A stretch of DNA of 64,000 bases from Gemmatimonadota bacterium (GTDB taxonomy: Bacteria; Gemmatimonadota; Gemmatimonadetes; Longimicrobiales; Gaopeijiaceae): positions 1 to 64,000 of the forward strand of contig JAJDXG010000030.1 in NCBI GenBank assembly GCA_022823365.1, read 5' to 3'. Position numbers and translations under genes: made by a program. Under the pieces are notes generated by a model. It was not told the origin of the DNA. It searched no databases and saw nothing but the letters and a program-made list of their open reading frames with translations. This document shows, one piece after another, positions 1 to 64,000 of this stretch. Each line of letters begins with the position of its first letter. Position 1 is the stretch's first letter.

Positions 1-1
1 C

Positions 2-343
2 GTGGATGTCGAAGGCGGCAGGGCCGTCTTCCTGACCCCGGGATTCTTCGGCGTCGACTCGGATGCGGCGCTCGTGGAGCTGCCCGACGAGAACTTCGAC
101 GACATCGAGGAAGCCCCCGAGGACGATGACGTGTACATCGAGGACCAGGCGGTACCGGTGAACCTCGGGAGCCTCTACGTGGTGCGCACCCGGCGCTTGC
201 GCTCCAATTACGGGCAGCTCTGCAACCACTATGCGAAGATGGTTCCCCTGGACGTGGACCGTGTTGAACGCACCGTGGTCTTCGTATTCGACACCAACGG
301 GATCTGCAACAGCCGCAAGATGCAGCCGGACATCTTCCCCTGA
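2..343 (+). CDS. C-terminal end of an unidentified protein (5' truncated)
   Basis: The frame is already open at the left edge and ends at a TGA at 341-343, so only the last 113 residues are visible; the GTG at position 2 need not be the start. The first half is very acidic (runs of Asp and Glu around residues 28-48). The second half is a compact basic and hydrophobic segment ending in MQPDIFP, with two Cys near the end. I recognise no family. The next gene, serS, starts 32 bp downstream in the same direction with no clear promoter between them, so the two may be co-transcribed. Coding is supported by codon bias, not by homology. Confidence 0.6.
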   Translation: MDVEGGRAVFLTPGFFGVDSDAALVELPDENFDDIEEAPEDDDVYIEDQAVPVNLGSLYVVRTRRLRSNYGQLCNHYAKMVPLDVDRVERTVVFVFDTNGICNSRKMQPDIFP

Positions 344-374
344 ACCCCATCTTCCCCCAAACCCTTCCTGGGCC

Positions 375-1652
375 ATGCTCGACCTGCGGATGATTCGGGC
401 GCGACCGGATCTGGTTCGTGCCGGAATGGCGCGGCGCGGCATCGCCGGCGGGGCTGCCCTCGTCGAACACTTGCTCGCGCTCGACGAGCGGCGCCGGTCC
501 TCGATCGGAGAAGCCGATGAGCTCAGGGCGCGCCGCAACACCGTTTCCCGCCGCATCGGGGAACTGAGGCGGAAGGGTGAATCGGCGGACGGTCTGATCG
601 ACGAAATGCGCAAGGTGGGCGGCCGCATCGACGCGCTGGGCGAAGTGGTGCAGGATGCGGAGGCGCACATCCGCGATACCCTGCTGGAGATGCCCAACCT
701 GCCGCTGCCGGAAGTGCCGGATGGGGGGGAGGAAGCCAACGCGCTTGTGCGCAAATGGGGGACGAAGCGGAACTTCGGTTTCGAGCCGAGACCACACTGG
801 GAGCTGGGGGAGGGGCTGGGGCTCCTCGACCTCGCGCGCGGGGCAAGGATTTCGGGTTCGGGATTCCCGGTTCTCACGGGCCGGGGTGCCCGCCTGCAGC
901 GGGAGCTGATCGGCTACATGCTCGATCTGCATGTCCGCGAGCACGGCTACACGGAGGTGCGTGTGCCCTACATGGTCACGCGCGAGAGCCTTACGGCGAC
1001 CGGCCATCTCCCGAAGTTCGAAGAGGATGCCTACGTCACGACCCTGGATGACCTCTGGCTCATCCCCACGTCCGAGGTGCCGCTTACCAACCTCCACCGG
1101 GGCGAAATCCTCTCCGCGGACGAGCTTCCTCTTCGCTACACCGCCTACTCGCCCTGCTTCCGGCGCGAAGCCGGCGCGGCGGGCGCGGACACCCGCGGCC
1201 TTCTGCGCGTCCACCAGTTCGACAAGGTGGAGCTCGTCCGCTATGAGACCCCGGAGCGCAGCCGGGAGGCGCTCGAGGAGATGACTGCGGAAGCGGAGGT
1301 GATTCTCCAGCGTCTGGGGCTTCCCTATCGCGTCCTCAGCCTGGCCACGGGCGATCTGGGCTTCTGGTCGGCCATGACCTACGATCTCGAGGTCTGGGCG
1401 CCGGGCGTGCGCCGCTGGCTGGAAGTGTCGAGCGTCAGCACCACCACCGACTACCAGGCGCGGCGCGCGAACCTGCGGTATCGGCCCCGTCCCGGCCGCA
1501 AGCCGGAATTCGTGCACACGTTGAACGGTTCGGCGCTCGCTCTGCCGCGGCTGCTGGTGGCCCTGCTGGAGACCGGCCAGGAAGAGGACGGCAGCGTGAC
1601 CTTGCCGGAGCCGCTGGCCGAGCGACTCGGGGCCGGTCGCCTGCTGCCCTGA
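375..1652 (+). CDS. serS: Seryl-tRNA synthetase
   Basis: Class II synthetase that charges tRNA-Ser (and tRNA-Sec where present) with serine in the cytoplasm. The 425-residue length is normal for the family. The ATG at 375 is chosen because MLDLRMIRARPDLVRAGMARRG is the usual SerRS N-terminus; the frame stays open upstream to 231 but overlaps the preceding gene. Residues about 30-110 form the tRNA-binding coiled-coil arm. The catalytic core shows PTSEVPL, the motif 2 stretch CFRREAGAAGADTRGLLR, and the C-terminal motif 3 region with HTLNGSALALPRLLVALLE. The histidine kinase follows after 15 bp. SerRS also supplies the Ser-tRNA-Sec substrate of the SelA encoded at 61832, a link known from the pathway. 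Identification is secure. Confidence 0.97.
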   Translation: MLDLRMIRARPDLVRAGMARRGIAGGAALVEHLLALDERRRSSIGEADELRARRNTVSRRIGELRRKGESADGLIDEMRKVGGRIDALGEVVQDAEAHIRDTLLEMPNLPLPEVPDGGEEANALVRKWGTKRNFGFEPRPHWELGEGLGLLDLARGARISGSGFPVLTGRGARLQRELIGYMLDLHVREHGYTEVRVPYMVTRESLTATGHLPKFEEDAYVTTLDDLWLIPTSEVPLTNLHRGEILSADELPLRYTAYSPCFRREAGAAGADTRGLLRVHQFDKVELVRYETPERSREALEEMTAEAEVILQRLGLPYRVLSLATGDLGFWSAMTYDLEVWAPGVRRWLEVSSVSTTTDYQARRANLRYRPRPGRKPEFVHTLNGSALALPRLLVALLETGQEEDGSVTLPEPLAERLGAGRLLP

Positions 1653-1667
1653 GGAGGCGACGGGCGG

Positions 1668-2846
1668 GTGTCGCCGAAGCGCTGGTACGTCGGGCTCGCG
1701 GCGCTCTTCGTGGCACTGGCGGGATGGTATCTGCTCTACACACAGCAGATCGTGCGCGCGCTGCGGGCCGACAGCGAGATCTTCACGCGCATCTATGCCG
1801 AGGTCATGGAAGGTCTGACCGACCCCGAGGAAGGCAGTTCCATCCAGGCACTCAGGGGGCTTCAACTGCTGATCACCGAGTCGGGCGTGCCGTTCGTGAT
1901 GACCGGACCCGGCGACACCGTGCTGGCCGTCGAGAACCTCCCCTTCGACGTGGATCTCGGCTCGGCGCAGGGGCAGGAGCGGGTGCGCGGCTACATCAAC
2001 ACCCTGGATCAGCGCAATCCCCCCGTCGGAGACCCCGAAGTCCAGCTCATCCATTACGGCCCACCTCCGATTCTGACGCGCCTGCGCTGGATTCCATGGC
2101 TCCAGGCAGGGGGGCTGGCGCTGGTCGTGCTCATGCTGGCGGGACTGGTGCGATACCAGCGCAGAGTGGCTGGAGAACGCGCCTGGACGGTGATGGCCCG
2201 CGAACTCGCACACCAGCTGGGCACACCAATCTCTTCGCTGCACGGCTGGGTCGAAGTACTCAAGCTGCCCGCGCCCGAGCGGCCCGGAGAGCTGTCCGAC
2301 CGCGAGATTCTGCACGAACTCGACGATGATGTCGAACGCCTCGAACGCGTTACCCGGCGATTCGAGCTGATCGGCCGGGAGCCTGCCCTCGGGCAGGTCG
2401 ACCTGACCCGCGTGCTGGAGGAGCTGGAGGGCTACTTCCGTTCCCGCCTCCCCAGCCTGGCGTCGGAAGTGGAACTGGTGATGGAAGTTCCTTCCGACCT
2501 TCCCGCGGTCAAGGGACACCATGTCCTTCTCGGCTGGGCTTTCGAGAACGTGCTCAAGAACTCGCTCGACGCCCTGGCCGGGCGCGGCGGCCGGATCTCG
2601 ATCACATGCTCCGGGTCGGGTGCGGGATGGGTGGATGTGCGCATCGCGGATACCGGGCCCGGAATCGATCCCGCCGTGCGCGACGACATCTTCGAACCCG
2701 GTGTTACCACCAAGGCGAGCGGCTGGGGCGTGGGGCTCACGCTGGCGCGCCGCATCGTGCAGGGCGTGCACCGCGGCAAGCTCGAGCTGGTGTCGGAGTG
2801 GGAGCCCGGCGCGACCTTCAACATACGACTTCCGTCCGAGGCCTGA
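1668..2846 (+). CDS. Membrane sensor histidine kinase (orphan)
   Basis: 392 residues from a GTG start. There are two membrane segments (about residues 7-26 and 145-162) and between them an extracytoplasmic sensor region of roughly 115 residues that I do not recognise. The dimerisation/phosphoacceptor helix reads ELAHQLGTPISSL, with the phosphorylated His at about residue 182. The ATPase domain has an N box (ENVLKNSLDAL, about 293-303), a G1 box (DTGPGID, 328-334) and a G2 box (GWGVGLTLA, 352-360). All catalytic motifs are intact. No response regulator gene is adjacent, so the partner is unknown. It lies between serS and the PcrA-like helicase gene, with a 4-bp gap to the latter. The stimulus cannot be deduced from sequence. 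Confidence 0.88.
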   Translation: MSPKRWYVGLAALFVALAGWYLLYTQQIVRALRADSEIFTRIYAEVMEGLTDPEEGSSIQALRGLQLLITESGVPFVMTGPGDTVLAVENLPFDVDLGSAQGQERVRGYINTLDQRNPPVGDPEVQLIHYGPPPILTRLRWIPWLQAGGLALVVLMLAGLVRYQRRVAGERAWTVMARELAHQLGTPISSLHGWVEVLKLPAPERPGELSDREILHELDDDVERLERVTRRFELIGREPALGQVDLTRVLEELEGYFRSRLPSLASEVELVMEVPSDLPAVKGHHVLLGWAFENVLKNSLDALAGRGGRISITCSGSGAGWVDVRIADTGPGIDPAVRDDIFEPGVTTKASGWGVGLTLARRIVQGVHRGKLELVSEWEPGATFNIRLPSEA

Positions 2847-2850
2847 TCCG

Positions 2851-5121
2851 GTGGATCACCTGGAGGGGCTGAACCCCGAGCAGCGGGCCGCCGTGCTCCA
2901 TTTCGAGGGGCCTGTGCTGGTGCTCGCCGGCGCGGGGACCGGAAAGACCCGGGCGCTCACCTGCCGGATCGCCCACCTGGTGCGCGAGCACGGCGTGCCG
3001 CCGCATCGCATCCTCGCCGTCACCTTCACCAACAAGGCGGCGGGTGAGATGCGGGAGCGCGTCGGCAACTATCTGGGGGAGGGGCCGCGCGGGATGTGGC
3101 TCGGCACCTTTCACGCCCTCGGCGCACGTCTTCTGCGCATCCACGCGGGCGAGGTCGGGCGCGCGGCCCCGTTCACGATTTTCGATGCCGAGCAGAGCCT
3201 GAATCAGGTGAAGCGGGCCCAGAAGGCCGCCCGCGTCAACCCGGACCGGTGGAATCCGCGATCGGTGCAGAGCGTAATCAGTGCCGCCAAGAACGTGCTT
3301 ACCGGTCCGCAGCGGTTTCATGAAGCGAACGCGGACGGTGCCGACCCGTTGGCGGCGGCCGCGGCGCTGGTGTACCCCGAGTATCAGGCTGCTCTGGCGC
3401 GCCAGAACGCCTTCGACTTCGACGATCTGCTGATGAAGCCGGTGGAGCTGCTGGAGTCCTGTCCCGACATCCTGTACCGGTACTCGGACCGATTCGCCTT
3501 CCTGCTGGTGGACGAATACCAGGACACCAACCATGCCCAGTTCCGGCTGCTGGACCTGCTGGCGCGTACGCACGGCAACCTCATGGTGGTGGGCGACGAC
3601 GATCAGAGCATCTATGGATGGCGGGGGGCCGACATCCGCAACATCCTCCAGTTCGAGTCGGTCTTCCCCAGCGCCCAGGTCGTCCGGCTGGAGCGCAACT
3701 ACCGGTCCACCGGACACGTCCTCCACGCGGCCAATGCCGCGATCTCGCACAACGTTGCCCGCAAGGCGAAGACCCTCCATACGCGTCGTCCGGACGGCGA
3801 ACTGTTGAGCGTTCTGCACACCGCGACCGAGACCGACGAGGCTCGCTGCATCGCCGACGAGGCCGAGTCGCTGAAGCAGGCCAACGGATGGCCGTACGGG
3901 AGCTTCGCCGTCCTCTACCGCACCAACGCCCAGTCGCGCGCGCTCGAGGAGGAGTTGATGCGGCGCTTCATTCCCTATCAGATCGTCGGAGGCGTGCGCT
4001 TCTACGAGAGGCGCGAGATCCGCGACGTGCTGGCCTATCTGCGACTGATCTCGAACCCCCGGGACGAAGAGGCCTTCAACCGCGTGGTCAACCATCCGAA
4101 ACGCGGAGTCGGCACTGTGTCGCAGAGCCGCTTGACGGCGTGGGCGCGAGGACGCGGGATGTCGCTGCTCGAGGCTGCCGCGGAGGCCGATGCGGTGGAA
4201 GGCATCCGGCCGTCCACCGCCCGCACGCTCGGGCGCTTCGCGCGCATGATCGGCGACTGGCGTTCCCTCGCCCGGGAACGGAATGCGGGCGAGGTCACGG
4301 AGGCGGTGGTCACCGGGTTGGACCTGCGGGAGCGGCTGCGCGAAGAGGGGCCGGAGGGCGAGGACAGGGCCGCGAACGTGACGGAGTTGATCGCCGCTGC
4401 CTTCCGCTTCGACCCCTCGGAGCATGATCTCGGAGGAGAGGAGGAGATCGCAGGGGCCAGCGAGCTCGATCTGTTCCTTCAGCACACGGCGCTGGTCACG
4501 GGCATCGACGCGCACGACAGCGGGGCCGACGCGGTCACCCTCATGACCCTCCACAGCGCGAAGGGGCTCGAGTTCCCGTGCGTCTTTCTCGCCGGGATGG
4601 AGGAAGGGCTGTTTCCGCTGTCGCGAGCGCTGGAGCTGCCCGAGGAGCTGGAGGAGGAACGGAGGCTCTTCTATGTGGGGATCACGCGGGCCGAGGAGAA
4701 GCTCTATCTGAGCTACGCGGAGCGAAGATGGCGAGCCGGGGAGGGCATGACATCGAGGCCCTCGTCGTTCCTCGGCACGATTCCCGACACGCTGGTGGAA
4801 TACCGGCGCTCGTCGCGGCTGCAGTTGTCCCGCCACCGGTATCGCGCGAGAGGCGCGTACCGGGAGGGCAGGCATGGTGGCGAGTCCCTGGACCGGAGCC
4901 AGGCCTATGCGGACCCGGATCCGGCCCGATACGATGATCTGAACCAGGACGCTCCGCGCTACCGGCAAGGTGAACGCGTGGTTCACGGGACCTTCGGCTT
5001 CGGATCGATCCTGGCTATCTCGGGGTTCGGTCCGGACCTCAGGGTGACGGTGGATTTCGATGACGTGGGGAGGAAGAAACTGGTAGCGCGCTTCGCGGGT
5101 CTCGAAAGGGCGTTCGAGTGA
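2851..5121 (+). CDS. pcrA: ATP-dependent DNA helicase, PcrA/UvrD family
   Basis: Superfamily 1 3'-5' helicase acting in nucleotide excision repair, replication restart and removal of stalled RNA polymerase. The GTG at 2851 gives 756 residues beginning DHLEGLNPEQRAAV, the standard family start; an open extension back to 2521 overlaps the kinase gene and is not used. Visible motifs are Walker A GAGTGKT (27-33), Walker B LLVDEYQDTN, motif III VVGDDDQSIYGWRGAD, motif IV LERNYRS, and motif V/VI (TLHSAKGLEFPCVF, RRLFYVGITRAEEKL). The C-terminus (GERVVHGTFGFGSI to the end) is the Tudor-like domain that contacts RNA polymerase in PcrA and UvrD. The stop codon overlaps the gatC start in GTGA. pcrA or uvrD are equally fair names. 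Confidence 0.95.
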   Translation: MDHLEGLNPEQRAAVLHFEGPVLVLAGAGTGKTRALTCRIAHLVREHGVPPHRILAVTFTNKAAGEMRERVGNYLGEGPRGMWLGTFHALGARLLRIHAGEVGRAAPFTIFDAEQSLNQVKRAQKAARVNPDRWNPRSVQSVISAAKNVLTGPQRFHEANADGADPLAAAAALVYPEYQAALARQNAFDFDDLLMKPVELLESCPDILYRYSDRFAFLLVDEYQDTNHAQFRLLDLLARTHGNLMVVGDDDQSIYGWRGADIRNILQFESVFPSAQVVRLERNYRSTGHVLHAANAAISHNVARKAKTLHTRRPDGELLSVLHTATETDEARCIADEAESLKQANGWPYGSFAVLYRTNAQSRALEEELMRRFIPYQIVGGVRFYERREIRDVLAYLRLISNPRDEEAFNRVVNHPKRGVGTVSQSRLTAWARGRGMSLLEAAAEADAVEGIRPSTARTLGRFARMIGDWRSLARERNAGEVTEAVVTGLDLRERLREEGPEGEDRAANVTELIAAAFRFDPSEHDLGGEEEIAGASELDLFLQHTALVTGIDAHDSGADAVTLMTLHSAKGLEFPCVFLAGMEEGLFPLSRALELPEELEEERRLFYVGITRAEEKLYLSYAERRWRAGEGMTSRPSSFLGTIPDTLVEYRRSSRLQLSRHRYRARGAYREGRHGGESLDRSQAYADPDPARYDDLNQDAPRYRQGERVVHGTFGFGSILAISGFGPDLRVTVDFDDVGRKKLVARFAGLERAFE

Positions 5122-5510
5122 ACCGACCGCATGAGCCGGAGCCGGGCGTGACCGTAACCATTCGGGAAATTCACCGGATCGCGGCCCTCGCTCGCGTCCG
5201 CCTCGACCAGGGCGAGGCGAAGCGCATGGCGCGCGACATGAGTTCGATTCTGGAGCACATGGCGGTGTTGGGCGGGATCGCGGCGGAGCCTGCTCCGACA
5301 TCCGGCGTCCCGCAGGGCGAGGGCTCAATGCGACCGTTCGGGGAAGCCTCGGACGGGAGCGGCCCTCGGGCGGGAGAAGGTGCTACGATGCCGGATCGTC
5401 TCGAGCGGCCGCTCGCGAGCATCGCTCCAGACTGGCGGGATGGTCTCTTCGTAGTCCCTCGGCTTCCAGGTGTGGCGGGCGCACCCGGCGAACGTGAGAG
5501 CTCACCGTGA
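5118..5510 (+). CDS. gatC: Asp-tRNA(Asn)/Glu-tRNA(Gln) amidotransferase subunit C
   Basis: Small subunit of the GatCAB transamidosome, which converts misacylated Glu-tRNA-Gln or Asp-tRNA-Asn to the amidated form. The core [37 protein letters not shown] matches the family. At 130 residues it is longer than the usual 95-100: the linker after residue 60 is rich in Gly, Pro and Ser. The GTG at 5118 overlaps the helicase stop in GTGA; a GTG at 5148, closer to the conserved core, is a possible alternative. It ends in another GTGA overlap with gatA. No glutaminyl- or asparaginyl-tRNA synthetase is visible in the window, so which reaction is essential cannot be told. Confidence 0.9.
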
Positions 5511-6964
5511 AGCCGAATGCGGGCGGCGTGGCGGCGAGAGCCGCGGAGGTCCGGGACGGGAGACTTGCCTGGGGCTCGATGGCTGCGGAGGCGCTGGAGG
5601 CGCACGGCACGTGGGAGCGGGGCGCCGCACGCCTAAACGCCTTCATCGCCGTGGACGCGAACGCGGATCGGCAACGCGGTCCACGCGACGGCCCGCTCGC
5701 GGGGATACCGGTCGCGGTCAAGGACAACCTGGCCACGGCCGGTTTCCCCACCACCTGCGGCTCCCGCATCCTGGAGGAGTTCCGCTCCCCGTACGAAGCC
5801 ACCGCCGTCCGGCGGCTTCGGCGGGCCGGAGCGGTCATCGTCGGGAAGACCAACATGGACGAGTTCGCCATGGGGTCGTCGACCGAGAACTCCGCCTTCG
5901 GCCCCACGCGCAATCCCTGGCATCCGGAACGGGTCCCCGGCGGAAGCTCCGGCGGGTCGGCGGCGGCGGTGGCCGCGGGCATCGTGCCGGTCGCGGTGGG
6001 CTCGGACACAGGTGGTTCGGTTCGCCAGCCGGCGTCGTTCTGCGGGGTGGTGGGCATCAAACCCACCTACGGGCGGGTAAGCCGCTACGGACTGGTCGCC
6101 TTCGCCTCCTCTCTCGACCAGGTTGGCGCCCTCGGCCGCACCGTACGCGACGCGGCCACCCTGCTCGAAGTCCTGAGCGGCCACGACCCGCGCGACGCCA
6201 CCTCGGTCAACCGCCCCGTACCGCCTCTGACCGCGGCCTGCGAGCGGGGGGTGCGCGGGCTGGTCGTCGGCGTTCCGCGCGAGTACTTCCCTGCCGGACT
6301 CGATCCGGTGGTGCGCCAGCTGGCGGAGCACGCCCTCGGTGCGCTCGAGGGAGCGGGCGCCGAGTTGCGGGAGGTGTCCCTGCCGCACACCCGATACGCA
6401 ATTCCCGCCTATTACATCATCGCGCCCGCCGAAGCCTCCTCCAATCTGGCCCGCTACGACGGTGTCCGCTTCGGCCGCCGATGCCGGGAGGCGGATACTA
6501 CGGAGCGACTGTATGAGCTTTCCCGCTCCGAGGGCTTCGGCACCGAGGTCAAGCGGCGCATTCTGCTCGGTACCTACGCGCTGTCGGCGGGCTACTACGA
6601 CGCGTACTACGGCCGTGCGCAGGAGGCGCGGGCTGCGGTCGCCCGGGATTTCGAGCGGACATTCGGGGATGGCGTGGACGTGCTCTTCACCCCGACTGCG
6701 CCGACCCCCGCCTTCAAACTGGGAGAACGCGTCCACGATCCCTACCAGATGTACCTGTCCGATGTCTTCACCGTGACCGCCAACCTGGCCGGGGTACCCG
6801 CAATGTCCGTTCCGATCGGGCTGGCGGAAGGGATGCCCGTTGGGGGACAACTCATGGCCGCGCACTGGCGTGAGGACACGCTGCTGACCGCGGCCGCGGC
6901 GCTCGAAGCCGAACTGGGGACGGTGGGATCTCCCCCCGTTCCGTCCGGCGCAGGAGCTGCATGA
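5507..6964 (+). CDS. gatA: Asp-tRNA(Asn)/Glu-tRNA(Gln) amidotransferase subunit A
   Basis: Glutaminase subunit of GatCAB, an amidase-signature enzyme that releases ammonia from glutamine and channels it to GatB. The 485-residue length is typical. The Ser-cisSer-Lys catalytic triad is present: Lys72 in VAVKDNLAT, Ser147 in [11 protein letters not shown] and Ser171 in [12 protein letters not shown], with the family spacing of 75 and 24 residues. The GTG start overlaps the gatC stop, and the stop overlaps the gatB start in ATGA at 6961-6964, which points to translational coupling of the three subunits in equal amounts. Confidence 0.97.
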
Positions 6965-8400
6965 AGGACTCGCCGCTGGAAGCCGTGATCGGCCTGGAGG
7001 TCCACGTTCAGCTTGACACCGGGCGCAAACTGTTCTGCGCGGATTCAACCGCATTCGGAGCACCGCCCAACACGGCCGTGTGCCCGGTCTGCCTGGGGCT
7101 GCCCGGCGCGCTCCCCGTGCTCGACCCGGGAGCGGTCGATCTCGCGCTCCGGGCGGCGCTCGCGCTGGACTGCACCATCCACCCCGTCTCGGTCTTCGCC
7201 CGCAAGAACTACTTCTATCCCGACCTGCCCAAGGGATATCAGATCTCCCAGTTCGAACGCCCCCTGGCCACCCGGGGCGCCGTGGAACTGGATGGCGGCC
7301 GGCGGGTGCGGATCCGACGGGTGCACATGGAGGAGGACGCCGGAAAGTCGCTACACGATCGCTTCGCCTCCGCGACCGCCATCGACCTGAACCGGACCGG
7401 CACCCCGCTGATCGAGATCGTTTCGGAGCCGGACCTGCGCTCTCCCCGGGAGGCGCGCTCATATCTCCAATTCCTCAAGCGACTGATGGAATACCTGGAG
7501 ATATCCGATTGCAACATGGAAGAGGGCAGCCTGCGCGTGGACGCGAACGTGTCCCTGCGGAAGAAGGGAAGCGAGCGCCTCGAGGCCAGCACCGAGGTCA
7601 AGAACCTCAACAGTTTCTCGGCGGTGGAAAAGGCCCTCGGCGTCGAGATCCGACGCCAGACCCGGATTCGCGCCGAGGGCCGTGCCGTGACCCGCCAGAC
7701 CCTGCTCTGGGATGCCGCAGGAGGCGACGTGCGGGTGATGCGGGACAAAGAGGACAGCCAGGACTACCGCTATTTCCCCGATCCCGACCTCCCGCCTCTC
7801 GTCCTCTCGGCCGCGCGCGTCGCGTCGCTGCGGGCCGGACTGGGGGAGCTGCCGCGCGCGAAGCGCGAGCGCTTTCGGCGCCAGTACGAGCTGCCCGAAT
7901 ACGACGCGGACGTGCTTACTTCGTCCCGGGGACTCGCGGACTACTACGAAGCCGTTGTCGCGTGCGGGAGGCAGCCCAAGACGGTGTCCAACTGGGTGAT
8001 GGGGCCGGTGCTCGAGACTGTGAAACGGGGAATCGCCGACCTTTCCTCACCGGGGCTGGCGCCCGGGCGACTCGCCGAACTGCTCGTGCTGGTGGACAAG
8101 GGGACGCTGTCGGCCACGGCGGCCAAGACGGTCCTCGCCGGCATGGCGCGCTCCGGCGACCCGCCCGGGGCGATCGTCCAGCGGGAAGGGCTCGAGCAGG
8201 TGCGCGAAGACCAGGTGCTGGACAGGTGGGTGACGGACGCGGTGGCGGCGCATCCGGACGCAGTCGCCCGCTACCGCGCGGGCGAGGCGCGCCTCTTCGG
8301 GTTTCTCATGGGCCAGGTCATGCGTGCCTCCGGGCGCAAGGCGGACCCGCGCCGGGTGAGCCAGTTGCTGCGGGCCGCGCTGGACGCCGATGCGGATTGA
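6961..8400 (+). CDS. gatB: Asp-tRNA(Asn)/Glu-tRNA(Gln) amidotransferase subunit B
   Basis: Kinase/transferase and tRNA-binding subunit of GatCAB. The 479-residue length is normal. The start [22 protein letters not shown] is the family signature, followed by the cysteine-rich [13 protein letters not shown] segment. [11 protein letters not shown] and HMEEDAGKS belong to the conserved active-site cradle. [17 protein letters not shown] and the C-terminal YqeY-like helical domain that binds tRNA are complete. It is the last gene of the run that began at serS. The convergent DUF948-like gene ends 47 bp downstream; the gap is GC-rich and has no U-run terminator that I can see. Confidence 0.97.
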
Positions 8401-8447
8401 AGTCGGCGGATTGCCGGCCGGCCTTCCCCGAGTGCTGCCCGCGGCCG

Positions 8448-9089
8448 CTATCCGGTCTCGCCAGCCGGCTCGCGCCCGTCCTCCAGCCGCGTGACGGCGG
8501 GAGTGTCGTCCGGTTCATCGCCCGCGGGCTCCGCCGGGGCATCCTCTTCGGCCGGGAGCACGGAGCGGGCGGTTCCGCGCGCGCGCTCAAGAGCGCGTGC
8601 GCCGGCGCCCACCCCGCGAACGGCCGCAGCCGTCTTCAGAAACGTCTCTTCAGCCTCGGCCTGCACCACTTCCAGCAACGCGTTGAACTCATCGATGCGG
8701 GTTTCCATGTGCGTCGATGCCTGCCTCAGCCGGTCGGACAGCGCCCGCACGGACCCTGTAAGGTGCCGCGCCTCGTCGCGCAGCGAGCGGGACACGGCAT
8801 CCACGTTGTCCGCGACGCCCGCAGCGCGTTCGAGCACCGGTCGGCTCTGTTCCTCCAGCCGGCGCGCGATGTCGGTGAGCCGGCGCCCGTGCCTGTCCAG
8901 CCGCCTCAGGAAGGCCAGCAGCGCCACGGCACCGAGCGAGGCCAGGACCACAAGGGCCAGGAGGCCCCACTCGCTGACATTCGCGATCCCCGAGGGCGCG
9001 ACCATGACGAGAACCGTGTCGGCCGCCGGTTCCTGCCCCGACACCCGGGCGGATGCCGCGGCCATTGTCGTCCAAACCGTTGCAATCAT
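8448..9089 (-). CDS. DUF948-like single-pass membrane protein
   Basis: 213 residues. An N-terminal segment (about 1-38) precedes one strong transmembrane helix (about 41-60, LLALVVLASLGAVALLAFL). A long amphipathic coiled coil follows (about 65-165), rich in Arg, Glu, Ala and Leu with regularly spaced Val/Leu, then a charged Pro/Glu/Asp-rich tail. This is the layout of DUF948-type proteins, which are membrane-tethered and of unknown function. I see no enzyme motif. An internal ATG (codon 9, at 9065) is an alternative start, as neither has a good ribosome-binding site. It is the only minus-strand gene in the first 38 kb and is transcribed away from murA. Confidence 0.7.
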   Translation of the reverse strand: MIATVWTTMAAASARVSGQEPAADTVLVMVAPSGIANVSEWGLLALVVLASLGAVALLAFLRRLDRHGRRLTDIARRLEEQSRPVLERAAGVADNVDAVSRSLRDEARHLTGSVRALSDRLRQASTHMETRIDEFNALLEVVQAEAEETFLKTAAAVRGVGAGARALERARGTARSVLPAEEDAPAEPAGDEPDDTPAVTRLEDGREPAGETG

Positions 9090-9397
9090 GGTATGATCAG
9101 GAGCGGCATGGAGCCGGGAAGATTGGCGGGGCTTCCCTCGGGAAGCGCCTCACCGAAGGGTGCATCTAACGTATTGACAACAACTTGTAGAATCATCTGT
9201 TCTCCAATGGTAGCGCATTCGGGGCTCGCGCTGCAAGAACTTCCATGCACGTCCTGATCCCGCTGGCCGGGGCGTCGGCGGCGTGGTATGTTGGCGCGGC
9301 AGTGTGGCCAGGGCCCCGACGCCCGACCACCTCTCAAGGTCCCGGCGCTTGCCGGACTCCCGTCGGTTCCACCTAGTCCACCCTTCCACCCCACGTC
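9090..9397 (+). promoter_or_regulatory. Divergent intergenic region upstream of murA with promoter-like elements
   Basis: This 308-bp gap holds no convincing gene. On the plus strand there are two extended -10-like sequences, TGGTATGAT (9089-9097, overlapping the DUF948 gene start) and TGGTATGTT (9284-9292). A consensus-like -35 hexamer TTGACA lies at 9174-9179 but has no good -10 element 16-18 bp downstream. The 9284 element is the most likely murA promoter, about 100 bp upstream of the ATG. The stretch 9172-9205 is clearly more A/T-rich than its surroundings. These are pattern matches only. Confidence 0.3.
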
Positions 9398-10675
9398 ATG
9401 GCACACTTCCTTGTCGAAGGCGGCCACCCGCTCAGCGGGACCATAAGGCCGGCAGGAAACAAGAACGCGGCTCTTCCGGCACTTGCCGCGACGCTCCTCG
9501 CGACAGAGCCGGTCACCCTGGAGAACGTCCCCCGCATCAAGGATGTGGAGGCGCTGGCCGCGATCCTGCGTGCCCTGGGCGCCGAGGTGTCCTGGGAGGG
9601 GTCCAACGTGGTCACCGTGGATGCGGGACAGGTCGGCGATGTCCGTCCCCCGCGCGCGCTCGCAGAGCGCATTCGGGCCTCGATTCTGCTCGCCGGCCCG
9701 TTGCTGGCGCGCTTCGGACGCGTCCTGCTTCCCCCTCCCGGGGGTGATGTGATCGGCCGGCGGCGCCTGGACACCCACTTCATGGCGCTTGCGGCATTGG
9801 GGGGAGAGACGCGGCTGGGAAGGGAGTTCGAGATCCGCGCGTCCAGCCTGAAGGGCGCCTCGATGTTCCTGGACGAGCCTTCGGTGACCGGCACGGAGAA
9901 CGCCGTGATGGCGGCCACGCTCGCCCGCGGCCGAACCCGGATTCGAAACGCGGCGGCCGAACCGCACGTCCAGGACTTGTGCCACCTGCTGAATGCGATG
10001 GGTGCGCGCATCCGCGGCATCGGCACCCATGTCCTCGATATCGAGGGCGTCGGAGAGCTGGGCGGAGCCAGATACCGGATCGGCGCCGACCACATCGAAA
10101 TCGGCTCCTTCATCGGCCTCGCGGCGGTGACGCGAAGCAAACTGGTCATCGAGGATGTCCCGATCGAACATCTGGATTCGACCTTGCTGGGCTTCCGGCG
10201 CCTTGGCGTCGAGTGCGAACCTGTAGACGGGTCGCTGGTCGTGCGCGGCGATCGCGAGCCGAATGTCCGGCCGGACGCCTTCGGCCACGTGCCCAAGATC
10301 GACGACGGGCCCTGGCCGGCGTTTCCTGCCGACCTCACGTCGATCGCGCTGGTCACGGCCACGCAGTGCCACGGCACCGTGCTGATATACGAGAAGATGT
10401 TCGAGTCACGCATGTTCTTCACCGACAAGCTTGTTTCCATGGGGGCGCAGATCATCCTGTGCGATCCGCATCGGGCGGTCGTGGTCGGCCCTGCGCAACT
10501 GCGGGGTGGACGCCTCGAGAGCCCGGACATTCGCGCCGGCATGGCGATCCTGCTGGCCGCGCTGGCCGCCAGGGGAACCAGCGAGATTCACAACATCGCC
10601 CAGATCGAACGCGGCTATCAACAGATCGACGAACGCCTGCGCGGACTCGGAGCGCACATCGAGCGCGTGGGCTAG
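9398..10675 (+). CDS. murA: UDP-N-acetylglucosamine 1-carboxyvinyltransferase, Asp-type
   Basis: First committed step of peptidoglycan synthesis: transfer of enolpyruvate from PEP to UDP-GlcNAc in the cytoplasm. The 425-residue length is typical. Lys22 and Asn23 of the substrate site ([11 protein letters not shown]) are present. The active-site loop reads [14 protein letters not shown], with Asp117 where most bacteria have the Cys that fosfomycin alkylates; Mycobacterium and Chlamydia enzymes with Asp here are known to be naturally resistant. The C-terminal part ([21 protein letters not shown], then YERGYQQID-like [12 protein letters not shown]) is complete. It stands as the first plus-strand gene after a divergent promoter region. 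The name is secure; the resistance statement is inference from the residue. Confidence 0.96.
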
Positions 10676-10743
10676 ACAACCGGGTCGGGGCGCGGGGTGC
10701 GGAACCCGGCTGAAACACGCCACCAGGGGAAGAGAGGCACACC

Positions 10744-11064
10744 GTGAGGGAAGAGGGAAGCGACGGCGAGCGTCGCAGGAGAAAGGGCATTCGCGAAGGG
10801 TTGAGCTAGGGGTTCGGTTTTCTGTCGGCGCTCAAGGACGCCATTGAGGAAACCCTGGCCGAGACCCGCGAGCAGGGCGGGCCTAACGCCGAAGCGGCGC
10901 GCGATGCGCTGAAGGGCGCGTTGTCCAAGGCTCAGGCGGCGGCCGAGACCGCGCGTGATCGCCTGGACTTCGTGACCCGTCGCGAGATGGACGAGCTGCG
11001 GGAGGCGGTGGAGCGCCTCGCCGCGAGGATCGAGCGCCTGGAGCGGCAAGACCCGACCCCGTGA
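10744..11064 (+). pseudogene. Phasin-like coiled-coil protein interrupted by an in-frame TAG
   Basis: Starting at the GTG at 10744, with a GAGAGG ribosome-binding site just upstream, the frame reads 21 codons ending GIREGLS. It then meets TAG at 10807-10809 and continues in the same frame for 84 more sense codons (GFGFLSALKDAIEETLAETR and on) to TGA at 11062. Both halves look like one small protein: a short basic N-terminus, then Ala/Glu/Arg-rich helices ending in a heptad coiled coil (MDELREAVERLAARIERLE). From memory of the family this matches small phasin-like proteins of about 100 residues. No ATG, GTG or TTG lies between the TAG and the TTG at 10921, so the second half alone would lack its N-terminus. 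It may be a nonsense mutation, a sequencing error or readthrough. Confidence 0.6.
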
Positions 11065-11117
11065 CCGGGGACCCGCCACGCCAGGAGCCGGAGCCGCGCG
11101 CCCCCGGCGCCGAAGCC

Positions 11118-11146
11118 TTGAACGGGGGTGGACAAACCCTTATTGT
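11118..11146 (+). promoter_or_regulatory. Candidate sigma-70-type promoter of the nusA operon
   Basis: TTGAAC at 11118-11123 and TATTGT at 11141-11146 are separated by exactly 17 bp; each hexamer matches 4 of 6 consensus positions. Transcription would begin near 11153 and give a leader of about 170 nt before nusA that contains the hairpins described in the next entry. It is pattern-based only. Confidence 0.35.
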
Positions 11147-11160
11147 TCAGGGTCCGGGCG

Positions 11161-11231
11161 GGTCGTCGGCCGACGACCTTGTAGAGTGGGGAGCCAGTGG
11201 CCCCCGCTTTTTTTTACCCGGCAAGCCGGGT
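11161..11231 (+). terminator. Leader hairpins with an intrinsic-terminator-like stem and T8 tract upstream of nusA
   Basis: Three structures lie in series. An 18-bp perfect palindrome spans 11161-11178 (GGTCGTCGG/CCGACGACC). A hairpin at 11186-11207 pairs GTGGGG(A)GCC with GGCCCCCGC around an AGT loop and is followed at once by eight T residues (11208-11215), the textbook form of a Rho-independent terminator. A third perfect stem (ACCCGG, loop CAAG, CCGGGT) spans 11216-11231. The terminator ends 106 bp before the nusA ATG. It could simply end transcription from murA and the broken phasin-like gene, or it could be an attenuator in the nusA leader, since the candidate promoter lies upstream of it. 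The remaining 11232-11321 holds a GGGTGGC/GCCACCC inverted repeat but no gene. Confidence 0.75.
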
Positions 11232-11321
11232 GGCAGCGCGTGGGCGGGCCACCCGTGACATGATCCCGATTGCTCGGGGCGGGCGGACGATCCACCTGTT
11301 TCGGCAGGGCGAACGGAGTCG

Positions 11322-12668
11322 ATGATAGCGAACTCGGGCCAGATAATCGCGGCATTCCGCGACATGGCCGCCACCAAGAACCTGTCCGTGGACGAACTCA
11401 ACGAGTTGATCCAGGACGGGATCATGGCCGGCCTCGCACGCATCCATGGTGCCAACGTGCGCGCCGAGATCGACGTGGACGACATGAGCGGAGCGATCGA
11501 TATCGTCGTCCTCAAGCGTGTCGTGGACCAGGTCGAAGACGGCTCCGCGGAGATTTCCCTGGAGGAAGCCCGCTGGGACGACGAGGCCTTCGAAATCGGG
11601 GATCTGATGGAGATCCCCATGGACTTCACCGAGTTCGGACGCAACGCGGTGATGGCGACGAAGCAGCGCATCGTCCAGCGTATTCGCGAGAACGAGCGCG
11701 ACCGGATTCGCGAAGAGTTCGCGGACCGGGTCGGCGAGCTGCTCTCGGGTGACGTTCAGCAGATCGAGCGGGGCAAGGTGGTGGTGATGCTCAACCTCGC
11801 CAAGGATGCGGACGCCATCATCCCCTGGAAGGAGCAGAACCCCCGGGAGCGTTTCCGCCAGGGCGACCCGATTCGCGCGGTGCTGAAGAAGATCGAGGAG
11901 TCGCCCAAGGGGCCTCGGCTCATACTGTCGCGCGCGGATCCCGTCTTCGTTGAATCCCTCTTCAGGCTCGAGGTGCCGGAGATCTACCAGGGCATCGTCG
12001 ATATCCGGGAAAAGGCCAGGGAAGTCGGCGGCAGAACCAAGATCGCGGTGTCGTCGCGCGACGAATCCATCGATCCGGTGGGCGCGTGCGTAGGGCTGAA
12101 GGGGTCCCGCGTCCAGGCCGTCGTTTCCGAGCTGGGAGGCGAGCGGATCGATATCGTGCCCTGGCATCCCGATCCCGAAGTGTTCGCCCGCCGGGCGCTC
12201 GCGCCCGCGCGGGTTGCGAAGGTCATCAGCAACTACGACAACCAGGTGATCACGGCGATCGTGGACGAGGATCAGTTATCTCTGGCGATCGGCCGGAATG
12301 GGCAGAACGTTCGCCTGGCGTCGCAGTTGATCGGGTGGCAGATCGACCTCTACGGGTCTCGCGAGTGGCTTGAGCGGGGATCGGACACTGCCATCTTCCC
12401 GGACGCCGAGGAGAACTACGAGACGTCCGATTTTCCGCTCTCTGAACTGGAGTTGCCGCCCGACGCGCTGCAGGCGCTGGGAGGGGCGGGATACACCACC
12501 TTCCTCCAGATCATTAACCTGGAGAGGGGCGAGTTTCTGGCGATACCGGGACTCTCTACTGACGCCGTAGACCAGATCGTCGGGCTGATCGACGAATTGA
12601 CCGTGATCGAGGGCGAGGAGGACACGCAACCCGAAGCTCTTGCGGACGGAGAGCACACAGACGGATGA
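11322..12668 (+). CDS. nusA: Transcription termination/antitermination factor NusA
   Basis: RNA polymerase-associated factor that modulates pausing, intrinsic termination and antitermination. 448 residues. In order: the N-terminal polymerase-binding domain (about 1-130), an S1 domain (about 135-200), tandem KH domains (about 205-345, including AVVSELGGERIDIVPW and LAIGRNGQNVRLASQLIGW), and a C-terminal helix-hairpin-helix segment (ALQALGGAGYTTFLQIINL through IPGLSTDAVDQIVGLIDEL) with an acidic tail. Many bacteria have rimP just before nusA; here there is no rimP, only the hairpin leader. infB follows after 73 bp. Identification is secure. Confidence 0.96.
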   Translation: MIANSGQIIAAFRDMAATKNLSVDELNELIQDGIMAGLARIHGANVRAEIDVDDMSGAIDIVVLKRVVDQVEDGSAEISLEEARWDDEAFEIGDLMEIPMDFTEFGRNAVMATKQRIVQRIRENERDRIREEFADRVGELLSGDVQQIERGKVVVMLNLAKDADAIIPWKEQNPRERFRQGDPIRAVLKKIEESPKGPRLILSRADPVFVESLFRLEVPEIYQGIVDIREKAREVGGRTKIAVSSRDESIDPVGACVGLKGSRVQAVVSELGGERIDIVPWHPDPEVFARRALAPARVAKVISNYDNQVITAIVDEDQLSLAIGRNGQNVRLASQLIGWQIDLYGSREWLERGSDTAIFPDAEENYETSDFPLSELELPPDALQALGGAGYTTFLQIINLERGEFLAIPGLSTDAVDQIVGLIDELTVIEGEEDTQPEALADGEHTDG

Positions 12669-12741
12669 GATAGCCGGGGCACGGCGCAGACGGAGTTCGT
12701 TGGCCGGGCCAGGAAGCCAACCAGGGAGGAAGTCCAGGGGC

Positions 12742-15700
12742 ATGCGGGTGTTTGAGCTTGCGAGAGACTTGCGGGTCTCGTCGCGGATGCTGTTGACGCT
12801 GCTGCGCAAGATGGGCGTAGCGTTGCACGGAGACAGGGATTTCGTGCCCGGTGACGACGTCTCGCGCCTCTTGGCGCGAATCGAGCGCGAGCGGCGACAA
12901 AGCGGCTTCGGAACCCGTGAAGCCGTGCAGGCCGCGCTGGAAGATGTGCGGTCAACCCATGTCCGGCGGAGGCGCAGTCGCAGGCGGGTCCGGCGCGTGG
13001 CGCCGAGCGAAGCCGAAGTTGTAGCCGTTGCGTCTCAGGTCGGGATGGAGGAGGGCTCGGCTCCGGTGACCGAGCAGGCCGATGCGGTGCCGGCGTCCGG
13101 CGGGACGGCGGACGGATCGGGCGGCGCGCCGGAGTCCGTGCCCGGAGCAGCCGCCGGACCGCGGTCCGTGGGCGATGCGGCGGAGCCCGCCGAGGACGCC
13201 GGTTCCGCGGGACACCATGCGCCCAATGGTGAGATGTCGTCTCCCGAGACCGCAGCATCCGGTCCGGACATGCCCGGCGCCGGAAGCGAGTCGCCGCCGG
13301 CCGGGGCAGACCGGCTCGATGGCGACGCGACCGGGACCACCGCCGGGCAGGATGCCGTGGCCGTGGACGCGGTCGCCGCGGCGCAGGTTGCCGACGCCGG
13401 CGATCGGCCAGGTGCGGCACGGCGCGCGGAGGGCGGGTCCGCCTCCGCATCGCTCCCGGCGGACCACCGGGACGCGGTCCCCGACCCACGGTCCGGGAGC
13501 CAGGCTGCCGCCTCGGGCGCATCGCCGGAAGCGGCCCCGCCCTCAGACTCCGCGCAACCACCGGCCGGGGCTTCCTCCGACCCAGGCCATGCGGCCCCGG
13601 CCCGCGACGCGAACGTCGTTGCGGCCGAGACCTTCCCGACTCCGGCCCGACCCAAGTTGCGGTCGGCGCGCAGTCAGGGGCCCGAAGGTCCCGTGCGGGT
13701 CGTGCGTCAGTCGCCCCGACTGGCTCCCGCAGCCAGCGCCGGGCCCGGAGGCCAGGTGCGCATCCAGGCCGAAGGGTACGGGCCCGACGGCAGGCGCAAG
13801 CGGGGGCGGAAGAAGGGCAGAAGGCGCCAGCGGGTGGACCAGGGCGCCGTGCAGGAGAACATCCAGCGCGTGATGGCCGAACTGAAGGGCGGGGGCCGGC
13901 GTCGGCGCAAGAGCCGTGACACCCGTCCCAGGGTTGAGGAAAAGGAGGCGCGCAAGGAAGAGGCCCGCAGGCAAGAGGAGCGCGAGGCCACCACGGTGCG
14001 CGTAAACGAGTTTCTGACCGTAGCCGAACTTGGGGAGCTCATCGACATATCTTCAACCGAACTCATCGGCTCGGCGTTCAAGAGCCTGGGCCTGATGGTC
14101 ACGATCAACCAGCGGCTGGATTTCGACCAGATCGAGATGCTGCTGGAAGAGTTCAACTTTACCGCCGTCCGCGAGCAGGAGTACGGCGCCGAGGAAGACG
14201 GTGAAGTGGCGGAGGAGGACGATCCCGAGCTGGCAGTGCCACGCCCACCGGTGGTCACGGTCATGGGTCACGTGGACCACGGAAAGACGAAGCTGCTCGA
14301 CTCGATCCGGGACACCAACGTCGTCGCAGGCGAGTCCGGTGGCATCACCCAGCATATCGGGGCCTACCACGTTCAGGTGGACGGCGACCGCTCGCTCACG
14401 TTCCTGGATACGCCGGGCCACGCCGCGTTCACGGCCATGCGCGCGCGGGGCGCCGACGTCACCGACATCGTGATCCTGGTGGTGGCGGCGGACGACTCCG
14501 TCATGCCGCAGACCGTCGAGGCGATCTCCCACGCGCGCAATGCCGGTGTCCCCATTGTGGTGGCCATCAACAAGATGGATCTGCCGGCGGCGGACGCCGA
14601 ACGCGTCAAGCAGCAGCTTCTCAGTCACGACGTCACCGTAGAGGATTTCGGGGGCGACGTGCTGGTGGCGCCGATCTCCGCCCGCACCGGAGCGGGCATG
14701 AACGAGCTTCTGGAGAAGGTGTTGCTGCAGGCGGAGTTGCTCGAACTGAAGGCCAACCCGAACCGCCCGGCAACGGGCGCCGTGATCGAGGCCAGGCTGG
14801 ATGTCGGTAAGGGCCCCGTCGTTTCCGTGCTTGTTCAGCGGGGTACCCTTCGAGTGGGCGACGATTTCATTTGCGGCAAGTTCGACGGCCGCGTGCGCGC
14901 GCTGCTGGACGAGCGCGGGGCGGTCGTGGAGGAGGCGGGCCCCGGCACTCCGGTGCAGCTTCTGGGCGTCAAGGGCGTGCCCCAGGCGGGCGACACGCTG
15001 CAGGTCATGGAGGCCATGCGCGCATCCGAGATCGCCAGCACCCGCCAACGCCTGGAGCGCGAGAAACTCCTGCGCATCAAGGATCGCGGGATCAGGCTCG
15101 GGGACTTCTCCCAGATCCTGTCCGCGGGTGAAGTCAGCACTCTGCCGCTCATCATCAAGGGCGACGTCGACGGCTCCGTACAGGCGGTGTCGGATACGCT
15201 CCAGCGACTCAGCACCGCGGAAGTGCGGGTGGAGATCGTCCACCGGGCGGTTGGGGCCATCAACGAGGAGGATGTCCTGTTGGCCCGCACCGCCGGTGGT
15301 GTCATCATCGGCTTCAGGGTGCGTCCGAACGTCAACGCCCGACAGCTGGCCGAGCGTGAGGGCGTGGACATCCAGGTCTACGACGTCATCTACGACGCGG
15401 AGAACGACGTGCGCGCCGCTCTCGAAGGCATGCTCGCCCCGGAGCGCCTCGAGAAGGTCGTGGCAAGCGCGGAAGTGCGCGAGACCTTCAAGGTGACGAA
15501 GGTCGGCACCATCGCGGGCTGCTACGTCAGCGAAGGGGTTGTGGAACACCAGTCGACGGTGCGCCTGATCCGCGACGGAGTCGTGGTGTACACGGGCGAG
15601 ATCAGTTCGCTCAAGCGGTTCAAGGACGATGTCAAGCTGGTCCGCAACGGGCTCGAGTGCGGGATAGGAATCGCCAACTACAACGATGTGAAAGTGGGTG

Positions 15701-15768
15701 ATGTCATCGAGTGCTTCGTGGTCGAGGAAGTCGCGCGCACCCTGGCCGGAAGTGCTCACGCGCGATGA
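12742..15768 (+). CDS. infB: Translation initiation factor IF-2
   Basis: GTPase that brings fMet-tRNA to the 30S initiation complex and promotes subunit joining. The ATG at 12742 is preferred because the protein then begins [14 protein letters not shown], the usual IF-2 N domain, behind GGAGG at 12725-12729; an open extension back to 12640 overlaps nusA. Length is 1008 residues. Residues about 90-360 are a low-complexity Ala/Pro/Asp/Gly linker, and about 350-440 are Lys/Arg-rich. The GTPase domain has G1 GHVDHGKT at 509-516, then DTPGH, NKMD and the SAR box. Domains II-IV run to the end. The ylxR and L7Ae-type genes often found between nusA and infB are absent. Confidence 0.96.
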
Positions 15769-15798
15769 GGCCGCGGGCGGTCCGGCGGTTCGCCGGCC

Positions 15799-16080
15799 GT
15801 GGTGATCGGGGCGATCTCCTGGGACCTGTTGCTTCCGGGATGCGTGTCCCTCAAGGACAAGCGCAGCGTCGTGCGTTCCCTGAAGGACCGCATGCGCCAT
15901 CGCTTCAACGTCGGCATTTCGGAGACCCATATGCGCGAGTTGCACGCGCGAGCGGGTCTTACGGCGGTCTTCGTGACCACGGAAGGGCGCCACGCCGAGT
16001 CGATTCGAGGCCGTCTCGCCGCCTTCGTGGAGGCCGATGGCCGCGTCGTCGTGCTCTCGGTCCGCGACCCCCTGACCTGA
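15799..16080 (+). CDS. DUF503 (YlxP-like) protein
   Basis: 93-residue basic protein starting at GTG 15799 (a second GTG follows at once). The sequence VIGAISWDLLLPGCVSLKDKRSVVRSLKDRMRHRFNVGISE is the DUF503/YlxP signature, with SLKDKR as the most conserved part. The family is found between infB and rbfA in many bacteria, as here, and is thought to relate to ribosome assembly, though its role is not established. It lies 30 bp after infB and 68 bp before rbfA. Length and neighbourhood both fit. Confidence 0.88.
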   Translation: MVIGAISWDLLLPGCVSLKDKRSVVRSLKDRMRHRFNVGISETHMRELHARAGLTAVFVTTEGRHAESIRGRLAAFVEADGRVVVLSVRDPLT

Positions 16081-16148
16081 AGCGGGCGCGGAAGCGCATG
16101 GAGGTCGACGTGGGCGCATGGTTCAACGGCCGCGGGCGCTGAGCGCAG

Positions 16149-16520
16149 ATGGCTCGCAGGCTCGCCCGGGTGAACAGCCAGCTGCAGCGGGAGATCACGC
16201 GCATCCTCCGCAGCGAGGTGCGCGATCCCCGGGTGGGCATGCCGGTGGTTACGGAAGTCCGCGTGACCTCCGATCTTTCGTTCGCGCGGGTGTTCGTAAG
16301 GCTGGCCGGCGGCGGCCGGGAACGTGACCAGGCCATGAAGGGCCTCGCCGCCTCGGCCGCGTTCATCAGGGGATCGCTGGGCGCCGAGCTGCACATCCGG
16401 CGCGTACCGGAGCTGCGCTTCGTCGAGGACACGTCGCTCGAGCACGCCGCACGTATCGAACAGATCCTCAAGGATGTTCTCCCCGGCGACGGCGCAGCCG
16501 GGGAAGGGGAGGAGACGTGA
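16149..16520 (+). CDS. rbfA: 30S ribosome-binding factor RbfA
   Basis: Small KH-like factor that binds the immature 30S subunit and is needed for 16S rRNA 5'-end processing, above all in the cold. 123 residues, normal for the family. ARVNSQLQREITRILRSEVRDPRVG is the family N-terminus, followed by VTEVRVTSDLSFARVFVRL and the region ELRFVEDTSLEHAARIEQIL. It ends in an acidic, Gly-rich tail whose stop overlaps the truB start in GTGA at 16517-16520, coupling two 30S/tRNA maturation genes. Confidence 0.94.
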   Translation: MARRLARVNSQLQREITRILRSEVRDPRVGMPVVTEVRVTSDLSFARVFVRLAGGGRERDQAMKGLAASAAFIRGSLGAELHIRRVPELRFVEDTSLEHAARIEQILKDVLPGDGAAGEGEET

Positions 16521-17395
16521 GCCGCCCCCGCGAAGGCGTGTTGCTGGTCGACAAGCCCATCGGCCCCACCTCCCACGACATCGTCCGGGAAGCGCGCGCG
16601 CGGCTGGGCCTCAGGCGCGTCGGCCATGCCGGAACCCTGGACCCCTTCGCCTCGGGACTGCTCCTGCTCTGTCTCGGCCCTTCCACCCGCATTTCGCAGT
16701 ACCTGTCGGCGATGGACAAGACCTATCTGGCGACCGCCCGCCTTGGCGTGTCGACCAGCACGCACGACAGGGACGGGGACGTCGTGGGCGAAAGCCCCCG
16801 ATGGCGTCAATTGGACGAGCACACCGTCCTGCGCGCCCTCAAGGCGTTCCAGGGCCCCATCCTCCAGGTTCCGCCGCGCTATTCCGCCAAGAAGGTGCGC
16901 GGGACCGCCGCCCACCGCCGCTCTCGCCTGGGCGAGACGGTCAAGCTCGAGCCGGTGCCGGTCGAGGTGTACGGGGTGGGGGAAATCCGCTGCGCTCTTC
17001 CGTTCGTCACGTTTGCGGTTCGTTGTTCTTCCGGGACCTACGTTCGGGCGCTGGCCCGCGATCTCGGCGAGTCGCTGGGGACGGGAGCCCACCTGACCCG
17101 GCTCCGGCGCACGGCGGTGGGCTCTTTGAGCGTTCGCGACGCGGTGCCCGCAGACGGGCTGTGCGACGAGCTGCCCCCGGCCACGCACCTGTCCGCCGCG
17201 AGGGCGCTGGCGCACCTTCCGGCCGTGCGCGTGGGCGAAGAGGACGCCGCGCGCCTGGCGTGCGGACAGGCCATCGAACCGACCCTTGAGCCCGTGCCCG
17301 AGGCCGATCCGGTGGTTGCGCTCGCGCAGGGAACCCTCGTCGCCATCGGGGTGGGCCGGGGGGGCGTGCTGCAACCGCGCAAGGTGTTCCTGTGA
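16517..17395 (+). CDS. truB: tRNA pseudouridine(55) synthase TruB
   Basis: Makes pseudouridine 55 in the T arm of tRNAs. 292 residues. LLVDKPIGPTSHDIV (9-23) and GHAGTLDPFASGLLLLCLG contain the conserved motif with the catalytic Asp at residue 42. PPRYSAKKVRGTAAHRRSRLGE and CSSGTYVRALARDLGESLG are further family blocks; a short PUA-like C-terminal domain follows. The GTG start overlaps rbfA and the stop overlaps ribF, both in GTGA. Confidence 0.95.
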   Translation: MSRPREGVLLVDKPIGPTSHDIVREARARLGLRRVGHAGTLDPFASGLLLLCLGPSTRISQYLSAMDKTYLATARLGVSTSTHDRDGDVVGESPRWRQLDEHTVLRALKAFQGPILQVPPRYSAKKVRGTAAHRRSRLGETVKLEPVPVEVYGVGEIRCALPFVTFAVRCSSGTYVRALARDLGESLGTGAHLTRLRRTAVGSLSVRDAVPADGLCDELPPATHLSAARALAHLPAVRVGEEDAARLACGQAIEPTLEPVPEADPVVALAQGTLVAIGVGRGGVLQPRKVFL

Positions 17396-18414
17396 CGGCG
17401 TCGGGCGGCATGGAGGGTCGCGCCGCGCGATCCGTCCCATCCGCGCTGGTCCCGCGCTTCGAGCGAGGGAGCGTGGTTACGGTGGGGACCTTCGACGGCG
17501 TCCACCTGGGCCACCGGGAGGTATTGCGCGAAATGGGCCGGAGAGCCCGGCGCACGGGCAGGCCCAGCGTCCTGGTGACCTTCCGCCCCCATCCGCTCCA
17601 GGTCCTTAGGCCGAAGGACGCGCCCGGGCTTCTGACCAGTTCGATCGAGAAGAAGGAGATCCTCGCGCAGAGCGACCTCGACTACGCCGTCTTCCTGCCG
17701 TTCACGCGGGCGCTGGCGCGCTATACGCCGCGGCGCTTCGTGGAGGAGATCCTCGTCGCCCGCATGAGGGTGAGGGAGCTCGTGATCGGCTACGACCACG
17801 GATTCGGCAGGGGGCGGTCGGGAGACGCGGGTACCCTGGATGCAATGGGAACGGAGCTGGGCTTCGACGTCCAGGTCGTACCGCCCATCGTCGCCGGGGG
17901 CGGTCCCGTGTCGTCGAGCAGGATTCGCAGGGCGCTGCTGGCAGGTGACGTCCGTGCCGCGCACACCGGGCTCGGCCGCCCCTATTCGCTGCGCGGAGCG
18001 GTCGTCCGGGGTGACGGGCGCGGGAGGCGCCTGGGCTTCCCCACCGCCAACCTCGAGATTCGGGACTCCAGCAAGCTGATTCCCGGCGGAGGCATCTACG
18101 CGGTGCGCGCCGGGCTGCCCGCGGGGACGTGGGACGGAGCCCTGCACATCGGCCCGCGCCCCACCTTCCTCGGCTCCCGTGCGTCGATAGAAGTGCATCT
18201 TCTCGACTACGGTGCCGACCTGCACGGTGCCGACCTCTACGGAGCCGAAATCCGGCTGGATCTGATCGAACGGCTCCGTGAGGTGCGGTCCTTCGCCAGC
18301 GTGGCGGAGCTGGTCGACCGGATGAGCGAGGATGTCCGGCGCACCCGCCGCATCCTGGCCGAATACCGCGACCGCCAATCCTTTCCACAGACCAGATCCC
18401 GGATGACACCATGA
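17392..18414 (+). CDS. ribF: Bifunctional riboflavin kinase / FAD synthetase
   Basis: Converts riboflavin to FMN and then FAD. 340 residues from a GTG that overlaps the truB stop. The N-terminal FAD synthetase (nucleotidyltransferase) domain shows [29 protein letters not shown] and [13 protein letters not shown], then [15 protein letters not shown]. The C-terminal riboflavin kinase domain shows [26 protein letters not shown] and the usual GGIYAV segment. truB followed by ribF is a common bacterial order. The stop codon overlaps the pterin dehydratase start in ATGA. Confidence 0.95.
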
Positions 18415-18755
18415 CCGAACTGACCCGTCAGACCTGTGAACCGTGCAGGGTGGGTGCGCCTCCCGCCAGCGAAGCCGAAATTCTGGCCTGGCGTCCACAG
18501 ATTCCCGACTGGGAGATCGTAGAGCGCGACGGCATTCCGCGTCTCGAGCGCGTCTTTTCCTTCAAGGACTTCGTGCAGGCGCTGTCGTTCACCAACCGCG
18601 TGGGCGCGCTCGCCGAGGAGCAGGGACATCACCCGGCGCTTCTGACGGAATGGGGGCGGGTCACCGTTTCCTGGTGGACCCACAAGATCCGCAACCTCCA
18701 TGTGAACGACTTCGTAATGGCCGCCAGGACCGACGTGGCGTTCGGCGAAGGCTGA
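18411..18755 (+). CDS. 4a-hydroxytetrahydrobiopterin dehydratase (pterin carbinolamine dehydratase)
   Basis: 114 residues, the family length. The conserved core is [37 protein letters not shown] (residues about 71-107), with the paired His of the pterin site. The enzyme regenerates pterin cofactor after aromatic amino acid hydroxylation. No phenylalanine hydroxylase gene is in the window, and this copy sits at the end of an RNA/ribosome maturation operon through an ATGA overlap with ribF, so its role here is unclear. The four Cys/Gly/Ala-rich residues near the N-terminus ([13 protein letters not shown]) are an ordinary family feature. Confidence 0.9.
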
Positions 18756-18799
18756 GCCGCGTCGCCCGGATGGAGTGCGCGCCTTGTAGCCTCCATCCC

Positions 18800-18828
18800 T
18801 TGTGGCTAGCTTTGGTCGCCGTTTTAAA
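18800..18828 (+). promoter_or_regulatory. Weak promoter-like sequence upstream of rpsO
   Basis: TTGTGG (18800-18805) and TTTAAA (18823-18828) are 17 bp apart, in the 136-bp gap between the pterin dehydratase gene and rpsO; matches are 3 of 6 and 4 of 6. The gap also contains a strong ribosome-binding site, GAGGAGG, before the rpsO ATG. No S15 operator pseudoknot could be identified by eye. Confidence 0.25.
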
Positions 18829-18891
18829 AGTCAGTGGGTTCGCGCCCCGGCTTCCCTTGCAGCGTAAGACTCTTGAGGAGGCGGTCCCGCG

Positions 18892-19152
18892 ATGGGATTC
18901 GTTAAGGAAGAAGTCATCCGCAAGTATCAGGTTCATGATGGCGACCGGGGCAGTGCACCCGTTCAGATCGCGATCCTGACCCACCGAATCAATCATCTCC
19001 AAGGTCACTTCCGCGCGCACAAGAAGGACCATCACAGCCGCCAGGGCCTGCTCAAGATGGTGGGCCGGCGACGGCGGCTCCTCGAGTACATGAAGCGGAC
19101 CGACTACGAGAAGTACCGCGAACTCATCGCGGACCTCGGTCTCCGCCACTAG
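18892..19152 (+). CDS. rpsO: 30S ribosomal protein S15
   Basis: 86-residue primary 16S rRNA-binding protein of the central domain. [66 protein letters not shown] is the complete family sequence, including the [11 protein letters not shown]-type motif. It is followed 8 bp later by pnp, the standard rpsO-pnp pair. In other bacteria S15 represses its own mRNA; whether the 130-nt leader does so here is not shown. Confidence 0.97.
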
Positions 19153-19160
19153 GTCAGAGC

Positions 19161-21287
19161 ATGCTGAAAAGAATCGAGCGACAGTTTGCAGGACGCACCC
19201 TGGTCCTGGAGACCGGGCGCATGGCGAAGCAGGCCCACGGGGCCTGCCTCGTTCGTTTTGGTGATACGATGGTGCTGTGCACCGCCACGGCGCAGATGAA
19301 GCCCACCCATCTTCCCTTCTTCCCCCTCACCGTCGAGTACCGCGAGAAGACCTACGCCGGCGGCAAGATTCCCGGGGGCTTCTTCAAGAGGGAGGGCCGC
19401 CCGGGCGAGAAGGAGATTCTGGCCGCGCGCTCCATCGATCGCCCCATCCGTCCGCTGTTCCCGAAAGGGTACATGAACGAGACCCAGATCATCTGCTACA
19501 TCCTGAGCGCGGATCAGGAGAACGACGCGGACGTCCTCGGCCTCATGGGCGCCTCGGTGGCGCTCAACATGTCGAAGATCCCCTTCCACATCCCGGTGGC
19601 GTCGGTGCGCATGGGCCGGATTCAGGGCGCCTGGATCGTGAATCCCACCTTCCAGCAACTCGAGTATTCCGACGTCGACCTGGTGGTGGCGGGATCCGCC
19701 GAGGCGATCACCATGGTCGAGGGCGCCGCGGTCGAGGTGCCCGAGGAGGACCTCCTCGAGGGGCTGGGGGCGGCTCATGGGGCGATCCGCGAACTGGTGG
19801 CCATGCAGCGTGACCTCATCGCAGACGGCGGCGAGGAGGACATGGAATGGACCAGCGTGGAGCCGGCTCCGGACCTGGTCGGCCAGGTCGAAGCGCTGGC
19901 CCGGGATGGGGTGGCGGCCGCGTTCGAGGCGGAGGAAAAGCAGGCTCGGGCCGCGGCATTGGCCGAACTCGGAGAGGAGGTGGCCGGCCAGCTGGAGACC
20001 GAAGGGACGGAGAGCGAAGAAGTCCGCGCCGCAGTGAAGGGAGTCCTGCGCAACCTGGAAAAGCAGCACGTGCGCGCGGGCATCCTCGACCGGGGCAGGC
20101 GCGCCGACGGTCGGGGCGTAGACGACATCCGTGAGCTCGGCTGCGAGGTGGGCGTTCTGCCCCGGCCGCACGGCTCGGCCCTTTTCACGCGCGGACAGAC
20201 GCAGGCACTGGGCGTGGTCACCCTCGGCACCTCGCGCGACGAACAGCGCATCGATTCGATCGATACCCTCGAGGAAACCACGAAGTCGTTCATGCTTCAC
20301 TACAACTTCCCGCCTTTCTCGGTGGGCGAAGCGAGGCCCATTCGCGGGACGTCGCGGCGCGAAGTGGGACACGGCAATCTGGCCGAACGCGCCATTCAGC
20401 CCCTGCTTCCCGACTACGACGACTTCCCGTACACGATCCGCGTGGTGTCCGACGTTCTCGAATCGAACGGCTCTTCGTCCATGGCCTCCGTTTGCGCGGC
20501 TTCGCTGTCGCTGATGGATGCCGGGGTACCGCTCAAGGCATCGTGCGCCGGGGTGGCGATGGGGCTGGTGAAGGATGGTGATCGCTTCGCGGTCCTTACC
20601 GACATTCTGGGGCTCGAAGACGCCCTCGGGGACATGGACTTCAAGGTGGCCGGGACGCGCAAGGGTGTCACCGCGATTCAGATGGACATCAAGATCGAGG
20701 GGCTCGATCTGGCGATCATGCAGGAGGCGCTGAACAGGGCGCGCACGGCGCGACGCAGCATTCTGGATGCCATGGACCATGCCATCCCGGCGGCCCGCAC
20801 CGACCTGTCCCAGTACGCTCCTCGCATCATCTCGATCTCCATCAACCCCGAGAAGATTGGTGAGATCATTGGCCCCAAGGGTAAGACCATCAGGGCGATA
20901 CAAGATGAAACCGGAGCCAAGATCGACATCGAGGACTCCGGCGTCGTGAAGATCGCCGCCGTCTCGGGCGAGGCCGGGGTACGCGCCCGCGAAATGATCG
21001 AAGCCATCGCCCAGGAGCCCGAGGTCGGACGCATCTACGAAGGTCCGGTCAAGAACACCACCACCTTCGGGGCCTTCATCGAGATCTTCCCGGGCACCGA
21101 GGGGCTTTGCCACATTTCCGAGCTCGCTGAAGGCCGCGTGGGCAAGACGGAAGACGTCCTCAAAGTCGGCGAAATCGCACGGGTCAAGCTGCTCGCGATC
21201 GACGAGAAGGGCCGACTGCGTCTCTCCAGGCGCGCGGCGCTTGCCGACAACACCCGGGGCGGAACGTCGTCCCGGGCGCGCCGGTGA
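19161..21287 (+). CDS. pnp: Polyribonucleotide nucleotidyltransferase (PNPase)
   Basis: Phosphorolytic 3'-5' exoribonuclease of the RNA degradosome. 708 residues, a normal length. Two RNase PH domains (about 1-225 and 310-545) flank a helical domain; the second holds PRPHGSALFTRGQTQALGVVTLG, FMLHYNFPPFSVGE and RREVGHGNLAERA. A KH domain (IGEIIGPKGKTIRAIQDETGAKIDI) starts near residue 560, and an S1 domain (GPVKNTTTFGAFIEIFPGTEGLCHISEL) near 630. It pairs with rpsO upstream. The final GTGA could also serve as a start for the M16 peptidase, though a later ATG seems likelier. Confidence 0.97.
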   Translation: MLKRIERQFAGRTLVLETGRMAKQAHGACLVRFGDTMVLCTATAQMKPTHLPFFPLTVEYREKTYAGGKIPGGFFKREGRPGEKEILAARSIDRPIRPLFPKGYMNETQIICYILSADQENDADVLGLMGASVALNMSKIPFHIPVASVRMGRIQGAWIVNPTFQQLEYSDVDLVVAGSAEAITMVEGAAVEVPEEDLLEGLGAAHGAIRELVAMQRDLIADGGEEDMEWTSVEPAPDLVGQVEALARDGVAAAFEAEEKQARAAALAELGEEVAGQLETEGTESEEVRAAVKGVLRNLEKQHVRAGILDRGRRADGRGVDDIRELGCEVGVLPRPHGSALFTRGQTQALGVVTLGTSRDEQRIDSIDTLEETTKSFMLHYNFPPFSVGEARPIRGTSRREVGHGNLAERAIQPLLPDYDDFPYTIRVVSDVLESNGSSSMASVCAASLSLMDAGVPLKASCAGVAMGLVKDGDRFAVLTDILGLEDALGDMDFKVAGTRKGVTAIQMDIKIEGLDLAIMQEALNRARTARRSILDAMDHAIPAARTDLSQYAPRIISISINPEKIGEIIGPKGKTIRAIQDETGAKIDIEDSGVVKIAAVSGEAGVRAREMIEAIAQEPEVGRIYEGPVKNTTTFGAFIEIFPGTEGLCHISELAEGRVGKTEDVLKVGEIARVKLLAIDEKGRLRLSRRAALADNTRGGTSSRARR

Positions 21288-21376
21288 CACCTGCCCGATA
21301 CCGCCGATCCCTGCGGTCCACCGGGCCGGCCGCGTTGGTCCCTGCCGCTCCCGCCACGACCCGAAACCGGGACCGC

Positions 21377-22594
21377 ATGGCGGTCACCACGCTCGACTCC
21401 GGCATCCAGGTCCTCAGCGAATCGATTCCGGGGGTCCGCTCGGCTGCGGTCGGCGTCTGGGTCCCACGGGGTTCGGCGCACGACGGCGAAGATGTGCTGG
21501 GGGCGAGTCATCTGCTCGAGCACATGGTCTTCAGGGGAACGCAACACCGTTCGCGTGAGGAGATCGCGCTCGCCCTCGAGAGTCTGGGTGGCTCCCTGGA
21601 CGCCTTCACCAGCCGGGAACACACGAGCTTCCAGGCCCGCGTGCTGGATGAGCATCTGCCCCAGGCGCTCGATGTGCTCGCCGACCTGGTGCTCTTCCCC
21701 ACGCTCCTCGACGAAGACCTGGAGCTTGAGCGGCGCGTTGTGCTCGAAGAGATCTCCGCGGTCGAGGATGCTCCGGAGGACTTCGCCTTCGAACTGCACG
21801 GCCAACGCCTGTGGGACCGGCATCCCTACGGGACATCCATTCTGGGCACCCGCGACACCGTCTCGGCGATGGAGGGAGATTCCCTGCGCGATCTGCACCG
21901 GAGCCGCTATGGCGCCGGAGGCATGGTCGTCGCCGCCACCGGCAACGTGGCGCACGATCGCGTGGTGGAGTTGGCCGCACACTACTTCCGCAGCGCAGCC
22001 GACGGCGTTCCCGAGACCCCGATCCCCGACCCGAAGTCGGTGGTGGGGAGGGAGGTTCATGTCCGGCGGGAGACGGCCCAGACCCACATTGTGACCGGAA
22101 CCGTAACCCCTCCCAGAGCCGACCGCAGACGATACCCCCTGGTGCTGCTCGCGGCGGCGATGGGGGGCGGCATGAGTTCGCGGCTGTTCCGGCGCATTCG
22201 CGAAGAACTGGGCCTGGCCTACTCGGTGTATACCTTCCAGTCCTTCTATTCCCGGGCGGGGGTATCCGGCATCTACGCGGGCACCCGTCACGACGGGGCC
22301 GGCCAAGTCATCGACGCCATCAGGGAAGAGCTGGCCGCCCTGGCGCGTGAGGGCCTTCCGCGCGAAGACCTCGTCCAGGTCAAGAGTCAGGTCAAGGGGC
22401 AGATCATGCTCTCCCTGGAAAGCCCCGGCGCCCGGTTGTACCGGCTGGCGGGCTTCGCCCTTCACCAGGAGCCCTTCACCACGCTGGACGAACTTCTGTC
22501 ACGCATCGATCGCGTGACGGAGGCGGAGGTCGCCGAATCCGCGGCCGAGTTCTTTCATCCCGACCGTCAGTGCCTGCTTCGTCTGGGACCCTGA
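21377..22594 (+). CDS. Zinc-dependent peptidase, M16 (insulinase/PqqL-like) family
   Basis: 405 residues from the ATG at 21377, where homology begins (TTLDSGIQVLSESIPGVRSAAVGVWV). The frame is open back to a GTG at 21284 that overlaps the pnp stop, which would add 31 unlikely residues. The inverted zinc motif HLLEH (about 45-49) is intact, and the distal Glu lies in LERRVVLEEI. The C-terminal half has the YSVYTFQSFYSRAGVSGIYAGT block of the second M16 domain. This one-chain two-domain form resembles the mitochondrial-processing-peptidase-like proteins that often follow pnp in bacteria. Substrate is unknown; no signal peptide is seen, so it is probably cytoplasmic. Confidence 0.9.
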   Translation: MAVTTLDSGIQVLSESIPGVRSAAVGVWVPRGSAHDGEDVLGASHLLEHMVFRGTQHRSREEIALALESLGGSLDAFTSREHTSFQARVLDEHLPQALDVLADLVLFPTLLDEDLELERRVVLEEISAVEDAPEDFAFELHGQRLWDRHPYGTSILGTRDTVSAMEGDSLRDLHRSRYGAGGMVVAATGNVAHDRVVELAAHYFRSAADGVPETPIPDPKSVVGREVHVRRETAQTHIVTGTVTPPRADRRRYPLVLLAAAMGGGMSSRLFRRIREELGLAYSVYTFQSFYSRAGVSGIYAGTRHDGAGQVIDAIREELAALAREGLPREDLVQVKSQVKGQIMLSLESPGARLYRLAGFALHQEPFTTLDELLSRIDRVTEAEVAESAAEFFHPDRQCLLRLGP

Positions 22595-22610
22595 AGCCCC
22601 GGCGGACGCC

Positions 22611-23723
22611 ATGCTGATCGGAGTTCCCGCCGAGCGCAAGACACACGAATACCGGGTCGCGCTGGTTCCGGCGGGCGTCGAAGCCCTGACCCGGGCCGGC
22701 CATCAGGTGCTCATCGAGAAGGACGCCGGGCTGGCCAGCGGGTTTACCGACGATTTCTATCAGCGCGCGGGCGCGCAAGTGGTCGACAGCGCGGCTGAGC
22801 TGTGGGCGCGCGCGGGGATGATCGTGAAGGTGAAGGAACCCCTCGCGACAGAGTGGCCCGACATGCGCGAGGGGCAGATCGTCTTCACCTATTTCCACTT
22901 CGCCGCATCCGAAGCCCTCACCCGGGCGGTCATGGAGTCCGGCACCGTGGCCATCGCATACGAGACGGTGGCCACCGACAAGGGCGCGCTGCCTCTCCTT
23001 ACGCCGATGAGCGAGGTGGCCGGAAGAATGGCCGTGCAGGAGGGTGTCCGATACCTGACCCGCTCCTCCGGCGGCAGCGGAATCCTCATCGGGGGCGTTC
23101 CCGGGGTCATGCCCGGCAAGGTGCTGATTCTGGGGGGCGGCGTCGTGGGCACCCAGGCGGCGAAGGTGGCGGCGGGCCTTGGAGCGCGCGTCTCCATTCT
23201 GGACACGTCGCTTCCCCGGCTCCGTCATCTGGCGGACGTGATGCCCGCGGGCGTCCACCCCCTCTACTCCACGCGCTACGCGGTGCGCAAGCAGTTGCGC
23301 GATTCGGACCTGATCATCGGGGCGGTGCTCCTGCCGGGTGCGCGGACGCCCTTCCTTGTGTTCGAGGAGGATCTCGCGACCATGCGCCCCGGCTCGGTGA
23401 TCGCGGACGTGTCCGTCGATCAGGGCGGGTGCGTGGAGACCATTCGGCCGACCACGCACGAAGCTCCCACCTACGTCGTCGACGGCGTGATCCACTACGG
23501 TGTGACGAACATCCCGGGCAGCGTACCTCGAACGAGCACGCTGGCGCTGACCAATGCAACGCTGCCCTATGTCCTCGAGCTGGCGGCCGGAGGCTGGAGG
23601 GATGCCTGTCGCCGCAATCCCGCGCTTGCCCGTGGTCTCAACGTGGTTGGGGGCGAGGTCGTGCACGCGGCGGTGGCGGATGCGTTCGGCCTGCGGTCCA
23701 CGCCGCTCAGCAGTTGTTTCTGA
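22611..23723 (+). CDS. ald: Alanine dehydrogenase
   Basis: NAD-dependent reversible conversion of L-alanine to pyruvate and ammonia. 370 residues, the exact family length. Lys75 (IVKVKEPLATEW) and His96 (TYFHFAAS), the catalytic pair, are in the usual positions. The Rossmann fold GGGVVGTQAAKVAAGLGARVSILD binds NAD. The C-terminus contains VTNIPGSVPRTSTLALTNATLPYV. It stands 16 bp after the peptidase gene and is the last gene before the mre cluster promoter region. Confidence 0.96.
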   Translation: MLIGVPAERKTHEYRVALVPAGVEALTRAGHQVLIEKDAGLASGFTDDFYQRAGAQVVDSAAELWARAGMIVKVKEPLATEWPDMREGQIVFTYFHFAASEALTRAVMESGTVAIAYETVATDKGALPLLTPMSEVAGRMAVQEGVRYLTRSSGGSGILIGGVPGVMPGKVLILGGGVVGTQAAKVAAGLGARVSILDTSLPRLRHLADVMPAGVHPLYSTRYAVRKQLRDSDLIIGAVLLPGARTPFLVFEEDLATMRPGSVIADVSVDQGGCVETIRPTTHEAPTYVVDGVIHYGVTNIPGSVPRTSTLALTNATLPYVLELAAGGWRDACRRNPALARGLNVVGGEVVHAAVADAFGLRSTPLSSCF

Positions 23724-23779
23724 CCCTTGTCGAGAGGTGTCCACCCTTCGGGACGCCCCCTTGAAGCGGGCTCCGAATC

Positions 23780-23808
23780 TTGCTCCGGACCACGCCACAA
23801 CTTAAGAT
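23780..23808 (+). promoter_or_regulatory. Candidate promoter of the mreBCD-mrdA-rodA cluster
   Basis: TTGCTC (23780-23785) and TAAGAT (23803-23808) are 17 bp apart in the 169-bp gap between ald and mreB. A second A/T-rich stretch (23872-23888, containing TAAATA) lies just before the chosen mreB start and could serve a near-leaderless transcript. The rest of the gap shows no gene and no clear terminator for ald. Confidence 0.35.
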
Positions 23809-23892
23809 GCGGGCACTTCCGAAGGGTTGGCCGAAGTCTGATTGCTCCTTGGATGTGAATCTCATCAAGCCAATGTAAATAAAAGAATTAGA

Positions 23893-24936
23893 GTGCTTTC
23901 TTCCAGTTGGTTCAAGCCGCGCCGCAGCCTCGTTCCCGTCCACGACATCGCAGTGGACCTGGGAACCGCGAACACCCTCGTGTACGTCCGGGGCGACGGG
24001 GTTGTGGTGAACGAGCCCTGCGTGGTCGCCGTGGAAAAGACCTCGCGCAAGATCCTCGGAATCGGCCTCGACGCCAAGCGCATGCTCGGACGCACGCCGG
24101 AGGACATCGAGGCGATTCGACCTCTGAAGGACGGCGTGATCGCGGATGTCGACATCACCGAGATGATGTTGCGTCACTTCCTCAAACGGGTCACCTCCCG
24201 GCGCATGTTCCGGATGAAGCCCCGTGTGGTCGTGGGCGTTCCTTCGGGCATCACCGAGCTCGAGCGGCGCGCGGTGCGCTCGTCGGCGCTGATGGCGGGC
24301 GCGAAGTCCGTGTACATGGTGGTGGAGCCGGTCGCGGCAGCGGTGGGCATGGGCCTGCCCATCGAGTCGCCGACCGGAAACATGGTGATCGACATTGGAG
24401 GCGGCACCACCGAGATCGCCGTGATCTGCCTGTCGGGCGTCGTCGCCAACTCGTCGATCCGCGTGGGCGGCGACAAGATCGATCATGCGATCGAAGACTC
24501 CATGCGCAGGCACTACAAGCTGCTCATCGGAGAATCCACCGCCGAAATGATCAAGATCCAGATCGGCTCCGCCTTCGACACCGGCGAGGAACAGGAGATG
24601 GACGTCAAGGGTCGCGATCTCGTCAGCGGAATGCCCAAGATGATCCGTATCGGCTCTTCGGAGGTTCGCGAGTGGATTCAGGAGCCCATCAGGTCCATCG
24701 TGGACGCGGTACGCCGCGCGCTCGAGTCGACGCCCCCGGAGCTTTCCGCGGACATCGTGGACAGAGGCCTCCTGATGACCGGTGGTGGCGCGATGATCCA
24801 GGGCCTTGACCAGCTGATCACATTCGAGACCAACCTGACCGTGCATGTTGACGAAGATCCTCTGACCTGCGTTGTGCGCGGGGCGGGCCGGATTCTCGAG
24901 GATCTGCACACGTTTCGTAAGATCCTGACGGCTTGA
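23893..24936 (+). CDS. mreB: Rod shape-determining protein MreB
   Basis: Bacterial actin that guides lateral wall synthesis on the inner face of the membrane. The GTG at 23893 gives 347 residues, the family length, starting LSSSWFKPRRSLVPVHDIAVDLGTANTLVYV; the frame is open back to a TTG at 23842. Phosphate 1 (DLGTANTLVYVRG), phosphate 2 (IDIGGGTTEIAVICL) and the adenosine motif (TGGGAMIQGLDQLI) are all present. The start is uncertain, as no ribosome-binding site stands before either codon. It heads the five-gene elongasome cluster. Confidence 0.95.
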   Translation: MLSSSWFKPRRSLVPVHDIAVDLGTANTLVYVRGDGVVVNEPCVVAVEKTSRKILGIGLDAKRMLGRTPEDIEAIRPLKDGVIADVDITEMMLRHFLKRVTSRRMFRMKPRVVVGVPSGITELERRAVRSSALMAGAKSVYMVVEPVAAAVGMGLPIESPTGNMVIDIGGGTTEIAVICLSGVVANSSIRVGGDKIDHAIEDSMRRHYKLLIGESTAEMIKIQIGSAFDTGEEQEMDVKGRDLVSGMPKMIRIGSSEVREWIQEPIRSIVDAVRRALESTPPELSADIVDRGLLMTGGGAMIQGLDQLITFETNLTVHVDEDPLTCVVRGAGRILEDLHTFRKILTA

Positions 24937-24999
24937 CCGCCGATCGTCGACCAGCTCACGGAGTGGTCGAGGCGGCGGGGCAGGCCTTGAGCCCGACGG

Positions 25000-25935
25000 G
25001 TGGGGTTGATGCGCGAATACGGCGGCGCCGGCGGTAACGGACTGCGGACGCAGTTCCTTCTGGCGGCCGCCTGTCTGCTTGCCGGCCTGTTCCTCTACCT
25101 GATTCCCGCGGGGCCCCAGCAGAATATCGCGTCCGGCATTCGCCTGACCCTGCTGCGCCCGTTCGTGGACATCCGCAGCGCACTGTCCGCGGCCCGGTCG
25201 ATGAGCCGCGAAGCGGACATGCTGCGCGCGCAGGTGGACTCCCTGCGCGCCTGGGTTGCCAACAATGCGCCGGCGATAGAGGAGAACCGGCGCCTTCGAG
25301 TCCTGATCGGACTGGCGCCGCTGGTGGAACGGTCGTATCGGGCGGTGAGCGTGCATCGCCCGGGGAACCTGGGTTCCCAGAGCACGGTCGTGCTCGACCT
25401 CGGCCATGAGCAGGGTGTCCATGGGTTGTCCCCGATCATTACGGCCGACGGGCTCGCCGGCAGGGTTCTCGAAGCCCACCCCTCGCTTTCGATCGGCATG
25501 GACTGGTCGCACCCGGATTTCCGGGCCTCCGTCATGTCGGAGGACGGTGAGCTCTATGGCATTGTCGGCCCGGAACCGGCGGCGTTCGGGGGAGCCGAGC
25601 GGCTCATTCTGACCGGCATCCCGTACTTCAACGTCCTGGAGGACGGCACGCTGATGGTTACCAGCGGCCGAGGCGGCGTCTATCCGCGCGGCGTGCCCGT
25701 GGGCCGGATCGGAGGGTTGGCCGAGGTCGAAGAAGGATGGCACCGGAGTTACTGGGTGTACCCGACAGTGCATCCGGCCTCCGTCACGCACGCGCTGGTC
25801 GGGGTTGCAGATACGGCCGGACCGGGGGAGGAAGTGGACCTGTCCAGCCTGTTCCCGCGAGCAACGTCGCCGCTCCCGGACTCCGCTCGAGAAGCCGGGC
25901 CCAGGGGCGCGCCCGGTGCCGATGGCCGTGGCTGA
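25000..25935 (+). CDS. mreC: Rod shape-determining protein MreC
   Basis: Bitopic elongasome scaffold that joins MreB to the wall enzymes. 311 residues from GTG 25000; an ATG three codons later (25009) is equally likely. One membrane helix (about 18-38), a coiled coil (about 60-100), then the periplasmic beta domain with VVLDLGHEQGVHGLSPIITADGLAGRV and TSGRGGVYPRGVPVGRI, both MreC signatures. The C-terminal tail is Pro/Gly/Ala-rich. The end overlaps the mreD start by 14 bp. Confidence 0.93.
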   Translation: MGLMREYGGAGGNGLRTQFLLAAACLLAGLFLYLIPAGPQQNIASGIRLTLLRPFVDIRSALSAARSMSREADMLRAQVDSLRAWVANNAPAIEENRRLRVLIGLAPLVERSYRAVSVHRPGNLGSQSTVVLDLGHEQGVHGLSPIITADGLAGRVLEAHPSLSIGMDWSHPDFRASVMSEDGELYGIVGPEPAAFGGAERLILTGIPYFNVLEDGTLMVTSGRGGVYPRGVPVGRIGGLAEVEEGWHRSYWVYPTVHPASVTHALVGVADTAGPGEEVDLSSLFPRATSPLPDSAREAGPRGAPGADGRG

Positions 25936-26452
25936 CCGTCCGCTCCCCGGCTCCCCGCGGCTGGGAATCGGGTCGGGCGTGGTCGTGGCAGTCACCCTGA
26001 TTCTGGTCTTCTTCCACTTCGTTCTGAGGCTCGGCCTGGGGATCGGTGCCGGAGCTCCCGATCTCCTGACTGTCGCTCTCCTGTTCCACGTTCGCCGGGT
26101 CCGTTTCGGGACTGCGGCATGCGTCGGCTTCACCCTGGGCATGCTGGAAGACGCGTTCGCGCTCGTAGCTTTTGGCGCGAACACCGTGGCGATGACCGTG
26201 GTGGGCATTCTGGGCGTGCAGACCAGGGCATTCTTCGTACCCACCACCTCGCTTTCCTTTCACCTCATATATTTTGTCACCGGCAAGTGGCTGCGTGACT
26301 TCATCCACTGGATCCTGCAGCAGGCCGCGGGCGTCACGAGCGGGTTCATCGAACCGATGATTCTCACTGCGGTGCCGGCCGCGCTCTATGCCGCTCTGGT
26401 GGGCGTGCTCGTCGTGAAGCTCATCGGTCCCTTCAGCGAGGGCGAGTCATGA
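25922..26452 (+). CDS. mreD: Rod shape-determining protein MreD
   Basis: 176-residue integral membrane protein with five or so hydrophobic helices, one starting near residue 19 (GVVVAVTLILVFFHFVL). GAPDLLTVALLFHVRRVRFG and GFTLGMLEDAFALVAFGANTVAMTVVGILG match the MreD pattern of helices around a conserved D-A-F loop. The ATG at 25922 lies inside the mreC end; an open extension to 25805 in the same frame would overlap mreC much further. Position between mreC and mrdA supports the call. The stop overlaps the mrdA start in ATGA. Confidence 0.88.
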   Translation: MAVADRPLPGSPRLGIGSGVVVAVTLILVFFHFVLRLGLGIGAGAPDLLTVALLFHVRRVRFGTAACVGFTLGMLEDAFALVAFGANTVAMTVVGILGVQTRAFFVPTTSLSFHLIYFVTGKWLRDFIHWILQQAAGVTSGFIEPMILTAVPAALYAALVGVLVVKLIGPFSEGES

Positions 26453-28293
26453 ATCAGTTCCAGGTTCCCGGTCCGGAGGCGTCGCAGCGCGCCCGCATCG
26501 CCGTCGTCGGGCTCATAGCGCTCTTCGCGGTCCTCACCGTCGCCTTCTTCCGCCTCCAGGTGCTCGAGGCCAACACATACGAGCTTCGCTCGGAGTCGAA
26601 CCGGCTGCGGCCGTTTCCCATTGAAGCTCCCCGCGGCGCCGTTTTCGATCGTAGCGGGCGGGTCGTTGCGGGCAGCGTCCCGGGCTATTCGCTGCACGTG
26701 TTCCCTTCCTCTGCTTCCGGAGTCATGGAGACGACGCTCGAGCGCCTGCAATCGTATGTCGATCTGGACGATGCGAGGATCGAACTGCTGCTCGAACGCG
26801 CCCGCCGCGAACCTTATCAGCCGCTCCTGGTGGACGGCGACGCCGATTTCGATCTCGTCTCCACGCTCGAGGAGCACCGCGCGGAGCTGCCGAACGTGGT
26901 GGTCCGGATGGATCCGAAGCGCCAGTACCAGGCTGCGCGCGCGGTCTCCCACCTCATGGGGTATGTAGGCGAAGTCACGGCGGAGGAATTGGAGCAGGAA
27001 CGGTATTCGGAGTACTCGAGCGGGATGACGGTGGGCAAGGAGGGGGTAGAGCGGCAGTATGAAGCCCGGCTTCAGGGGAAGCGGGGCCTGCGCTATTCGG
27101 AAGTGGACGCGCTGGGCCGGGTCGTGAGCTCTCCGTTCGGGCAGGTCGTGCAGGCGCCGGAGCCCGGGGTGGACATGCAACTGAATCTCGACCTTGATCT
27201 GATGGAGTGGATCCATCACATCTTCCCCGACTCCATGCGCGGCGCGGTAGTGGTGCTGAATGTCGAAGACGGTGGCGTGCTCGCGCTGTATTCGGCCCCG
27301 ACCTTCGATCCCAACAGCTTCGTGGGTGGGATCGAGCCCGACGAGTGGGCGTCCCTCAACAGCGACCCGGACCAGCCGCTCTTCAATCGCGCAGTCGTGG
27401 GACGCTACGCCCCCGGATCCACGTGGAAGCTCGCGGTCGCGGCCATCGGTCTGCAGCTCGGCCTGGTGGAGGCGCACGAACACATGTCGCGGGGGTGCAC
27501 GGGAGCGATGTTCGTAGGCAACCGCCTGTTCCGCTGCTGGGACGAGGCCGGTCACGGGTCTCTCGATCTCGTGGAGGCGATCCAGCACTCGTGCAACGTG
27601 TACTTCTACCAGTTGGGCCTCAGGATCGGGCTCGAGCGTCTTCTGGCCAACGCGAACGAAATGGGCTTCGCGCGGCAGTGCGGCATCGACCTGCCCCGCG
27701 AATCGCCGGGGGTGTTTCCGAGCGATCTGGGCTTCTGGGAGGAGCGGTTCGGGTATCGCGCGCAGGAAACGGAGGTATTGTCGCTCGCGATCGGGCAGGG
27801 CCCCAACGACCAGACGCCCCTCGGGATCGCCCAGTTCTACCTAGCCATGGCCCGGGGCGGGCAGGCTCCGGCGCCACGCATCGTGCAGGGGGAGGAGGCG
27901 GGCGACACCTGGGACATCGGGATTTCACCGGAGCACGGCGAGATTCTGATGGAAGGGCTCAGACGGGTCTTCATGCCGGGCGGCACGGGGTATCTGTCGT
28001 CGGTCGAGCACTGGGAACTCATGGGCAAGTCGGGCACCGCCCAGAACGCACAGGATCCCGACCGCAGCCACGCCTGGTTCGCGGCAATGGCGGGGCCCCG
28101 GGGCGGACAGCCGGAGATCATCGTGGTCGTGCTGGTGGAGCTCGGAGAAAGCGGATCCATCGTGGCCGCGCCGCTCGCCGCCAAGTCCGCGGACTACTTC
28201 CTGCGCAAGCGCTACGGCATCCGCACCGACACGATACAGACGCTTCGCGAACACCTCCTGACGGGCACGCCTGCTCCGTGGGCAATCTGGTGA
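26449..28293 (+). CDS. mrdA: Peptidoglycan D,D-transpeptidase (penicillin-binding protein 2)
   Basis: Class B PBP that crosslinks wall during elongation, acting in the periplasm with RodA. 614 residues. A single membrane anchor (about 14-34) is followed by the pedestal start EAPRGAVFDRSGRVVAG. The transpeptidase motifs are complete: SxxK as S324-T-W-K327, SxN as S381-C-N383 and KSG at 527-529 (the usual form is KTG). The ATG overlaps the mreD stop. rodA follows after 28 bp. Confidence 0.95.
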   Translation: MNQFQVPGPEASQRARIAVVGLIALFAVLTVAFFRLQVLEANTYELRSESNRLRPFPIEAPRGAVFDRSGRVVAGSVPGYSLHVFPSSASGVMETTLERLQSYVDLDDARIELLLERARREPYQPLLVDGDADFDLVSTLEEHRAELPNVVVRMDPKRQYQAARAVSHLMGYVGEVTAEELEQERYSEYSSGMTVGKEGVERQYEARLQGKRGLRYSEVDALGRVVSSPFGQVVQAPEPGVDMQLNLDLDLMEWIHHIFPDSMRGAVVVLNVEDGGVLALYSAPTFDPNSFVGGIEPDEWASLNSDPDQPLFNRAVVGRYAPGSTWKLAVAAIGLQLGLVEAHEHMSRGCTGAMFVGNRLFRCWDEAGHGSLDLVEAIQHSCNVYFYQLGLRIGLERLLANANEMGFARQCGIDLPRESPGVFPSDLGFWEERFGYRAQETEVLSLAIGQGPNDQTPLGIAQFYLAMARGGQAPAPRIVQGEEAGDTWDIGISPEHGEILMEGLRRVFMPGGTGYLSSVEHWELMGKSGTAQNAQDPDRSHAWFAAMAGPRGGQPEIIVVVLVELGESGSIVAAPLAAKSADYFLRKRYGIRTDTIQTLREHLLTGTPAPWAIW

Positions 28294-28321
28294 TTTCCTC
28301 CGACGCCGTGGCGCCTGCCCG

Positions 28322-29578
28322 ATGAAGGCTCTGTTCTCGCGGTGGGCCCTCGACAGCGGCCTCATCCTCGCCCTGCTCGCGCTCTCCGCCTTCGGCGTGG
28401 CGATGATCTATTCGACCGGCCAGCTGAACGTGCCCAGCCCCGTCGTCGAGGGCGTGTGGATCCGGCAACTGGTATGGTTCGCGTTCGGGCTGACGGCCTT
28501 CACCATCGTCAGCCGGATCTCGAGCAACTGGATCGAGTGGGTGTCGGTGCCCGCCTATGTGCTGGCGGTCGTGTTGCTGGCCGTCACATTGGTCGTGGGT
28601 ACCGGCCGCGGCACCGCGGCCGGGGTGACCAGCTTCCTCCAGTTCGGCGGCTTTCAGTTCCAGCCGGCCGAAGTCGCCAAGATTGCGACCATCCTGGCGC
28701 TGGCGCGCCTCATGGCCTCACGGCTGGAAGCGCCCGGACATCGTTCCAGGCCATCGTGGCAGCTGACCGATGTCATCGGGCCGTGCGCGCTGGTGGGGCT
28801 TCCCCTCGTCCTGGTCCTGCTACAGCCGGATCTGGGCACCGCAATGGCCTTCGTGGGCATCCTGATGGCGGTGCTCTTCTGGTCGGGAATCCCGCTGACC
28901 TACCTGTTCCTGCTGGTGAGCCCCGCCATCGCGCTGGTCGTCTCCTTCAACACCTGGCTGTTCTCGGCGTACATGGTGGCGCTGATCGGGCTTCTCTATC
29001 TGCGCCGCTCCCGCCTCTACACCTTCGAGTACGTGGCGGTGCTCGCGTTCAATCTGGCCGTGGGCACGGTCGCCCGGCTCCTCTGGGATTCCCTGGCACC
29101 CTACCAGCAGAACCGGGTGCTGGTGTTTCTCGATCCCGGCCTCGACCCGCAGCAGGCGGGTTACCACCTCGTCCAGTCGAAGGTTGCCATTGGCAGCGGT
29201 GGATTGACCGGCAAAGGGTTTACGCTGGGCACCCAGAAGCGGTTCAACTTCCTGCCCGAGCAGCACACCGATTTCATCTTCGCGGTGATCGGGGAAGAGT
29301 TCGGCTTCGTGGGCACGCTGCTGGTTCTTTCCGGCTTCGCCTATGTTCTGTTCCGGCTCATCCGCATGGCGACCGGAACCGGCAGTCACTTTGCAAGCTT
29401 CGTGCTCTTCGGTATCTTCGGCGCCTGGATTACCCACGTCTTCGTAAACACCGGAATGACCGTCGGGCTGGTGCCGGTGACGGGCATTCCCCTTCCGTTC
29501 ATCAGCTACGGGGGCTCCTTTCTGCTGATGTGCTGGGTGGCTGCGGCGCTCGCCGTGCGCGTCGCCCGGCAGAACTGA
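28322..29578 (+). CDS. rodA: Peptidoglycan glycosyltransferase RodA
   Basis: SEDS-family polymerase that makes glycan strands for cell elongation with PBP2. 418 residues with about ten membrane helices. Family blocks include FQFQPAEVAKIATILALARLM, LVLVLLQPDLGTAMAFVGILMAV (with the Asp of the QPDLGTA motif), GLTGKGFTLGTQKRFNFLPEQHTDFIFAVIGEEFGF and TGMTVGLVPVTGIPLPFISYGGS. It closes the mreBCD-mrdA-rodA set; accD begins 8 bp later on the same strand. Confidence 0.96.
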   Translation: MKALFSRWALDSGLILALLALSAFGVAMIYSTGQLNVPSPVVEGVWIRQLVWFAFGLTAFTIVSRISSNWIEWVSVPAYVLAVVLLAVTLVVGTGRGTAAGVTSFLQFGGFQFQPAEVAKIATILALARLMASRLEAPGHRSRPSWQLTDVIGPCALVGLPLVLVLLQPDLGTAMAFVGILMAVLFWSGIPLTYLFLLVSPAIALVVSFNTWLFSAYMVALIGLLYLRRSRLYTFEYVAVLAFNLAVGTVARLLWDSLAPYQQNRVLVFLDPGLDPQQAGYHLVQSKVAIGSGGLTGKGFTLGTQKRFNFLPEQHTDFIFAVIGEEFGFVGTLLVLSGFAYVLFRLIRMATGTGSHFASFVLFGIFGAWITHVFVNTGMTVGLVPVTGIPLPFISYGGSFLLMCWVAAALAVRVARQN

Positions 29579-29585
29579 ACAAGCC

Positions 29586-30443
29586 ATGGCCTGGTTCAAC
29601 AAGCCCAAGAAGCCGTTGCGCGCTCAGGATCGTCGGGATGTTCCGAGCGACGTCTTCAGGAAGTGCCCGGGCTGCGGCGCCATCGTATACCGCGAAAAAC
29701 TCACGCAGAATCTCTCCGTGTGTCCAGAGTGCGGGTTCCACTTCAGATTCAAGGCCTCCGACTATCTGCGTCTGCTGGTGGACGAAGGTTCCTTCAGCGA
29801 GGAACACGCGGGCCTGGCCAGCGCCGACCCCCTGGGCTTCGTCGACTCGAAGCCCTACACCGCCCGGGTGCAGGTGGCCGAGCAGCGTGCCGGACGGCCG
29901 GAAGCCATGGTGGTGGGTTCGGGCAAGCTGGACGGCATCCCGGTGTCGCTGGCGGTGATGGACTTTTCCTTCATCGGAGGATCGATGGGATCGGTGGTGG
30001 GGGAGAAGCTGGCCCGAATCATCGACAGGTCGCTGCGTGAGAGTGTCCCGCTTGTCGTCGTGAGCGCCTCCGGCGGAGCCCGCATGCAGGAGGGGATCCT
30101 GTCGCTGATGCAGATGGCGAAGACGGCAACATTGCTGGCGAGGCTGCACGAGGCCGGCCTGCCCCACATATCCATCCTCACCAACCCCACAGCGGGCGGG
30201 GTAACAGCGTCCTACGCCATGCTGGGCGACGTCAACCTCGCGGAACCCGACGCCTTCATCGGGTTTGCCGGGCCCCGCGTGATCGAGGAGACGATCCGGC
30301 AGGAGCTTCCGGACGGGTTTCAGCGATCCGAGTTCCTTCTCGAGCACGGCATGCTCGACTGCGTCGTGCCGCGCAAGGAATTGAAGGCCACCGTTGCACT
30401 TCTGCTACGGCACATGTGGGCGGGGTGGAAGCCCCAGGGCTGA
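29586..30443 (+). CDS. accD: Acetyl-CoA carboxylase carboxyltransferase subunit beta
   Basis: Zinc-containing half of the carboxyltransferase that makes malonyl-CoA for fatty acid synthesis. 285 residues. The zinc ribbon is C27-x2-C30 and C46-x2-C49 (KCPGCGAIVY ... VCPECGFHF). The crotonase-type core has SASGGARMQEGILSLMQMAKT and PTAGGVTASYAMLGDVNLAEPDAFIGFAGPRVI. The partner accA is not in this window. accD followed by folC is a common bacterial order. Confidence 0.97.
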   Translation: MAWFNKPKKPLRAQDRRDVPSDVFRKCPGCGAIVYREKLTQNLSVCPECGFHFRFKASDYLRLLVDEGSFSEEHAGLASADPLGFVDSKPYTARVQVAEQRAGRPEAMVVGSGKLDGIPVSLAVMDFSFIGGSMGSVVGEKLARIIDRSLRESVPLVVVSASGGARMQEGILSLMQMAKTATLLARLHEAGLPHISILTNPTAGGVTASYAMLGDVNLAEPDAFIGFAGPRVIEETIRQELPDGFQRSEFLLEHGMLDCVVPRKELKATVALLLRHMWAGWKPQG

Positions 30444-30478
30444 AGCCCCCCGGCGCCGCTCCGCACCCGCTGGAGAAT

Positions 30479-31789
30479 GTGGCGTTGAAGGCCGGGGCGC
30501 CCGCGATGCACGAACTGTTTCCGCGGCTGGGGCATGGCGTCCGGTGGGGTCTCGAACGAACCCGGTCCCTGCTCGCGACCCTGGGGCAGCCACAGCTCGC
30601 CTGGCCGTCGATCCACATCGGCGGGACCAACGGGAAGGGGTCGGTGGCGGCGATGTGCGCCGGGGTACTGAGGGAGGCCGGCCTGCGCACCGGGCTCTAC
30701 ACATCGCCCCACCTGTGCGATTTCCGTGAGCGCATCCAGGTCGATGGCCGTCCGGTCGAACACGAGACCATGACGCGGGTGGCGGCCGACCTGCATGCCG
30801 CCGTGGACCGGATCGGGCCCACCTTCTTCGAAGCGACCACCGCCCTGGCCTTCGGGGTCTTCGCCGACCGGGAAGTCGACATCGCCGTGGTGGAGGTCGG
30901 ACTGGGCGGCCGCCTCGACGCGACCAACGTGATCATCCCGTTGGTGACCTGCATCACCAACGTCTCGCTCGACCACGCGGACTACCTGGGCCCCACGGTG
31001 GAGGACATTGCCCGCGAGAAGGCCGGGATCATCAAGCCGGGCATTCCCATCCACACGAGCGAGACGGGCGGGCCCGTCCTGCGAATCCTGAGGGATCGGG
31101 CAACGCGGGCCGAGGCTCCCTTCTTCGTGCTCGATCCACCCGGCGACCTGCGGGACCTGGAGCTCTCGAGGGCCCGCACGAGCTTTCGCATGTCGTCCGA
31201 CGCCTGGGGTGACCTCGAACTCTCGGTGCCGTTGGCGGGAAGGCACCAGGCGGCCAACGCGGCGCTGGCGGCGAGGGCGCTCGAATCGCTTCCAGGGAAG
31301 CTTCGGCCCGCTCGACGCGCCGTCGTGCGGGGCCTGGAGGGGGTGAGTTGGCCGGGCCGGGTACAACTGGTGCGGCAGAGCGGCGTAACCTGGGTCTTCG
31401 ACGTGGCTCACAACGTCGCCGGAATGGAGACGCTCGCCACCACCCTGCGGCCACTCGGTCTTGCGCGGCCGATCGTGGTTCTCGCGGGCATCCTGGGGGA
31501 CAAGGACTGGGGAGGCATGCTACCGGGTCTCCTCGCGACCGCCGACGCAGCGGTCCTGACCCAGCCCCCGTCCGCGCCCGGCGAGCGGAGGTGGAACCCC
31601 GGACAGGTGGCCGCCGCGCTCGCACCAAGGTTCACGGTCGAGGTGGAGGCGGACTTCGGCAGCGCTCTGGCCAGAGTGGCTGAACGGGCAGAGGGCGGCA
31701 CGGCGGTGGTCACGGGGTCCTGCCACACGGTCGGCAGCGCCCTCGACGAGCTCTGCATCCAGCCGTTCCCAATCCCTTTCCGGGTTTGA
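30479..31789 (+). CDS. folC: Folylpolyglutamate synthase / dihydrofolate synthase
   Basis: Adds glutamate to folates and possibly makes dihydrofolate. About 436 residues from GTG 30479, preceded by GGAG; ATG 30506 is the main alternative (427 residues). The longer start gives about 23 residues before GLERTRSLLATLG, close to the spacing in characterised FolC proteins. The P-loop is GGTNGKGSVAAMCAGVL; TSPHLCDFRERIQVDG and VVEVGLGGRLDATNVI are further Mur-ligase-type blocks; DVAHNVAGMETLA belongs to the C-terminal domain. An open frame further upstream to 30416 overlaps accD. Confidence 0.94.
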   Translation: MALKAGAPAMHELFPRLGHGVRWGLERTRSLLATLGQPQLAWPSIHIGGTNGKGSVAAMCAGVLREAGLRTGLYTSPHLCDFRERIQVDGRPVEHETMTRVAADLHAAVDRIGPTFFEATTALAFGVFADREVDIAVVEVGLGGRLDATNVIIPLVTCITNVSLDHADYLGPTVEDIAREKAGIIKPGIPIHTSETGGPVLRILRDRATRAEAPFFVLDPPGDLRDLELSRARTSFRMSSDAWGDLELSVPLAGRHQAANAALAARALESLPGKLRPARRAVVRGLEGVSWPGRVQLVRQSGVTWVFDVAHNVAGMETLATTLRPLGLARPIVVLAGILGDKDWGGMLPGLLATADAAVLTQPPSAPGERRWNPGQVAAALAPRFTVEVEADFGSALARVAERAEGGTAVVTGSCHTVGSALDELCIQPFPIPFRV

Positions 31790-31813
31790 CGCGTCGAGCG
31801 AAGCGCATAGATT
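31786..31813 (+). promoter_or_regulatory. Candidate hisS promoter overlapping the folC stop codon
   Basis: TTGACG (31786-31791, 5 of 6 matches) contains the folC TGA, and TAGATT (31808-31813) follows after 16 bp. The expected start of transcription, about 7 bp further on, falls at or one base before the hisS ATG at 31821. There is no purine-rich ribosome-binding site in between (CGCCGCC only), so hisS may be translated from a leaderless mRNA. Confidence 0.4.
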
Positions 31814-31820
31814 CGCCGCC

Positions 31821-33125
31821 ATGCCGAAAGGGAAAGCCTTCCCCAGACTTCCGGGCTTTCGGGACTTCGCCCCGGAGGCCCTGGCCGAGCGGGAGCATGT
31901 GTTCAGAAGCTGGCGCAGCATGGCGCGTCGCTACGGCTTCCAGGAATACGACGGTCCCCCGCTGGAACCGCTGGAACTCTACCGGGAAAAGAGCGGCGAC
32001 GAAATCGTCGGGCAGCTGTACGCATTCGTCGACAAGGGTGGGCGTGAGGTATCGCTGCGCCCTGAAATGACGCCGTCACTCGCGCGCATGCTCGGCGAGC
32101 GGAGCCGGGCCATGGCGAAGCCCATCCGCTGGTTTTCGATCCCGCAGCTCTTTCGCTACGAGCGACAGCAGCGGGGGCGTCTGCGGGAGCACTTCCAGTG
32201 GAACGTCGACATCCTCGGCGAGGCCGGCACGGGCGCGGACGCGGAAGTCCTGGCGGTGGCGGTCGACGCCCTGCGGGCGCTGGGCCTTGGACCGGACGAC
32301 TTCCTGGCCCGGGTCTCGGATCGCCGCCTGTTGTCTGCGATTCTCGACGCGCTGGGCGTGCCGGGAGACCGGATCGGCGCAACCTATGTCCACATAGACA
32401 AGTACGAACGGGTGGGCCCGGATCTGACGCGCGCCCGGCTGCACGAATCCGCCGGGCTGGCCCCCCGGGCCGTGGATTCACTTCTGGAGATCCTGGACGG
32501 TTCCGGACTGGAAGTGGTCGAAGACCTGCTTGGCGAACGCGATGCCGTGGGCGCCAGCCTCGCCGAACTGCGCCGCTACCAGGCGGACCTGACGGCGATG
32601 GGGCTGGGTCCATTCCTTCGCTTCGACCTGCGCATCGTGCGCGGGCTGGCGTATTACACCGGCATCGTCTTCGAGCTCTTCGATCGCCGGGGCGAAATGC
32701 GCGCCATCTGCGGGGGAGGCCGCTATGACGATCTGCTCGAGCGGGTCGGCGGCGAACCTCTTGCGGCGGTGGGGTTCGGAATGGGGGATGTGGTGCTCAC
32801 CGAATTGCTGCGCGATCGGGGACTGCTCCCGCGGCCGACCGCCGCGATGGACTGGTTCATCGCCAGCGTGTCGCCGGCCCAGCGTCTGCTGGGACGGGAA
32901 ATCGCCCATGCCCTGCGGGAGGCGGGTTCCACCGTCTCCTATGCCCTGGAACAACGTCCCGTGCGCAAGCAGCTGGCCATGGCCGCCCGCCAGGGGGCGC
33001 GCAGGGTCATACTTCTGGGGCCGGAGGAGACGGCGAGAGGGGTGGCGGTGATCCGCGACATGGCGCAGGGCAGCCAGCAGGAAATCTCGCTGGCCGACCT
33101 GCGCCGGGGCAGGCCGACGCCATGA
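31821..33125 (+). CDS. hisS: Histidyl-tRNA synthetase
   Basis: Class II synthetase for histidine. 434 residues. Motif 1 lies around YGFQEYDGPPLEPLELY, LRPEMTPSLARML is the histidine-A-type block, motif 2 is FRYERQQRGRLREHFQWNVD, and the histidine-specific loop reads RGLAYYTGIVFELFDRRGEMRAICGGGRYDDLL. A complete anticodon-binding domain follows (from about 335), which argues against the HisZ regulatory paralog. The gene has its own candidate promoter. Its stop overlaps the next gene in ATGA. Confidence 0.95.
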   Translation: MPKGKAFPRLPGFRDFAPEALAEREHVFRSWRSMARRYGFQEYDGPPLEPLELYREKSGDEIVGQLYAFVDKGGREVSLRPEMTPSLARMLGERSRAMAKPIRWFSIPQLFRYERQQRGRLREHFQWNVDILGEAGTGADAEVLAVAVDALRALGLGPDDFLARVSDRRLLSAILDALGVPGDRIGATYVHIDKYERVGPDLTRARLHESAGLAPRAVDSLLEILDGSGLEVVEDLLGERDAVGASLAELRRYQADLTAMGLGPFLRFDLRIVRGLAYYTGIVFELFDRRGEMRAICGGGRYDDLLERVGGEPLAAVGFGMGDVVLTELLRDRGLLPRPTAAMDWFIASVSPAQRLLGREIAHALREAGSTVSYALEQRPVRKQLAMAARQGARRVILLGPEETARGVAVIRDMAQGSQQEISLADLRRGRPTP

Positions 33126-33628
33126 CCTCTCGCCGGGCAGGCCGGCAACAGCCGCGAGCTCTTGTCTGGGCCGCCGCGTGCCTGTGCGCGGGAGCCTGTT
33201 CTCCCGACCGCCCACCCGATGCGAGGGAGGACGCGGCGCCCGCTCCGGCGCCCCCGGCAGCGCGTTCGTCCTTCGGCGCCGACGATGCCGAGGCGATTCC
33301 TCTCGTCCTCTTCGATGAGGCACCGGACCCGGTTCTGGAACGCCGCCTTACCCTTCATCTGCTCGCCCAGGAACCCGGCGGCCGCGCGGAATTCAGCCGA
33401 ACCCTGCGGGAGCTGCTGCCCGAACGCGCCGCCCGCGATTCGGCTCTGGTCGCGATCCGCGCGATCGTCTACCATGCGGCGGTGCCGCCGGGAGCGAATG
33501 AAGGGGATCTGGTGCCCGTGGCCTGGGGCGAATGGATTCCTCTTGAGGGCTGGTATGGCGAGGTCGGAACGGGGCGGGGGACCGGCCACCGGGTCTACTT
33601 CTATCACGGAACGCCCCCGGAATGGTAG
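33122..33628 (+). CDS. Putative lipoprotein of unknown function
   Basis: 168 residues. A basic start (MTSRRAGRQQPR) and hydrophobic stretch lead to the lipobox CAGAC with the lipidated Cys at about residue 27. A Pro/Ala-rich linker (about 40-48) precedes a folded part of about 115 residues ending in GHRVYFYHGTPPEW. No family is recognised. It is coupled to hisS by ATGA and overlaps the next small membrane protein by 7 bp, so these two and proS are probably co-transcribed. Confidence 0.75.
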   Translation: MTSRRAGRQQPRALVWAAACLCAGACSPDRPPDAREDAAPAPAPPAARSSFGADDAEAIPLVLFDEAPDPVLERRLTLHLLAQEPGGRAEFSRTLRELLPERAARDSALVAIRAIVYHAAVPPGANEGDLVPVAWGEWIPLEGWYGEVGTGRGTGHRVYFYHGTPPEW

Positions 33629-33912
33629 CCGACGGCAACAAGGGGGTGCGCCGGGACATGGCCCGCGCCGTGCGCCGGCTCAACATCCTCGAGTTCTTCA
33701 TTCTGGCCGCGGCCGCGGCCTTGTCCCTGGGCGGGGGCGCGCTGGTGGCGCTCCTCCTGAACGAGTTGACGGGCGCGCCCTTCCGGATATCGTGGTTCAT
33801 CTCCTCGCTCCTGCTCTTCAGCGTTCCCGGGTTCTTCGTACTTCGCCGAGAGAACAGACGCGACCCTTCCCGCGGCGCCGCGGGCCACCCCCAGGACCAG
33901 ACAAATGGCTGA
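33622..33912 (+). CDS. Small two-helix membrane protein of unknown function
   Basis: 96 residues. A basic, cytoplasmic N-terminus (about 1-22) is followed by two hydrophobic helices (about 24-46 and 57-75) separated by a short polar loop, then a basic tail. The shape is like that of AtpI/Gneg-type small membrane proteins, but no motif ties it to a family. An internal ATG at 33658 is a second possible start. It overlaps the lipoprotein gene before it and proS after it by 8 bp. Confidence 0.65.
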   Translation: MVADGNKGVRRDMARAVRRLNILEFFILAAAAALSLGGGALVALLLNELTGAPFRISWFISSLLLFSVPGFFVLRRENRRDPSRGAAGHPQDQTNG

Positions 33913-35365
33913 TGACAAGCGGCTGACGCCCCGGAGCGAGAGCTTCTCGGCCTGGTACAACGATGTCGTTCAGCGCGCGGAGCTGGCCGACTATTCGCCG
34001 GTGCGCGGGTGCATGGTCATTCGCCCCTGGGGGTACGCGATCTGGGAACTCATGCAGCAGGGACTGGACGGCCTCTTCAAGGAAACCGGCCACGAGAACG
34101 CCTATTTCCCCCTGCTCATTCCGATGAGCTTCATCGAGCGCGAGAAGGAGCACGTCGAAGGCTTCAAGCCCGAGCTCGCGGTGGTGAGCCACGCCGGCGG
34201 CAGGGAGCTCGATGAGCCCTATGTCGTTCGTCCGACCTCCGAGACCATCATCTATTCGATGTACGCGAAGTGGGTGCAGAGCTACCGCGATCTGCCCCTG
34301 CTGCTGAACCAGTGGTGCAATGTGATGCGCTGGGAGCTGCGCACACGGCTTTTCCTGCGGACCTCGGAATTCCTCTGGCAGGAGGGCCACACCGCGCATG
34401 CGACGCGGGAAGAGGCCGAAGAGGAGGCACGGCGCATGCTCGGGGTGTACCGCCAGTTCCAGGAGGACTGGATCGCGATGCCCCCGGTCAGCGGGCTCAA
34501 GAGCGAATCGGAGAAGTTTGCGGGCGCGGTGCGCAGTTACTCCGTGGAGGCGCTGATGCAGGACAATCGCGCGCTTCAGGCGGGAACCTCGCACTTCCTG
34601 GGACAGAACTTCTCGCGCCAGTTCGGCCTCACCTTCCAGAGCGAGGAGGGGCGCGAGGAACACGCCTGGAACACCTCCTGGGGCGTGTCCACGCGCATGG
34701 TCGGGGGCATGGTGATGACCCACGGCGACGACAACGGCATCGTCGTGCCGCCGCGGATCGCTCCGGCCCAGGTCGTGATCGTGCCCATCTGGCGCACGGA
34801 TGCGCAGCGCGTACTGGTGCTCGAGGAGGCCGACCGCTTCCGCGACCAGCTGGTCGCGGCGGGGGTGCGGGTGCGCATCGACGCCCGCGACCACCTCAAC
34901 CCGGGGGCCAAGTTCTACGAGTGGGAGCGCAAGGGCGCCCCCTTCCGCGCCGAAATCGGGCCGCGCGATGTGGCGAAGGGTCAGGTGGTGCTGGCCCGGC
35001 GGGTTCCGTTCTCGAGCAGCGAGCGCAAGCGCTTTCTGTCGCGCGAAGAGGCCCTGGCCACCCTGCCGGCTCTTCTCGACGCATTCCACGAAGACCTGCT
35101 CGAGGGCGCCCGCGCGCGCCGCGAAGCCAACTCCCACAGGGGGATCTCGGATCTCGGCGAGCTCAAGGAGATCCTGGACGCGGGGGGTGGGTTGGTGTAC
35201 ACCGGATGGAGCGGCGACCCCGACGTGGAGGAGAGGGTCAAGCAGGCGACCAGGGCCACGATCCGGGTCATCCCCGACGACGAGTTCGCGTCGTCCAGCC
35301 GGCCGTCGCGGTGCATCGGCGGCGGCGCTGCCAAAATGGAGGTGGCGTGGGCGCGGGCATACTGA
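33905..35365 (+). CDS. proS: Prolyl-tRNA synthetase, archaeal/eukaryotic-type
   Basis: Charges tRNA-Pro. 486 residues, the short form lacking the insertion editing domain of E. coli-type ProRS. SESFSAWYNDVVQRAELADYSPVRGCMVIRP is the start of the short (type 3) form. Motif 2 is RWELRTRLFLRTSEFLWQEGHTAH, and motif 3 lies in TSWGVSTRMVGGMVMTHGDDNGIVVPPRIAP. The protein ends in Tyr (ARAY), as archaeal-type enzymes do. Without the insertion domain, editing of Ala-tRNA-Pro would need a separate factor, which is not in the window. lysA begins 1 bp after the stop. Confidence 0.95.
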   Translation: MADDKRLTPRSESFSAWYNDVVQRAELADYSPVRGCMVIRPWGYAIWELMQQGLDGLFKETGHENAYFPLLIPMSFIEREKEHVEGFKPELAVVSHAGGRELDEPYVVRPTSETIIYSMYAKWVQSYRDLPLLLNQWCNVMRWELRTRLFLRTSEFLWQEGHTAHATREEAEEEARRMLGVYRQFQEDWIAMPPVSGLKSESEKFAGAVRSYSVEALMQDNRALQAGTSHFLGQNFSRQFGLTFQSEEGREEHAWNTSWGVSTRMVGGMVMTHGDDNGIVVPPRIAPAQVVIVPIWRTDAQRVLVLEEADRFRDQLVAAGVRVRIDARDHLNPGAKFYEWERKGAPFRAEIGPRDVAKGQVVLARRVPFSSSERKRFLSREEALATLPALLDAFHEDLLEGARARREANSHRGISDLGELKEILDAGGGLVYTGWSGDPDVEERVKQATRATIRVIPDDEFASSSRPSRCIGGGAAKMEVAWARAY

Positions 35366-35366
35366 G

Positions 35367-36620
35367 GTGACTCCGCTGGCTCGCTCGAACGGCGTGCTCC
35401 GCTGCGGACCGTTCGCCGTCGACGACATCGCCGCTCGCTTCGGGACCCCGCTCTACCTCTACGATGGGGCCTTGCTGGAAGACAGGTATCGCACCTTCGA
35501 AGCCGCTTTCGCGGGCGCCCGCCTGCTCGTGGCATATTCGGTCAAGGCCAACGGAAACCTGGCGCTCCTCAACCGCCTGGCCCATCTCGGTTCCGGCGCC
35601 GACATCGTGAGCGGGGGAGAGCTGGCGCGCGCTCTCGAGGCAGGGATTCCGGCAAAGCGGATCGTCTTCGCCGGCGCAGGCAAGAGCGAGGAGGAGCTGG
35701 GCGCCGGGCTGGAAGCCGGAATCTACGGGTTCAACGTCGAGAGCCGTGAGGAGCTGCATCTGCTCGAACGCATCGCCGTCCGGCGGGGCGTGCAGGCCCG
35801 CATCGCGCTGCGCGTGAACCTGGACATCGCCTCGCCCACGCCTCACGAGTACACGCGCACGGGGCATGCCGGCACCAAATTCGGGGTTCCTTCCGACGAG
35901 ATCATGGACCTCTATCGATGGGCGGCCTCCCGGGCCGCGCTGCGGGTCTCGGGCATCGCGGTCCACATCGGGTCGCAGATCGTGGACGCCGAACCGTACG
36001 AACGCGCCGCGCGCGAGGTCTTCGCCCTGGAGCAGGCGCTTTCCGACGAAGGCATCCCGCTCGAGTACGTCGATCTGGGTGGTGGATTCGGGGTCGCCTA
36101 CGGAGACGACTCCGAGATCGATCTCGCGCGCGTCGCCGCAGCGGTCCTGCCTGCCGTAAAACGGCGCGGCCTGCGGCTGGTGCTGGAGCCGGGCCGCTTC
36201 ATCGTGGGCGAATCCGGGACGCTCGTCGTGCGCGTGCTGTACGTCAAGCGATCCGGAAACAAGACTTTCGTGATCACCGACGGGGGCATGACCGAGCTGC
36301 TGCGCCCCAGTCACTACGGCGGGTATCACCAGGTCGAGCCGGTGCGCACCCGTCCGGGCGCTGCGCTGGTAGTGACCGACGTGGTGGGCCCAGTGTGCGA
36401 GGACGGCGACTTTCTCGCGCGCGACCGCGCCATCGAACTCCCTTCCGCGGGCGATCTGATGGTGGTGCGGACCGCGGGCGCCTACGGTTTCTCCATGGCC
36501 TCGAACTACAACAGCCGCCTGCGCCCCGCGGAAGTGCTGGTTGCCGGCGGCGGACTTCACCTGATCCGCCGGCGGGAGACCTTCGCCGATCTGATTCGGG
36601 GGGAGAGAATCCCGTCATGA
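35367..36620 (+). CDS. lysA: Diaminopimelate decarboxylase
   Basis: PLP enzyme, last step of lysine synthesis. 417 residues from GTG 35367; the frame stays open back to 34800 inside proS and is not used. The PLP lysine is K60 in [14 protein letters not shown]. The phosphate-binding glycine loop is [13 protein letters not shown], substrate-site [13 protein letters not shown] follows, and the catalytic Cys lies in [26 protein letters not shown] is the normal C-terminal block. The stop overlaps guaA in ATGA. Confidence 0.95.
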
Positions 36621-38173
36621 CCCTCACGAGGCCGCGCGACCGGGTTCTGATCCTCGACTACGGATCGCAGTTCACCCAGCTCATCGCCCGCCGCGTCCGC
36701 GAGGAGCGGGTCTTCTGCGAGATCCACCCGCCGACCCGATCCGTGGAGTGGGTCCGGAGCTGGGCGCCCAGCGCGATCGTGCTCTCGGGCGGACCGTCCT
36801 CGGTCTACGAGGAAGATGGCCCGGGGGTGGAGCCGGAGCTGCTGCACATGGATGTTCCGGTTCTCGGAATCTGCTACGGCATGCAGCTGATCGCCGAACT
36901 GGAAGGTGGACGGGTGGAGTACGGCAAGCGCGAGTACGGACGAGCCGAGCTGCGCCTGAGGGAGACGGAAGGCCTGTTCGCGGGATTCGCGCGCGAACAT
37001 CCCGTCACGGTCTGGTGTTCACACGGCGACCACGTGGACCAGCCTCCGGAAGGGTATCGCGTCGTCGCTTCCACCGAAGGCCTCCCGGTGGCCGCGTTCC
37101 GGGCCGAGGACCGGGCCATCTACGGGGTGCAGTTTCATCCGGAAGTCGCGCATACCCCCGAGGGCGACCGGATGCTCTCCAATTTCCTCTTCCGCGTCGC
37201 CGGCTGCCGTCCGAGCTGGACGGCGAGCGCGTTCGTCGAAGAGAGCATCGTCGCCATCCGCGAGCAGGCGGGGAGCCGGTCCGTCATCTGCGGCCTCTCC
37301 GGCGGGGTCGATTCGTCGGTCGCGGCCACCCTGGTGCATCGGGCGCTCGGCGACCGCCTGACCTGCATCTTCGTGGACAACGGGCTCCTCCGGAAGGGCG
37401 AACGCGAGGGCGTCGAGCGCACCTTCCGCAGGCACATGGGGATGGAGCTTCTGGTTGCCGACGCGCGCGAAGAGTTCCTCGAAGGGCTGGCCGGGGCCGA
37501 CGATCCCGAGCGCAAGCGCCGGATCATCGGCGAGATCTTCATCCGCGTGTTCGAGCGCACGGCGCGAGAGGCCGGCAAGGACGCGTCCCTGCTGGTGCAG
37601 GGCACGCTCTATCCCGATGTCATCGAGTCCCTCTCCGTGCGGGGACCGTCCGCAACCATCAAGACCCATCACAATGTGGGCGGGCTCCCGGACGACATGC
37701 CGTTCGAGCTGATCGAGCCGCTCCGCGAGCTCTTCAAGGATGAGGTCCGCAGGGTGGGGCGGGAGCTGGGCCTCCCCGAGGCGTTCGTGGCGCGCCATCC
37801 CTTCCCGGGCCCCGGGCTTGCCGTGCGCATCCTGGGCGAAGTCACGTGGGAGCGGCTGGAGGTATTGCGCGAGGCGGACGCCATCTTTCTGGAGGAGATC
37901 CGTGCCGCCGGGCTCTACGACGAGATCTGGCAGGCGTTTGCGGTACTCCTGCCGGTGCGGTCCGTGGGCGTGATGGGCGACGCGCGCACCTACGAGTGCG
38001 CGGTGACGCTGCGCGCCGTGACCTCGCGCGACGGCATGACGGCCGACTGGTACCGGTTTCCGCCGGAAGTGCTGGCGCGCGCCTCCACCCGCATCATCAA
38101 CGAGGTCGCGGGGGTGAATCGCGTGGCCTACGACATCAGCTCCAAGCCCCCGGCCACCATCGAGTGGGAGTGA
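36617..38173 (+). CDS. guaA: GMP synthase (glutamine-hydrolysing)
   Basis: Converts XMP to GMP. 518 residues. The class I glutamine amidotransferase domain (1 to about 195) has the nucleophile Cys86 in LGICYGMQL and the His/Glu pair in [11 protein letters not shown]. The ATP pyrophosphatase domain has the P-loop [12 protein letters not shown], and the C-terminal dimerisation domain ends PPATIEWE, the canonical end. The true start is the ATG at 36617, shared with the lysA stop; an open upstream extension is a shadow of lysA. It is the last gene of the 29586-38173 block. Confidence 0.97.
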
Positions 38174-38186
38174 GGAGGATGCGCCC

Positions 38187-38222
38187 TCCGGCTCCGGCGG
38201 AGGTCAGGACGCCGGAGCCGGA
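38187..38222. terminator. Strong GC hairpin between convergent guaA and lipoprotein genes
   Basis: A perfect inverted repeat with 13-bp arms (TCCGGCTCCGGCG and CGCCGGAGCCGGA) around a 10-base spacer lies 14 bp after the guaA stop. The stop codon of the opposing lipoprotein gene (38204-38206) falls inside the spacer. There is no T-run on either side, so it is not a classical intrinsic terminator, but the position between converging genes suits a two-way transcription end or 3' stabilising hairpin. Confidence 0.6.
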
Positions 38223-38557
38223 TCGTCCTCGGTGCGCAGGGCCCTGAGCGTGTCGTCGATCTCGGCCCACACTTCGACCATGAACTCCAAGCGGGCCCCG
38301 TGAGCGTCGACGTAGTCGAGCAGATCGGCCTCGGTGACCCCTTTCGCCTCCAGGATCTCCGCCTTCGCCTCGGGGCCGACCCGCCCATCGGGTGAATGGA
38401 GCGCCGCCGTGCGCAGCTCCACATAGGTGTCCACGAAGACGTCCCGCGAGATCGTCCCGCCCGCCTCGGGCGCCTGGCCGCCCCCGCACGCGAACAGGAG
38501 GCACAGCAGGCCGCCCGTCAGGCACTTCCGCACCCCACGCGCCGTCACCGGTCTCAT
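38204..38557 (-). CDS. Putative lipoprotein of unknown function
   Basis: 117 residues. A basic start, then a hydrophobic segment (LTGGLLCLLFACGGG) with a lipobox ending at Cys24. The mature part is acidic and helical, with VFVDTYVELRTAALHSPDGRVG as its clearest segment and LLDYVDAHGARLEFMVEVWAEIDDTLRAL near the end. I recognise no named family. It follows the OPT transporter with an ATGA overlap, so the two are probably one operon. Confidence 0.72.
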   Translation of the reverse strand: MRPVTARGVRKCLTGGLLCLLFACGGGQAPEAGGTISRDVFVDTYVELRTAALHSPDGRVGPEAKAEILEAKGVTEADLLDYVDAHGARLEFMVEVWAEIDDTLRALRTEDDPAPAS

Positions 38558-40551
38558 GCCCCGCGAGCCTCTCCGCTGGTGGCCGCACGCCAGAGGAGCA
38601 GGCAGAGCCCCGCGAAGATGAGCGTGCCGACCAGCCCGGATGACCCGGCGAAAAGGCCTTCACTCCACTCGTGGCCAACGATCCACCGGGAAGCCCGCGA
38701 GGGATCGCCGGTCACCTGGGTGACGACGTAGATCGCGCCCCCGATCAGCACCCCCACCAGGGCGGCCCCGGCGATCAGGCCGGAGCCGAACAGAACGCCC
38801 CGCTCGCGCTGCTCGGCCAGCCGTTCTCCGCCGCCGTCCGGGCCCGCATAGCGCCGGGTCAGCGCGCGCCGCATCATGCCCCCCACGAAGATCGGGGTCA
38901 TCAGGGAAACCGGCAGATACAGGCCCACCGCGAACGCCAGCGAAGGCAGCTTCAGCCCGAACTCGACGACGGCTGCCAGTGCCATGCCGACGATGACGAA
39001 CATCCAGGGCAGGCTGTCGGCCAGGACGCCGTCCACGACCAGCTTCATGAGGTTCGCCTGGGGCGCCGCCAGCTCCGCTCCGCCGATTCCGTAGGATTCG
39101 TTGAGGACGATGAGCACCCCGCCCATCACCGCCGCGCTGGTGATCACCCCGATCAGCTCGCCGATCTGCTGCGAGCGCGGGGTGGCTCCCAGGAGGAATC
39201 CGGTCTTGAGGTCCTGCGAGGTGTCTCCCGCGATCGCCGCCGAGATGCACACCACCGCGCCCACCGCCAGCACCGCGACCTTGGAGGCGGCGGTACCGTC
39301 GTTCAGCCCCAGCCCCACCCAGATCAGGGAAGTGAGCAGCAGAGCGGCGATGGTCATCCCCGAAACGGGGTTGGACGAGGAGCCGATCAGCCCCACGATG
39401 CGCGAGGACACCGTCACGAAGAAGAAGCTGAAGAGCACGATCAGGACCGCGCCCAGCAGGTTCACCGGGACGCCCGGCCACAGCCAGAGGGCGACCGCCA
39501 GCAGCGGGGCCAGCGTAAAGACGAAGCGCATGGACAGATCCCGCTGCGTGCGGGAAGTCGGTCCGCCGGCGCCGCCCATGCCGCCCAGCCCCAGCTTGAA
39601 GCTCTCGATCATGGTGGGCAGCGACTTGAGGAGAGTCGCGATGCCCCCGAAGGCCACCGCTCCGGCCCCGACGTAGCGGATATAGTTGCTCCATATCTCC
39701 GCGGACCCCAGCTCCGCCATCGGGGCCGTGCCCGGGTACACGACGTCGTTCCCGCCCCACGCGTTGATCACCGGGATCAGGATCAGCCAGGCCAGCGCGC
39801 TCCCCGAGAACATGATGGTGGCGATGCGCGGTCCGATGATGAACCCGACGCCCAGCAGCTCGGGAGTGAAGTCTCCCCCGATCTGAGCCTTGCCCGGGAG
39901 AGGCGCCGCCGGCGACTCGTTCCAGAGCGAGAGCCCGCGGGGGTTGGCCAGCGCCTGGTAGACGGCGCCGACACCGAGCCCGGCGAAGAGGAGGCGAGCC
40001 TTACCGCCCCCCACGTCCCCGGCCACCTGCACCTCCGCGCATGCAGTGCCCTCGGGATAGGGCAGCTTGCCGTGCTCGCGCGAAATGAGGTAGGAGCGCA
40101 GGGGAATCATGAACAGTACGCCCAGCATCCCGCCGAAGAGCGCGATCACCGTGATCTGTGTGACGCTCACCAGGATGGCGGGGTCTTCGCGCGCCCAGAG
40201 GAAGAGTGCGGGGAGCGTAAAGATGACCCCGGCCGCCAGCGACTCCCCCGCCGACCCCACAGTCTGCACCATGTTGGACTCGAGAATGGTGCCGCCCCAG
40301 ATGCGGAAGATGGCCACCGCCATGACCGCCGCGGGGATCGAGGCGCTCACCGTGAGCCCGACGCGGAGCCCCAAGTAGGCGTTGGCGGCGCCGAACACGA
40401 TGCCCAGAACCGCTCCGATCAGCACGGCCCGGGGCGTGAACTCGAGGATCTGCTCGCGCGCGCCCACGTAGGGGCGATACTGGTCGCCCGGCAGGGTCTC
40501 GTAGGCCTGGGGAGGGAGCCCGCCACGGGGCCCGGGATCGACTGTCGCCAC
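38554..40551 (-). CDS. OPT-family oligopeptide transporter
   Basis: 665 residues from GTG 40551, preceded by a very good ribosome-binding site (GGAGG, 5-base gap). The frame stays open to a TTG at 40617, but that would lose the ribosome-binding site. About 15 membrane helices are visible. Family markers are the N-terminal YRPYVGAREQILEFTPRAVLIGAVLGIVFGAANAYLGLRVGLTVSASIPAAVMAVAIF and the GTILESNMVQTVGSAGESLAAGVIFTLPALF stretch of OPT superfamily permeases. The family moves oligopeptides or metal-ligand complexes in symport with protons; the substrate here is unknown. A TTGACA hexamer lies on this strand at 40617-40612 with no good -10. Confidence 0.88.
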   Translation of the reverse strand: MATVDPGPRGGLPPQAYETLPGDQYRPYVGAREQILEFTPRAVLIGAVLGIVFGAANAYLGLRVGLTVSASIPAAVMAVAIFRIWGGTILESNMVQTVGSAGESLAAGVIFTLPALFLWAREDPAILVSVTQITVIALFGGMLGVLFMIPLRSYLISREHGKLPYPEGTACAEVQVAGDVGGGKARLLFAGLGVGAVYQALANPRGLSLWNESPAAPLPGKAQIGGDFTPELLGVGFIIGPRIATIMFSGSALAWLILIPVINAWGGNDVVYPGTAPMAELGSAEIWSNYIRYVGAGAVAFGGIATLLKSLPTMIESFKLGLGGMGGAGGPTSRTQRDLSMRFVFTLAPLLAVALWLWPGVPVNLLGAVLIVLFSFFFVTVSSRIVGLIGSSSNPVSGMTIAALLLTSLIWVGLGLNDGTAASKVAVLAVGAVVCISAAIAGDTSQDLKTGFLLGATPRSQQIGELIGVITSAAVMGGVLIVLNESYGIGGAELAAPQANLMKLVVDGVLADSLPWMFVIVGMALAAVVEFGLKLPSLAFAVGLYLPVSLMTPIFVGGMMRRALTRRYAGPDGGGERLAEQRERGVLFGSGLIAGAALVGVLIGGAIYVVTQVTGDPSRASRWIVGHEWSEGLFAGSSGLVGTLIFAGLCLLLWRAATSGEARGA

Positions 40552-40759
40552 TCTTTCCTCCAGCCACGGGTTGCGCGGAACCCGGGCAACGTGGATCGCG
40601 CCTTCTCGGCTTGTCAAGCGCGCGAACGGGGGAGGCCGAGCCGGCTGGAACTGGCTACACCGGGGCCTCTGCGGATGGTCCGAATCTTGAACTTCAGGGG
40701 GTGGACGGATGCCCGGAAGCCCGTGCGGGCGTGGATGGATCAGGGCTCAGGCACCGAAG

Positions 40760-40800
40760 TCTGCCAAAATGGCAGATTGATGGTCTGCCAAAATGGCAGA
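40760..40800. promoter_or_regulatory. Two identical palindromes upstream of clpB (candidate operator pair)
   Basis: TCTGCCAAAATGGCAGA occurs twice, at 40760-40776 and 40784-40800. Each is a perfect 7-bp inverted repeat around AAA; the second extends to 8 bp (GTC...GAC). The centres are 24 bp apart, and the last ends 36 bp before the clpB ATG. They stand out as A/T-centred islands in GC-rich DNA. They do not match CIRCE, HAIR or CtsR sites. The rest of 40552-40836 holds no gene; a GGAGGG ribosome-binding site at 40823-40828 precedes clpB. Confidence 0.75.
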
Positions 40801-40836
40801 CACGGCGTGCACGACCACACGCGGAGGGAATATCAG

Positions 40837-43431
40837 ATGATCGAAGTCGACCGCTTGACGGTGAAGGCGGCCGAGGCGCTGCGGGCCGCCATCGCGGACG
40901 CCGGGCGGCGCCGGAGCGCCGAGGTCTACGGCATCCACCTCCTCGACGCCCTCCTCCGCCAGGAAGAGGGCATCGTCACGCCGATCCTGGACAAGATCGG
41001 AGTCTCCGCTCCCGCGGTCGGCGAGCGGGTGCATGCCGCACTCGACGGACTGGGCGGCGTCTCGGGGGGATCGGATGCGCGCGTCAGCCGCGATCTCGCC
41101 CGCGCTCTCTCCGCGGCCGAGCGGCACGCCGCGGAGCTCGGGGACGACTACGTGTCGACCGAGCACCTCCTGCTCGGACTCACCGTCGAGAAGGACGACG
41201 CGGGCGAAATTCTGCGGTCGGCGGGCGCTACGGAGGAGCGGGTGCTGGAGGCGCTGTCGGCGGTCCGCGGCAGCCACCGGGTCACCGACCAGACCCCGGA
41301 GGACCGGTATCAGGCCCTCGCGCGCTACAGCCGCGACCTGACCGCGCTGGCGCGCCGCGGCAAGCTGGATCCGGTCATCGGCAGGGACGTCGAGATTCGC
41401 CGGGTGATCAAGGTGCTCGCGCGCCGCACCAAGAACAATCCGGTGCTCATCGGTGAACCCGGAGTGGGCAAGACGGCAATCGCCGAAGGCCTGGCGCAAC
41501 GCATCGTGGCCGGCGACGTCCCCGGCGCCCTGGCGGAAAAGACCTTCCTCTCTCTCGACATTTCGGCAATGCTCGCCGGAGCCAGGTATCGCGGCGAGTT
41601 CGAAGAGCGCATGAAGGCGGTGCTGAAGGAGATCTCCGACGCCGAGGGCCGCTTCGTCATGTTCGTGGACGAGCTGCACACGGTCGTTGGCGCCGGCGCC
41701 GCGGAAGGGGCGGTGGACGCCGGCAACATGATGAAGCCTCTGCTGGCCCGCGGCGCGCTGCGCATGGTGGGGGCGACCACCCTCGACGAATACCGGAAGC
41801 ACATCGAGAAAGACCCTGCCCTGGAGCGGCGCTTCCAGCCCGTGTACGTGGCGCCGCCGTCGGTGGACGATACGATCGCGATCCTGAGAGGTCTCAAGGA
41901 GCGTTACGAGGTGCACCACGGCGTGCGCATCCGCGACGATGCCCTGGTCGCGGCGGCCCGGCTGTCCGACCGGTACATCGGGGGCCGCTTCCTGCCCGAC
42001 AAGGCGATCGACCTCATGGATGAGGCCGGCAGCCGGCTCCAGATCGAGATCGACTCCCTGCCCACCGAGATCGACCAGGTCGAACGGCGCGCCATTCAGC
42101 TCGAGATCGAGCGCCAGGCGCTGGAGGACGAGCACGACGACCCTGGCGCGCGGAAACGCCTCGAGCGCATCCGCCTGGAACTGGCCGAGCTGAGGGAACG
42201 GAGCTCCAGCATGAAAGCCGGTTGGCAGGCGGAACGGGATGCCATCGCCCGCCTGAAGACGCTCAAGGAAGACGCGGATACCCTCCGCACCGACTCCGAG
42301 CGCGCGAAGCGGACCGGCAACCTTCAGCGGGCCGCCGAGATCGACTATGGCGAGCTCCCGGCGCTCGGCACCTCGCTCAGGCAGGCGGAGCAGCGGCTGG
42401 CGGAGCTGCAGGCGGGCGGCACCTGGCTGCGCGAGGAAGTGGACGCCGACGACATCGCCGCGGTGGTCGCCGAATGGACGGGGATTCCGGTGGCGAGCCT
42501 GGTGGAATCGGAGAGGGAGCGGCTGGTTCGGCTGGAGGCGCTGCTCGGCAGGCGTGTGATCGGACAGGGCGAGGCGCTCGCGGCCGTCTCGAACGCGGTG
42601 CGCCGTTCAAGGGCCGGGCTTCAGGATCCCGACCGGCCCATCGGATCGTTCATCTTCCTGGGTCCGACCGGGGTGGGGAAGACCGAGACCGCGCGCGCGC
42701 TGGCCGAGTTCCTCTTCGACGACGAGCGCGCGATGGTGCGCCTCGACATGTCGGAATACATGGAGAAGCACGCCGTGTCGAGGCTGCTGGGCGCGCCGCC
42801 CGGCTACGTGGGCTACGACGAAGGCGGCCAGCTGACCGAAGCCGTGCGCCGGCGCCCGCACGCGGTGGTCCTGTTCGATGAAATCGAGAAGGCGCACTCC
42901 GACATCTTCAACGTCCTGCTTCAGATTCTCGACGACGGCAGGCTGACCGACTCCCAGGGCCGCACGGTCGATTTCCGCAATGCCGTGATCATCATGACCT
43001 CCAACCTGGGCAGCCACTACATCCTGAGGCACGCCGGCACCGATCCGTGGGAAGAGGTGGAGGCGACCGTCACCCGCGAGCTGAGGCAACATTTCCGTCC
43101 GGAGTTTCTGAACAGAGTGGACGACATTGTTCTCTTTCGGCCATTGGACCGGGCCTCGATCCGCGCGATCGTTGATCTGCAGCTTGCCCGGGTGCAGGCG
43201 CTGGCCGGCGAGCTGGGCATCACGCTCGAGGTCGCGCCCGAGGTCCGGGAGCTGCTCGCGAAGGAGGGTTACGAGCCCGCGTTCGGCGCGCGTCCGCTGC
43301 GGCGCGTGATTCAGCGCATCATCCAGGATCCGCTTGCCATGTCGCTGCTCGAGGAAGATCCGGGGAAATCCGCGACCATTCGCGTCGTCCCCGCCGCGGG
43401 CGCCGGCGGGGTGGCCTTCGAGCGGGCGTGA
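40837..43431 (+). CDS. clpB: ATP-dependent chaperone ClpB
   Basis: AAA+ disaggregase working with DnaK. 864 residues from ATG 40837, with GGAGGG 8 bp upstream. The frame is open far upstream but that part is antisense to the transporter. In order: the Clp N domain (about 1-145, with [12 protein letters not shown]), NBD1 with Walker A GEPGVGKT at 206-213, the coiled-coil M domain (about 405-520) that marks ClpB rather than ClpC or ClpA, NBD2 with Walker A GPTGVGKT at 609-616, and a C-terminal D2-small domain. Walker positions agree with E. coli ClpB. Regulation probably involves the paired palindromes just upstream. Confidence 0.95.
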
Positions 43432-43943
43432 ACGGGCCGTTCCGCCGGGTTGGCGCAGCCGCGATCGGGTGGTCGGCGGCTCTGCTGGCCGCGGGGTGCG
43501 CGACCTCCCCTCCGCTGCCTCCGGTTGCGCGGGACGCCGGCCCCCTTCGCGCCGCGGAACGTTTTCTGGACGCGGCCAACCGGCAGGACCTCGACGCGAT
43601 GGCGCACGCGTTCGGCACCGGCGAGGGTTCCATCGCCGACACCGGCGGAGGACTGGGCTGCGGACTCCGCCGGGTAGCGTCCTGGCTGGGAGCCGCGGAC
43701 CGCTGCCCGACCCGGCAGGAGGTCGAGGTTCGCATGTATGCCCTCGCGGCAGTGCTGCGGCACGACGGCTATGAGGTGACCGCCGCTGAGCCGGTCCCCG
43801 GTCGCGATCGGCCCGTCACCCGGGTATCCGTCGAGGTTCGACGGGGAGAGCGGATCCACCGCGATGTCGGAGTGTTCGTGATCAGCACTGCGTCCGGGTG
43901 GCTCGTGGAGTCGGTCGAACTGGAGAAGATCACGGGGCGCTGA
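43428..43943 (+). CDS. Putative lipoprotein of unknown function
   Basis: 171 residues. N-terminal hydrophobic segment with the lipobox LAAGC (Cys24). The mature region begins with a Pro-rich linker, then reads as a small alpha/beta domain: a helix RAAERFLDAANRQDLDAMAHAFGT like the start of NTF2/SnoaL-type domains, and a C-terminal strand region ending GVFVISTASGWLVESVEL. The NTF2-like suggestion is weak. The GTG overlaps the clpB stop in GTGA, so it may be co-regulated with clpB. Its last 14 bp overlap the end of the convergent epimerase gene. Confidence 0.72.
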   Translation: MNGPFRRVGAAAIGWSAALLAAGCATSPPLPPVARDAGPLRAAERFLDAANRQDLDAMAHAFGTGEGSIADTGGGLGCGLRRVASWLGAADRCPTRQEVEVRMYALAAVLRHDGYEVTAAEPVPGRDRPVTRVSVEVRRGERIHRDVGVFVISTASGWLVESVELEKITGR

Positions 43944-44385
43944 GAGGCTGCGCCCGCTCCACCAGTTCCACCAGCGCCCCGCCCGTCCCCCCTGGATGGA
44001 GGAAGGCGACCAGGCCACCGTGCGCACCGGGCCTCGGAGCGCGGTCGATGGGCCGGAACCCCGCGGCGATCAGGCGGTCGAGTTCGACGCGCACGTTCTC
44101 GACGCGGAAGGCCACATGATGAAGGTTCGAGCCCCCGGCTGCGAGGAACCGCGCCACCGCGCCGCCCCGGTCGTGGGGTTCGAGCAACTCCACTGCGCCG
44201 ACGAAGCACACGTCGATGCCGTGTTCCGGGAGGGACTGGCGAGGCGAGGCCCGCTCGCCCGTCAGGGTCTCGAACAGAGGCGCCGACTCCGCGATCGAGT
44301 GGACGGCGATGCCGACATGGTCCACCGGATAGCGCGGCAGGGTTGGTGAGGGATCCACGGGCCCCGCTGCGGGGTCGAATTCCAT
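43930..44385 (-). CDS. mce: Methylmalonyl-CoA epimerase (VOC family)
   Basis: 151 residues from ATG 44385; an open frame continues upstream but runs antisense to trxA. PVDHVGIAVHSIAESAPLFETLTG is the epimerase N-terminus. Metal ligands are in place: His23 (VDHVGIA), His90 (LHHVAFRVEN) and Glu140 (GALVELVE). The enzyme interconverts (R)- and (S)-methylmalonyl-CoA in propionate and branched-chain breakdown. No methylmalonyl-CoA mutase gene is in the window. It is isolated on the minus strand, divergent from trxA with about 115 bp between the start codons. Confidence 0.88.
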   Translation of the reverse strand: MEFDPAAGPVDPSPTLPRYPVDHVGIAVHSIAESAPLFETLTGERASPRQSLPEHGIDVCFVGAVELLEPHDRGGAVARFLAAGGSNLHHVAFRVENVRVELDRLIAAGFRPIDRAPRPGAHGGLVAFLHPGGTGGALVELVERAQPLSAP

Positions 44386-44403
44386 GGCCGGCCGAGATTC
44401 GGT

Positions 44404-44409
44404 TATACT
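44404..44409 (+). promoter_or_regulatory. -10-like element upstream of trxA
   Basis: TATACT (5 of 6 matches to TATAAT) at 44404-44409 stands out in GC-rich DNA between the divergent epimerase and trxA genes. No convincing -35 is seen 17 bp upstream. An AAGGAG ribosome-binding site at 44485-44490 precedes the trxA ATG. Confidence 0.35.
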
Positions 44410-44500
44410 TTGGAAACCAGGGAAGCAGGGAAGGGCGGTGCAGCGCTTCCGCTCCCATCGTACGAACGACCCGGGACCGGGATCAAGGAGATCAGCCAGA

Positions 44501-44830
44501 ATGAGCGATCGAGTTCTGACGGTTACGGACGAGAGCTTCGCCGACGACATAGAGAACAGCCAGGGACTGGCGATGGTGGACTTCTGGGCGACCTGGTGCG
44601 GCCCCTGCCGCATCGTCTCGCCCATCGTCGACCAGCTCGCAGACGAGTATGGTGACCGTGGGGTGACGGTGGGGAAGGTGGACGTGGACACCAACCCCGG
44701 CACCTCCGCGCGCTTCGGGGTGCGCTCGATCCCGAGTATTCTCTTCTTCAAGGACGGGAGGCACGTCGACACCGTTGTCGGCGCCGTTCCGAGGGCCCAT
44801 CTCGAGGAGAAGATCGAGGCGCACCTGTAG
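44501..44830 (+). CDS. trxA: Thioredoxin
   Basis: 109-residue cytoplasmic disulfide reductase. The active site is WCGPC with Cys33 and Cys36, preceded by MVDFWAT and followed by the cis-Pro loop VRSIPSILFFKDGR. No signal peptide is present. The ATG has a good ribosome-binding site 10 bp upstream. rsmI follows after 22 bp. The call is secure; the exact paralog (trxA or trxC-like) is not certain, but the absence of an N-terminal zinc domain favours trxA. Confidence 0.95.
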   Translation: MSDRVLTVTDESFADDIENSQGLAMVDFWATWCGPCRIVSPIVDQLADEYGDRGVTVGKVDVDTNPGTSARFGVRSIPSILFFKDGRHVDTVVGAVPRAHLEEKIEAHL

Positions 44831-44852
44831 GTCCGCGATACGCGAGCGGGGG

Positions 44853-45698
44853 GTGGCGACCCTCTACCTCGTCAGCACCCCGATCGGCAACCTCTCCGAC
44901 CTCTCGGGGCGCGCCGCCCGGGTCCTGGGCGAGGTAGAGAGGATCTTCGCGGAAGACACGCGCAGGACCGGTCGGCTGTTGCAACACCTTGGCGTCGACA
45001 CGCGCCTCACCTCCCTGCATCAGCACAATGAGGCGGCGCGCGCGGGGCGGGTCCTCGAGTGCCTGGAGTCGGGACATGACGCCGCGGTGGTGAGCGATGC
45101 CGGAACCCCGCTGGTCTCGGATCCGGGCGCGCGCGTGGTGGACGCCGCGCTGGAAGCCGGGCACGAGGTGGTTCCGGTGCCGGGTCCGTCCGCGGTTCTG
45201 GCAGCGCTGGTGGGGTCGGGGCTTCCGGCCGACCGTTTCGCCTTCCTGGGGTTCGCGCCCCGCAAGGGACCCGAACGGCGCGCTCTGCTGCAGCGGGTCG
45301 CCCATTCGCGGGAAACCACCGTGCTCTTCGAGGCCCCCGGCCGGCTGCGCCGCCTGCTGATCGATCTGGAGCATGCGTGCGGCTCCGGCCGCCGGGTGGC
45401 GGTGGCGCGGGAAATGACCAAATTGCACGAGGAGTTCGTGCGAGGGACCCTGGCCGAGGCGCGGGCTCATTTCGGAGCGCGCGCGCCCCGGGGAGAGCTG
45501 ACGCTGGTGGTCGACCGCTCTGCGGAAGGCGAACCCGACGAATCCGCGGTTCGGGAACGGGCCGCGGAACTGCTGGCCGGGGGCACGCGGCCGAGTGAAG
45601 CCGTCCGGGAGTTGACGGCCCGGCTCGGGGTATCTCGCAACCGCGCCTACCGGATCGTACATTCAACTGTTGTGCCGGACGGGCCGGAGACGGAGTAG
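44853..45698 (+). CDS. rsmI: 16S rRNA (cytidine(1402)-2'-O)-methyltransferase
   Basis: Methylates the ribose of C1402 in the decoding centre, using SAM. 281 residues from GTG 44853, where the family sequence starts (TLYLVSTPIGNLSDLSGRA). Blocks include EDTRRTGRLLQHLGV, VSDAGTPLVSDPGARVV, PGPSAVLAALVGSGLP and LPADRFAFLGFAPRK. The C-terminal extension (about 225 on) resembles the usual small helical tail. The open frame extends upstream into trxA and is not used. The next gene is 50 bp downstream. Confidence 0.94.
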   Translation: MATLYLVSTPIGNLSDLSGRAARVLGEVERIFAEDTRRTGRLLQHLGVDTRLTSLHQHNEAARAGRVLECLESGHDAAVVSDAGTPLVSDPGARVVDAALEAGHEVVPVPGPSAVLAALVGSGLPADRFAFLGFAPRKGPERRALLQRVAHSRETTVLFEAPGRLRRLLIDLEHACGSGRRVAVAREMTKLHEEFVRGTLAEARAHFGARAPRGELTLVVDRSAEGEPDESAVRERAAELLAGGTRPSEAVRELTARLGVSRNRAYRIVHSTVVPDGPETE

Positions 45699-45748
45699 AC
45701 ACGCGCCCCGCCGCAGGCGCGCCCAAGGCGGGAGTGGTTCAGGAATCG

Positions 45749-46411
45749 ATGCTGAAGATTGTTATCGCGATCCTCGCGGCCGTGCTCGCGGTCACCCCGC
45801 CCGTCGAACCGACGCTCACCATCGCGCGCCTTCAGTACGACGGAGGAGGGGACTGGTATGCGAACCCGTCCTCGCTGGCCAATCTGCTGGAGCGAATCGC
45901 GGCCGACACCGGGTTGCCGGTGGCGGATCGTGAAGCCACCATCACCCTCCGGGATCCCGCGCTGCCCGACTACCCCTACGTCTACATGACCGGCCACGGA
46001 AACGTGAGTTTCGCGCTGGAGGAGCAGGGCGCGCTGCGCGACTACCTGTTGGGAGGGGGCTTCCTGCATGTCGACGACAACTACGGTCTCGACGAATCCT
46101 TCCGCCGGGAGATGGCGCGCGTGTTCCCCGGCCGCGAACTCGTGGAGATCCCCCCCGATCATCCGGTCTTCGGCGCCTTTCACCTGTTCCCGGAAGGCCT
46201 GCCCAAGATCCATGAGCACGACGGAGGCCCGCCCCAGGCCTTCGGCCTCTTCGAGCGCGGCCGGCTGATGCTGTTCTACAGCTACGAAAGCGATCTGGGA
46301 GACGGCTGGGAGGATCCCGAGGTGCACGAAGATCCCCCCGAGACCCGCGAGCAGGCGTTGCGCATGGGCGTGAACCTGTTCGTTTACGCCATCACCCGGG
46401 GGGCCTCGTGA
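45749..46411 (+). CDS. DUF4159-family exported protein
   Basis: 220 residues from ATG 45749, with AGGA upstream; a GTG at 45734 adds five residues. An N-terminal hydrophobic segment (MLKIVIAILAAVLAVTPPVEP) looks like a signal peptide. The rest is the DUF4159 domain: YVYMTGHGNVSFAL, GGGFLHVDDNYGLDESFRREM, HPVFGAFHLFPEGLPKIHEHDGG and NLFVYAIT. DUF4159 has a flavodoxin/GATase-like fold and unknown function, and often accompanies MoxR, DUF58 and von Willebrand-type proteins; none of those are here. It overlaps the DUF4175 gene in GTGA. Confidence 0.85.
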   Translation: MLKIVIAILAAVLAVTPPVEPTLTIARLQYDGGGDWYANPSSLANLLERIAADTGLPVADREATITLRDPALPDYPYVYMTGHGNVSFALEEQGALRDYLLGGGFLHVDDNYGLDESFRREMARVFPGRELVEIPPDHPVFGAFHLFPEGLPKIHEHDGGPPQAFGLFERGRLMLFYSYESDLGDGWEDPEVHEDPPETREQALRMGVNLFVYAITRGAS

Positions 46412-49400
46412 GCCCGGCGGTCCGCCCGAGCGTCCGCGGCGCGTTCGAGGCCGTGCGCGGTCACGTCCGAACCCGCTTCGGGATGGCGGGGATGCTGTGG
46501 GCGACCGTTCCCGTGGCCGTCACCCTGATGCTCGCGTGGTGGCTGGGCGGTGCGGCGGGGTGGCGTCAGGGAAGCGCGGCGCCGCTGATCCTGGACGGGC
46601 TCGCGATCGCCGCAGTCGCTGCCCTGGTCGCTTCGCTGCTCCGGCTCCGGCGCCGCTGGCTCGACGAAGCCAGCGTCGCCACAACCATGGAGGAAGCGGC
46701 CGGTCTGGCCCGCGGGGTAGTGCGCGGCTCGCTCGAACTCTCCCGTTCGGTTCCGCCCGGCGTATCGGCCGCGCTGGCACGCCGTGCCGAAGCGCGGGTT
46801 GCGGGGCGCCTCACGTCCCCCACGTCCGTGCTGGCCGGAAAGCTCCACCGGCGCAGCGGTCGCTGGATGCGCTTCGGGGCGGGGGCGCTGGTGGTGGCCT
46901 GCGTACCCGTGATTTCCGCGTGGGTCGCATCGCCGGAGCGGTCGCGGCTCGCGTGGTCGGGGCTCGCGACTCCCTTCGGGGTGATGGCGAGCCCGCGCTA
47001 TGCCCCTCTGGCGGTCCGGCCGGGGGACATCGAGGTCGCCCGGGGGTCGGACGTCGCCATCGAGGTCGAAACGATGGGACGACTCGAGGTTACGCTGCAT
47101 TCCCGCGCGCCCGGAGACGTACCGCGCGCCGACACGCGCCGGATGCCCGACAGCGTCGCAACGTTCCGGTTCAACGCCGTGGAAACCGCCTTCGAGTACT
47201 GGGCGTCGGCCCCTGACGGGAGCATGAGCGAGCGCTACCGGGTCACGCCGGTGGACCCGCTGTTCGTGGCGGATCTGACCCTGCAGCTTACCTTCCCTCC
47301 CCACACCGGCCGGTATGCGGAGGAGTACAGGGGATCCGCGCCCGCTCTGAGCGTTCCGGTGGGCACCCGCGTACGAGTGGAAGGGCGCGCCAGCCGCGAG
47401 CTTCAGGTGGCCAGCCTCGCGGTCGAGGAGCCGGGCGGGGCGGCTGTCGCCCTCCAGGTCGACGGCCCCCGCTTCCTTGCCGACTGGACACCGCGTGTCG
47501 GGGGCGTATACCACTGGCATCTCGTCGATGCGCGCGGCGGCGGTCCGGAGATCCCGCCCGTTCCGCTCGACATCACCCTGGTGCGCGACTCGGTGCCCGC
47601 CGTCGCCATCGTGTTTCCCGGCCGTGACACCGTTCTGCCGCTCTCGATGGAGCAGCCGCTGGTCGTTCAGGCTCAAGACGACTACGGACTCGCTTCCGTC
47701 GAGCTGGTGGCGTACCGGGTGCGGTCTCTGGGGGCACCCGAGGATCCGGTCGTGCGCAGGATGGGCATGGCCGGCACCAGGAGCGCGCTCGTGCGCCCGC
47801 TCCTGGACGTTTCCGACTGGGGGCTGCTCGCGGGCGACGTGGTTCGCTACCGGGCGCGCGTGCTCGACAACGCACCGTCGCCGCAGATCGGCGAGAGCCC
47901 GGAATACGTGCTCCGCATGCCGGAGGCTTCGGAGCTTCGCTGGCAGGCCCAGCAGATGCTCGAGGACGCGGCGGCCGAGGTCGAGTCGCTGGCTGAACAG
48001 GCGGGAGAAGCGGCCGAGGAGACCCGCGAGCTGGAGCGGCGCAATCAGGCGGAGCTCGCCGAAGAGCGCCGGAACCCTGGAAGGCAGGGCGAGGAAGAGC
48101 TGAGCTTCGAGGAGCAGGAGGAGTTGCGGCAGGCGCTCGAGGCGCAGGAGGAACTGGCCGCCGAGGTGGATTCGCTGAGGCAGGAGCTGGAGGAGGTCTC
48201 CGAGTCCATGCGCCAGGCAGGTCTGCCGGATCCCGAGTTCAGGGAGGAGATGGAGGAGCTTCAGCGACTGCTCGAGGAGATGATGCCGGAGGAGCTGCGC
48301 GAACGCATGGAAGACATGGCGCGCAACCTGGAGGAGATGGACGAAGCCGCGTCGCTGGAAGCGCTGGAGCAGCTCGCGCAGGACCAGGAGGAAATGCGCC
48401 AGCGTCTGGAGGAATCCATCGAGCGCTTCCGCCGTGCCGCAACGGAACAGGAACTGCGCGCCGCCGAGGAGGAGGCTGCGGAGTTGGCGCGCAGGGAGGA
48501 TGCGCTCGCCGACGCGATGGAGGAGGGGGACACCCTCGACCTGCGCGCGCGCCAGCAGGCCGACCTGGAGCGGCAGACCGAAGCGCTCCTGGAGCGCATG
48601 GAGGAGGCGCGCGAGCACCTCGACGACCTGGGGGAGCAACAGGCCGGAGACCGCGCCGAGACCGCGGGCGAGCGTACCGACGAAGCGCGCCGCCACATGG
48701 CCGAAGCCCGCGAGCAGGCGGAGGCGGGAGAAGCACAGTCGGCCGCGCAGGAGGCCAGAGAGGCGGCCGAGGCGCTCAGGGAAGCACAGGAGGCGCTGGC
48801 GGAGGCGCGCGCCGAGATGACGGAATCCATGGATGCCGCCGCCCGCGAGGCGCTCCGGCAGACGGCGGAGGATGCGCTCTCCCTCGCCCGCCAGCAGGCC
48901 GCGTTGCGCGAGCAGATGCGGCGCGCGAACACGGAGCAGCAGGCGGCCATGCGGGCCGATGAGGCGTCGCTTCTGCGTGGCGTGCGCAACATGGCCGAGA
49001 ACCTGAGCGCCGGATCGCGCGCCTCCGGCCAGGTCGATCGCGCGGTCAGCACTGCCATCGGCGAAGCCATGGAAGCCATCACCGAGACGCTGGAGGCGCT
49101 CGACAGCCGGCGCGGGTCGACGCCGTCTCCGACCGCGACCGCCGAGGCGGCGGTCCGCGCGCTCAACCAGGTTGCGCTCCAGGCCATCGCAGGCGCCGGG
49201 CAGTCAGGGCAGGATGCGGCCTCGGGCGGAGCCGGAGAGATGCAGGAGATGCTCGAGGCGATCGCCCAGCGACAGGGTGATCTGATCCTGCAGACCGAGG
49301 AACTCATGCCAATGCAGCTGGGCGAGCAGGCGCTCGCCAGGCAGATGCAGCAGCTCTCGCAGGGTCAGGAGGCGGTGGCCGGCGAGCTCGGTGATCTGGC

Positions 49401-49788
49401 GCAGCAGCCGAACTCCGAAGAGCAGGCGCTCGGGGATCTTGATGAGCTTGCGCAGGAGGCGGCCGCCCTGGCCGAGGAACTCGCGATGGAACGCCTGCGT
49501 GCGGAAACCATCGAACGCCAGGAGCAACTCTTCCAGCGCTTGCTGGACGCCGGGCGAAGCCTCGAGCGGGACGAGGAGTCGGAGGAGCGGGAATCCGAGG
49601 TTCCCGGAGAATTCGAGCGAAACGTCGTAGGGCCTCTTTCGGAAGAGGACCTTAACGCGCTCCGGTTCGAGCTTCCCCCCGCGGATGTGCTGGGTCGCCT
49701 GCCCCCGGCACAGAGGCGCCTGGTGATCGAGTACTTCGAGCGCCTCAACCAGGCTGCCACCACCGTGCCCCCGGGAGGCGGGTCGTGA
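46408..49788 (+). CDS. Large DUF4175-like membrane protein with an extended coiled coil
   Basis: 1126 residues. Three membrane helices are visible near the N-terminus (about 29-46, 60-80 and 152-170). A periplasmic beta-rich part follows (about 190-500), with Ig-like blocks such as YRVTPVDPLFVADLTLQLTFPP. From about 510 to 1075 the chain is almost pure Glu/Gln/Ala/Arg/Leu/Met helix, a long coiled coil. The layout is that of DUF4175 proteins, whose function is not known. It has 4-bp overlaps with the genes on both sides, which implies equal synthesis of the four proteins. Confidence 0.82.
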   Translation: MSPAVRPSVRGAFEAVRGHVRTRFGMAGMLWATVPVAVTLMLAWWLGGAAGWRQGSAAPLILDGLAIAAVAALVASLLRLRRRWLDEASVATTMEEAAGLARGVVRGSLELSRSVPPGVSAALARRAEARVAGRLTSPTSVLAGKLHRRSGRWMRFGAGALVVACVPVISAWVASPERSRLAWSGLATPFGVMASPRYAPLAVRPGDIEVARGSDVAIEVETMGRLEVTLHSRAPGDVPRADTRRMPDSVATFRFNAVETAFEYWASAPDGSMSERYRVTPVDPLFVADLTLQLTFPPHTGRYAEEYRGSAPALSVPVGTRVRVEGRASRELQVASLAVEEPGGAAVALQVDGPRFLADWTPRVGGVYHWHLVDARGGGPEIPPVPLDITLVRDSVPAVAIVFPGRDTVLPLSMEQPLVVQAQDDYGLASVELVAYRVRSLGAPEDPVVRRMGMAGTRSALVRPLLDVSDWGLLAGDVVRYRARVLDNAPSPQIGESPEYVLRMPEASELRWQAQQMLEDAAAEVESLAEQAGEAAEETRELERRNQAELAEERRNPGRQGEEELSFEEQEELRQALEAQEELAAEVDSLRQELEEVSESMRQAGLPDPEFREEMEELQRLLEEMMPEELRERMEDMARNLEEMDEAASLEALEQLAQDQEEMRQRLEESIERFRRAATEQELRAAEEEAAELARREDALADAMEEGDTLDLRARQQADLERQTEALLERMEEAREHLDDLGEQQAGDRAETAGERTDEARRHMAEAREQAEAGEAQSAAQEAREAAEALREAQEALAEARAEMTESMDAAAREALRQTAEDALSLARQQAALREQMRRANTEQQAAMRADEASLLRGVRNMAENLSAGSRASGQVDRAVSTAIGEAMEAITETLEALDSRRGSTPSPTATAEAAVRALNQVALQAIAGAGQSGQDAASGGAGEMQEMLEAIAQRQGDLILQTEELMPMQLGEQALARQMQQLSQGQEAVAGELGDLAQQPNSEEQALGDLDELAQEAAALAEELAMERLRAETIERQEQLFQRLLDAGRSLERDEESEERESEVPGEFERNVVGPLSEEDLNALRFELPPADVLGRLPPAQRRLVIEYFERLNQAATTVPPGGGS

Positions 49789-51569
49789 ACGACGGCACCC
49801 GGCGGACGCTGTCGGCAGTTCCCTGGCTCGCGATCAGCGCGGCGCTTGCGCTCGCACCTGCCACGGCGGACGGCCAGTTGTCCTCGAGCGAGGAATCCCG
49901 GCTGCTGCGCGAGGCTGCGCGCGCCGAGTCGGCGGGAGATTACGCCGCCTCGGTCGAGATCCTCACCTCGCTGCTGGCGGAGCGGCCTGCTTCCTCGGGA
50001 GCCATCTTCGCCCTGGAGCGCGTGCTGCGGGCACAGGACCGGGTGTCGCAGGTTCTGGATCCCATCGACGCGTTCCTGGCGGTCGACCCCGTGTCCACGG
50101 GCCCCCGCTACCTCAAGCTGAGGATTCTCCTGGAGGTCGATTCCCTGGCTGAACTGCGTTCCGCGGCGCAGTCCTGGATCGCGCAGAACCCGGCCTCGCC
50201 GGATTCCTATCGCGAAGTCGCGCGAGTGTACGAACGGGCGTTCGGGGGCGAGGAAGCCCTCTCCGTGCTTCGGCGGGGGCAGAGCCGCGCGGGTGGTGGA
50301 GTCCTCGCCGTCGAAGCCGGAGATGTCCTGCTTCGCCTCGATCGTCCGTTGGAGGCCATGATGGAGTGGGCGCGCGCCCTCGACGGCCCGGACGCCCAGG
50401 CGCCCGGGGCCCTGAGGCGGATGGTGCGCACCGGCGGGGAGCATCCCGGGTTGGCACCCGCGGTGGTTCGCGAGCTGGCGGCGGAAGGTGCGTCCGAAAC
50501 GCGCAGGCGGGCGGCCATCGAGATCGCGCTCGAAGCTCGCCTGCAGCCGGAGGCGCTGAGTCTTGCGGAGGAGGTTGCGGGAGATCTTCCCGAGCGTGAG
50601 CGCGAGGGCTTCCTGAACGCAGTGCTGCGGCTCGCCGAGGAAAAGGACGCCGATCAGCTCGCGCTGTGGACGCTGCAGCAGTTGCGCCGGGAGACTCCCA
50701 GGGGTTCACGAGCGCGCACGCTGGATCGACAGATCGCAGTCACCTCGCTCGTGGCCGGCGATACCGTGCGCGCGCTGGAGGCCAGGGAGCGGTACGCCCG
50801 CGGACTGCCCGAGCGCTCGCCGGAGCGGCGGCGGGCTCTCGCCGAGATGATTCGACTGGAGACGGCGACCGGCGCTCCCCTTGCGCTGCTCGACCGCTTC
50901 GCGGCCTTCCGCGAGGAGTTTCCGAACGCACCCGAAGCCGATCCGCTGGCAGTGGCGCTTTCGGCACGCTTCCGCGAGAACGGCGACCTGGAAACCGCGG
51001 CGTTCGTGCTGGAAGGGGTTCAGGGTCCGCTGAGCGCCCAGGAGCGTGCGTGGCTGGCGCTCGAGGCAGGCAACCGGGAGAGCGCGCGGATCAACCTGAT
51101 GCTCGCCGCTGGCGGACTGCCCGCAACCGAGGCCACGGCGATCGTGCAGTTGATCGGCATCCTGGACCGGGTCGGCGAGCAAGCGGCCGCGCTGGCGGGC
51201 AGGGTGTCCATCGCGCGCCACAGGGAGGGCGCGGGTGCGGCGTTCCCGCTGGTGAACGATGCGGTGCACGCCCTGCCCCCCGACGACCAGCCGCCCCTCC
51301 TCGCCATGGCCGCCCGCATCGCCGACGAAATCGACCAGCAGGGCGAGGCGGCGCGCCTGCGCGAATCTCTGGCCGCCACCTTTCCGGAGTCGAGCGAGGC
51401 GCCGGAGGCCATCCTGCATCTGGCGCGCTACCGGGCGGCCACCCCCACCGGCGTGCCGGCCGCCATCGAGCTGCTCGAGGAGCTCATTCTGGCCCGTCCC
51501 AACAGCGCGGTCGTACCGGTGGCCCGCCGCGAACTGGAACGCCTGAGGGCGTCCGGAGGTGCATCGTGA
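49785..51569 (+). CDS. Exported TPR-like helical repeat protein
   Basis: 594 residues. A cleavable signal peptide is likely (LAISAALALAPATADGQ, residues about 15-31). The rest is all-helical, with repeated helix pairs of about 34 residues such as LLREAARAESAGDYAASVEILTSLLAERP and VILERGREA-like stretches; TPR-type spacing is clear in the first 150 residues and degenerate later. No catalytic motif is seen. Such proteins usually act as periplasmic scaffolds. It is coupled by GTGA to DUF4175 before it and to the GATase-like gene after it. Confidence 0.75.
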   Translation: MNDGTRRTLSAVPWLAISAALALAPATADGQLSSSEESRLLREAARAESAGDYAASVEILTSLLAERPASSGAIFALERVLRAQDRVSQVLDPIDAFLAVDPVSTGPRYLKLRILLEVDSLAELRSAAQSWIAQNPASPDSYREVARVYERAFGGEEALSVLRRGQSRAGGGVLAVEAGDVLLRLDRPLEAMMEWARALDGPDAQAPGALRRMVRTGGEHPGLAPAVVRELAAEGASETRRRAAIEIALEARLQPEALSLAEEVAGDLPEREREGFLNAVLRLAEEKDADQLALWTLQQLRRETPRGSRARTLDRQIAVTSLVAGDTVRALEARERYARGLPERSPERRRALAEMIRLETATGAPLALLDRFAAFREEFPNAPEADPLAVALSARFRENGDLETAAFVLEGVQGPLSAQERAWLALEAGNRESARINLMLAAGGLPATEATAIVQLIGILDRVGEQAAALAGRVSIARHREGAGAAFPLVNDAVHALPPDDQPPLLAMAARIADEIDQQGEAARLRESLAATFPESSEAPEAILHLARYRAATPTGVPAAIELLEELILARPNSAVVPVARRELERLRASGGAS

Positions 51570-52849
51570 ACGCTTCTTGCCGGTCGAGAGCCGGGCGGTG
51601 CTTCGCCCGGACGACACTGCTCACGGCGTTGTTGCTGGCGCCGGCAGCCCTGCGGGCCCAGCATCTGCTGGTGCCGATGGACCAGGGTCAGGACGATCAC
51701 CTGAAAGCCTACGGCCTCACCTACTGGAGCCTCGAGCGGGGCGCGACCGCGGAGTGGCTGCTCAACTACCGGGACGGCGCCTTCCTCTTGCCGGACAGGC
51801 AGGACGTTCGTCGGGAAGCAGCGTTTCGCGGCGTCAGCATCGAGCCGGTGAGCGCCGCCGACGTAGCGGCCATCCGCGCGCTGATCGCGCGCTCCAACAT
51901 GGAGTCGGTGATCCTCGAGAAGGCGCCCAGCGTGGCAATCTACACGCCCGCCAACACTACGCCCTGGGACGACGCCGTAACGATGGCGCTCGAATATGCG
52001 GGCATCACCTACGACAAGGTCTGGGATCCGGAGGTCCTGAACGGGGATCTGGAAAACTACGAATGGCTCCATCTCCACCACGAGGACTTCACGGGCCAGT
52101 ACTCCAAGTTCTTCATCACCTACGCGGGAGCTCCCTGGCTGCAGGAGGAGGTGGCCCGCAACCAGGAGGTGGCGGCCGCGTTCGGGTATCCGCACGTGCC
52201 CGCGCTCAAGAAGGCGGTTGCGAGCGTGATTCTGGACTACGTCGAGGCAGGCGGTTTCCTCTTTGCCATGTGCTCGGCAACCGAGACGCTCGGCCTGGCG
52301 CTGGCGGCCCGGGAGGCCGACATCGCGGCGGCGTTCGCCGACGGCACTCCGCCCGCCCTCGACGCCTCGGCACACATGCAGTGGGGCCGGGCGCTGGGGT
52401 TCCAGAACGCCGAAGTGCAGCTCTCTCCGTCGGTCAACGCGTTCAGCGACATCGACGGTCATCAGGTGAACACCCCGTGGCGCGAGGAACTGGGAACGTT
52501 CACGCTCTTCGAGTTCTCGGCCAAGCTGGATCCCGTGCCGTCGATGCTGACGCAGAGCCATGAGGACGTGCTCTCCGACTTCTACGGGCTCACCACGTCC
52601 TTCCGCCTGGACCGCATCAAGCCGGGCGCCATCGTCCTCGCGCAGGAGGGCGGATGGGCCAAGTACATCCACGGAAACCGGGGCGAGGGCACGTGGACTT
52701 TCTACGGCGGGCACGACCCGGAAGACCCCGAGCACCAGATCGGCGATCCCCCCACGGATCTCTCGCTGCACGCCAATTCGAGCGGCTACCGCCTGATCCT
52801 GAACAACGTCCTCTTCCCGGCGGCTCGCAAGAAGCAGCGCAAGACATAG
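51566..52849 (+). CDS. Exported GATase-like protein (often labelled asparagine synthetase B)
   Basis: 427 residues from GTG 51566, overlapping the previous stop. A signal peptide ends near AALRAQ (about 32). The mature start HLLVPMDQGQDDHLKAYGLTYWSLERGATAEWLLNYRDG matches a family that databases sometimes name asparagine synthetase B. Neither the N-terminal Cys of a glutamine-hydrolysing domain nor an ATP pyrophosphatase P-loop exists, so that name is misleading. The segment from about 125 on (VAIYTPANTTPWDDAVTMALEYAGITYDKVWD) and GGFLFAMCSATETLGLAL, with Cys236 at a nucleophile-elbow position, suggests a class I amidotransferase-like fold. Function is unknown. Confidence 0.72.
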   Translation: MNASCRSRAGRCFARTTLLTALLLAPAALRAQHLLVPMDQGQDDHLKAYGLTYWSLERGATAEWLLNYRDGAFLLPDRQDVRREAAFRGVSIEPVSAADVAAIRALIARSNMESVILEKAPSVAIYTPANTTPWDDAVTMALEYAGITYDKVWDPEVLNGDLENYEWLHLHHEDFTGQYSKFFITYAGAPWLQEEVARNQEVAAAFGYPHVPALKKAVASVILDYVEAGGFLFAMCSATETLGLALAAREADIAAAFADGTPPALDASAHMQWGRALGFQNAEVQLSPSVNAFSDIDGHQVNTPWREELGTFTLFEFSAKLDPVPSMLTQSHEDVLSDFYGLTTSFRLDRIKPGAIVLAQEGGWAKYIHGNRGEGTWTFYGGHDPEDPEHQIGDPPTDLSLHANSSGYRLILNNVLFPAARKKQRKT

Positions 52850-52855
52850 CAGCCC

Positions 52856-55504
52856 TTGGATAACGCGGGTGGCAGGGAAGATGAACCTACCGGCCTCCGC
52901 TCCGTGACCCCCGGGCGGTCTCGTCCCCGGCCCGATCTCGTCCTTGCTCCCGAGGCGGCGGGCCGCATGCGCGAGCAGGTCGCGCGCGCGGGCGGGCGCG
53001 AGGTCAGCTTTCTGGCCACCGTGACCCCCGAGCGCGTCATCGTTGACCCGCGCACTGTGGCCAGGGGCAATCGAGCCGCCGTGCTCGCCGCCGCCAATGA
53101 CGCGCGCACCGGCGAGATCATGCTGCACAACCACCCCTCGGGGGTGCTGGAGCCCTCCGACGCGGACCTCCACGTGGCCGGCCAGCTCTACGAGCAGGGC
53201 GTCGGCAGCGCCATCGTCGACAACCTGGTGCGGGCGATATACGTGGTGGTGGAGCCGCCGCCGCCGTCGTCGCGCGAACCCCTGGACATCCCCGAACTGG
53301 AGGCGGTGGCCGCCCCGGGCGGCGCCCTGTCGCGCCTGCACGGGCGCTATGAGGATCGTCCGGGCCAGCGCGCCATGCTGGCGGAGGTGGCGCGAGCATA
53401 CAACCAGGGAGGGGTGACCCTGGTGGAGGCCGGCACCGGCACCGGCAAGTCGGTCGCCTATCTGCTGCCCGCGGCCCGCTGGGCGATCCGCAACAAGGAA
53501 CGCACGATCGTCTCCACCAACACCATCAACCTGCAGGAACAACTCGTCGCCAAGGATCTTCCCCTCGTGCGCGAGCTTCTGGGAGAGGACTTCCGCTGGG
53601 CGCTGATGAAGGGCCGGGGGAACTACATCTCCATCCGCCGCGCGCATCTGGCGGCGGAAGGCGCGGCCACCCTCTTCGAGGAAGACCGCACCCGCGAAGT
53701 CAACGGGCTGCTCGACTGGATCGCCGCGACGGAGGACGGATCGCTCGCAGACCTGGCGACCGCCCCGTCCCGCGAGGTATGGGAGGAAGTGCAGTCCGAC
53801 TCCGACATCTGCCTGCACACCCGGTGTCCGCACTTCCAGTCCTGCTTCTACCAGCGCTCGCGCCGGGTTGCGGCATCGGCCGACGTGCTGGTGGTGAACC
53901 ACCACCTGCTCTTCTCCGACCTCTCCCTGCGCATCGTCACCGACAACTTCACCCAGTCCGCGGCGCTGCCGGCGTACCGGCGACTGATTCTCGACGAAGC
54001 GCACAACGTCGAAGACGCCGCCACCAGCCACCTGGGTGCAAGCCTGAGCCGAAAAGGGCTGAGCGCCACGCTGACCCGCCTGGAGCGCGTGGCGGGCGTG
54101 GTGCGCCGCAAACTCACCGGCCTGCCCGCGGCTACGGGAGATGGCGTGCAGCCGGAGGGCTCCCTGCCAGGTCCCGCCGCGAAACCGCTTCTGGACCGCC
54201 TCGGGGACCGGGTGCTCCCATCGCTCACGCGAGCGCGCGCGGCATTCAGGGCCTTCTTCGAGATCCTCGACGAGATGGCGGCCCTGCCCGGAGGGGTGCG
54301 CGTCAGGCTGGGTTCCGAGCAGCTCCCCGAACCGATCGACCGGGCACGCGTCCATGAGAACTTCAGCGCGCTGCTGGACGCGCTCGCCGGGCTGGCGCGC
54401 GAAGTATCCGAACTGTCCCTGCGGATCGAGCTCACCGACGAGTGGCGTGAACCGCTGGAGGGAAGGATCCTCGACCTGCGCAGCATCGAGCGCCGCCTGA
54501 CCAACGCATCGCGGAGCCTGCGCCTCGTCCTGGATCCGGCGGAGGACGGACAGCGATACGTTCGCTGGGTGGAGCAGAGAAGTGCCCGGCGCGGCAAACG
54601 GCGCAACCTGCACCTCGCCGCCGCGCCCATCGAGCTGGACGAACTGCTCAGAGAACAGTTGTTCGAGCGGGTTCGCACGACCGTGCTTACCTCCGCGACC
54701 TTGACCACGCGCCAGGACTTCAGCTTTCTGCGAAGGCGCCTCGGGCTCGCGCGCGGACCCGGGGATGAGGGCGCCCTGAAGGTCGCTGAAGCACGCATCG
54801 ACTCTCCTTTCGACTTCGGTGCGCAGACCCTGCTCTGCGTCCCGTCGGATCTGCCCCGGCCATCGTTCGGAAGTGCGGCGGGGAGCGGCTCCTTCGATCG
54901 TGCCACGGCCCGCGCCGTGGCCGCGCTCGCCGACATCTCCCAGGGTGGACTGTTCGCCCTCTTCACCTCGCATCGGGCTCTGCGTGCGGTGGCGGAAGCT
55001 CTTCGGGCGGGGGGAGCGGGATCCTGGCCGCTGCTCGTGCACGGCGAGGATGACAGATCCCGGCTCCTGGCCCGCTTTGTCGAGGCGGGCAACGCCATCC
55101 TGCTGGGCACCTCATCCTTCTGGGAGGGAGTGGACGTGCCCGGCCGCCCCCTGCGCGCGCTGCTCATCCAGAAGCTTCCGTTCAGCGTCCCCACGGATCC
55201 CGTGGTCGAGGCACGCATGGAAGCCATCGAGGCGGCCGGAGAGAACCCCTTCCAGGAGCTCATGCTGCCACAGGCAGCGCTGCGCCTGCGCCAGGGATTC
55301 GGTCGCCTGGTGCGCTCGCGCCGGGACCGGGGCGCCGTGGTCCTTCTCGACTCCCGGATCGTCAAGTACCGATATGGCCGCTACCTGCTCGAGTCCCTCC
55401 CCCCGGCACCGCTCGCCCACGGGCCCTGGCGCCGCGTAGAGGAGTCCCTGCGAGCATTCTACGAGCCCGCCGGTAAACCGCAGGCCGCGCGGCAGACCGG
55501 ATAG
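52856..55504 (+). CDS. Fusion of a JAMM/JAB metalloprotease-like domain with a DinG/XPD-type helicase
   Basis: 882 residues from TTG 52856; GTG 52904 is an alternative. Residues about 28-135 form a JAB domain with the full JAMM signature: Glu49, then HNH (91-93), Ser101 and Asp104, exactly H-x-H-x7-S-x2-D. Residues about 160-880 are a superfamily 2 helicase of the DinG family: Walker A GTGTGKS (193-199), DEAH in LILDEAHNVED, and SSFWEGVDVPG with a C-terminal helicase lobe. The Fe-S cysteines C319, C324 and C330 have the DinG spacing, but the first position, in KGRGNYIS, is Ser259. It sits 6 bp after the GATase-like gene. Cellular role is unknown; DNA repair or replication is a reasonable guess. 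Confidence 0.85.
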   Translation: MDNAGGREDEPTGLRSVTPGRSRPRPDLVLAPEAAGRMREQVARAGGREVSFLATVTPERVIVDPRTVARGNRAAVLAAANDARTGEIMLHNHPSGVLEPSDADLHVAGQLYEQGVGSAIVDNLVRAIYVVVEPPPPSSREPLDIPELEAVAAPGGALSRLHGRYEDRPGQRAMLAEVARAYNQGGVTLVEAGTGTGKSVAYLLPAARWAIRNKERTIVSTNTINLQEQLVAKDLPLVRELLGEDFRWALMKGRGNYISIRRAHLAAEGAATLFEEDRTREVNGLLDWIAATEDGSLADLATAPSREVWEEVQSDSDICLHTRCPHFQSCFYQRSRRVAASADVLVVNHHLLFSDLSLRIVTDNFTQSAALPAYRRLILDEAHNVEDAATSHLGASLSRKGLSATLTRLERVAGVVRRKLTGLPAATGDGVQPEGSLPGPAAKPLLDRLGDRVLPSLTRARAAFRAFFEILDEMAALPGGVRVRLGSEQLPEPIDRARVHENFSALLDALAGLAREVSELSLRIELTDEWREPLEGRILDLRSIERRLTNASRSLRLVLDPAEDGQRYVRWVEQRSARRGKRRNLHLAAAPIELDELLREQLFERVRTTVLTSATLTTRQDFSFLRRRLGLARGPGDEGALKVAEARIDSPFDFGAQTLLCVPSDLPRPSFGSAAGSGSFDRATARAVAALADISQGGLFALFTSHRALRAVAEALRAGGAGSWPLLVHGEDDRSRLLARFVEAGNAILLGTSSFWEGVDVPGRPLRALLIQKLPFSVPTDPVVEARMEAIEAAGENPFQELMLPQAALRLRQGFGRLVRSRRDRGAVVLLDSRIVKYRYGRYLLESLPPAPLAHGPWRRVEESLRAFYEPAGKPQAARQTG

Positions 55505-55530
55505 GCAAGAGCCGGGACGCGGTCGGCAGC

Positions 55531-55558
55531 TTGTCCCCCGCGACCAACGGGGTACATT
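55531..55558 (+). promoter_or_regulatory. Candidate promoter before the small membrane protein
   Basis: TTGTCC (55531-55536) and TACATT (55553-55558) are 16 bp apart, each with 4 of 6 matches, in the 129-bp gap after the helicase gene. Weak pattern evidence only. Confidence 0.28.
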
Positions 55559-55633
55559 ACCAGCGTTCACGGTCTTTCCTTCACGCGACGGAGGTTCTGC
55601 CTCTGCGCGGCACCCGAATCGGGCTCGGATTCC

Positions 55634-55849
55634 ATGCAACGGATCGCCGGCATTCTCGTCGCTGCCTTCTACGCGGTCATAACCTTCCTGGCCTTCGGCC
55701 ATTCGGCCGCTGGATGGGCGGGCGGACACGCCGACCTGGGCTTCTGGTGGGCCGTGATCGGTGGCTTTCTCGCCATCGCCGGACTCGGGGCATTGGTCGG
55801 CACGCTCCTGCACACGCGCCGGAGGAACCGCTTGCCATCGGGCGGTTAG
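55634..55849 (+). CDS. Small two-helix membrane protein of unknown function
   Basis: 71 residues. Two hydrophobic helices (about 4-22 and 35-58) with a Gly/Ala/His-rich loop between them (FGHSAAGWAGGHADLG) and a basic tail (HTRRRNRLPSGG). There is no motif to place it in a family. Coding is supported by the membrane pattern and by codon bias, but with so short a gene it remains tentative. The following gap to 55937 holds nothing I can identify. Confidence 0.55.
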   Translation: MQRIAGILVAAFYAVITFLAFGHSAAGWAGGHADLGFWWAVIGGFLAIAGLGALVGTLLHTRRRNRLPSGG

Positions 55850-55937
55850 AAGGCCGAAACCGCACGCGGGCGCTGCCTCCGGCGGGTCCCGATCGACCTC
55901 TGCTCACCTCAACCACGGAAAGCACGGGCGCGTCCCC

Positions 55938-56576
55938 ATGAGCCTGAAGCAAATCCCTACCAAGATCGTGTGCGTGGGAAAGAACTACGCGCTGCACGCA
56001 CAGGAACTGGGCACCGAGGTTCCCCCTGAGCCGATCATCTTCCTGAAGCCGGTTTCCTCCCTGCTGGCCTCCGGTGAAACCATCCGGATGCCTTCGTGGG
56101 CCGGGCGGGTGGACTTCGAGGGAGAGATCGCGTTGGTGGTCGGGAAGCGTGCCCGCGGGGTGGCGCGCGAGGATGCCTGGGACGTGATCGATGCCATCGT
56201 GCCGCTGAACGACGTGACCGCGCGCGAGCTGCAGCGCCGGGACGGACAGTGGACGCGCGCCAAGAGCTTCGACACCTTCTGCCCCGTGGGTGAACCGGTC
56301 CCGGTGGCCGACGTGGATGTCGGTCAGCTCGAGGTGATCACGCGCGTCAACGGGCATGTGCGCCAGCACGCCCATGTGGACACCATGGTGTTCCCGATCC
56401 CCGAGCTTGTCCGCTTCATCACCGCGGTCATGACCCTCGAGCCCGGAGACCTGATCGCGACCGGCACGCCCGACGGCATCGGCCCGCTCGCTCCCGGCGA
56501 CCGGGTCGAAGTCGAGATCCCGGGCGTGGGGACGGTGGCCAACCCGGTGGCGGTGGAGGAGGTCGATTCGAGCTGA
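55938..56576 (+). CDS. Fumarylacetoacetate hydrolase (FAH) family protein
   Basis: 212 residues from ATG 55938; the frame is open further back but loses similarity. IVCVGKNYALHAQELGTEVPPEPIIFLKP is the family start. Metal-binding residues are present: Glu in VDFEGEIALVVGK, and the acidic cluster in AIVPLNDVTARELQ. GDLIATGTPDGIGPLAPGDRVEVEIPGVGTVANPV closes the fold. Members act as acylpyruvases, oxaloacetate decarboxylases or related C-C hydrolases; the substrate cannot be told from sequence. Stop and next start overlap in TGATG. Confidence 0.88.
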   Translation: MSLKQIPTKIVCVGKNYALHAQELGTEVPPEPIIFLKPVSSLLASGETIRMPSWAGRVDFEGEIALVVGKRARGVAREDAWDVIDAIVPLNDVTARELQRRDGQWTRAKSFDTFCPVGEPVPVADVDVGQLEVITRVNGHVRQHAHVDTMVFPIPELVRFITAVMTLEPGDLIATGTPDGIGPLAPGDRVEVEIPGVGTVANPVAVEEVDSS

Positions 56577-57378
56577 TGAGGGATGCGCCCGCGGCCCGCT
56601 CGATCGCCTCCTCCGGGGCTCCCCGGTGGGTGCGCTGGGTCGCGGCAGCGATCTCCGTGGCGACGCATGCGATCGTGATTCTGGTCTACCCGCATCTGAA
56701 CCCCGAGGCGGCGCCCGCTCTCCCGCCCCTGCCTGTCTTCGTACCGGCCAGCCAGGACGGCATGCAGATCGTGCAGCTGCTCGAACTCGAGGAAGCGACC
56801 CCGGAGCCTGCTCCGGAGCCGGAGCCCGAGGTCGTCCCCGCGCCCGAGCAGGCGGAGCTTCAGGAGGACGCGAGTCCGACGGTCATCGTGGCCGACGTCG
56901 AAGTCCCGGCAGGCGACCCGCGCACCGCCGCGGAGCGGTTGCGGCCCTTCATGAACAACCCCGAGGTCTGGCGCCCCATCGACCCGGAACTACTCGACCT
57001 GACCCTGGAGGAGCGCGCCCGCTTCGAGATGGCCGCGGTCCTCGAGCTCTGGATCGACTCGATCACCACCGCGGAGGCCGCCCGGGTCGCCGCGATGGAC
57101 TGGACCTACACGGACGCCGACGGCGGCCGCTGGGGATTCTCCCCGGGCAAGATCCACCTGGGCGACATTACCCTCCCGCTTCCCTTCCAGTTCGGCCCCA
57201 ACCCCTCGCGCATCAACGAACTGCGGGAACGCGACTGGGAATGGATGGAGCTCGAGCGGGGCGCCGTCGCGGCCGCCGTGGAGCAGTCCTGGAAGGATCG
57301 CGCGCGGGCGATCCGTGAACGCATGGACGCCGAGCGCGCGGCGGGGCGCGGCGATTCGGTGCGCCGCCCGCCCGGGAC

Positions 57379-57382
<4 letters not shown>
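56576..57382 (+). CDS. TonB-like membrane-anchored protein without a recognisable TonB C-terminal domain
   Basis: 268 residues. A cytoplasmic N-terminus and one membrane helix (about 20-40, VAAAISVATHAIVILVY) are followed by a Pro/Glu-rich spacer (TPEPAPEPEPEVVPAPEQAE, about 78-97) of the type that crosses the periplasm in TonB. The C-terminal 150 residues are not a TonB domain: they are helical and acidic, with PFMNNPEVWRPIDPELLDLTLEERARF and WGFSPGKIHLGDITLPLPFQFG. It is coupled to valS by ATGA. Function is unknown; an envelope-spanning role is an inference from the spacer. Confidence 0.65.
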
Positions 57383-60128
<2,746 letters not shown>

Positions 60129-60132
<4 letters not shown>

Positions 60133-61835
60133 TCCCCGCACGCGAGCGGCTGCGTGGCAGGGGTCCGGAACGGATGCCCCTGCGGGTGCTTGCTCTGCTC
60201 GGCGCGCTGATGGCGGGGTGCGCGCGCGAAGCCACCCCTCCCGGAGGCCCTCCCGACCGGCTTCCCCCGATCGTGATCCTGAGCGAGCCGGATACCTTCT
60301 CCACCGTGGAACCCTTTCGTTCTCCGGTGACCCTCCGCTTCAGCGAGCGCATCAGCGAGCGGCCCAGCGCGGGCACCCTGGACCAGTCGGTGGTGGTGTC
60401 GCCGGCTTCGGGCGAGGTGCGCGTGTCGCACGGCCGCGAAGGACTCACGGTGCGCGCGCTGGGCGGGTTCGAGGCCGGGCACATCTACCGCGTGACGGTG
60501 CTGCCGGTCATTCAGGACATGTTCGGCAATGCCCTTCAGGAACCCTTCGAGCTGTTTTTCTCGACCGGGCCGGAGTTTACCCCCAATGTTGTCGCGGGCT
60601 CGGTCATCGACCGCCTTACGGGCGAGCCCCTCCGCGACGCGCGGGTGGATGCGGCGGTCGCCGAGAGCGGCGTGGTGCACACGGCCGTCACCGACAGTGC
60701 GGGGATCTTCGCCCTGCGCTACCTGCCGGCGGGCGACTATGTGGTGAGTGCCTACCTCGACCGCAACCGCAACGCCCAGCCCGACTTCACCGAGCCTCAG
60801 GGAACGCGTCCGGCCCCATTGAACGGCGGTGGCGAAGCCGCCGACACCACGATCGTGCTCGGCGTCGCGCTGCTGGCCCGCGACACCACCTCAGCGCGGA
60901 TAGCGCGCGTCATCGTCGAGGATTCCATAAGCCTCGGCGTCTCCCTCGACGACTACCTCGATCCGGAACTCCCGCTGAACGACGTGCGGGTCGTGGTCAC
61001 TTCCGACAGCGTCGACGCGCCCGGGTCGCTGGCCATCGTACATCAGCACGAGGCGGAAGCGTATCGGAGCGCGCTGGCCGACAGCCTTGCACGGGAACAA
61101 GCCGTCCGCGACAGCGTGGCGCAGGCGGAGGCTGCGGCAGCGGATACAACGGCGGCGGCTGATCCCGAAGCTGCACCCGGGGCAGCCGAGGCGGCACCCG
61201 ACCCGCCGCCGGCTCCGGCGGAGCAGGATGCACCGGCAGCCGGGGAGGCGGAGCAGGAACGGCCCACGGCGCAGCAGACCTTCGTCGTCATCCTGGACGG
61301 AGTGCTGGTCCCCGAAGTGCCCTACGAGGTCGAGATATCGAACATCACCAACATCAACGGCGTGGAGGGAGGCGGCGGAACCGTCGGCTTTACCCGCCCG
61401 GCCCCGCCCCCGCCCCCCGAAGACACCACGCAGGCCGGGCCGGACAGCGTTGCCACGGATACCATCCCGGCGGCCCCCGGCGACACGCTGACCGTCCCGG
61501 CGGACTCGGCCGCGCGGGACACCATTCCCGCCGCGGCCGGCGCCCCCGGGGAAGTGGCGCCCGGCGACACGCTCACCGTCCCCGCGGACTCCGTCGCGCG
61601 CGACACCATTCCGCCGCCTCCGGGCGACTCCGCCCGCAGGGACACGATCCCCGGGCCGGTCCCCGACTCCGTGCGCCGAGACACGGTACCGGCGCCACCC
61701 GGAGATTCGTTGCGCCGAGACACGGTCGCGATCCTCCCGGCGAGGGATCTCCTTCGGCGCGGCAGCATGGGGGTCCGGATGCCGCCGGCACGGAAACGGT
61801 CCTCTCGCAGCTCTCCGTCCGGCACCGTTCGATGA
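60129..61835 (+). CDS. Ig-like (Big_5) lipoprotein with a Pro/Asp-rich repeat tail
   Basis: 568 residues from GTG 60129, overlapping the valS stop; ATG 60174 (553 residues) is an equally good start. Lipobox LMAGC near residue 32 of the longer form. The first domain (PPIVILSEPDTFSTVEPFRSPVTLRFSE to DMFGNAL) is a bacterial Ig-like SbsA/Big_5 domain. A carboxypeptidase regulatory-like beta sandwich follows (VVAGSVIDRLTGEPLRDARVD ... FALRYLPAGDYVVSAYLDRNRN). Residues about 340-400 are Ala/Glu/Pro-rich, and the C-terminal 130 residues contain many repeats of RDTIP or RDTVP with PPPGDS spacers. Surface exposed; function unknown. The stop overlaps selA in ATGA. Confidence 0.82.
61479..61612 (+). repeat. 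Tandem 50-bp direct repeat within the lipoprotein gene
   Basis: Two near-identical 50-bp units (61479-61528 and 61563-61612) encode GDTLTVPADS(A/V)ARDTIP; their period is 84 bp. They belong to the longer RDTIP/RDTVP repeat region. Mismatches fall mostly at third codon positions, so the repeat is maintained as protein. Such repeats vary in number between strains. Confidence 0.75.
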
Positions 61836-63226
61836 CCGATCCACGCCGTGGTCTTCCTGGCGTCGACCGGGCGCTGGCTTCCACCGCCTTCGCCGCGCTG
61901 CTCGCCGAGCACCCCCGCCAGCGCATCGTCCACCATCTGCGCTCGGCGCTGGACCACGCCAGGGAGGATCTCGCGCGCGGAACCGGCCAAACGCCGCCGG
62001 ATATCGGCGACCTCGCCGGCGAGGTCGAAAAGGCGCTGGTGCTGGACGGCATCCCCTCCCTCCGGCCGGTGATCAACGCCACCGGCGTAGTGCTCCACAC
62101 CAACCTGGGTCGAGCCCCCATCGCACCCGCCGCCCGCTCCGCCATGGCGCGGGCCGCGCGCGGTTACGGCAACCTGGAGTTCGACCTGGAGCACGGGAGC
62201 CGGGGATCGCGCTACGTGCACTGCGTACAACTCCTGCGGGAACTCACCGGGGCCGAGGCCGCGCTCGTGGTCAACAATGCCGCCGGCGCGCTGGTGCTGG
62301 GCATGAACACCCTGGCGGCGGGGAAGGAGGTCGCGGTCTCGCGCGGAGAGCTGGTGGAGATCGGCGGCGGCTTCCGCATTCCCGAAATCCTGGTACGCAG
62401 CGGGGTCCGGCTGCGCGAGGTGGGCTCCACCAACCGCACCCGCATCGCCGACTACGAGGCGGCGTTGGACGCCGGCGAGGTCGCGGCGCTGCTCAAGGTG
62501 CACCGCTCCAACTTCCGCATCGAGGGGTTCACCGAAGAGGCCGGCGTCGCCGAGCTGGCGGAGCTGGCCGAACGTCTGCGTGTCCACTTCTTCCACGATC
62601 TGGGCACTGGGCTGATGATGGACTCCGCTGTGCTCGGCCTGCCTGGAGAAACGCGCGTGGCCGACAGCCTGGCCAACGGAGCTCACGTGGTCGGCTTCTC
62701 GGGGGACAAGCTGCTGGGAGGGCCGCAGGCCGGCATCCTCGTGGGACGGGAGGAGCCGATCGCGAGCATGCGGCAGAACCCGCTCTGCCGCTCCCTGCGC
62801 GTCGACAAGGTGACGCTGGCGGGGCTGGAGGCGACTCTGCGTCTCTACAGGGATCCCGGCCGCGCGTTGAGGGAGATCCCGGCGCTGCGCATGATCGCCG
62901 CCTCTCCGCAAGCGCTGCTCGAGCGGGCCACCCGCCTCGCTGCCGCTCTGGAGGCCCGTGGCGTGAAAGCCCGGGTAAGTCCGGGGACTTCGCTGGTGGG
63001 AGGCGGAACCTGTCCGGGGGTCGCCCTCGACACGTTCGTCGTGGAACCGGACACCGGTGCGCGATCGGTGTCCGCCGTCGCCGGGCGCCTGAGACGCGGC
63101 GATCCGCCTGTGCTCGCGCGCGTGGAGGAGGATCGCCTCGGCGTCGATCCCCGCACTGTCGAGCCCGAGGAGGAGTCCCTGCTCGTGGAGCGGGTTGTGC
63201 GCGCGTGCTCTCCGGACAAGGATTGA
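61832..63226 (+). CDS. selA: L-seryl-tRNA(Sec) selenium transferase
   Basis: PLP enzyme that converts Ser-tRNA-Sec to selenocysteinyl-tRNA with selenophosphate. 464 residues. INATGVVLHTNLGRAPIAPAA is the family block, EFDLEHGSRGSR and VVNNAAGALVLGMNTLA follow, and the PLP lysine is K293 in GFSGDKLLGGPQAGI. C-terminal block SLRVDKVTLAGLEATLRLY. The N-terminal helical tRNA-Sec-binding domain is present (about 1-75). selB, selD and the Sec tRNA are not in the window, but the enzyme implies that this organism makes selenoproteins. The ATG overlaps the lipoprotein stop in ATGA. Confidence 0.95.
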   Translation: MTDPRRGLPGVDRALASTAFAALLAEHPRQRIVHHLRSALDHAREDLARGTGQTPPDIGDLAGEVEKALVLDGIPSLRPVINATGVVLHTNLGRAPIAPAARSAMARAARGYGNLEFDLEHGSRGSRYVHCVQLLRELTGAEAALVVNNAAGALVLGMNTLAAGKEVAVSRGELVEIGGGFRIPEILVRSGVRLREVGSTNRTRIADYEAALDAGEVAALLKVHRSNFRIEGFTEEAGVAELAELAERLRVHFFHDLGTGLMMDSAVLGLPGETRVADSLANGAHVVGFSGDKLLGGPQAGILVGREEPIASMRQNPLCRSLRVDKVTLAGLEATLRLYRDPGRALREIPALRMIAASPQALLERATRLAAALEARGVKARVSPGTSLVGGGTCPGVALDTFVVEPDTGARSVSAVAGRLRRGDPPVLARVEEDRLGVDPRTVEPEEESLLVERVVRACSPDKD

Positions 63227-63267
63227 GGCGCGATGTGTGCGGGCCCGGGAGGCGTTGGCGCGCGAGC

Positions 63268-63320
63268 CGGGTGAGAGGCCGGCGGGGCAGGGGAACACGG
63301 GCGCCTCAGCCGGGTTTTTT
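63268..63320 (+). terminator. Imperfect hairpin with a T6 tract downstream of selA
   Basis: An imperfect inverted repeat pairs CCGGGTGAG-type sequence near 63276 with CTCAGCCGG just before 63314, in two 4-bp helices separated by a mismatch. Six T residues (63315-63320) follow the right arm. It would end transcription from selA before the Fe-S carrier gene. The stem is long-looped and imperfect, so the call is moderate. Confidence 0.45.
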
Positions 63321-63323
63321 CCC

Positions 63324-63337
63324 GTTGACCCGTCAAC
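63324..63337. promoter_or_regulatory. Perfect palindrome upstream of the Fe-S carrier gene (candidate operator)
   Basis: GTTGACCCGTCAAC is a perfect inverted repeat (6-bp arms, CC centre) lying 30 bp before the ATG. It contains a -35-like TTGACC (63325-63330), but no -10 follows at the right distance. The spacing before a single Fe-S gene suggests an operator, possibly for an Fe-S-sensing regulator; the regulator is unknown. Confidence 0.45.
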
Positions 63338-63367
63338 TGATGGAGTCGCACCCTCAGGAGCAAGACC

Positions 63368-63697
63368 ATGCAGATTACCCTGACGCCTGAAGCTACCGAG
63401 AAGATCCGGCAGTTTCTGGAGCAACACGATTCAAGGTCCGCCGCCGGGCTGCGTGTCGCCGTCCTTCCCGGCGGTTGTTCCGGCTTCCAGTACGGCCTGA
63501 ACATCGAAGAGGCGCCGGAGGAAGACGACGAAGTGCTGGAGCTCGACGACTTCCGGGTTTTCGTGGACCCCTTCAGCGCCCAGTACCTCGAGGGCGTGCA
63601 GATCGACTATGTGTCCAGCATGATGGGACAGGGCTTCAGCTTCACCAATCCCCAGGCTTCGGGCGGATGCGGCTGCGGAAGCTCCTTCACGGTCTGA
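63368..63697 (+). CDS. A-type iron-sulfur cluster carrier (IscA/ErpA/SufA family)
   Basis: 109 residues. The three conserved cysteines are Cys37 in GGCSGF and Cys101 and Cys103 in GGCGCG. QITLTPEATEKIRQFLEQ and LRVAVLPGGCSGFQYGL are the family blocks. The protein carries Fe-S clusters to apoproteins in the cytoplasm. There is no isc or suf operon alongside, which is more like ErpA. A ribosome-binding site (CAGGAG) precedes the ATG. Confidence 0.92.
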   Translation: MQITLTPEATEKIRQFLEQHDSRSAAGLRVAVLPGGCSGFQYGLNIEEAPEEDDEVLELDDFRVFVDPFSAQYLEGVQIDYVSSMMGQGFSFTNPQASGGCGCGSSFTV

Positions 63698-63755
63698 TCC
63701 CGTTCCCGGTCCGAGCGGACCGCCCCAGGACCCTCGCAGCGGATACATCACGCAG

Positions 63756-64000
63756 GTGATCCGCCTACGGACCTTCACCGGCGCGGACGGCTTTCAGCAG
63801 AACGCGTGGCTGGCGACCTGCGACGCAACCCGCGAGACGCTGGTCATCGATCCCGGCGCAGGCGCGCCCGCCATGTGCCGCGCGATCGAGGCGGACCAAC
63901 TGGAGGTGAAGGCGGTCGTTCTGACCCACGCCCATCTGGACCATGTCGAGGGCGTGCCCGATATCCGTGGCGTCACGGACGCCCCGATCTTCCTCCACCC
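63756..64000 (+). CDS. Metallo-beta-lactamase-fold hydrolase (3' truncated)
   Basis: Open frame running off the right edge; 81 codons are visible from a GTG at 63756. The pattern VIRLRTFTGADGFQQNAWLATCDATRETLVIDPGAG is the usual start of glyoxalase II-like proteins, and THAHLDHVEG is the zinc-binding HxHxDH signature. Metal-dependent hydrolysis of a thioester or similar bond is likely. The gene follows the Fe-S carrier by 58 bp on the same strand. Confidence 0.85.
   Translation, partial: MIRLRTFTGADGFQQNAWLATCDATRETLVIDPGAGAPAMCRAIEADQLEVKAVVLTHAHLDHVEGVPDIRGVTDAPIFLH

Follow-up and report, generated by a model that had tools for sequence, protein, structure and literature searches.

RadC-like DinG of Gemmatimonadota: a RadC-type JAMM domain joined to a DinG/YoaA-type helicase

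Closest described systems

Fusions of RadC to DinG/RAD3-like helicases were reported earlier by Aravind's group (Iyer 2011, cited in PMC5512222). As that citation presents the work, the helicase fusions led to the proposal of a nucleic-acid-processing role for RadC-type JAB domains, judged more probable than that of a ubiquitin-type peptidase, and the domains were argued to lack a groove for the ubiquitin tail. Characterised JAB enzymes are peptidases (PMC5512222), while RadC is listed among the JAMM proteins of unknown function (Ambroggio 2003, PMC300881). A subgroup named 'RadC-like DinG', with an E/H/H/D site into which zinc was modelled, is described by Cheng 2025 (PMC11981726, section 3.8); the DALI search of that review returned metalloproteases, not nucleases, and its text states that there is no research yet on the subgroup. 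Sister DinG subgroups carry N-terminal exo- or endonuclease domains, and the nuclease-type domain of ExoDinG/pExoDinG occurs in both active and degenerate forms, depending on the member (PMC11981726). Our literature search for 'RadC-like DinG' yielded Cheng's review only, and none of the papers searched described a RadC-type JAMM domain with an enzymatic activity. The substrate of these domains is a long-standing question.

The window, a stretch of 64,000 nucleotides from a Gemmatimonadota bacterium, encodes a member of the RadC-like DinG subgroup. Like the published example from Desulfuromonas soudanensis, the protein has a RadC-like JAB N-terminus with the E/H/H/D site (Glu49, His91, His93, and Asp104) on a YoaA-like, DinG-type helicase, and its genome (98% complete) yielded no HolC homologue. 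It differs from the subgroup as described in that Ser replaces the first Cys of the iron-sulfur site, and in its host, Gemmatimonadota being a phylum unnamed in Cheng's main text. RadC itself (PF04002; 2qlc) has the HNHPSG-x3-PS-x2-D motif and the JAB fold in common with the window protein, whose JAB domain, however, has a helicase as its fusion partner where RadC has a helix-hairpin-helix region, matches the RadC profile only in part, and stays far under the NCBIfam RadC equivalog cut-off (26.2 bits vs 180). YoaA and DinG from E. coli share the complete SF2 helicase with its iron-sulfur region but have no JAB domain, and HolC, missing here, is the partner of YoaA. In ExoDinG and pExoDinG the same N-terminal slot holds an enzyme domain, active or degenerate depending on the member, which is a DnaQ-type exonuclease rather than a JAMM domain. 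The original prediction, which knew of no experimental description of this architecture, stands as far as experiments are concerned (PMC11981726), but the architecture itself is already in print (PMC11981726, PMC5512222). The additions made here are its phylum-wide conservation and synteny, the Ser-Cys-Cys-Cys site, about five separate losses of the JAMM site or of the whole domain with the helicase retained, and a JAB shell devoid of JAMM residues in Fusobacterium.

Architecture of the Gemmatimonadota protein

Table 1. Features of the RadC-like DinG locus. Residue numbers count from TTG 52856 (882-aa frame) and are 16 too high if GTG 52904 is used.
Feature	Position	Strand	Basis
Upstream neighbour, secreted-looking, no Pfam family	51614..52849	+	conserved across most of the phylum
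RadC-like DinG ORF (TTG start, 882 aa)	52856..55504	+	ORF listing, stop-free frame
GTG, likely true start codon (866-aa protein)	52904..52906	+	kept in genus; Ka/Ks raised in codons 1-26
RadC-type JAB/JAMM domain (residues 27-135)	52934..53260	+	Pfam PF04002 above cut-off; predicted fold like RadC 2qlc and JAMM proteases
JAMM Glu49	53000..53002	+	relatives' alignment
JAMM HNHPSG...PSxxD: His91, His93, Ser101, Asp104	53126..53167	+	invariant in 66 distinct intact relatives
DinG/YoaA-type SF2 helicase (residues 161-854)	53336..55417	+	Pfam, NCBIfam, structure-sequence match
Walker A EAGTGTGKS	53426..53452	+	relatives' alignment
Iron-sulfur region: Ser259, Cys319, Cys324, Cys330 (SCCC)	53630..53845	+	relatives' alignment
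Motif II DEAHN	53993..54007	+	relatives' alignment
Motif V GTSSFWEGVDV	55106..55138	+	relatives' alignment
Motif VI QGFGRLVRS	55292..55318	+	relatives' alignment
Downstream neighbour, fumarylacetoacetate hydrolase (FAA) family	55935..56576	+	conserved across most of the phylum

One gene joins a RadC-type JAMM domain to a complete DinG/YoaA-type helicase (Table 1). The original prediction had read the protein as an 882-residue chain from TTG 52856; this start should be revised, as GTG 52904 is found in all genus relatives compared, whereas TTG 52856 is a non-start codon in most of them. The protein therefore probably begins at GTG 52904 and comprises 866 residues. Codons upstream of residue 17 are variable in the alignment of genus relatives, and in pairs with the window gene Ka/Ks reaches 0.37-1.2 over codons 1-26, compared to 0.07-0.18 in the JAB domain. 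An artefact near 53330, by which an assembly or frame error would have fused neighbouring radC-like and dinG genes, is practically excluded: many independent genomes carry the identical in-frame junction, and the linker is free of stops and frameshifts.

The helicase part was predicted to be complete and DinG-like, as borne out by Pfam (Helicase_C_2, E 6.7e-44; DEAD and DEAD_2 above cut-off) and by the E. coli DinG structure 6fwr, which aligns to residues 165-854 (E 3.3e-45). The best NCBIfam matches are DNA repair helicase YoaA (551 bits, cut-off 680) and DinG, both under their equivalog cut-offs; type IV CRISPR-associated Csf4 (CasDinG) reaches 105.6 bits against a cut-off of 400. Ser259 (53630-53632) occupies the place of the first iron-sulfur Cys, and the Ser-Cys-Cys-Cys combination is present in 56 of the 81 aligned rows, the remaining 25 having four Cys. 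Three-cysteine variants are still counted as capable of binding a cluster (Cheng 2025, PMC11981726), and the site (S259, C319, C324, and C330) falls within the three-or-four-cysteine range of RadC-like DinG. In the region where the C-terminal alpha7 helix of MD2 was sought, the full-length model places a helix over residues 841-852, with pLDDT under 50.

The JAMM signature announced for the N-terminal domain (E49, H91, H93, S101, and D104) is intact in the sequence, Glu49 lying within GREVSF and the other four residues within LHNHPSGVLEPSDADL, and is upheld by the alignment of relatives. The RadC family PF04002 of Pfam matches residues 60-114 with 25.7 bits against a cut-off of 22.1, and with 29.6 bits in a scan restricted to the domain; a search of the full protein against structures returned a weak match to RadC 2qlc over residues 76-115. 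The prediction further depended on this segment adopting a JAB fold, and that is what modelling gives: in a model of 139 residues built from 13 sequences (pLDDT 78, pTM 0.67), the top Foldseek match is the RadC crystal structure 2qlc (E 3.8e-06, TM 0.45-0.48), followed by structures of EMC, CSN5, Rpn11, PfJAMM1, and BubCD. A second structural aligner gave Z 7.7-9.5 over about 100-113 residues against JAMM/MPN proteins and RadC. As these fold-comparison values are moderate, the sequence match and the motif weigh as much as the fold. The protein thus combines the JAMM residues with the JAB fold, the two marks of JAMM/MPN+ proteins, and its sequence places the domain in the RadC branch of JAB rather than in Prok-JAB or MPN+.

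The fold comparison bears directly on a peptidase reading, in which the JAMM domain would be a metallopeptidase or isopeptidase trimming crosslinked or modified proteins on DNA, with the helicase as its motor. Known JAMM enzymes are peptidases or isopeptidases, the fold predicted here resembles Rpn11, CSN5, PfJAMM1, and bacterial BubCD besides RadC, and Cheng's DALI search pointed in the same direction (PMC11981726). However, the sequence groups the domain with RadC; the groove for a ubiquitin tail is argued to be missing from RadC domains in the account of Iyer 2011 cited in PMC5512222; and no E1, E2, or ubiquitin-like gene occurs among the conserved neighbours examined. Such a peptidase is a tenable reading but an unlikely one.

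Conservation and loss of the JAMM site

A relative of the gene is present in 167 of 200 genomes of the phylum Gemmatimonadota, and those tested among the genomes without one mostly have no DinG-family helicase whatever. Looking for the same fusion in other genomes, as had been proposed, gives an affirmative answer: fusion and all five JAMM residues are kept in 72 of the 81 aligned Gemmatimonadota loci, a set of rows that includes some near copies. Among 66 distinct JAB sequences, the median identity is 56% (minimum 38%), and the five JAMM residues belong to the 18 invariant columns. Ka/Ks of the JAB domain (0-0.18) is similar to that of the helicase, consistent with comparable purifying selection. 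Given this JAMM conservation, the similar purifying selection on both parts, and neighbours that stay in place in most loci, the gene is best regarded as a vertically inherited chromosomal component and the fusion as ancient and phylum-conserved. MAGs titled Gammaproteobacteria (L005, L006, L007, and L011) hold copies of the gene at 93-94% identity; the same cluster also includes entries titled Gemmatimonadetes or BD2-11, and the titles may be mislabelled.

Departures from the pattern are of two kinds. In L039 (from G130, 1.8 Mb) and in L066 and L067 (from G120 and G108, 2.0 Mb), the JAB shell is still recognisable and the JAMM residues are substituted. The JAB domain is absent and the helicase present in L069, in L071, and in L070, L072, and L073 with L098. 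On the helicase tree these correspond to two degenerations and about three losses, i.e., about five separate events with the helicase retained, a count that is unsure as the FastTree reconstruction joins the long branches of L071, L066, and L067. Two further loci were left out of the losses: L074, truncated at the end of its contig, and L095, where the locus is cut and a 925-aa frame of the same genome has a JAB match. Outside the phylum, the N-terminus of the Fusobacterium vincentii DinG (L086, 3477-5945) can be aligned with 103 columns of the JAB profile at 17% identity (P 7e-5) and has no JAMM residue at all.

The putative catalytic site is dispensable in some lineages and rigidly kept wherever an intact domain remains. 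Its loss, or that of the whole domain, in lineages retaining the helicase means that the JAMM step would not be essential to the helicase. The JAB domain might then be mainly non-catalytic, a platform for DNA or partner binding that regulates the helicase in the manner of the pseudo-exonuclease DinG (pExoDinG). The shells emptied of JAMM residues, including that of F. vincentii, and the outright losses in several lineages would fit such a role; yet, save for the degenerate, domain-less, and cut rows, all five residues are invariant in sequences about 56% identical, a constraint that a pure scaffold would not require and that makes this reading rather improbable.

The genome of the window has a separate, canonical stand-alone RadC on another contig (C31), and this gene is its sole DinG-family helicase. 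The three reduced genomes with a degenerate JAMM site in DinG (G130, G120, and G108) have no PF04002 match anywhere and hence no stand-alone RadC. A tie between the two losses was considered and rejected: G033 and G084 keep the JAMM site without a stand-alone RadC, and others have lost the JAB domain and keep RadC, so that no rule linking both losses can be drawn.

Proposed activity and genomic setting

With a probability of roughly one half, the protein is a chromosomal 5'-3' DNA-repair helicase of the DinG/YoaA kind, belonging to the RadC-like DinG subgroup, whose JAMM domain hydrolyses an exposed substrate, more likely a nucleic acid. At stalled forks, R-loops, or lesions, the helicase would load on single-stranded DNA and begin to unwind, and the N-terminal JAMM domain, potentially holding one zinc on His91, His93, and Asp104 with Glu49 as the general base, would perform a hydrolytic step on the substrate so exposed. 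The polarity and the zinc binding are expected from knowledge of the family. A nucleic-acid substrate appears likelier than a protein because sister DinG proteins fill the same N-terminal slot with exo- or endonuclease domains, and the parallel with ExoDinG/pExoDinG, whose nuclease-type domain in that slot is likewise active or degenerate, makes nucleic-acid processing the likeliest role. Against this best explanation stand the peptidase activity of the characterised JAB enzymes (PMC5512222) and the lineages that retain the helicase after losing the JAMM site or the whole domain. The full-length model is poor (pLDDT 49.5), and thus no domain arrangement backs a hand-over of the substrate from helicase to JAMM domain.

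The original prediction interpreted the fusion as a helicase acting on a protein or modified substrate encountered on DNA, perhaps a crosslinked protein. Its fusion, JAMM signature, and DinG identity all hold, whereas the evidence does not point specifically to crosslinked proteins; a crosslink protease is a possible reading. That the protein is a helicase-guided JAMM enzyme, freeing DNA of covalently attached proteins or modified groups, seems quite doubtful; if true, it would represent a single-chain crosslink repair machine for bacteria. The phylum-wide fusion, with its natural losses of the catalytic residues only, is a good place for answering what RadC-type JAMM domains act on.

A role in defence or on mobile elements was considered and set aside. 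Every PADLOC match was a look-alike of the DinG helicase type; no close viral relative came out of the viral scan, the phage matches listed starting after residue 144 and therefore without the JAB domain; the JAB domain by itself had no match among plasmids; and the conserved neighbours, free of any mobile or defence context, are ordinary chromosomal genes. In most loci, the secreted-looking protein lies upstream and the FAA hydrolase downstream; in some, the upstream slot holds rsmI and thioredoxin instead. In L008 (5156-5950), the DinG gene is separated from its conserved upstream neighbour by about 800 bases more than in the relatives of this locus. Farther upstream in the window, the run 45734-51569 encodes a DUF4159 protein (45734-46411), a coiled-coil protein of 1126 aa that weakly matches DUF4175, and a protein of 594 aa to which Pfam assigns no family.
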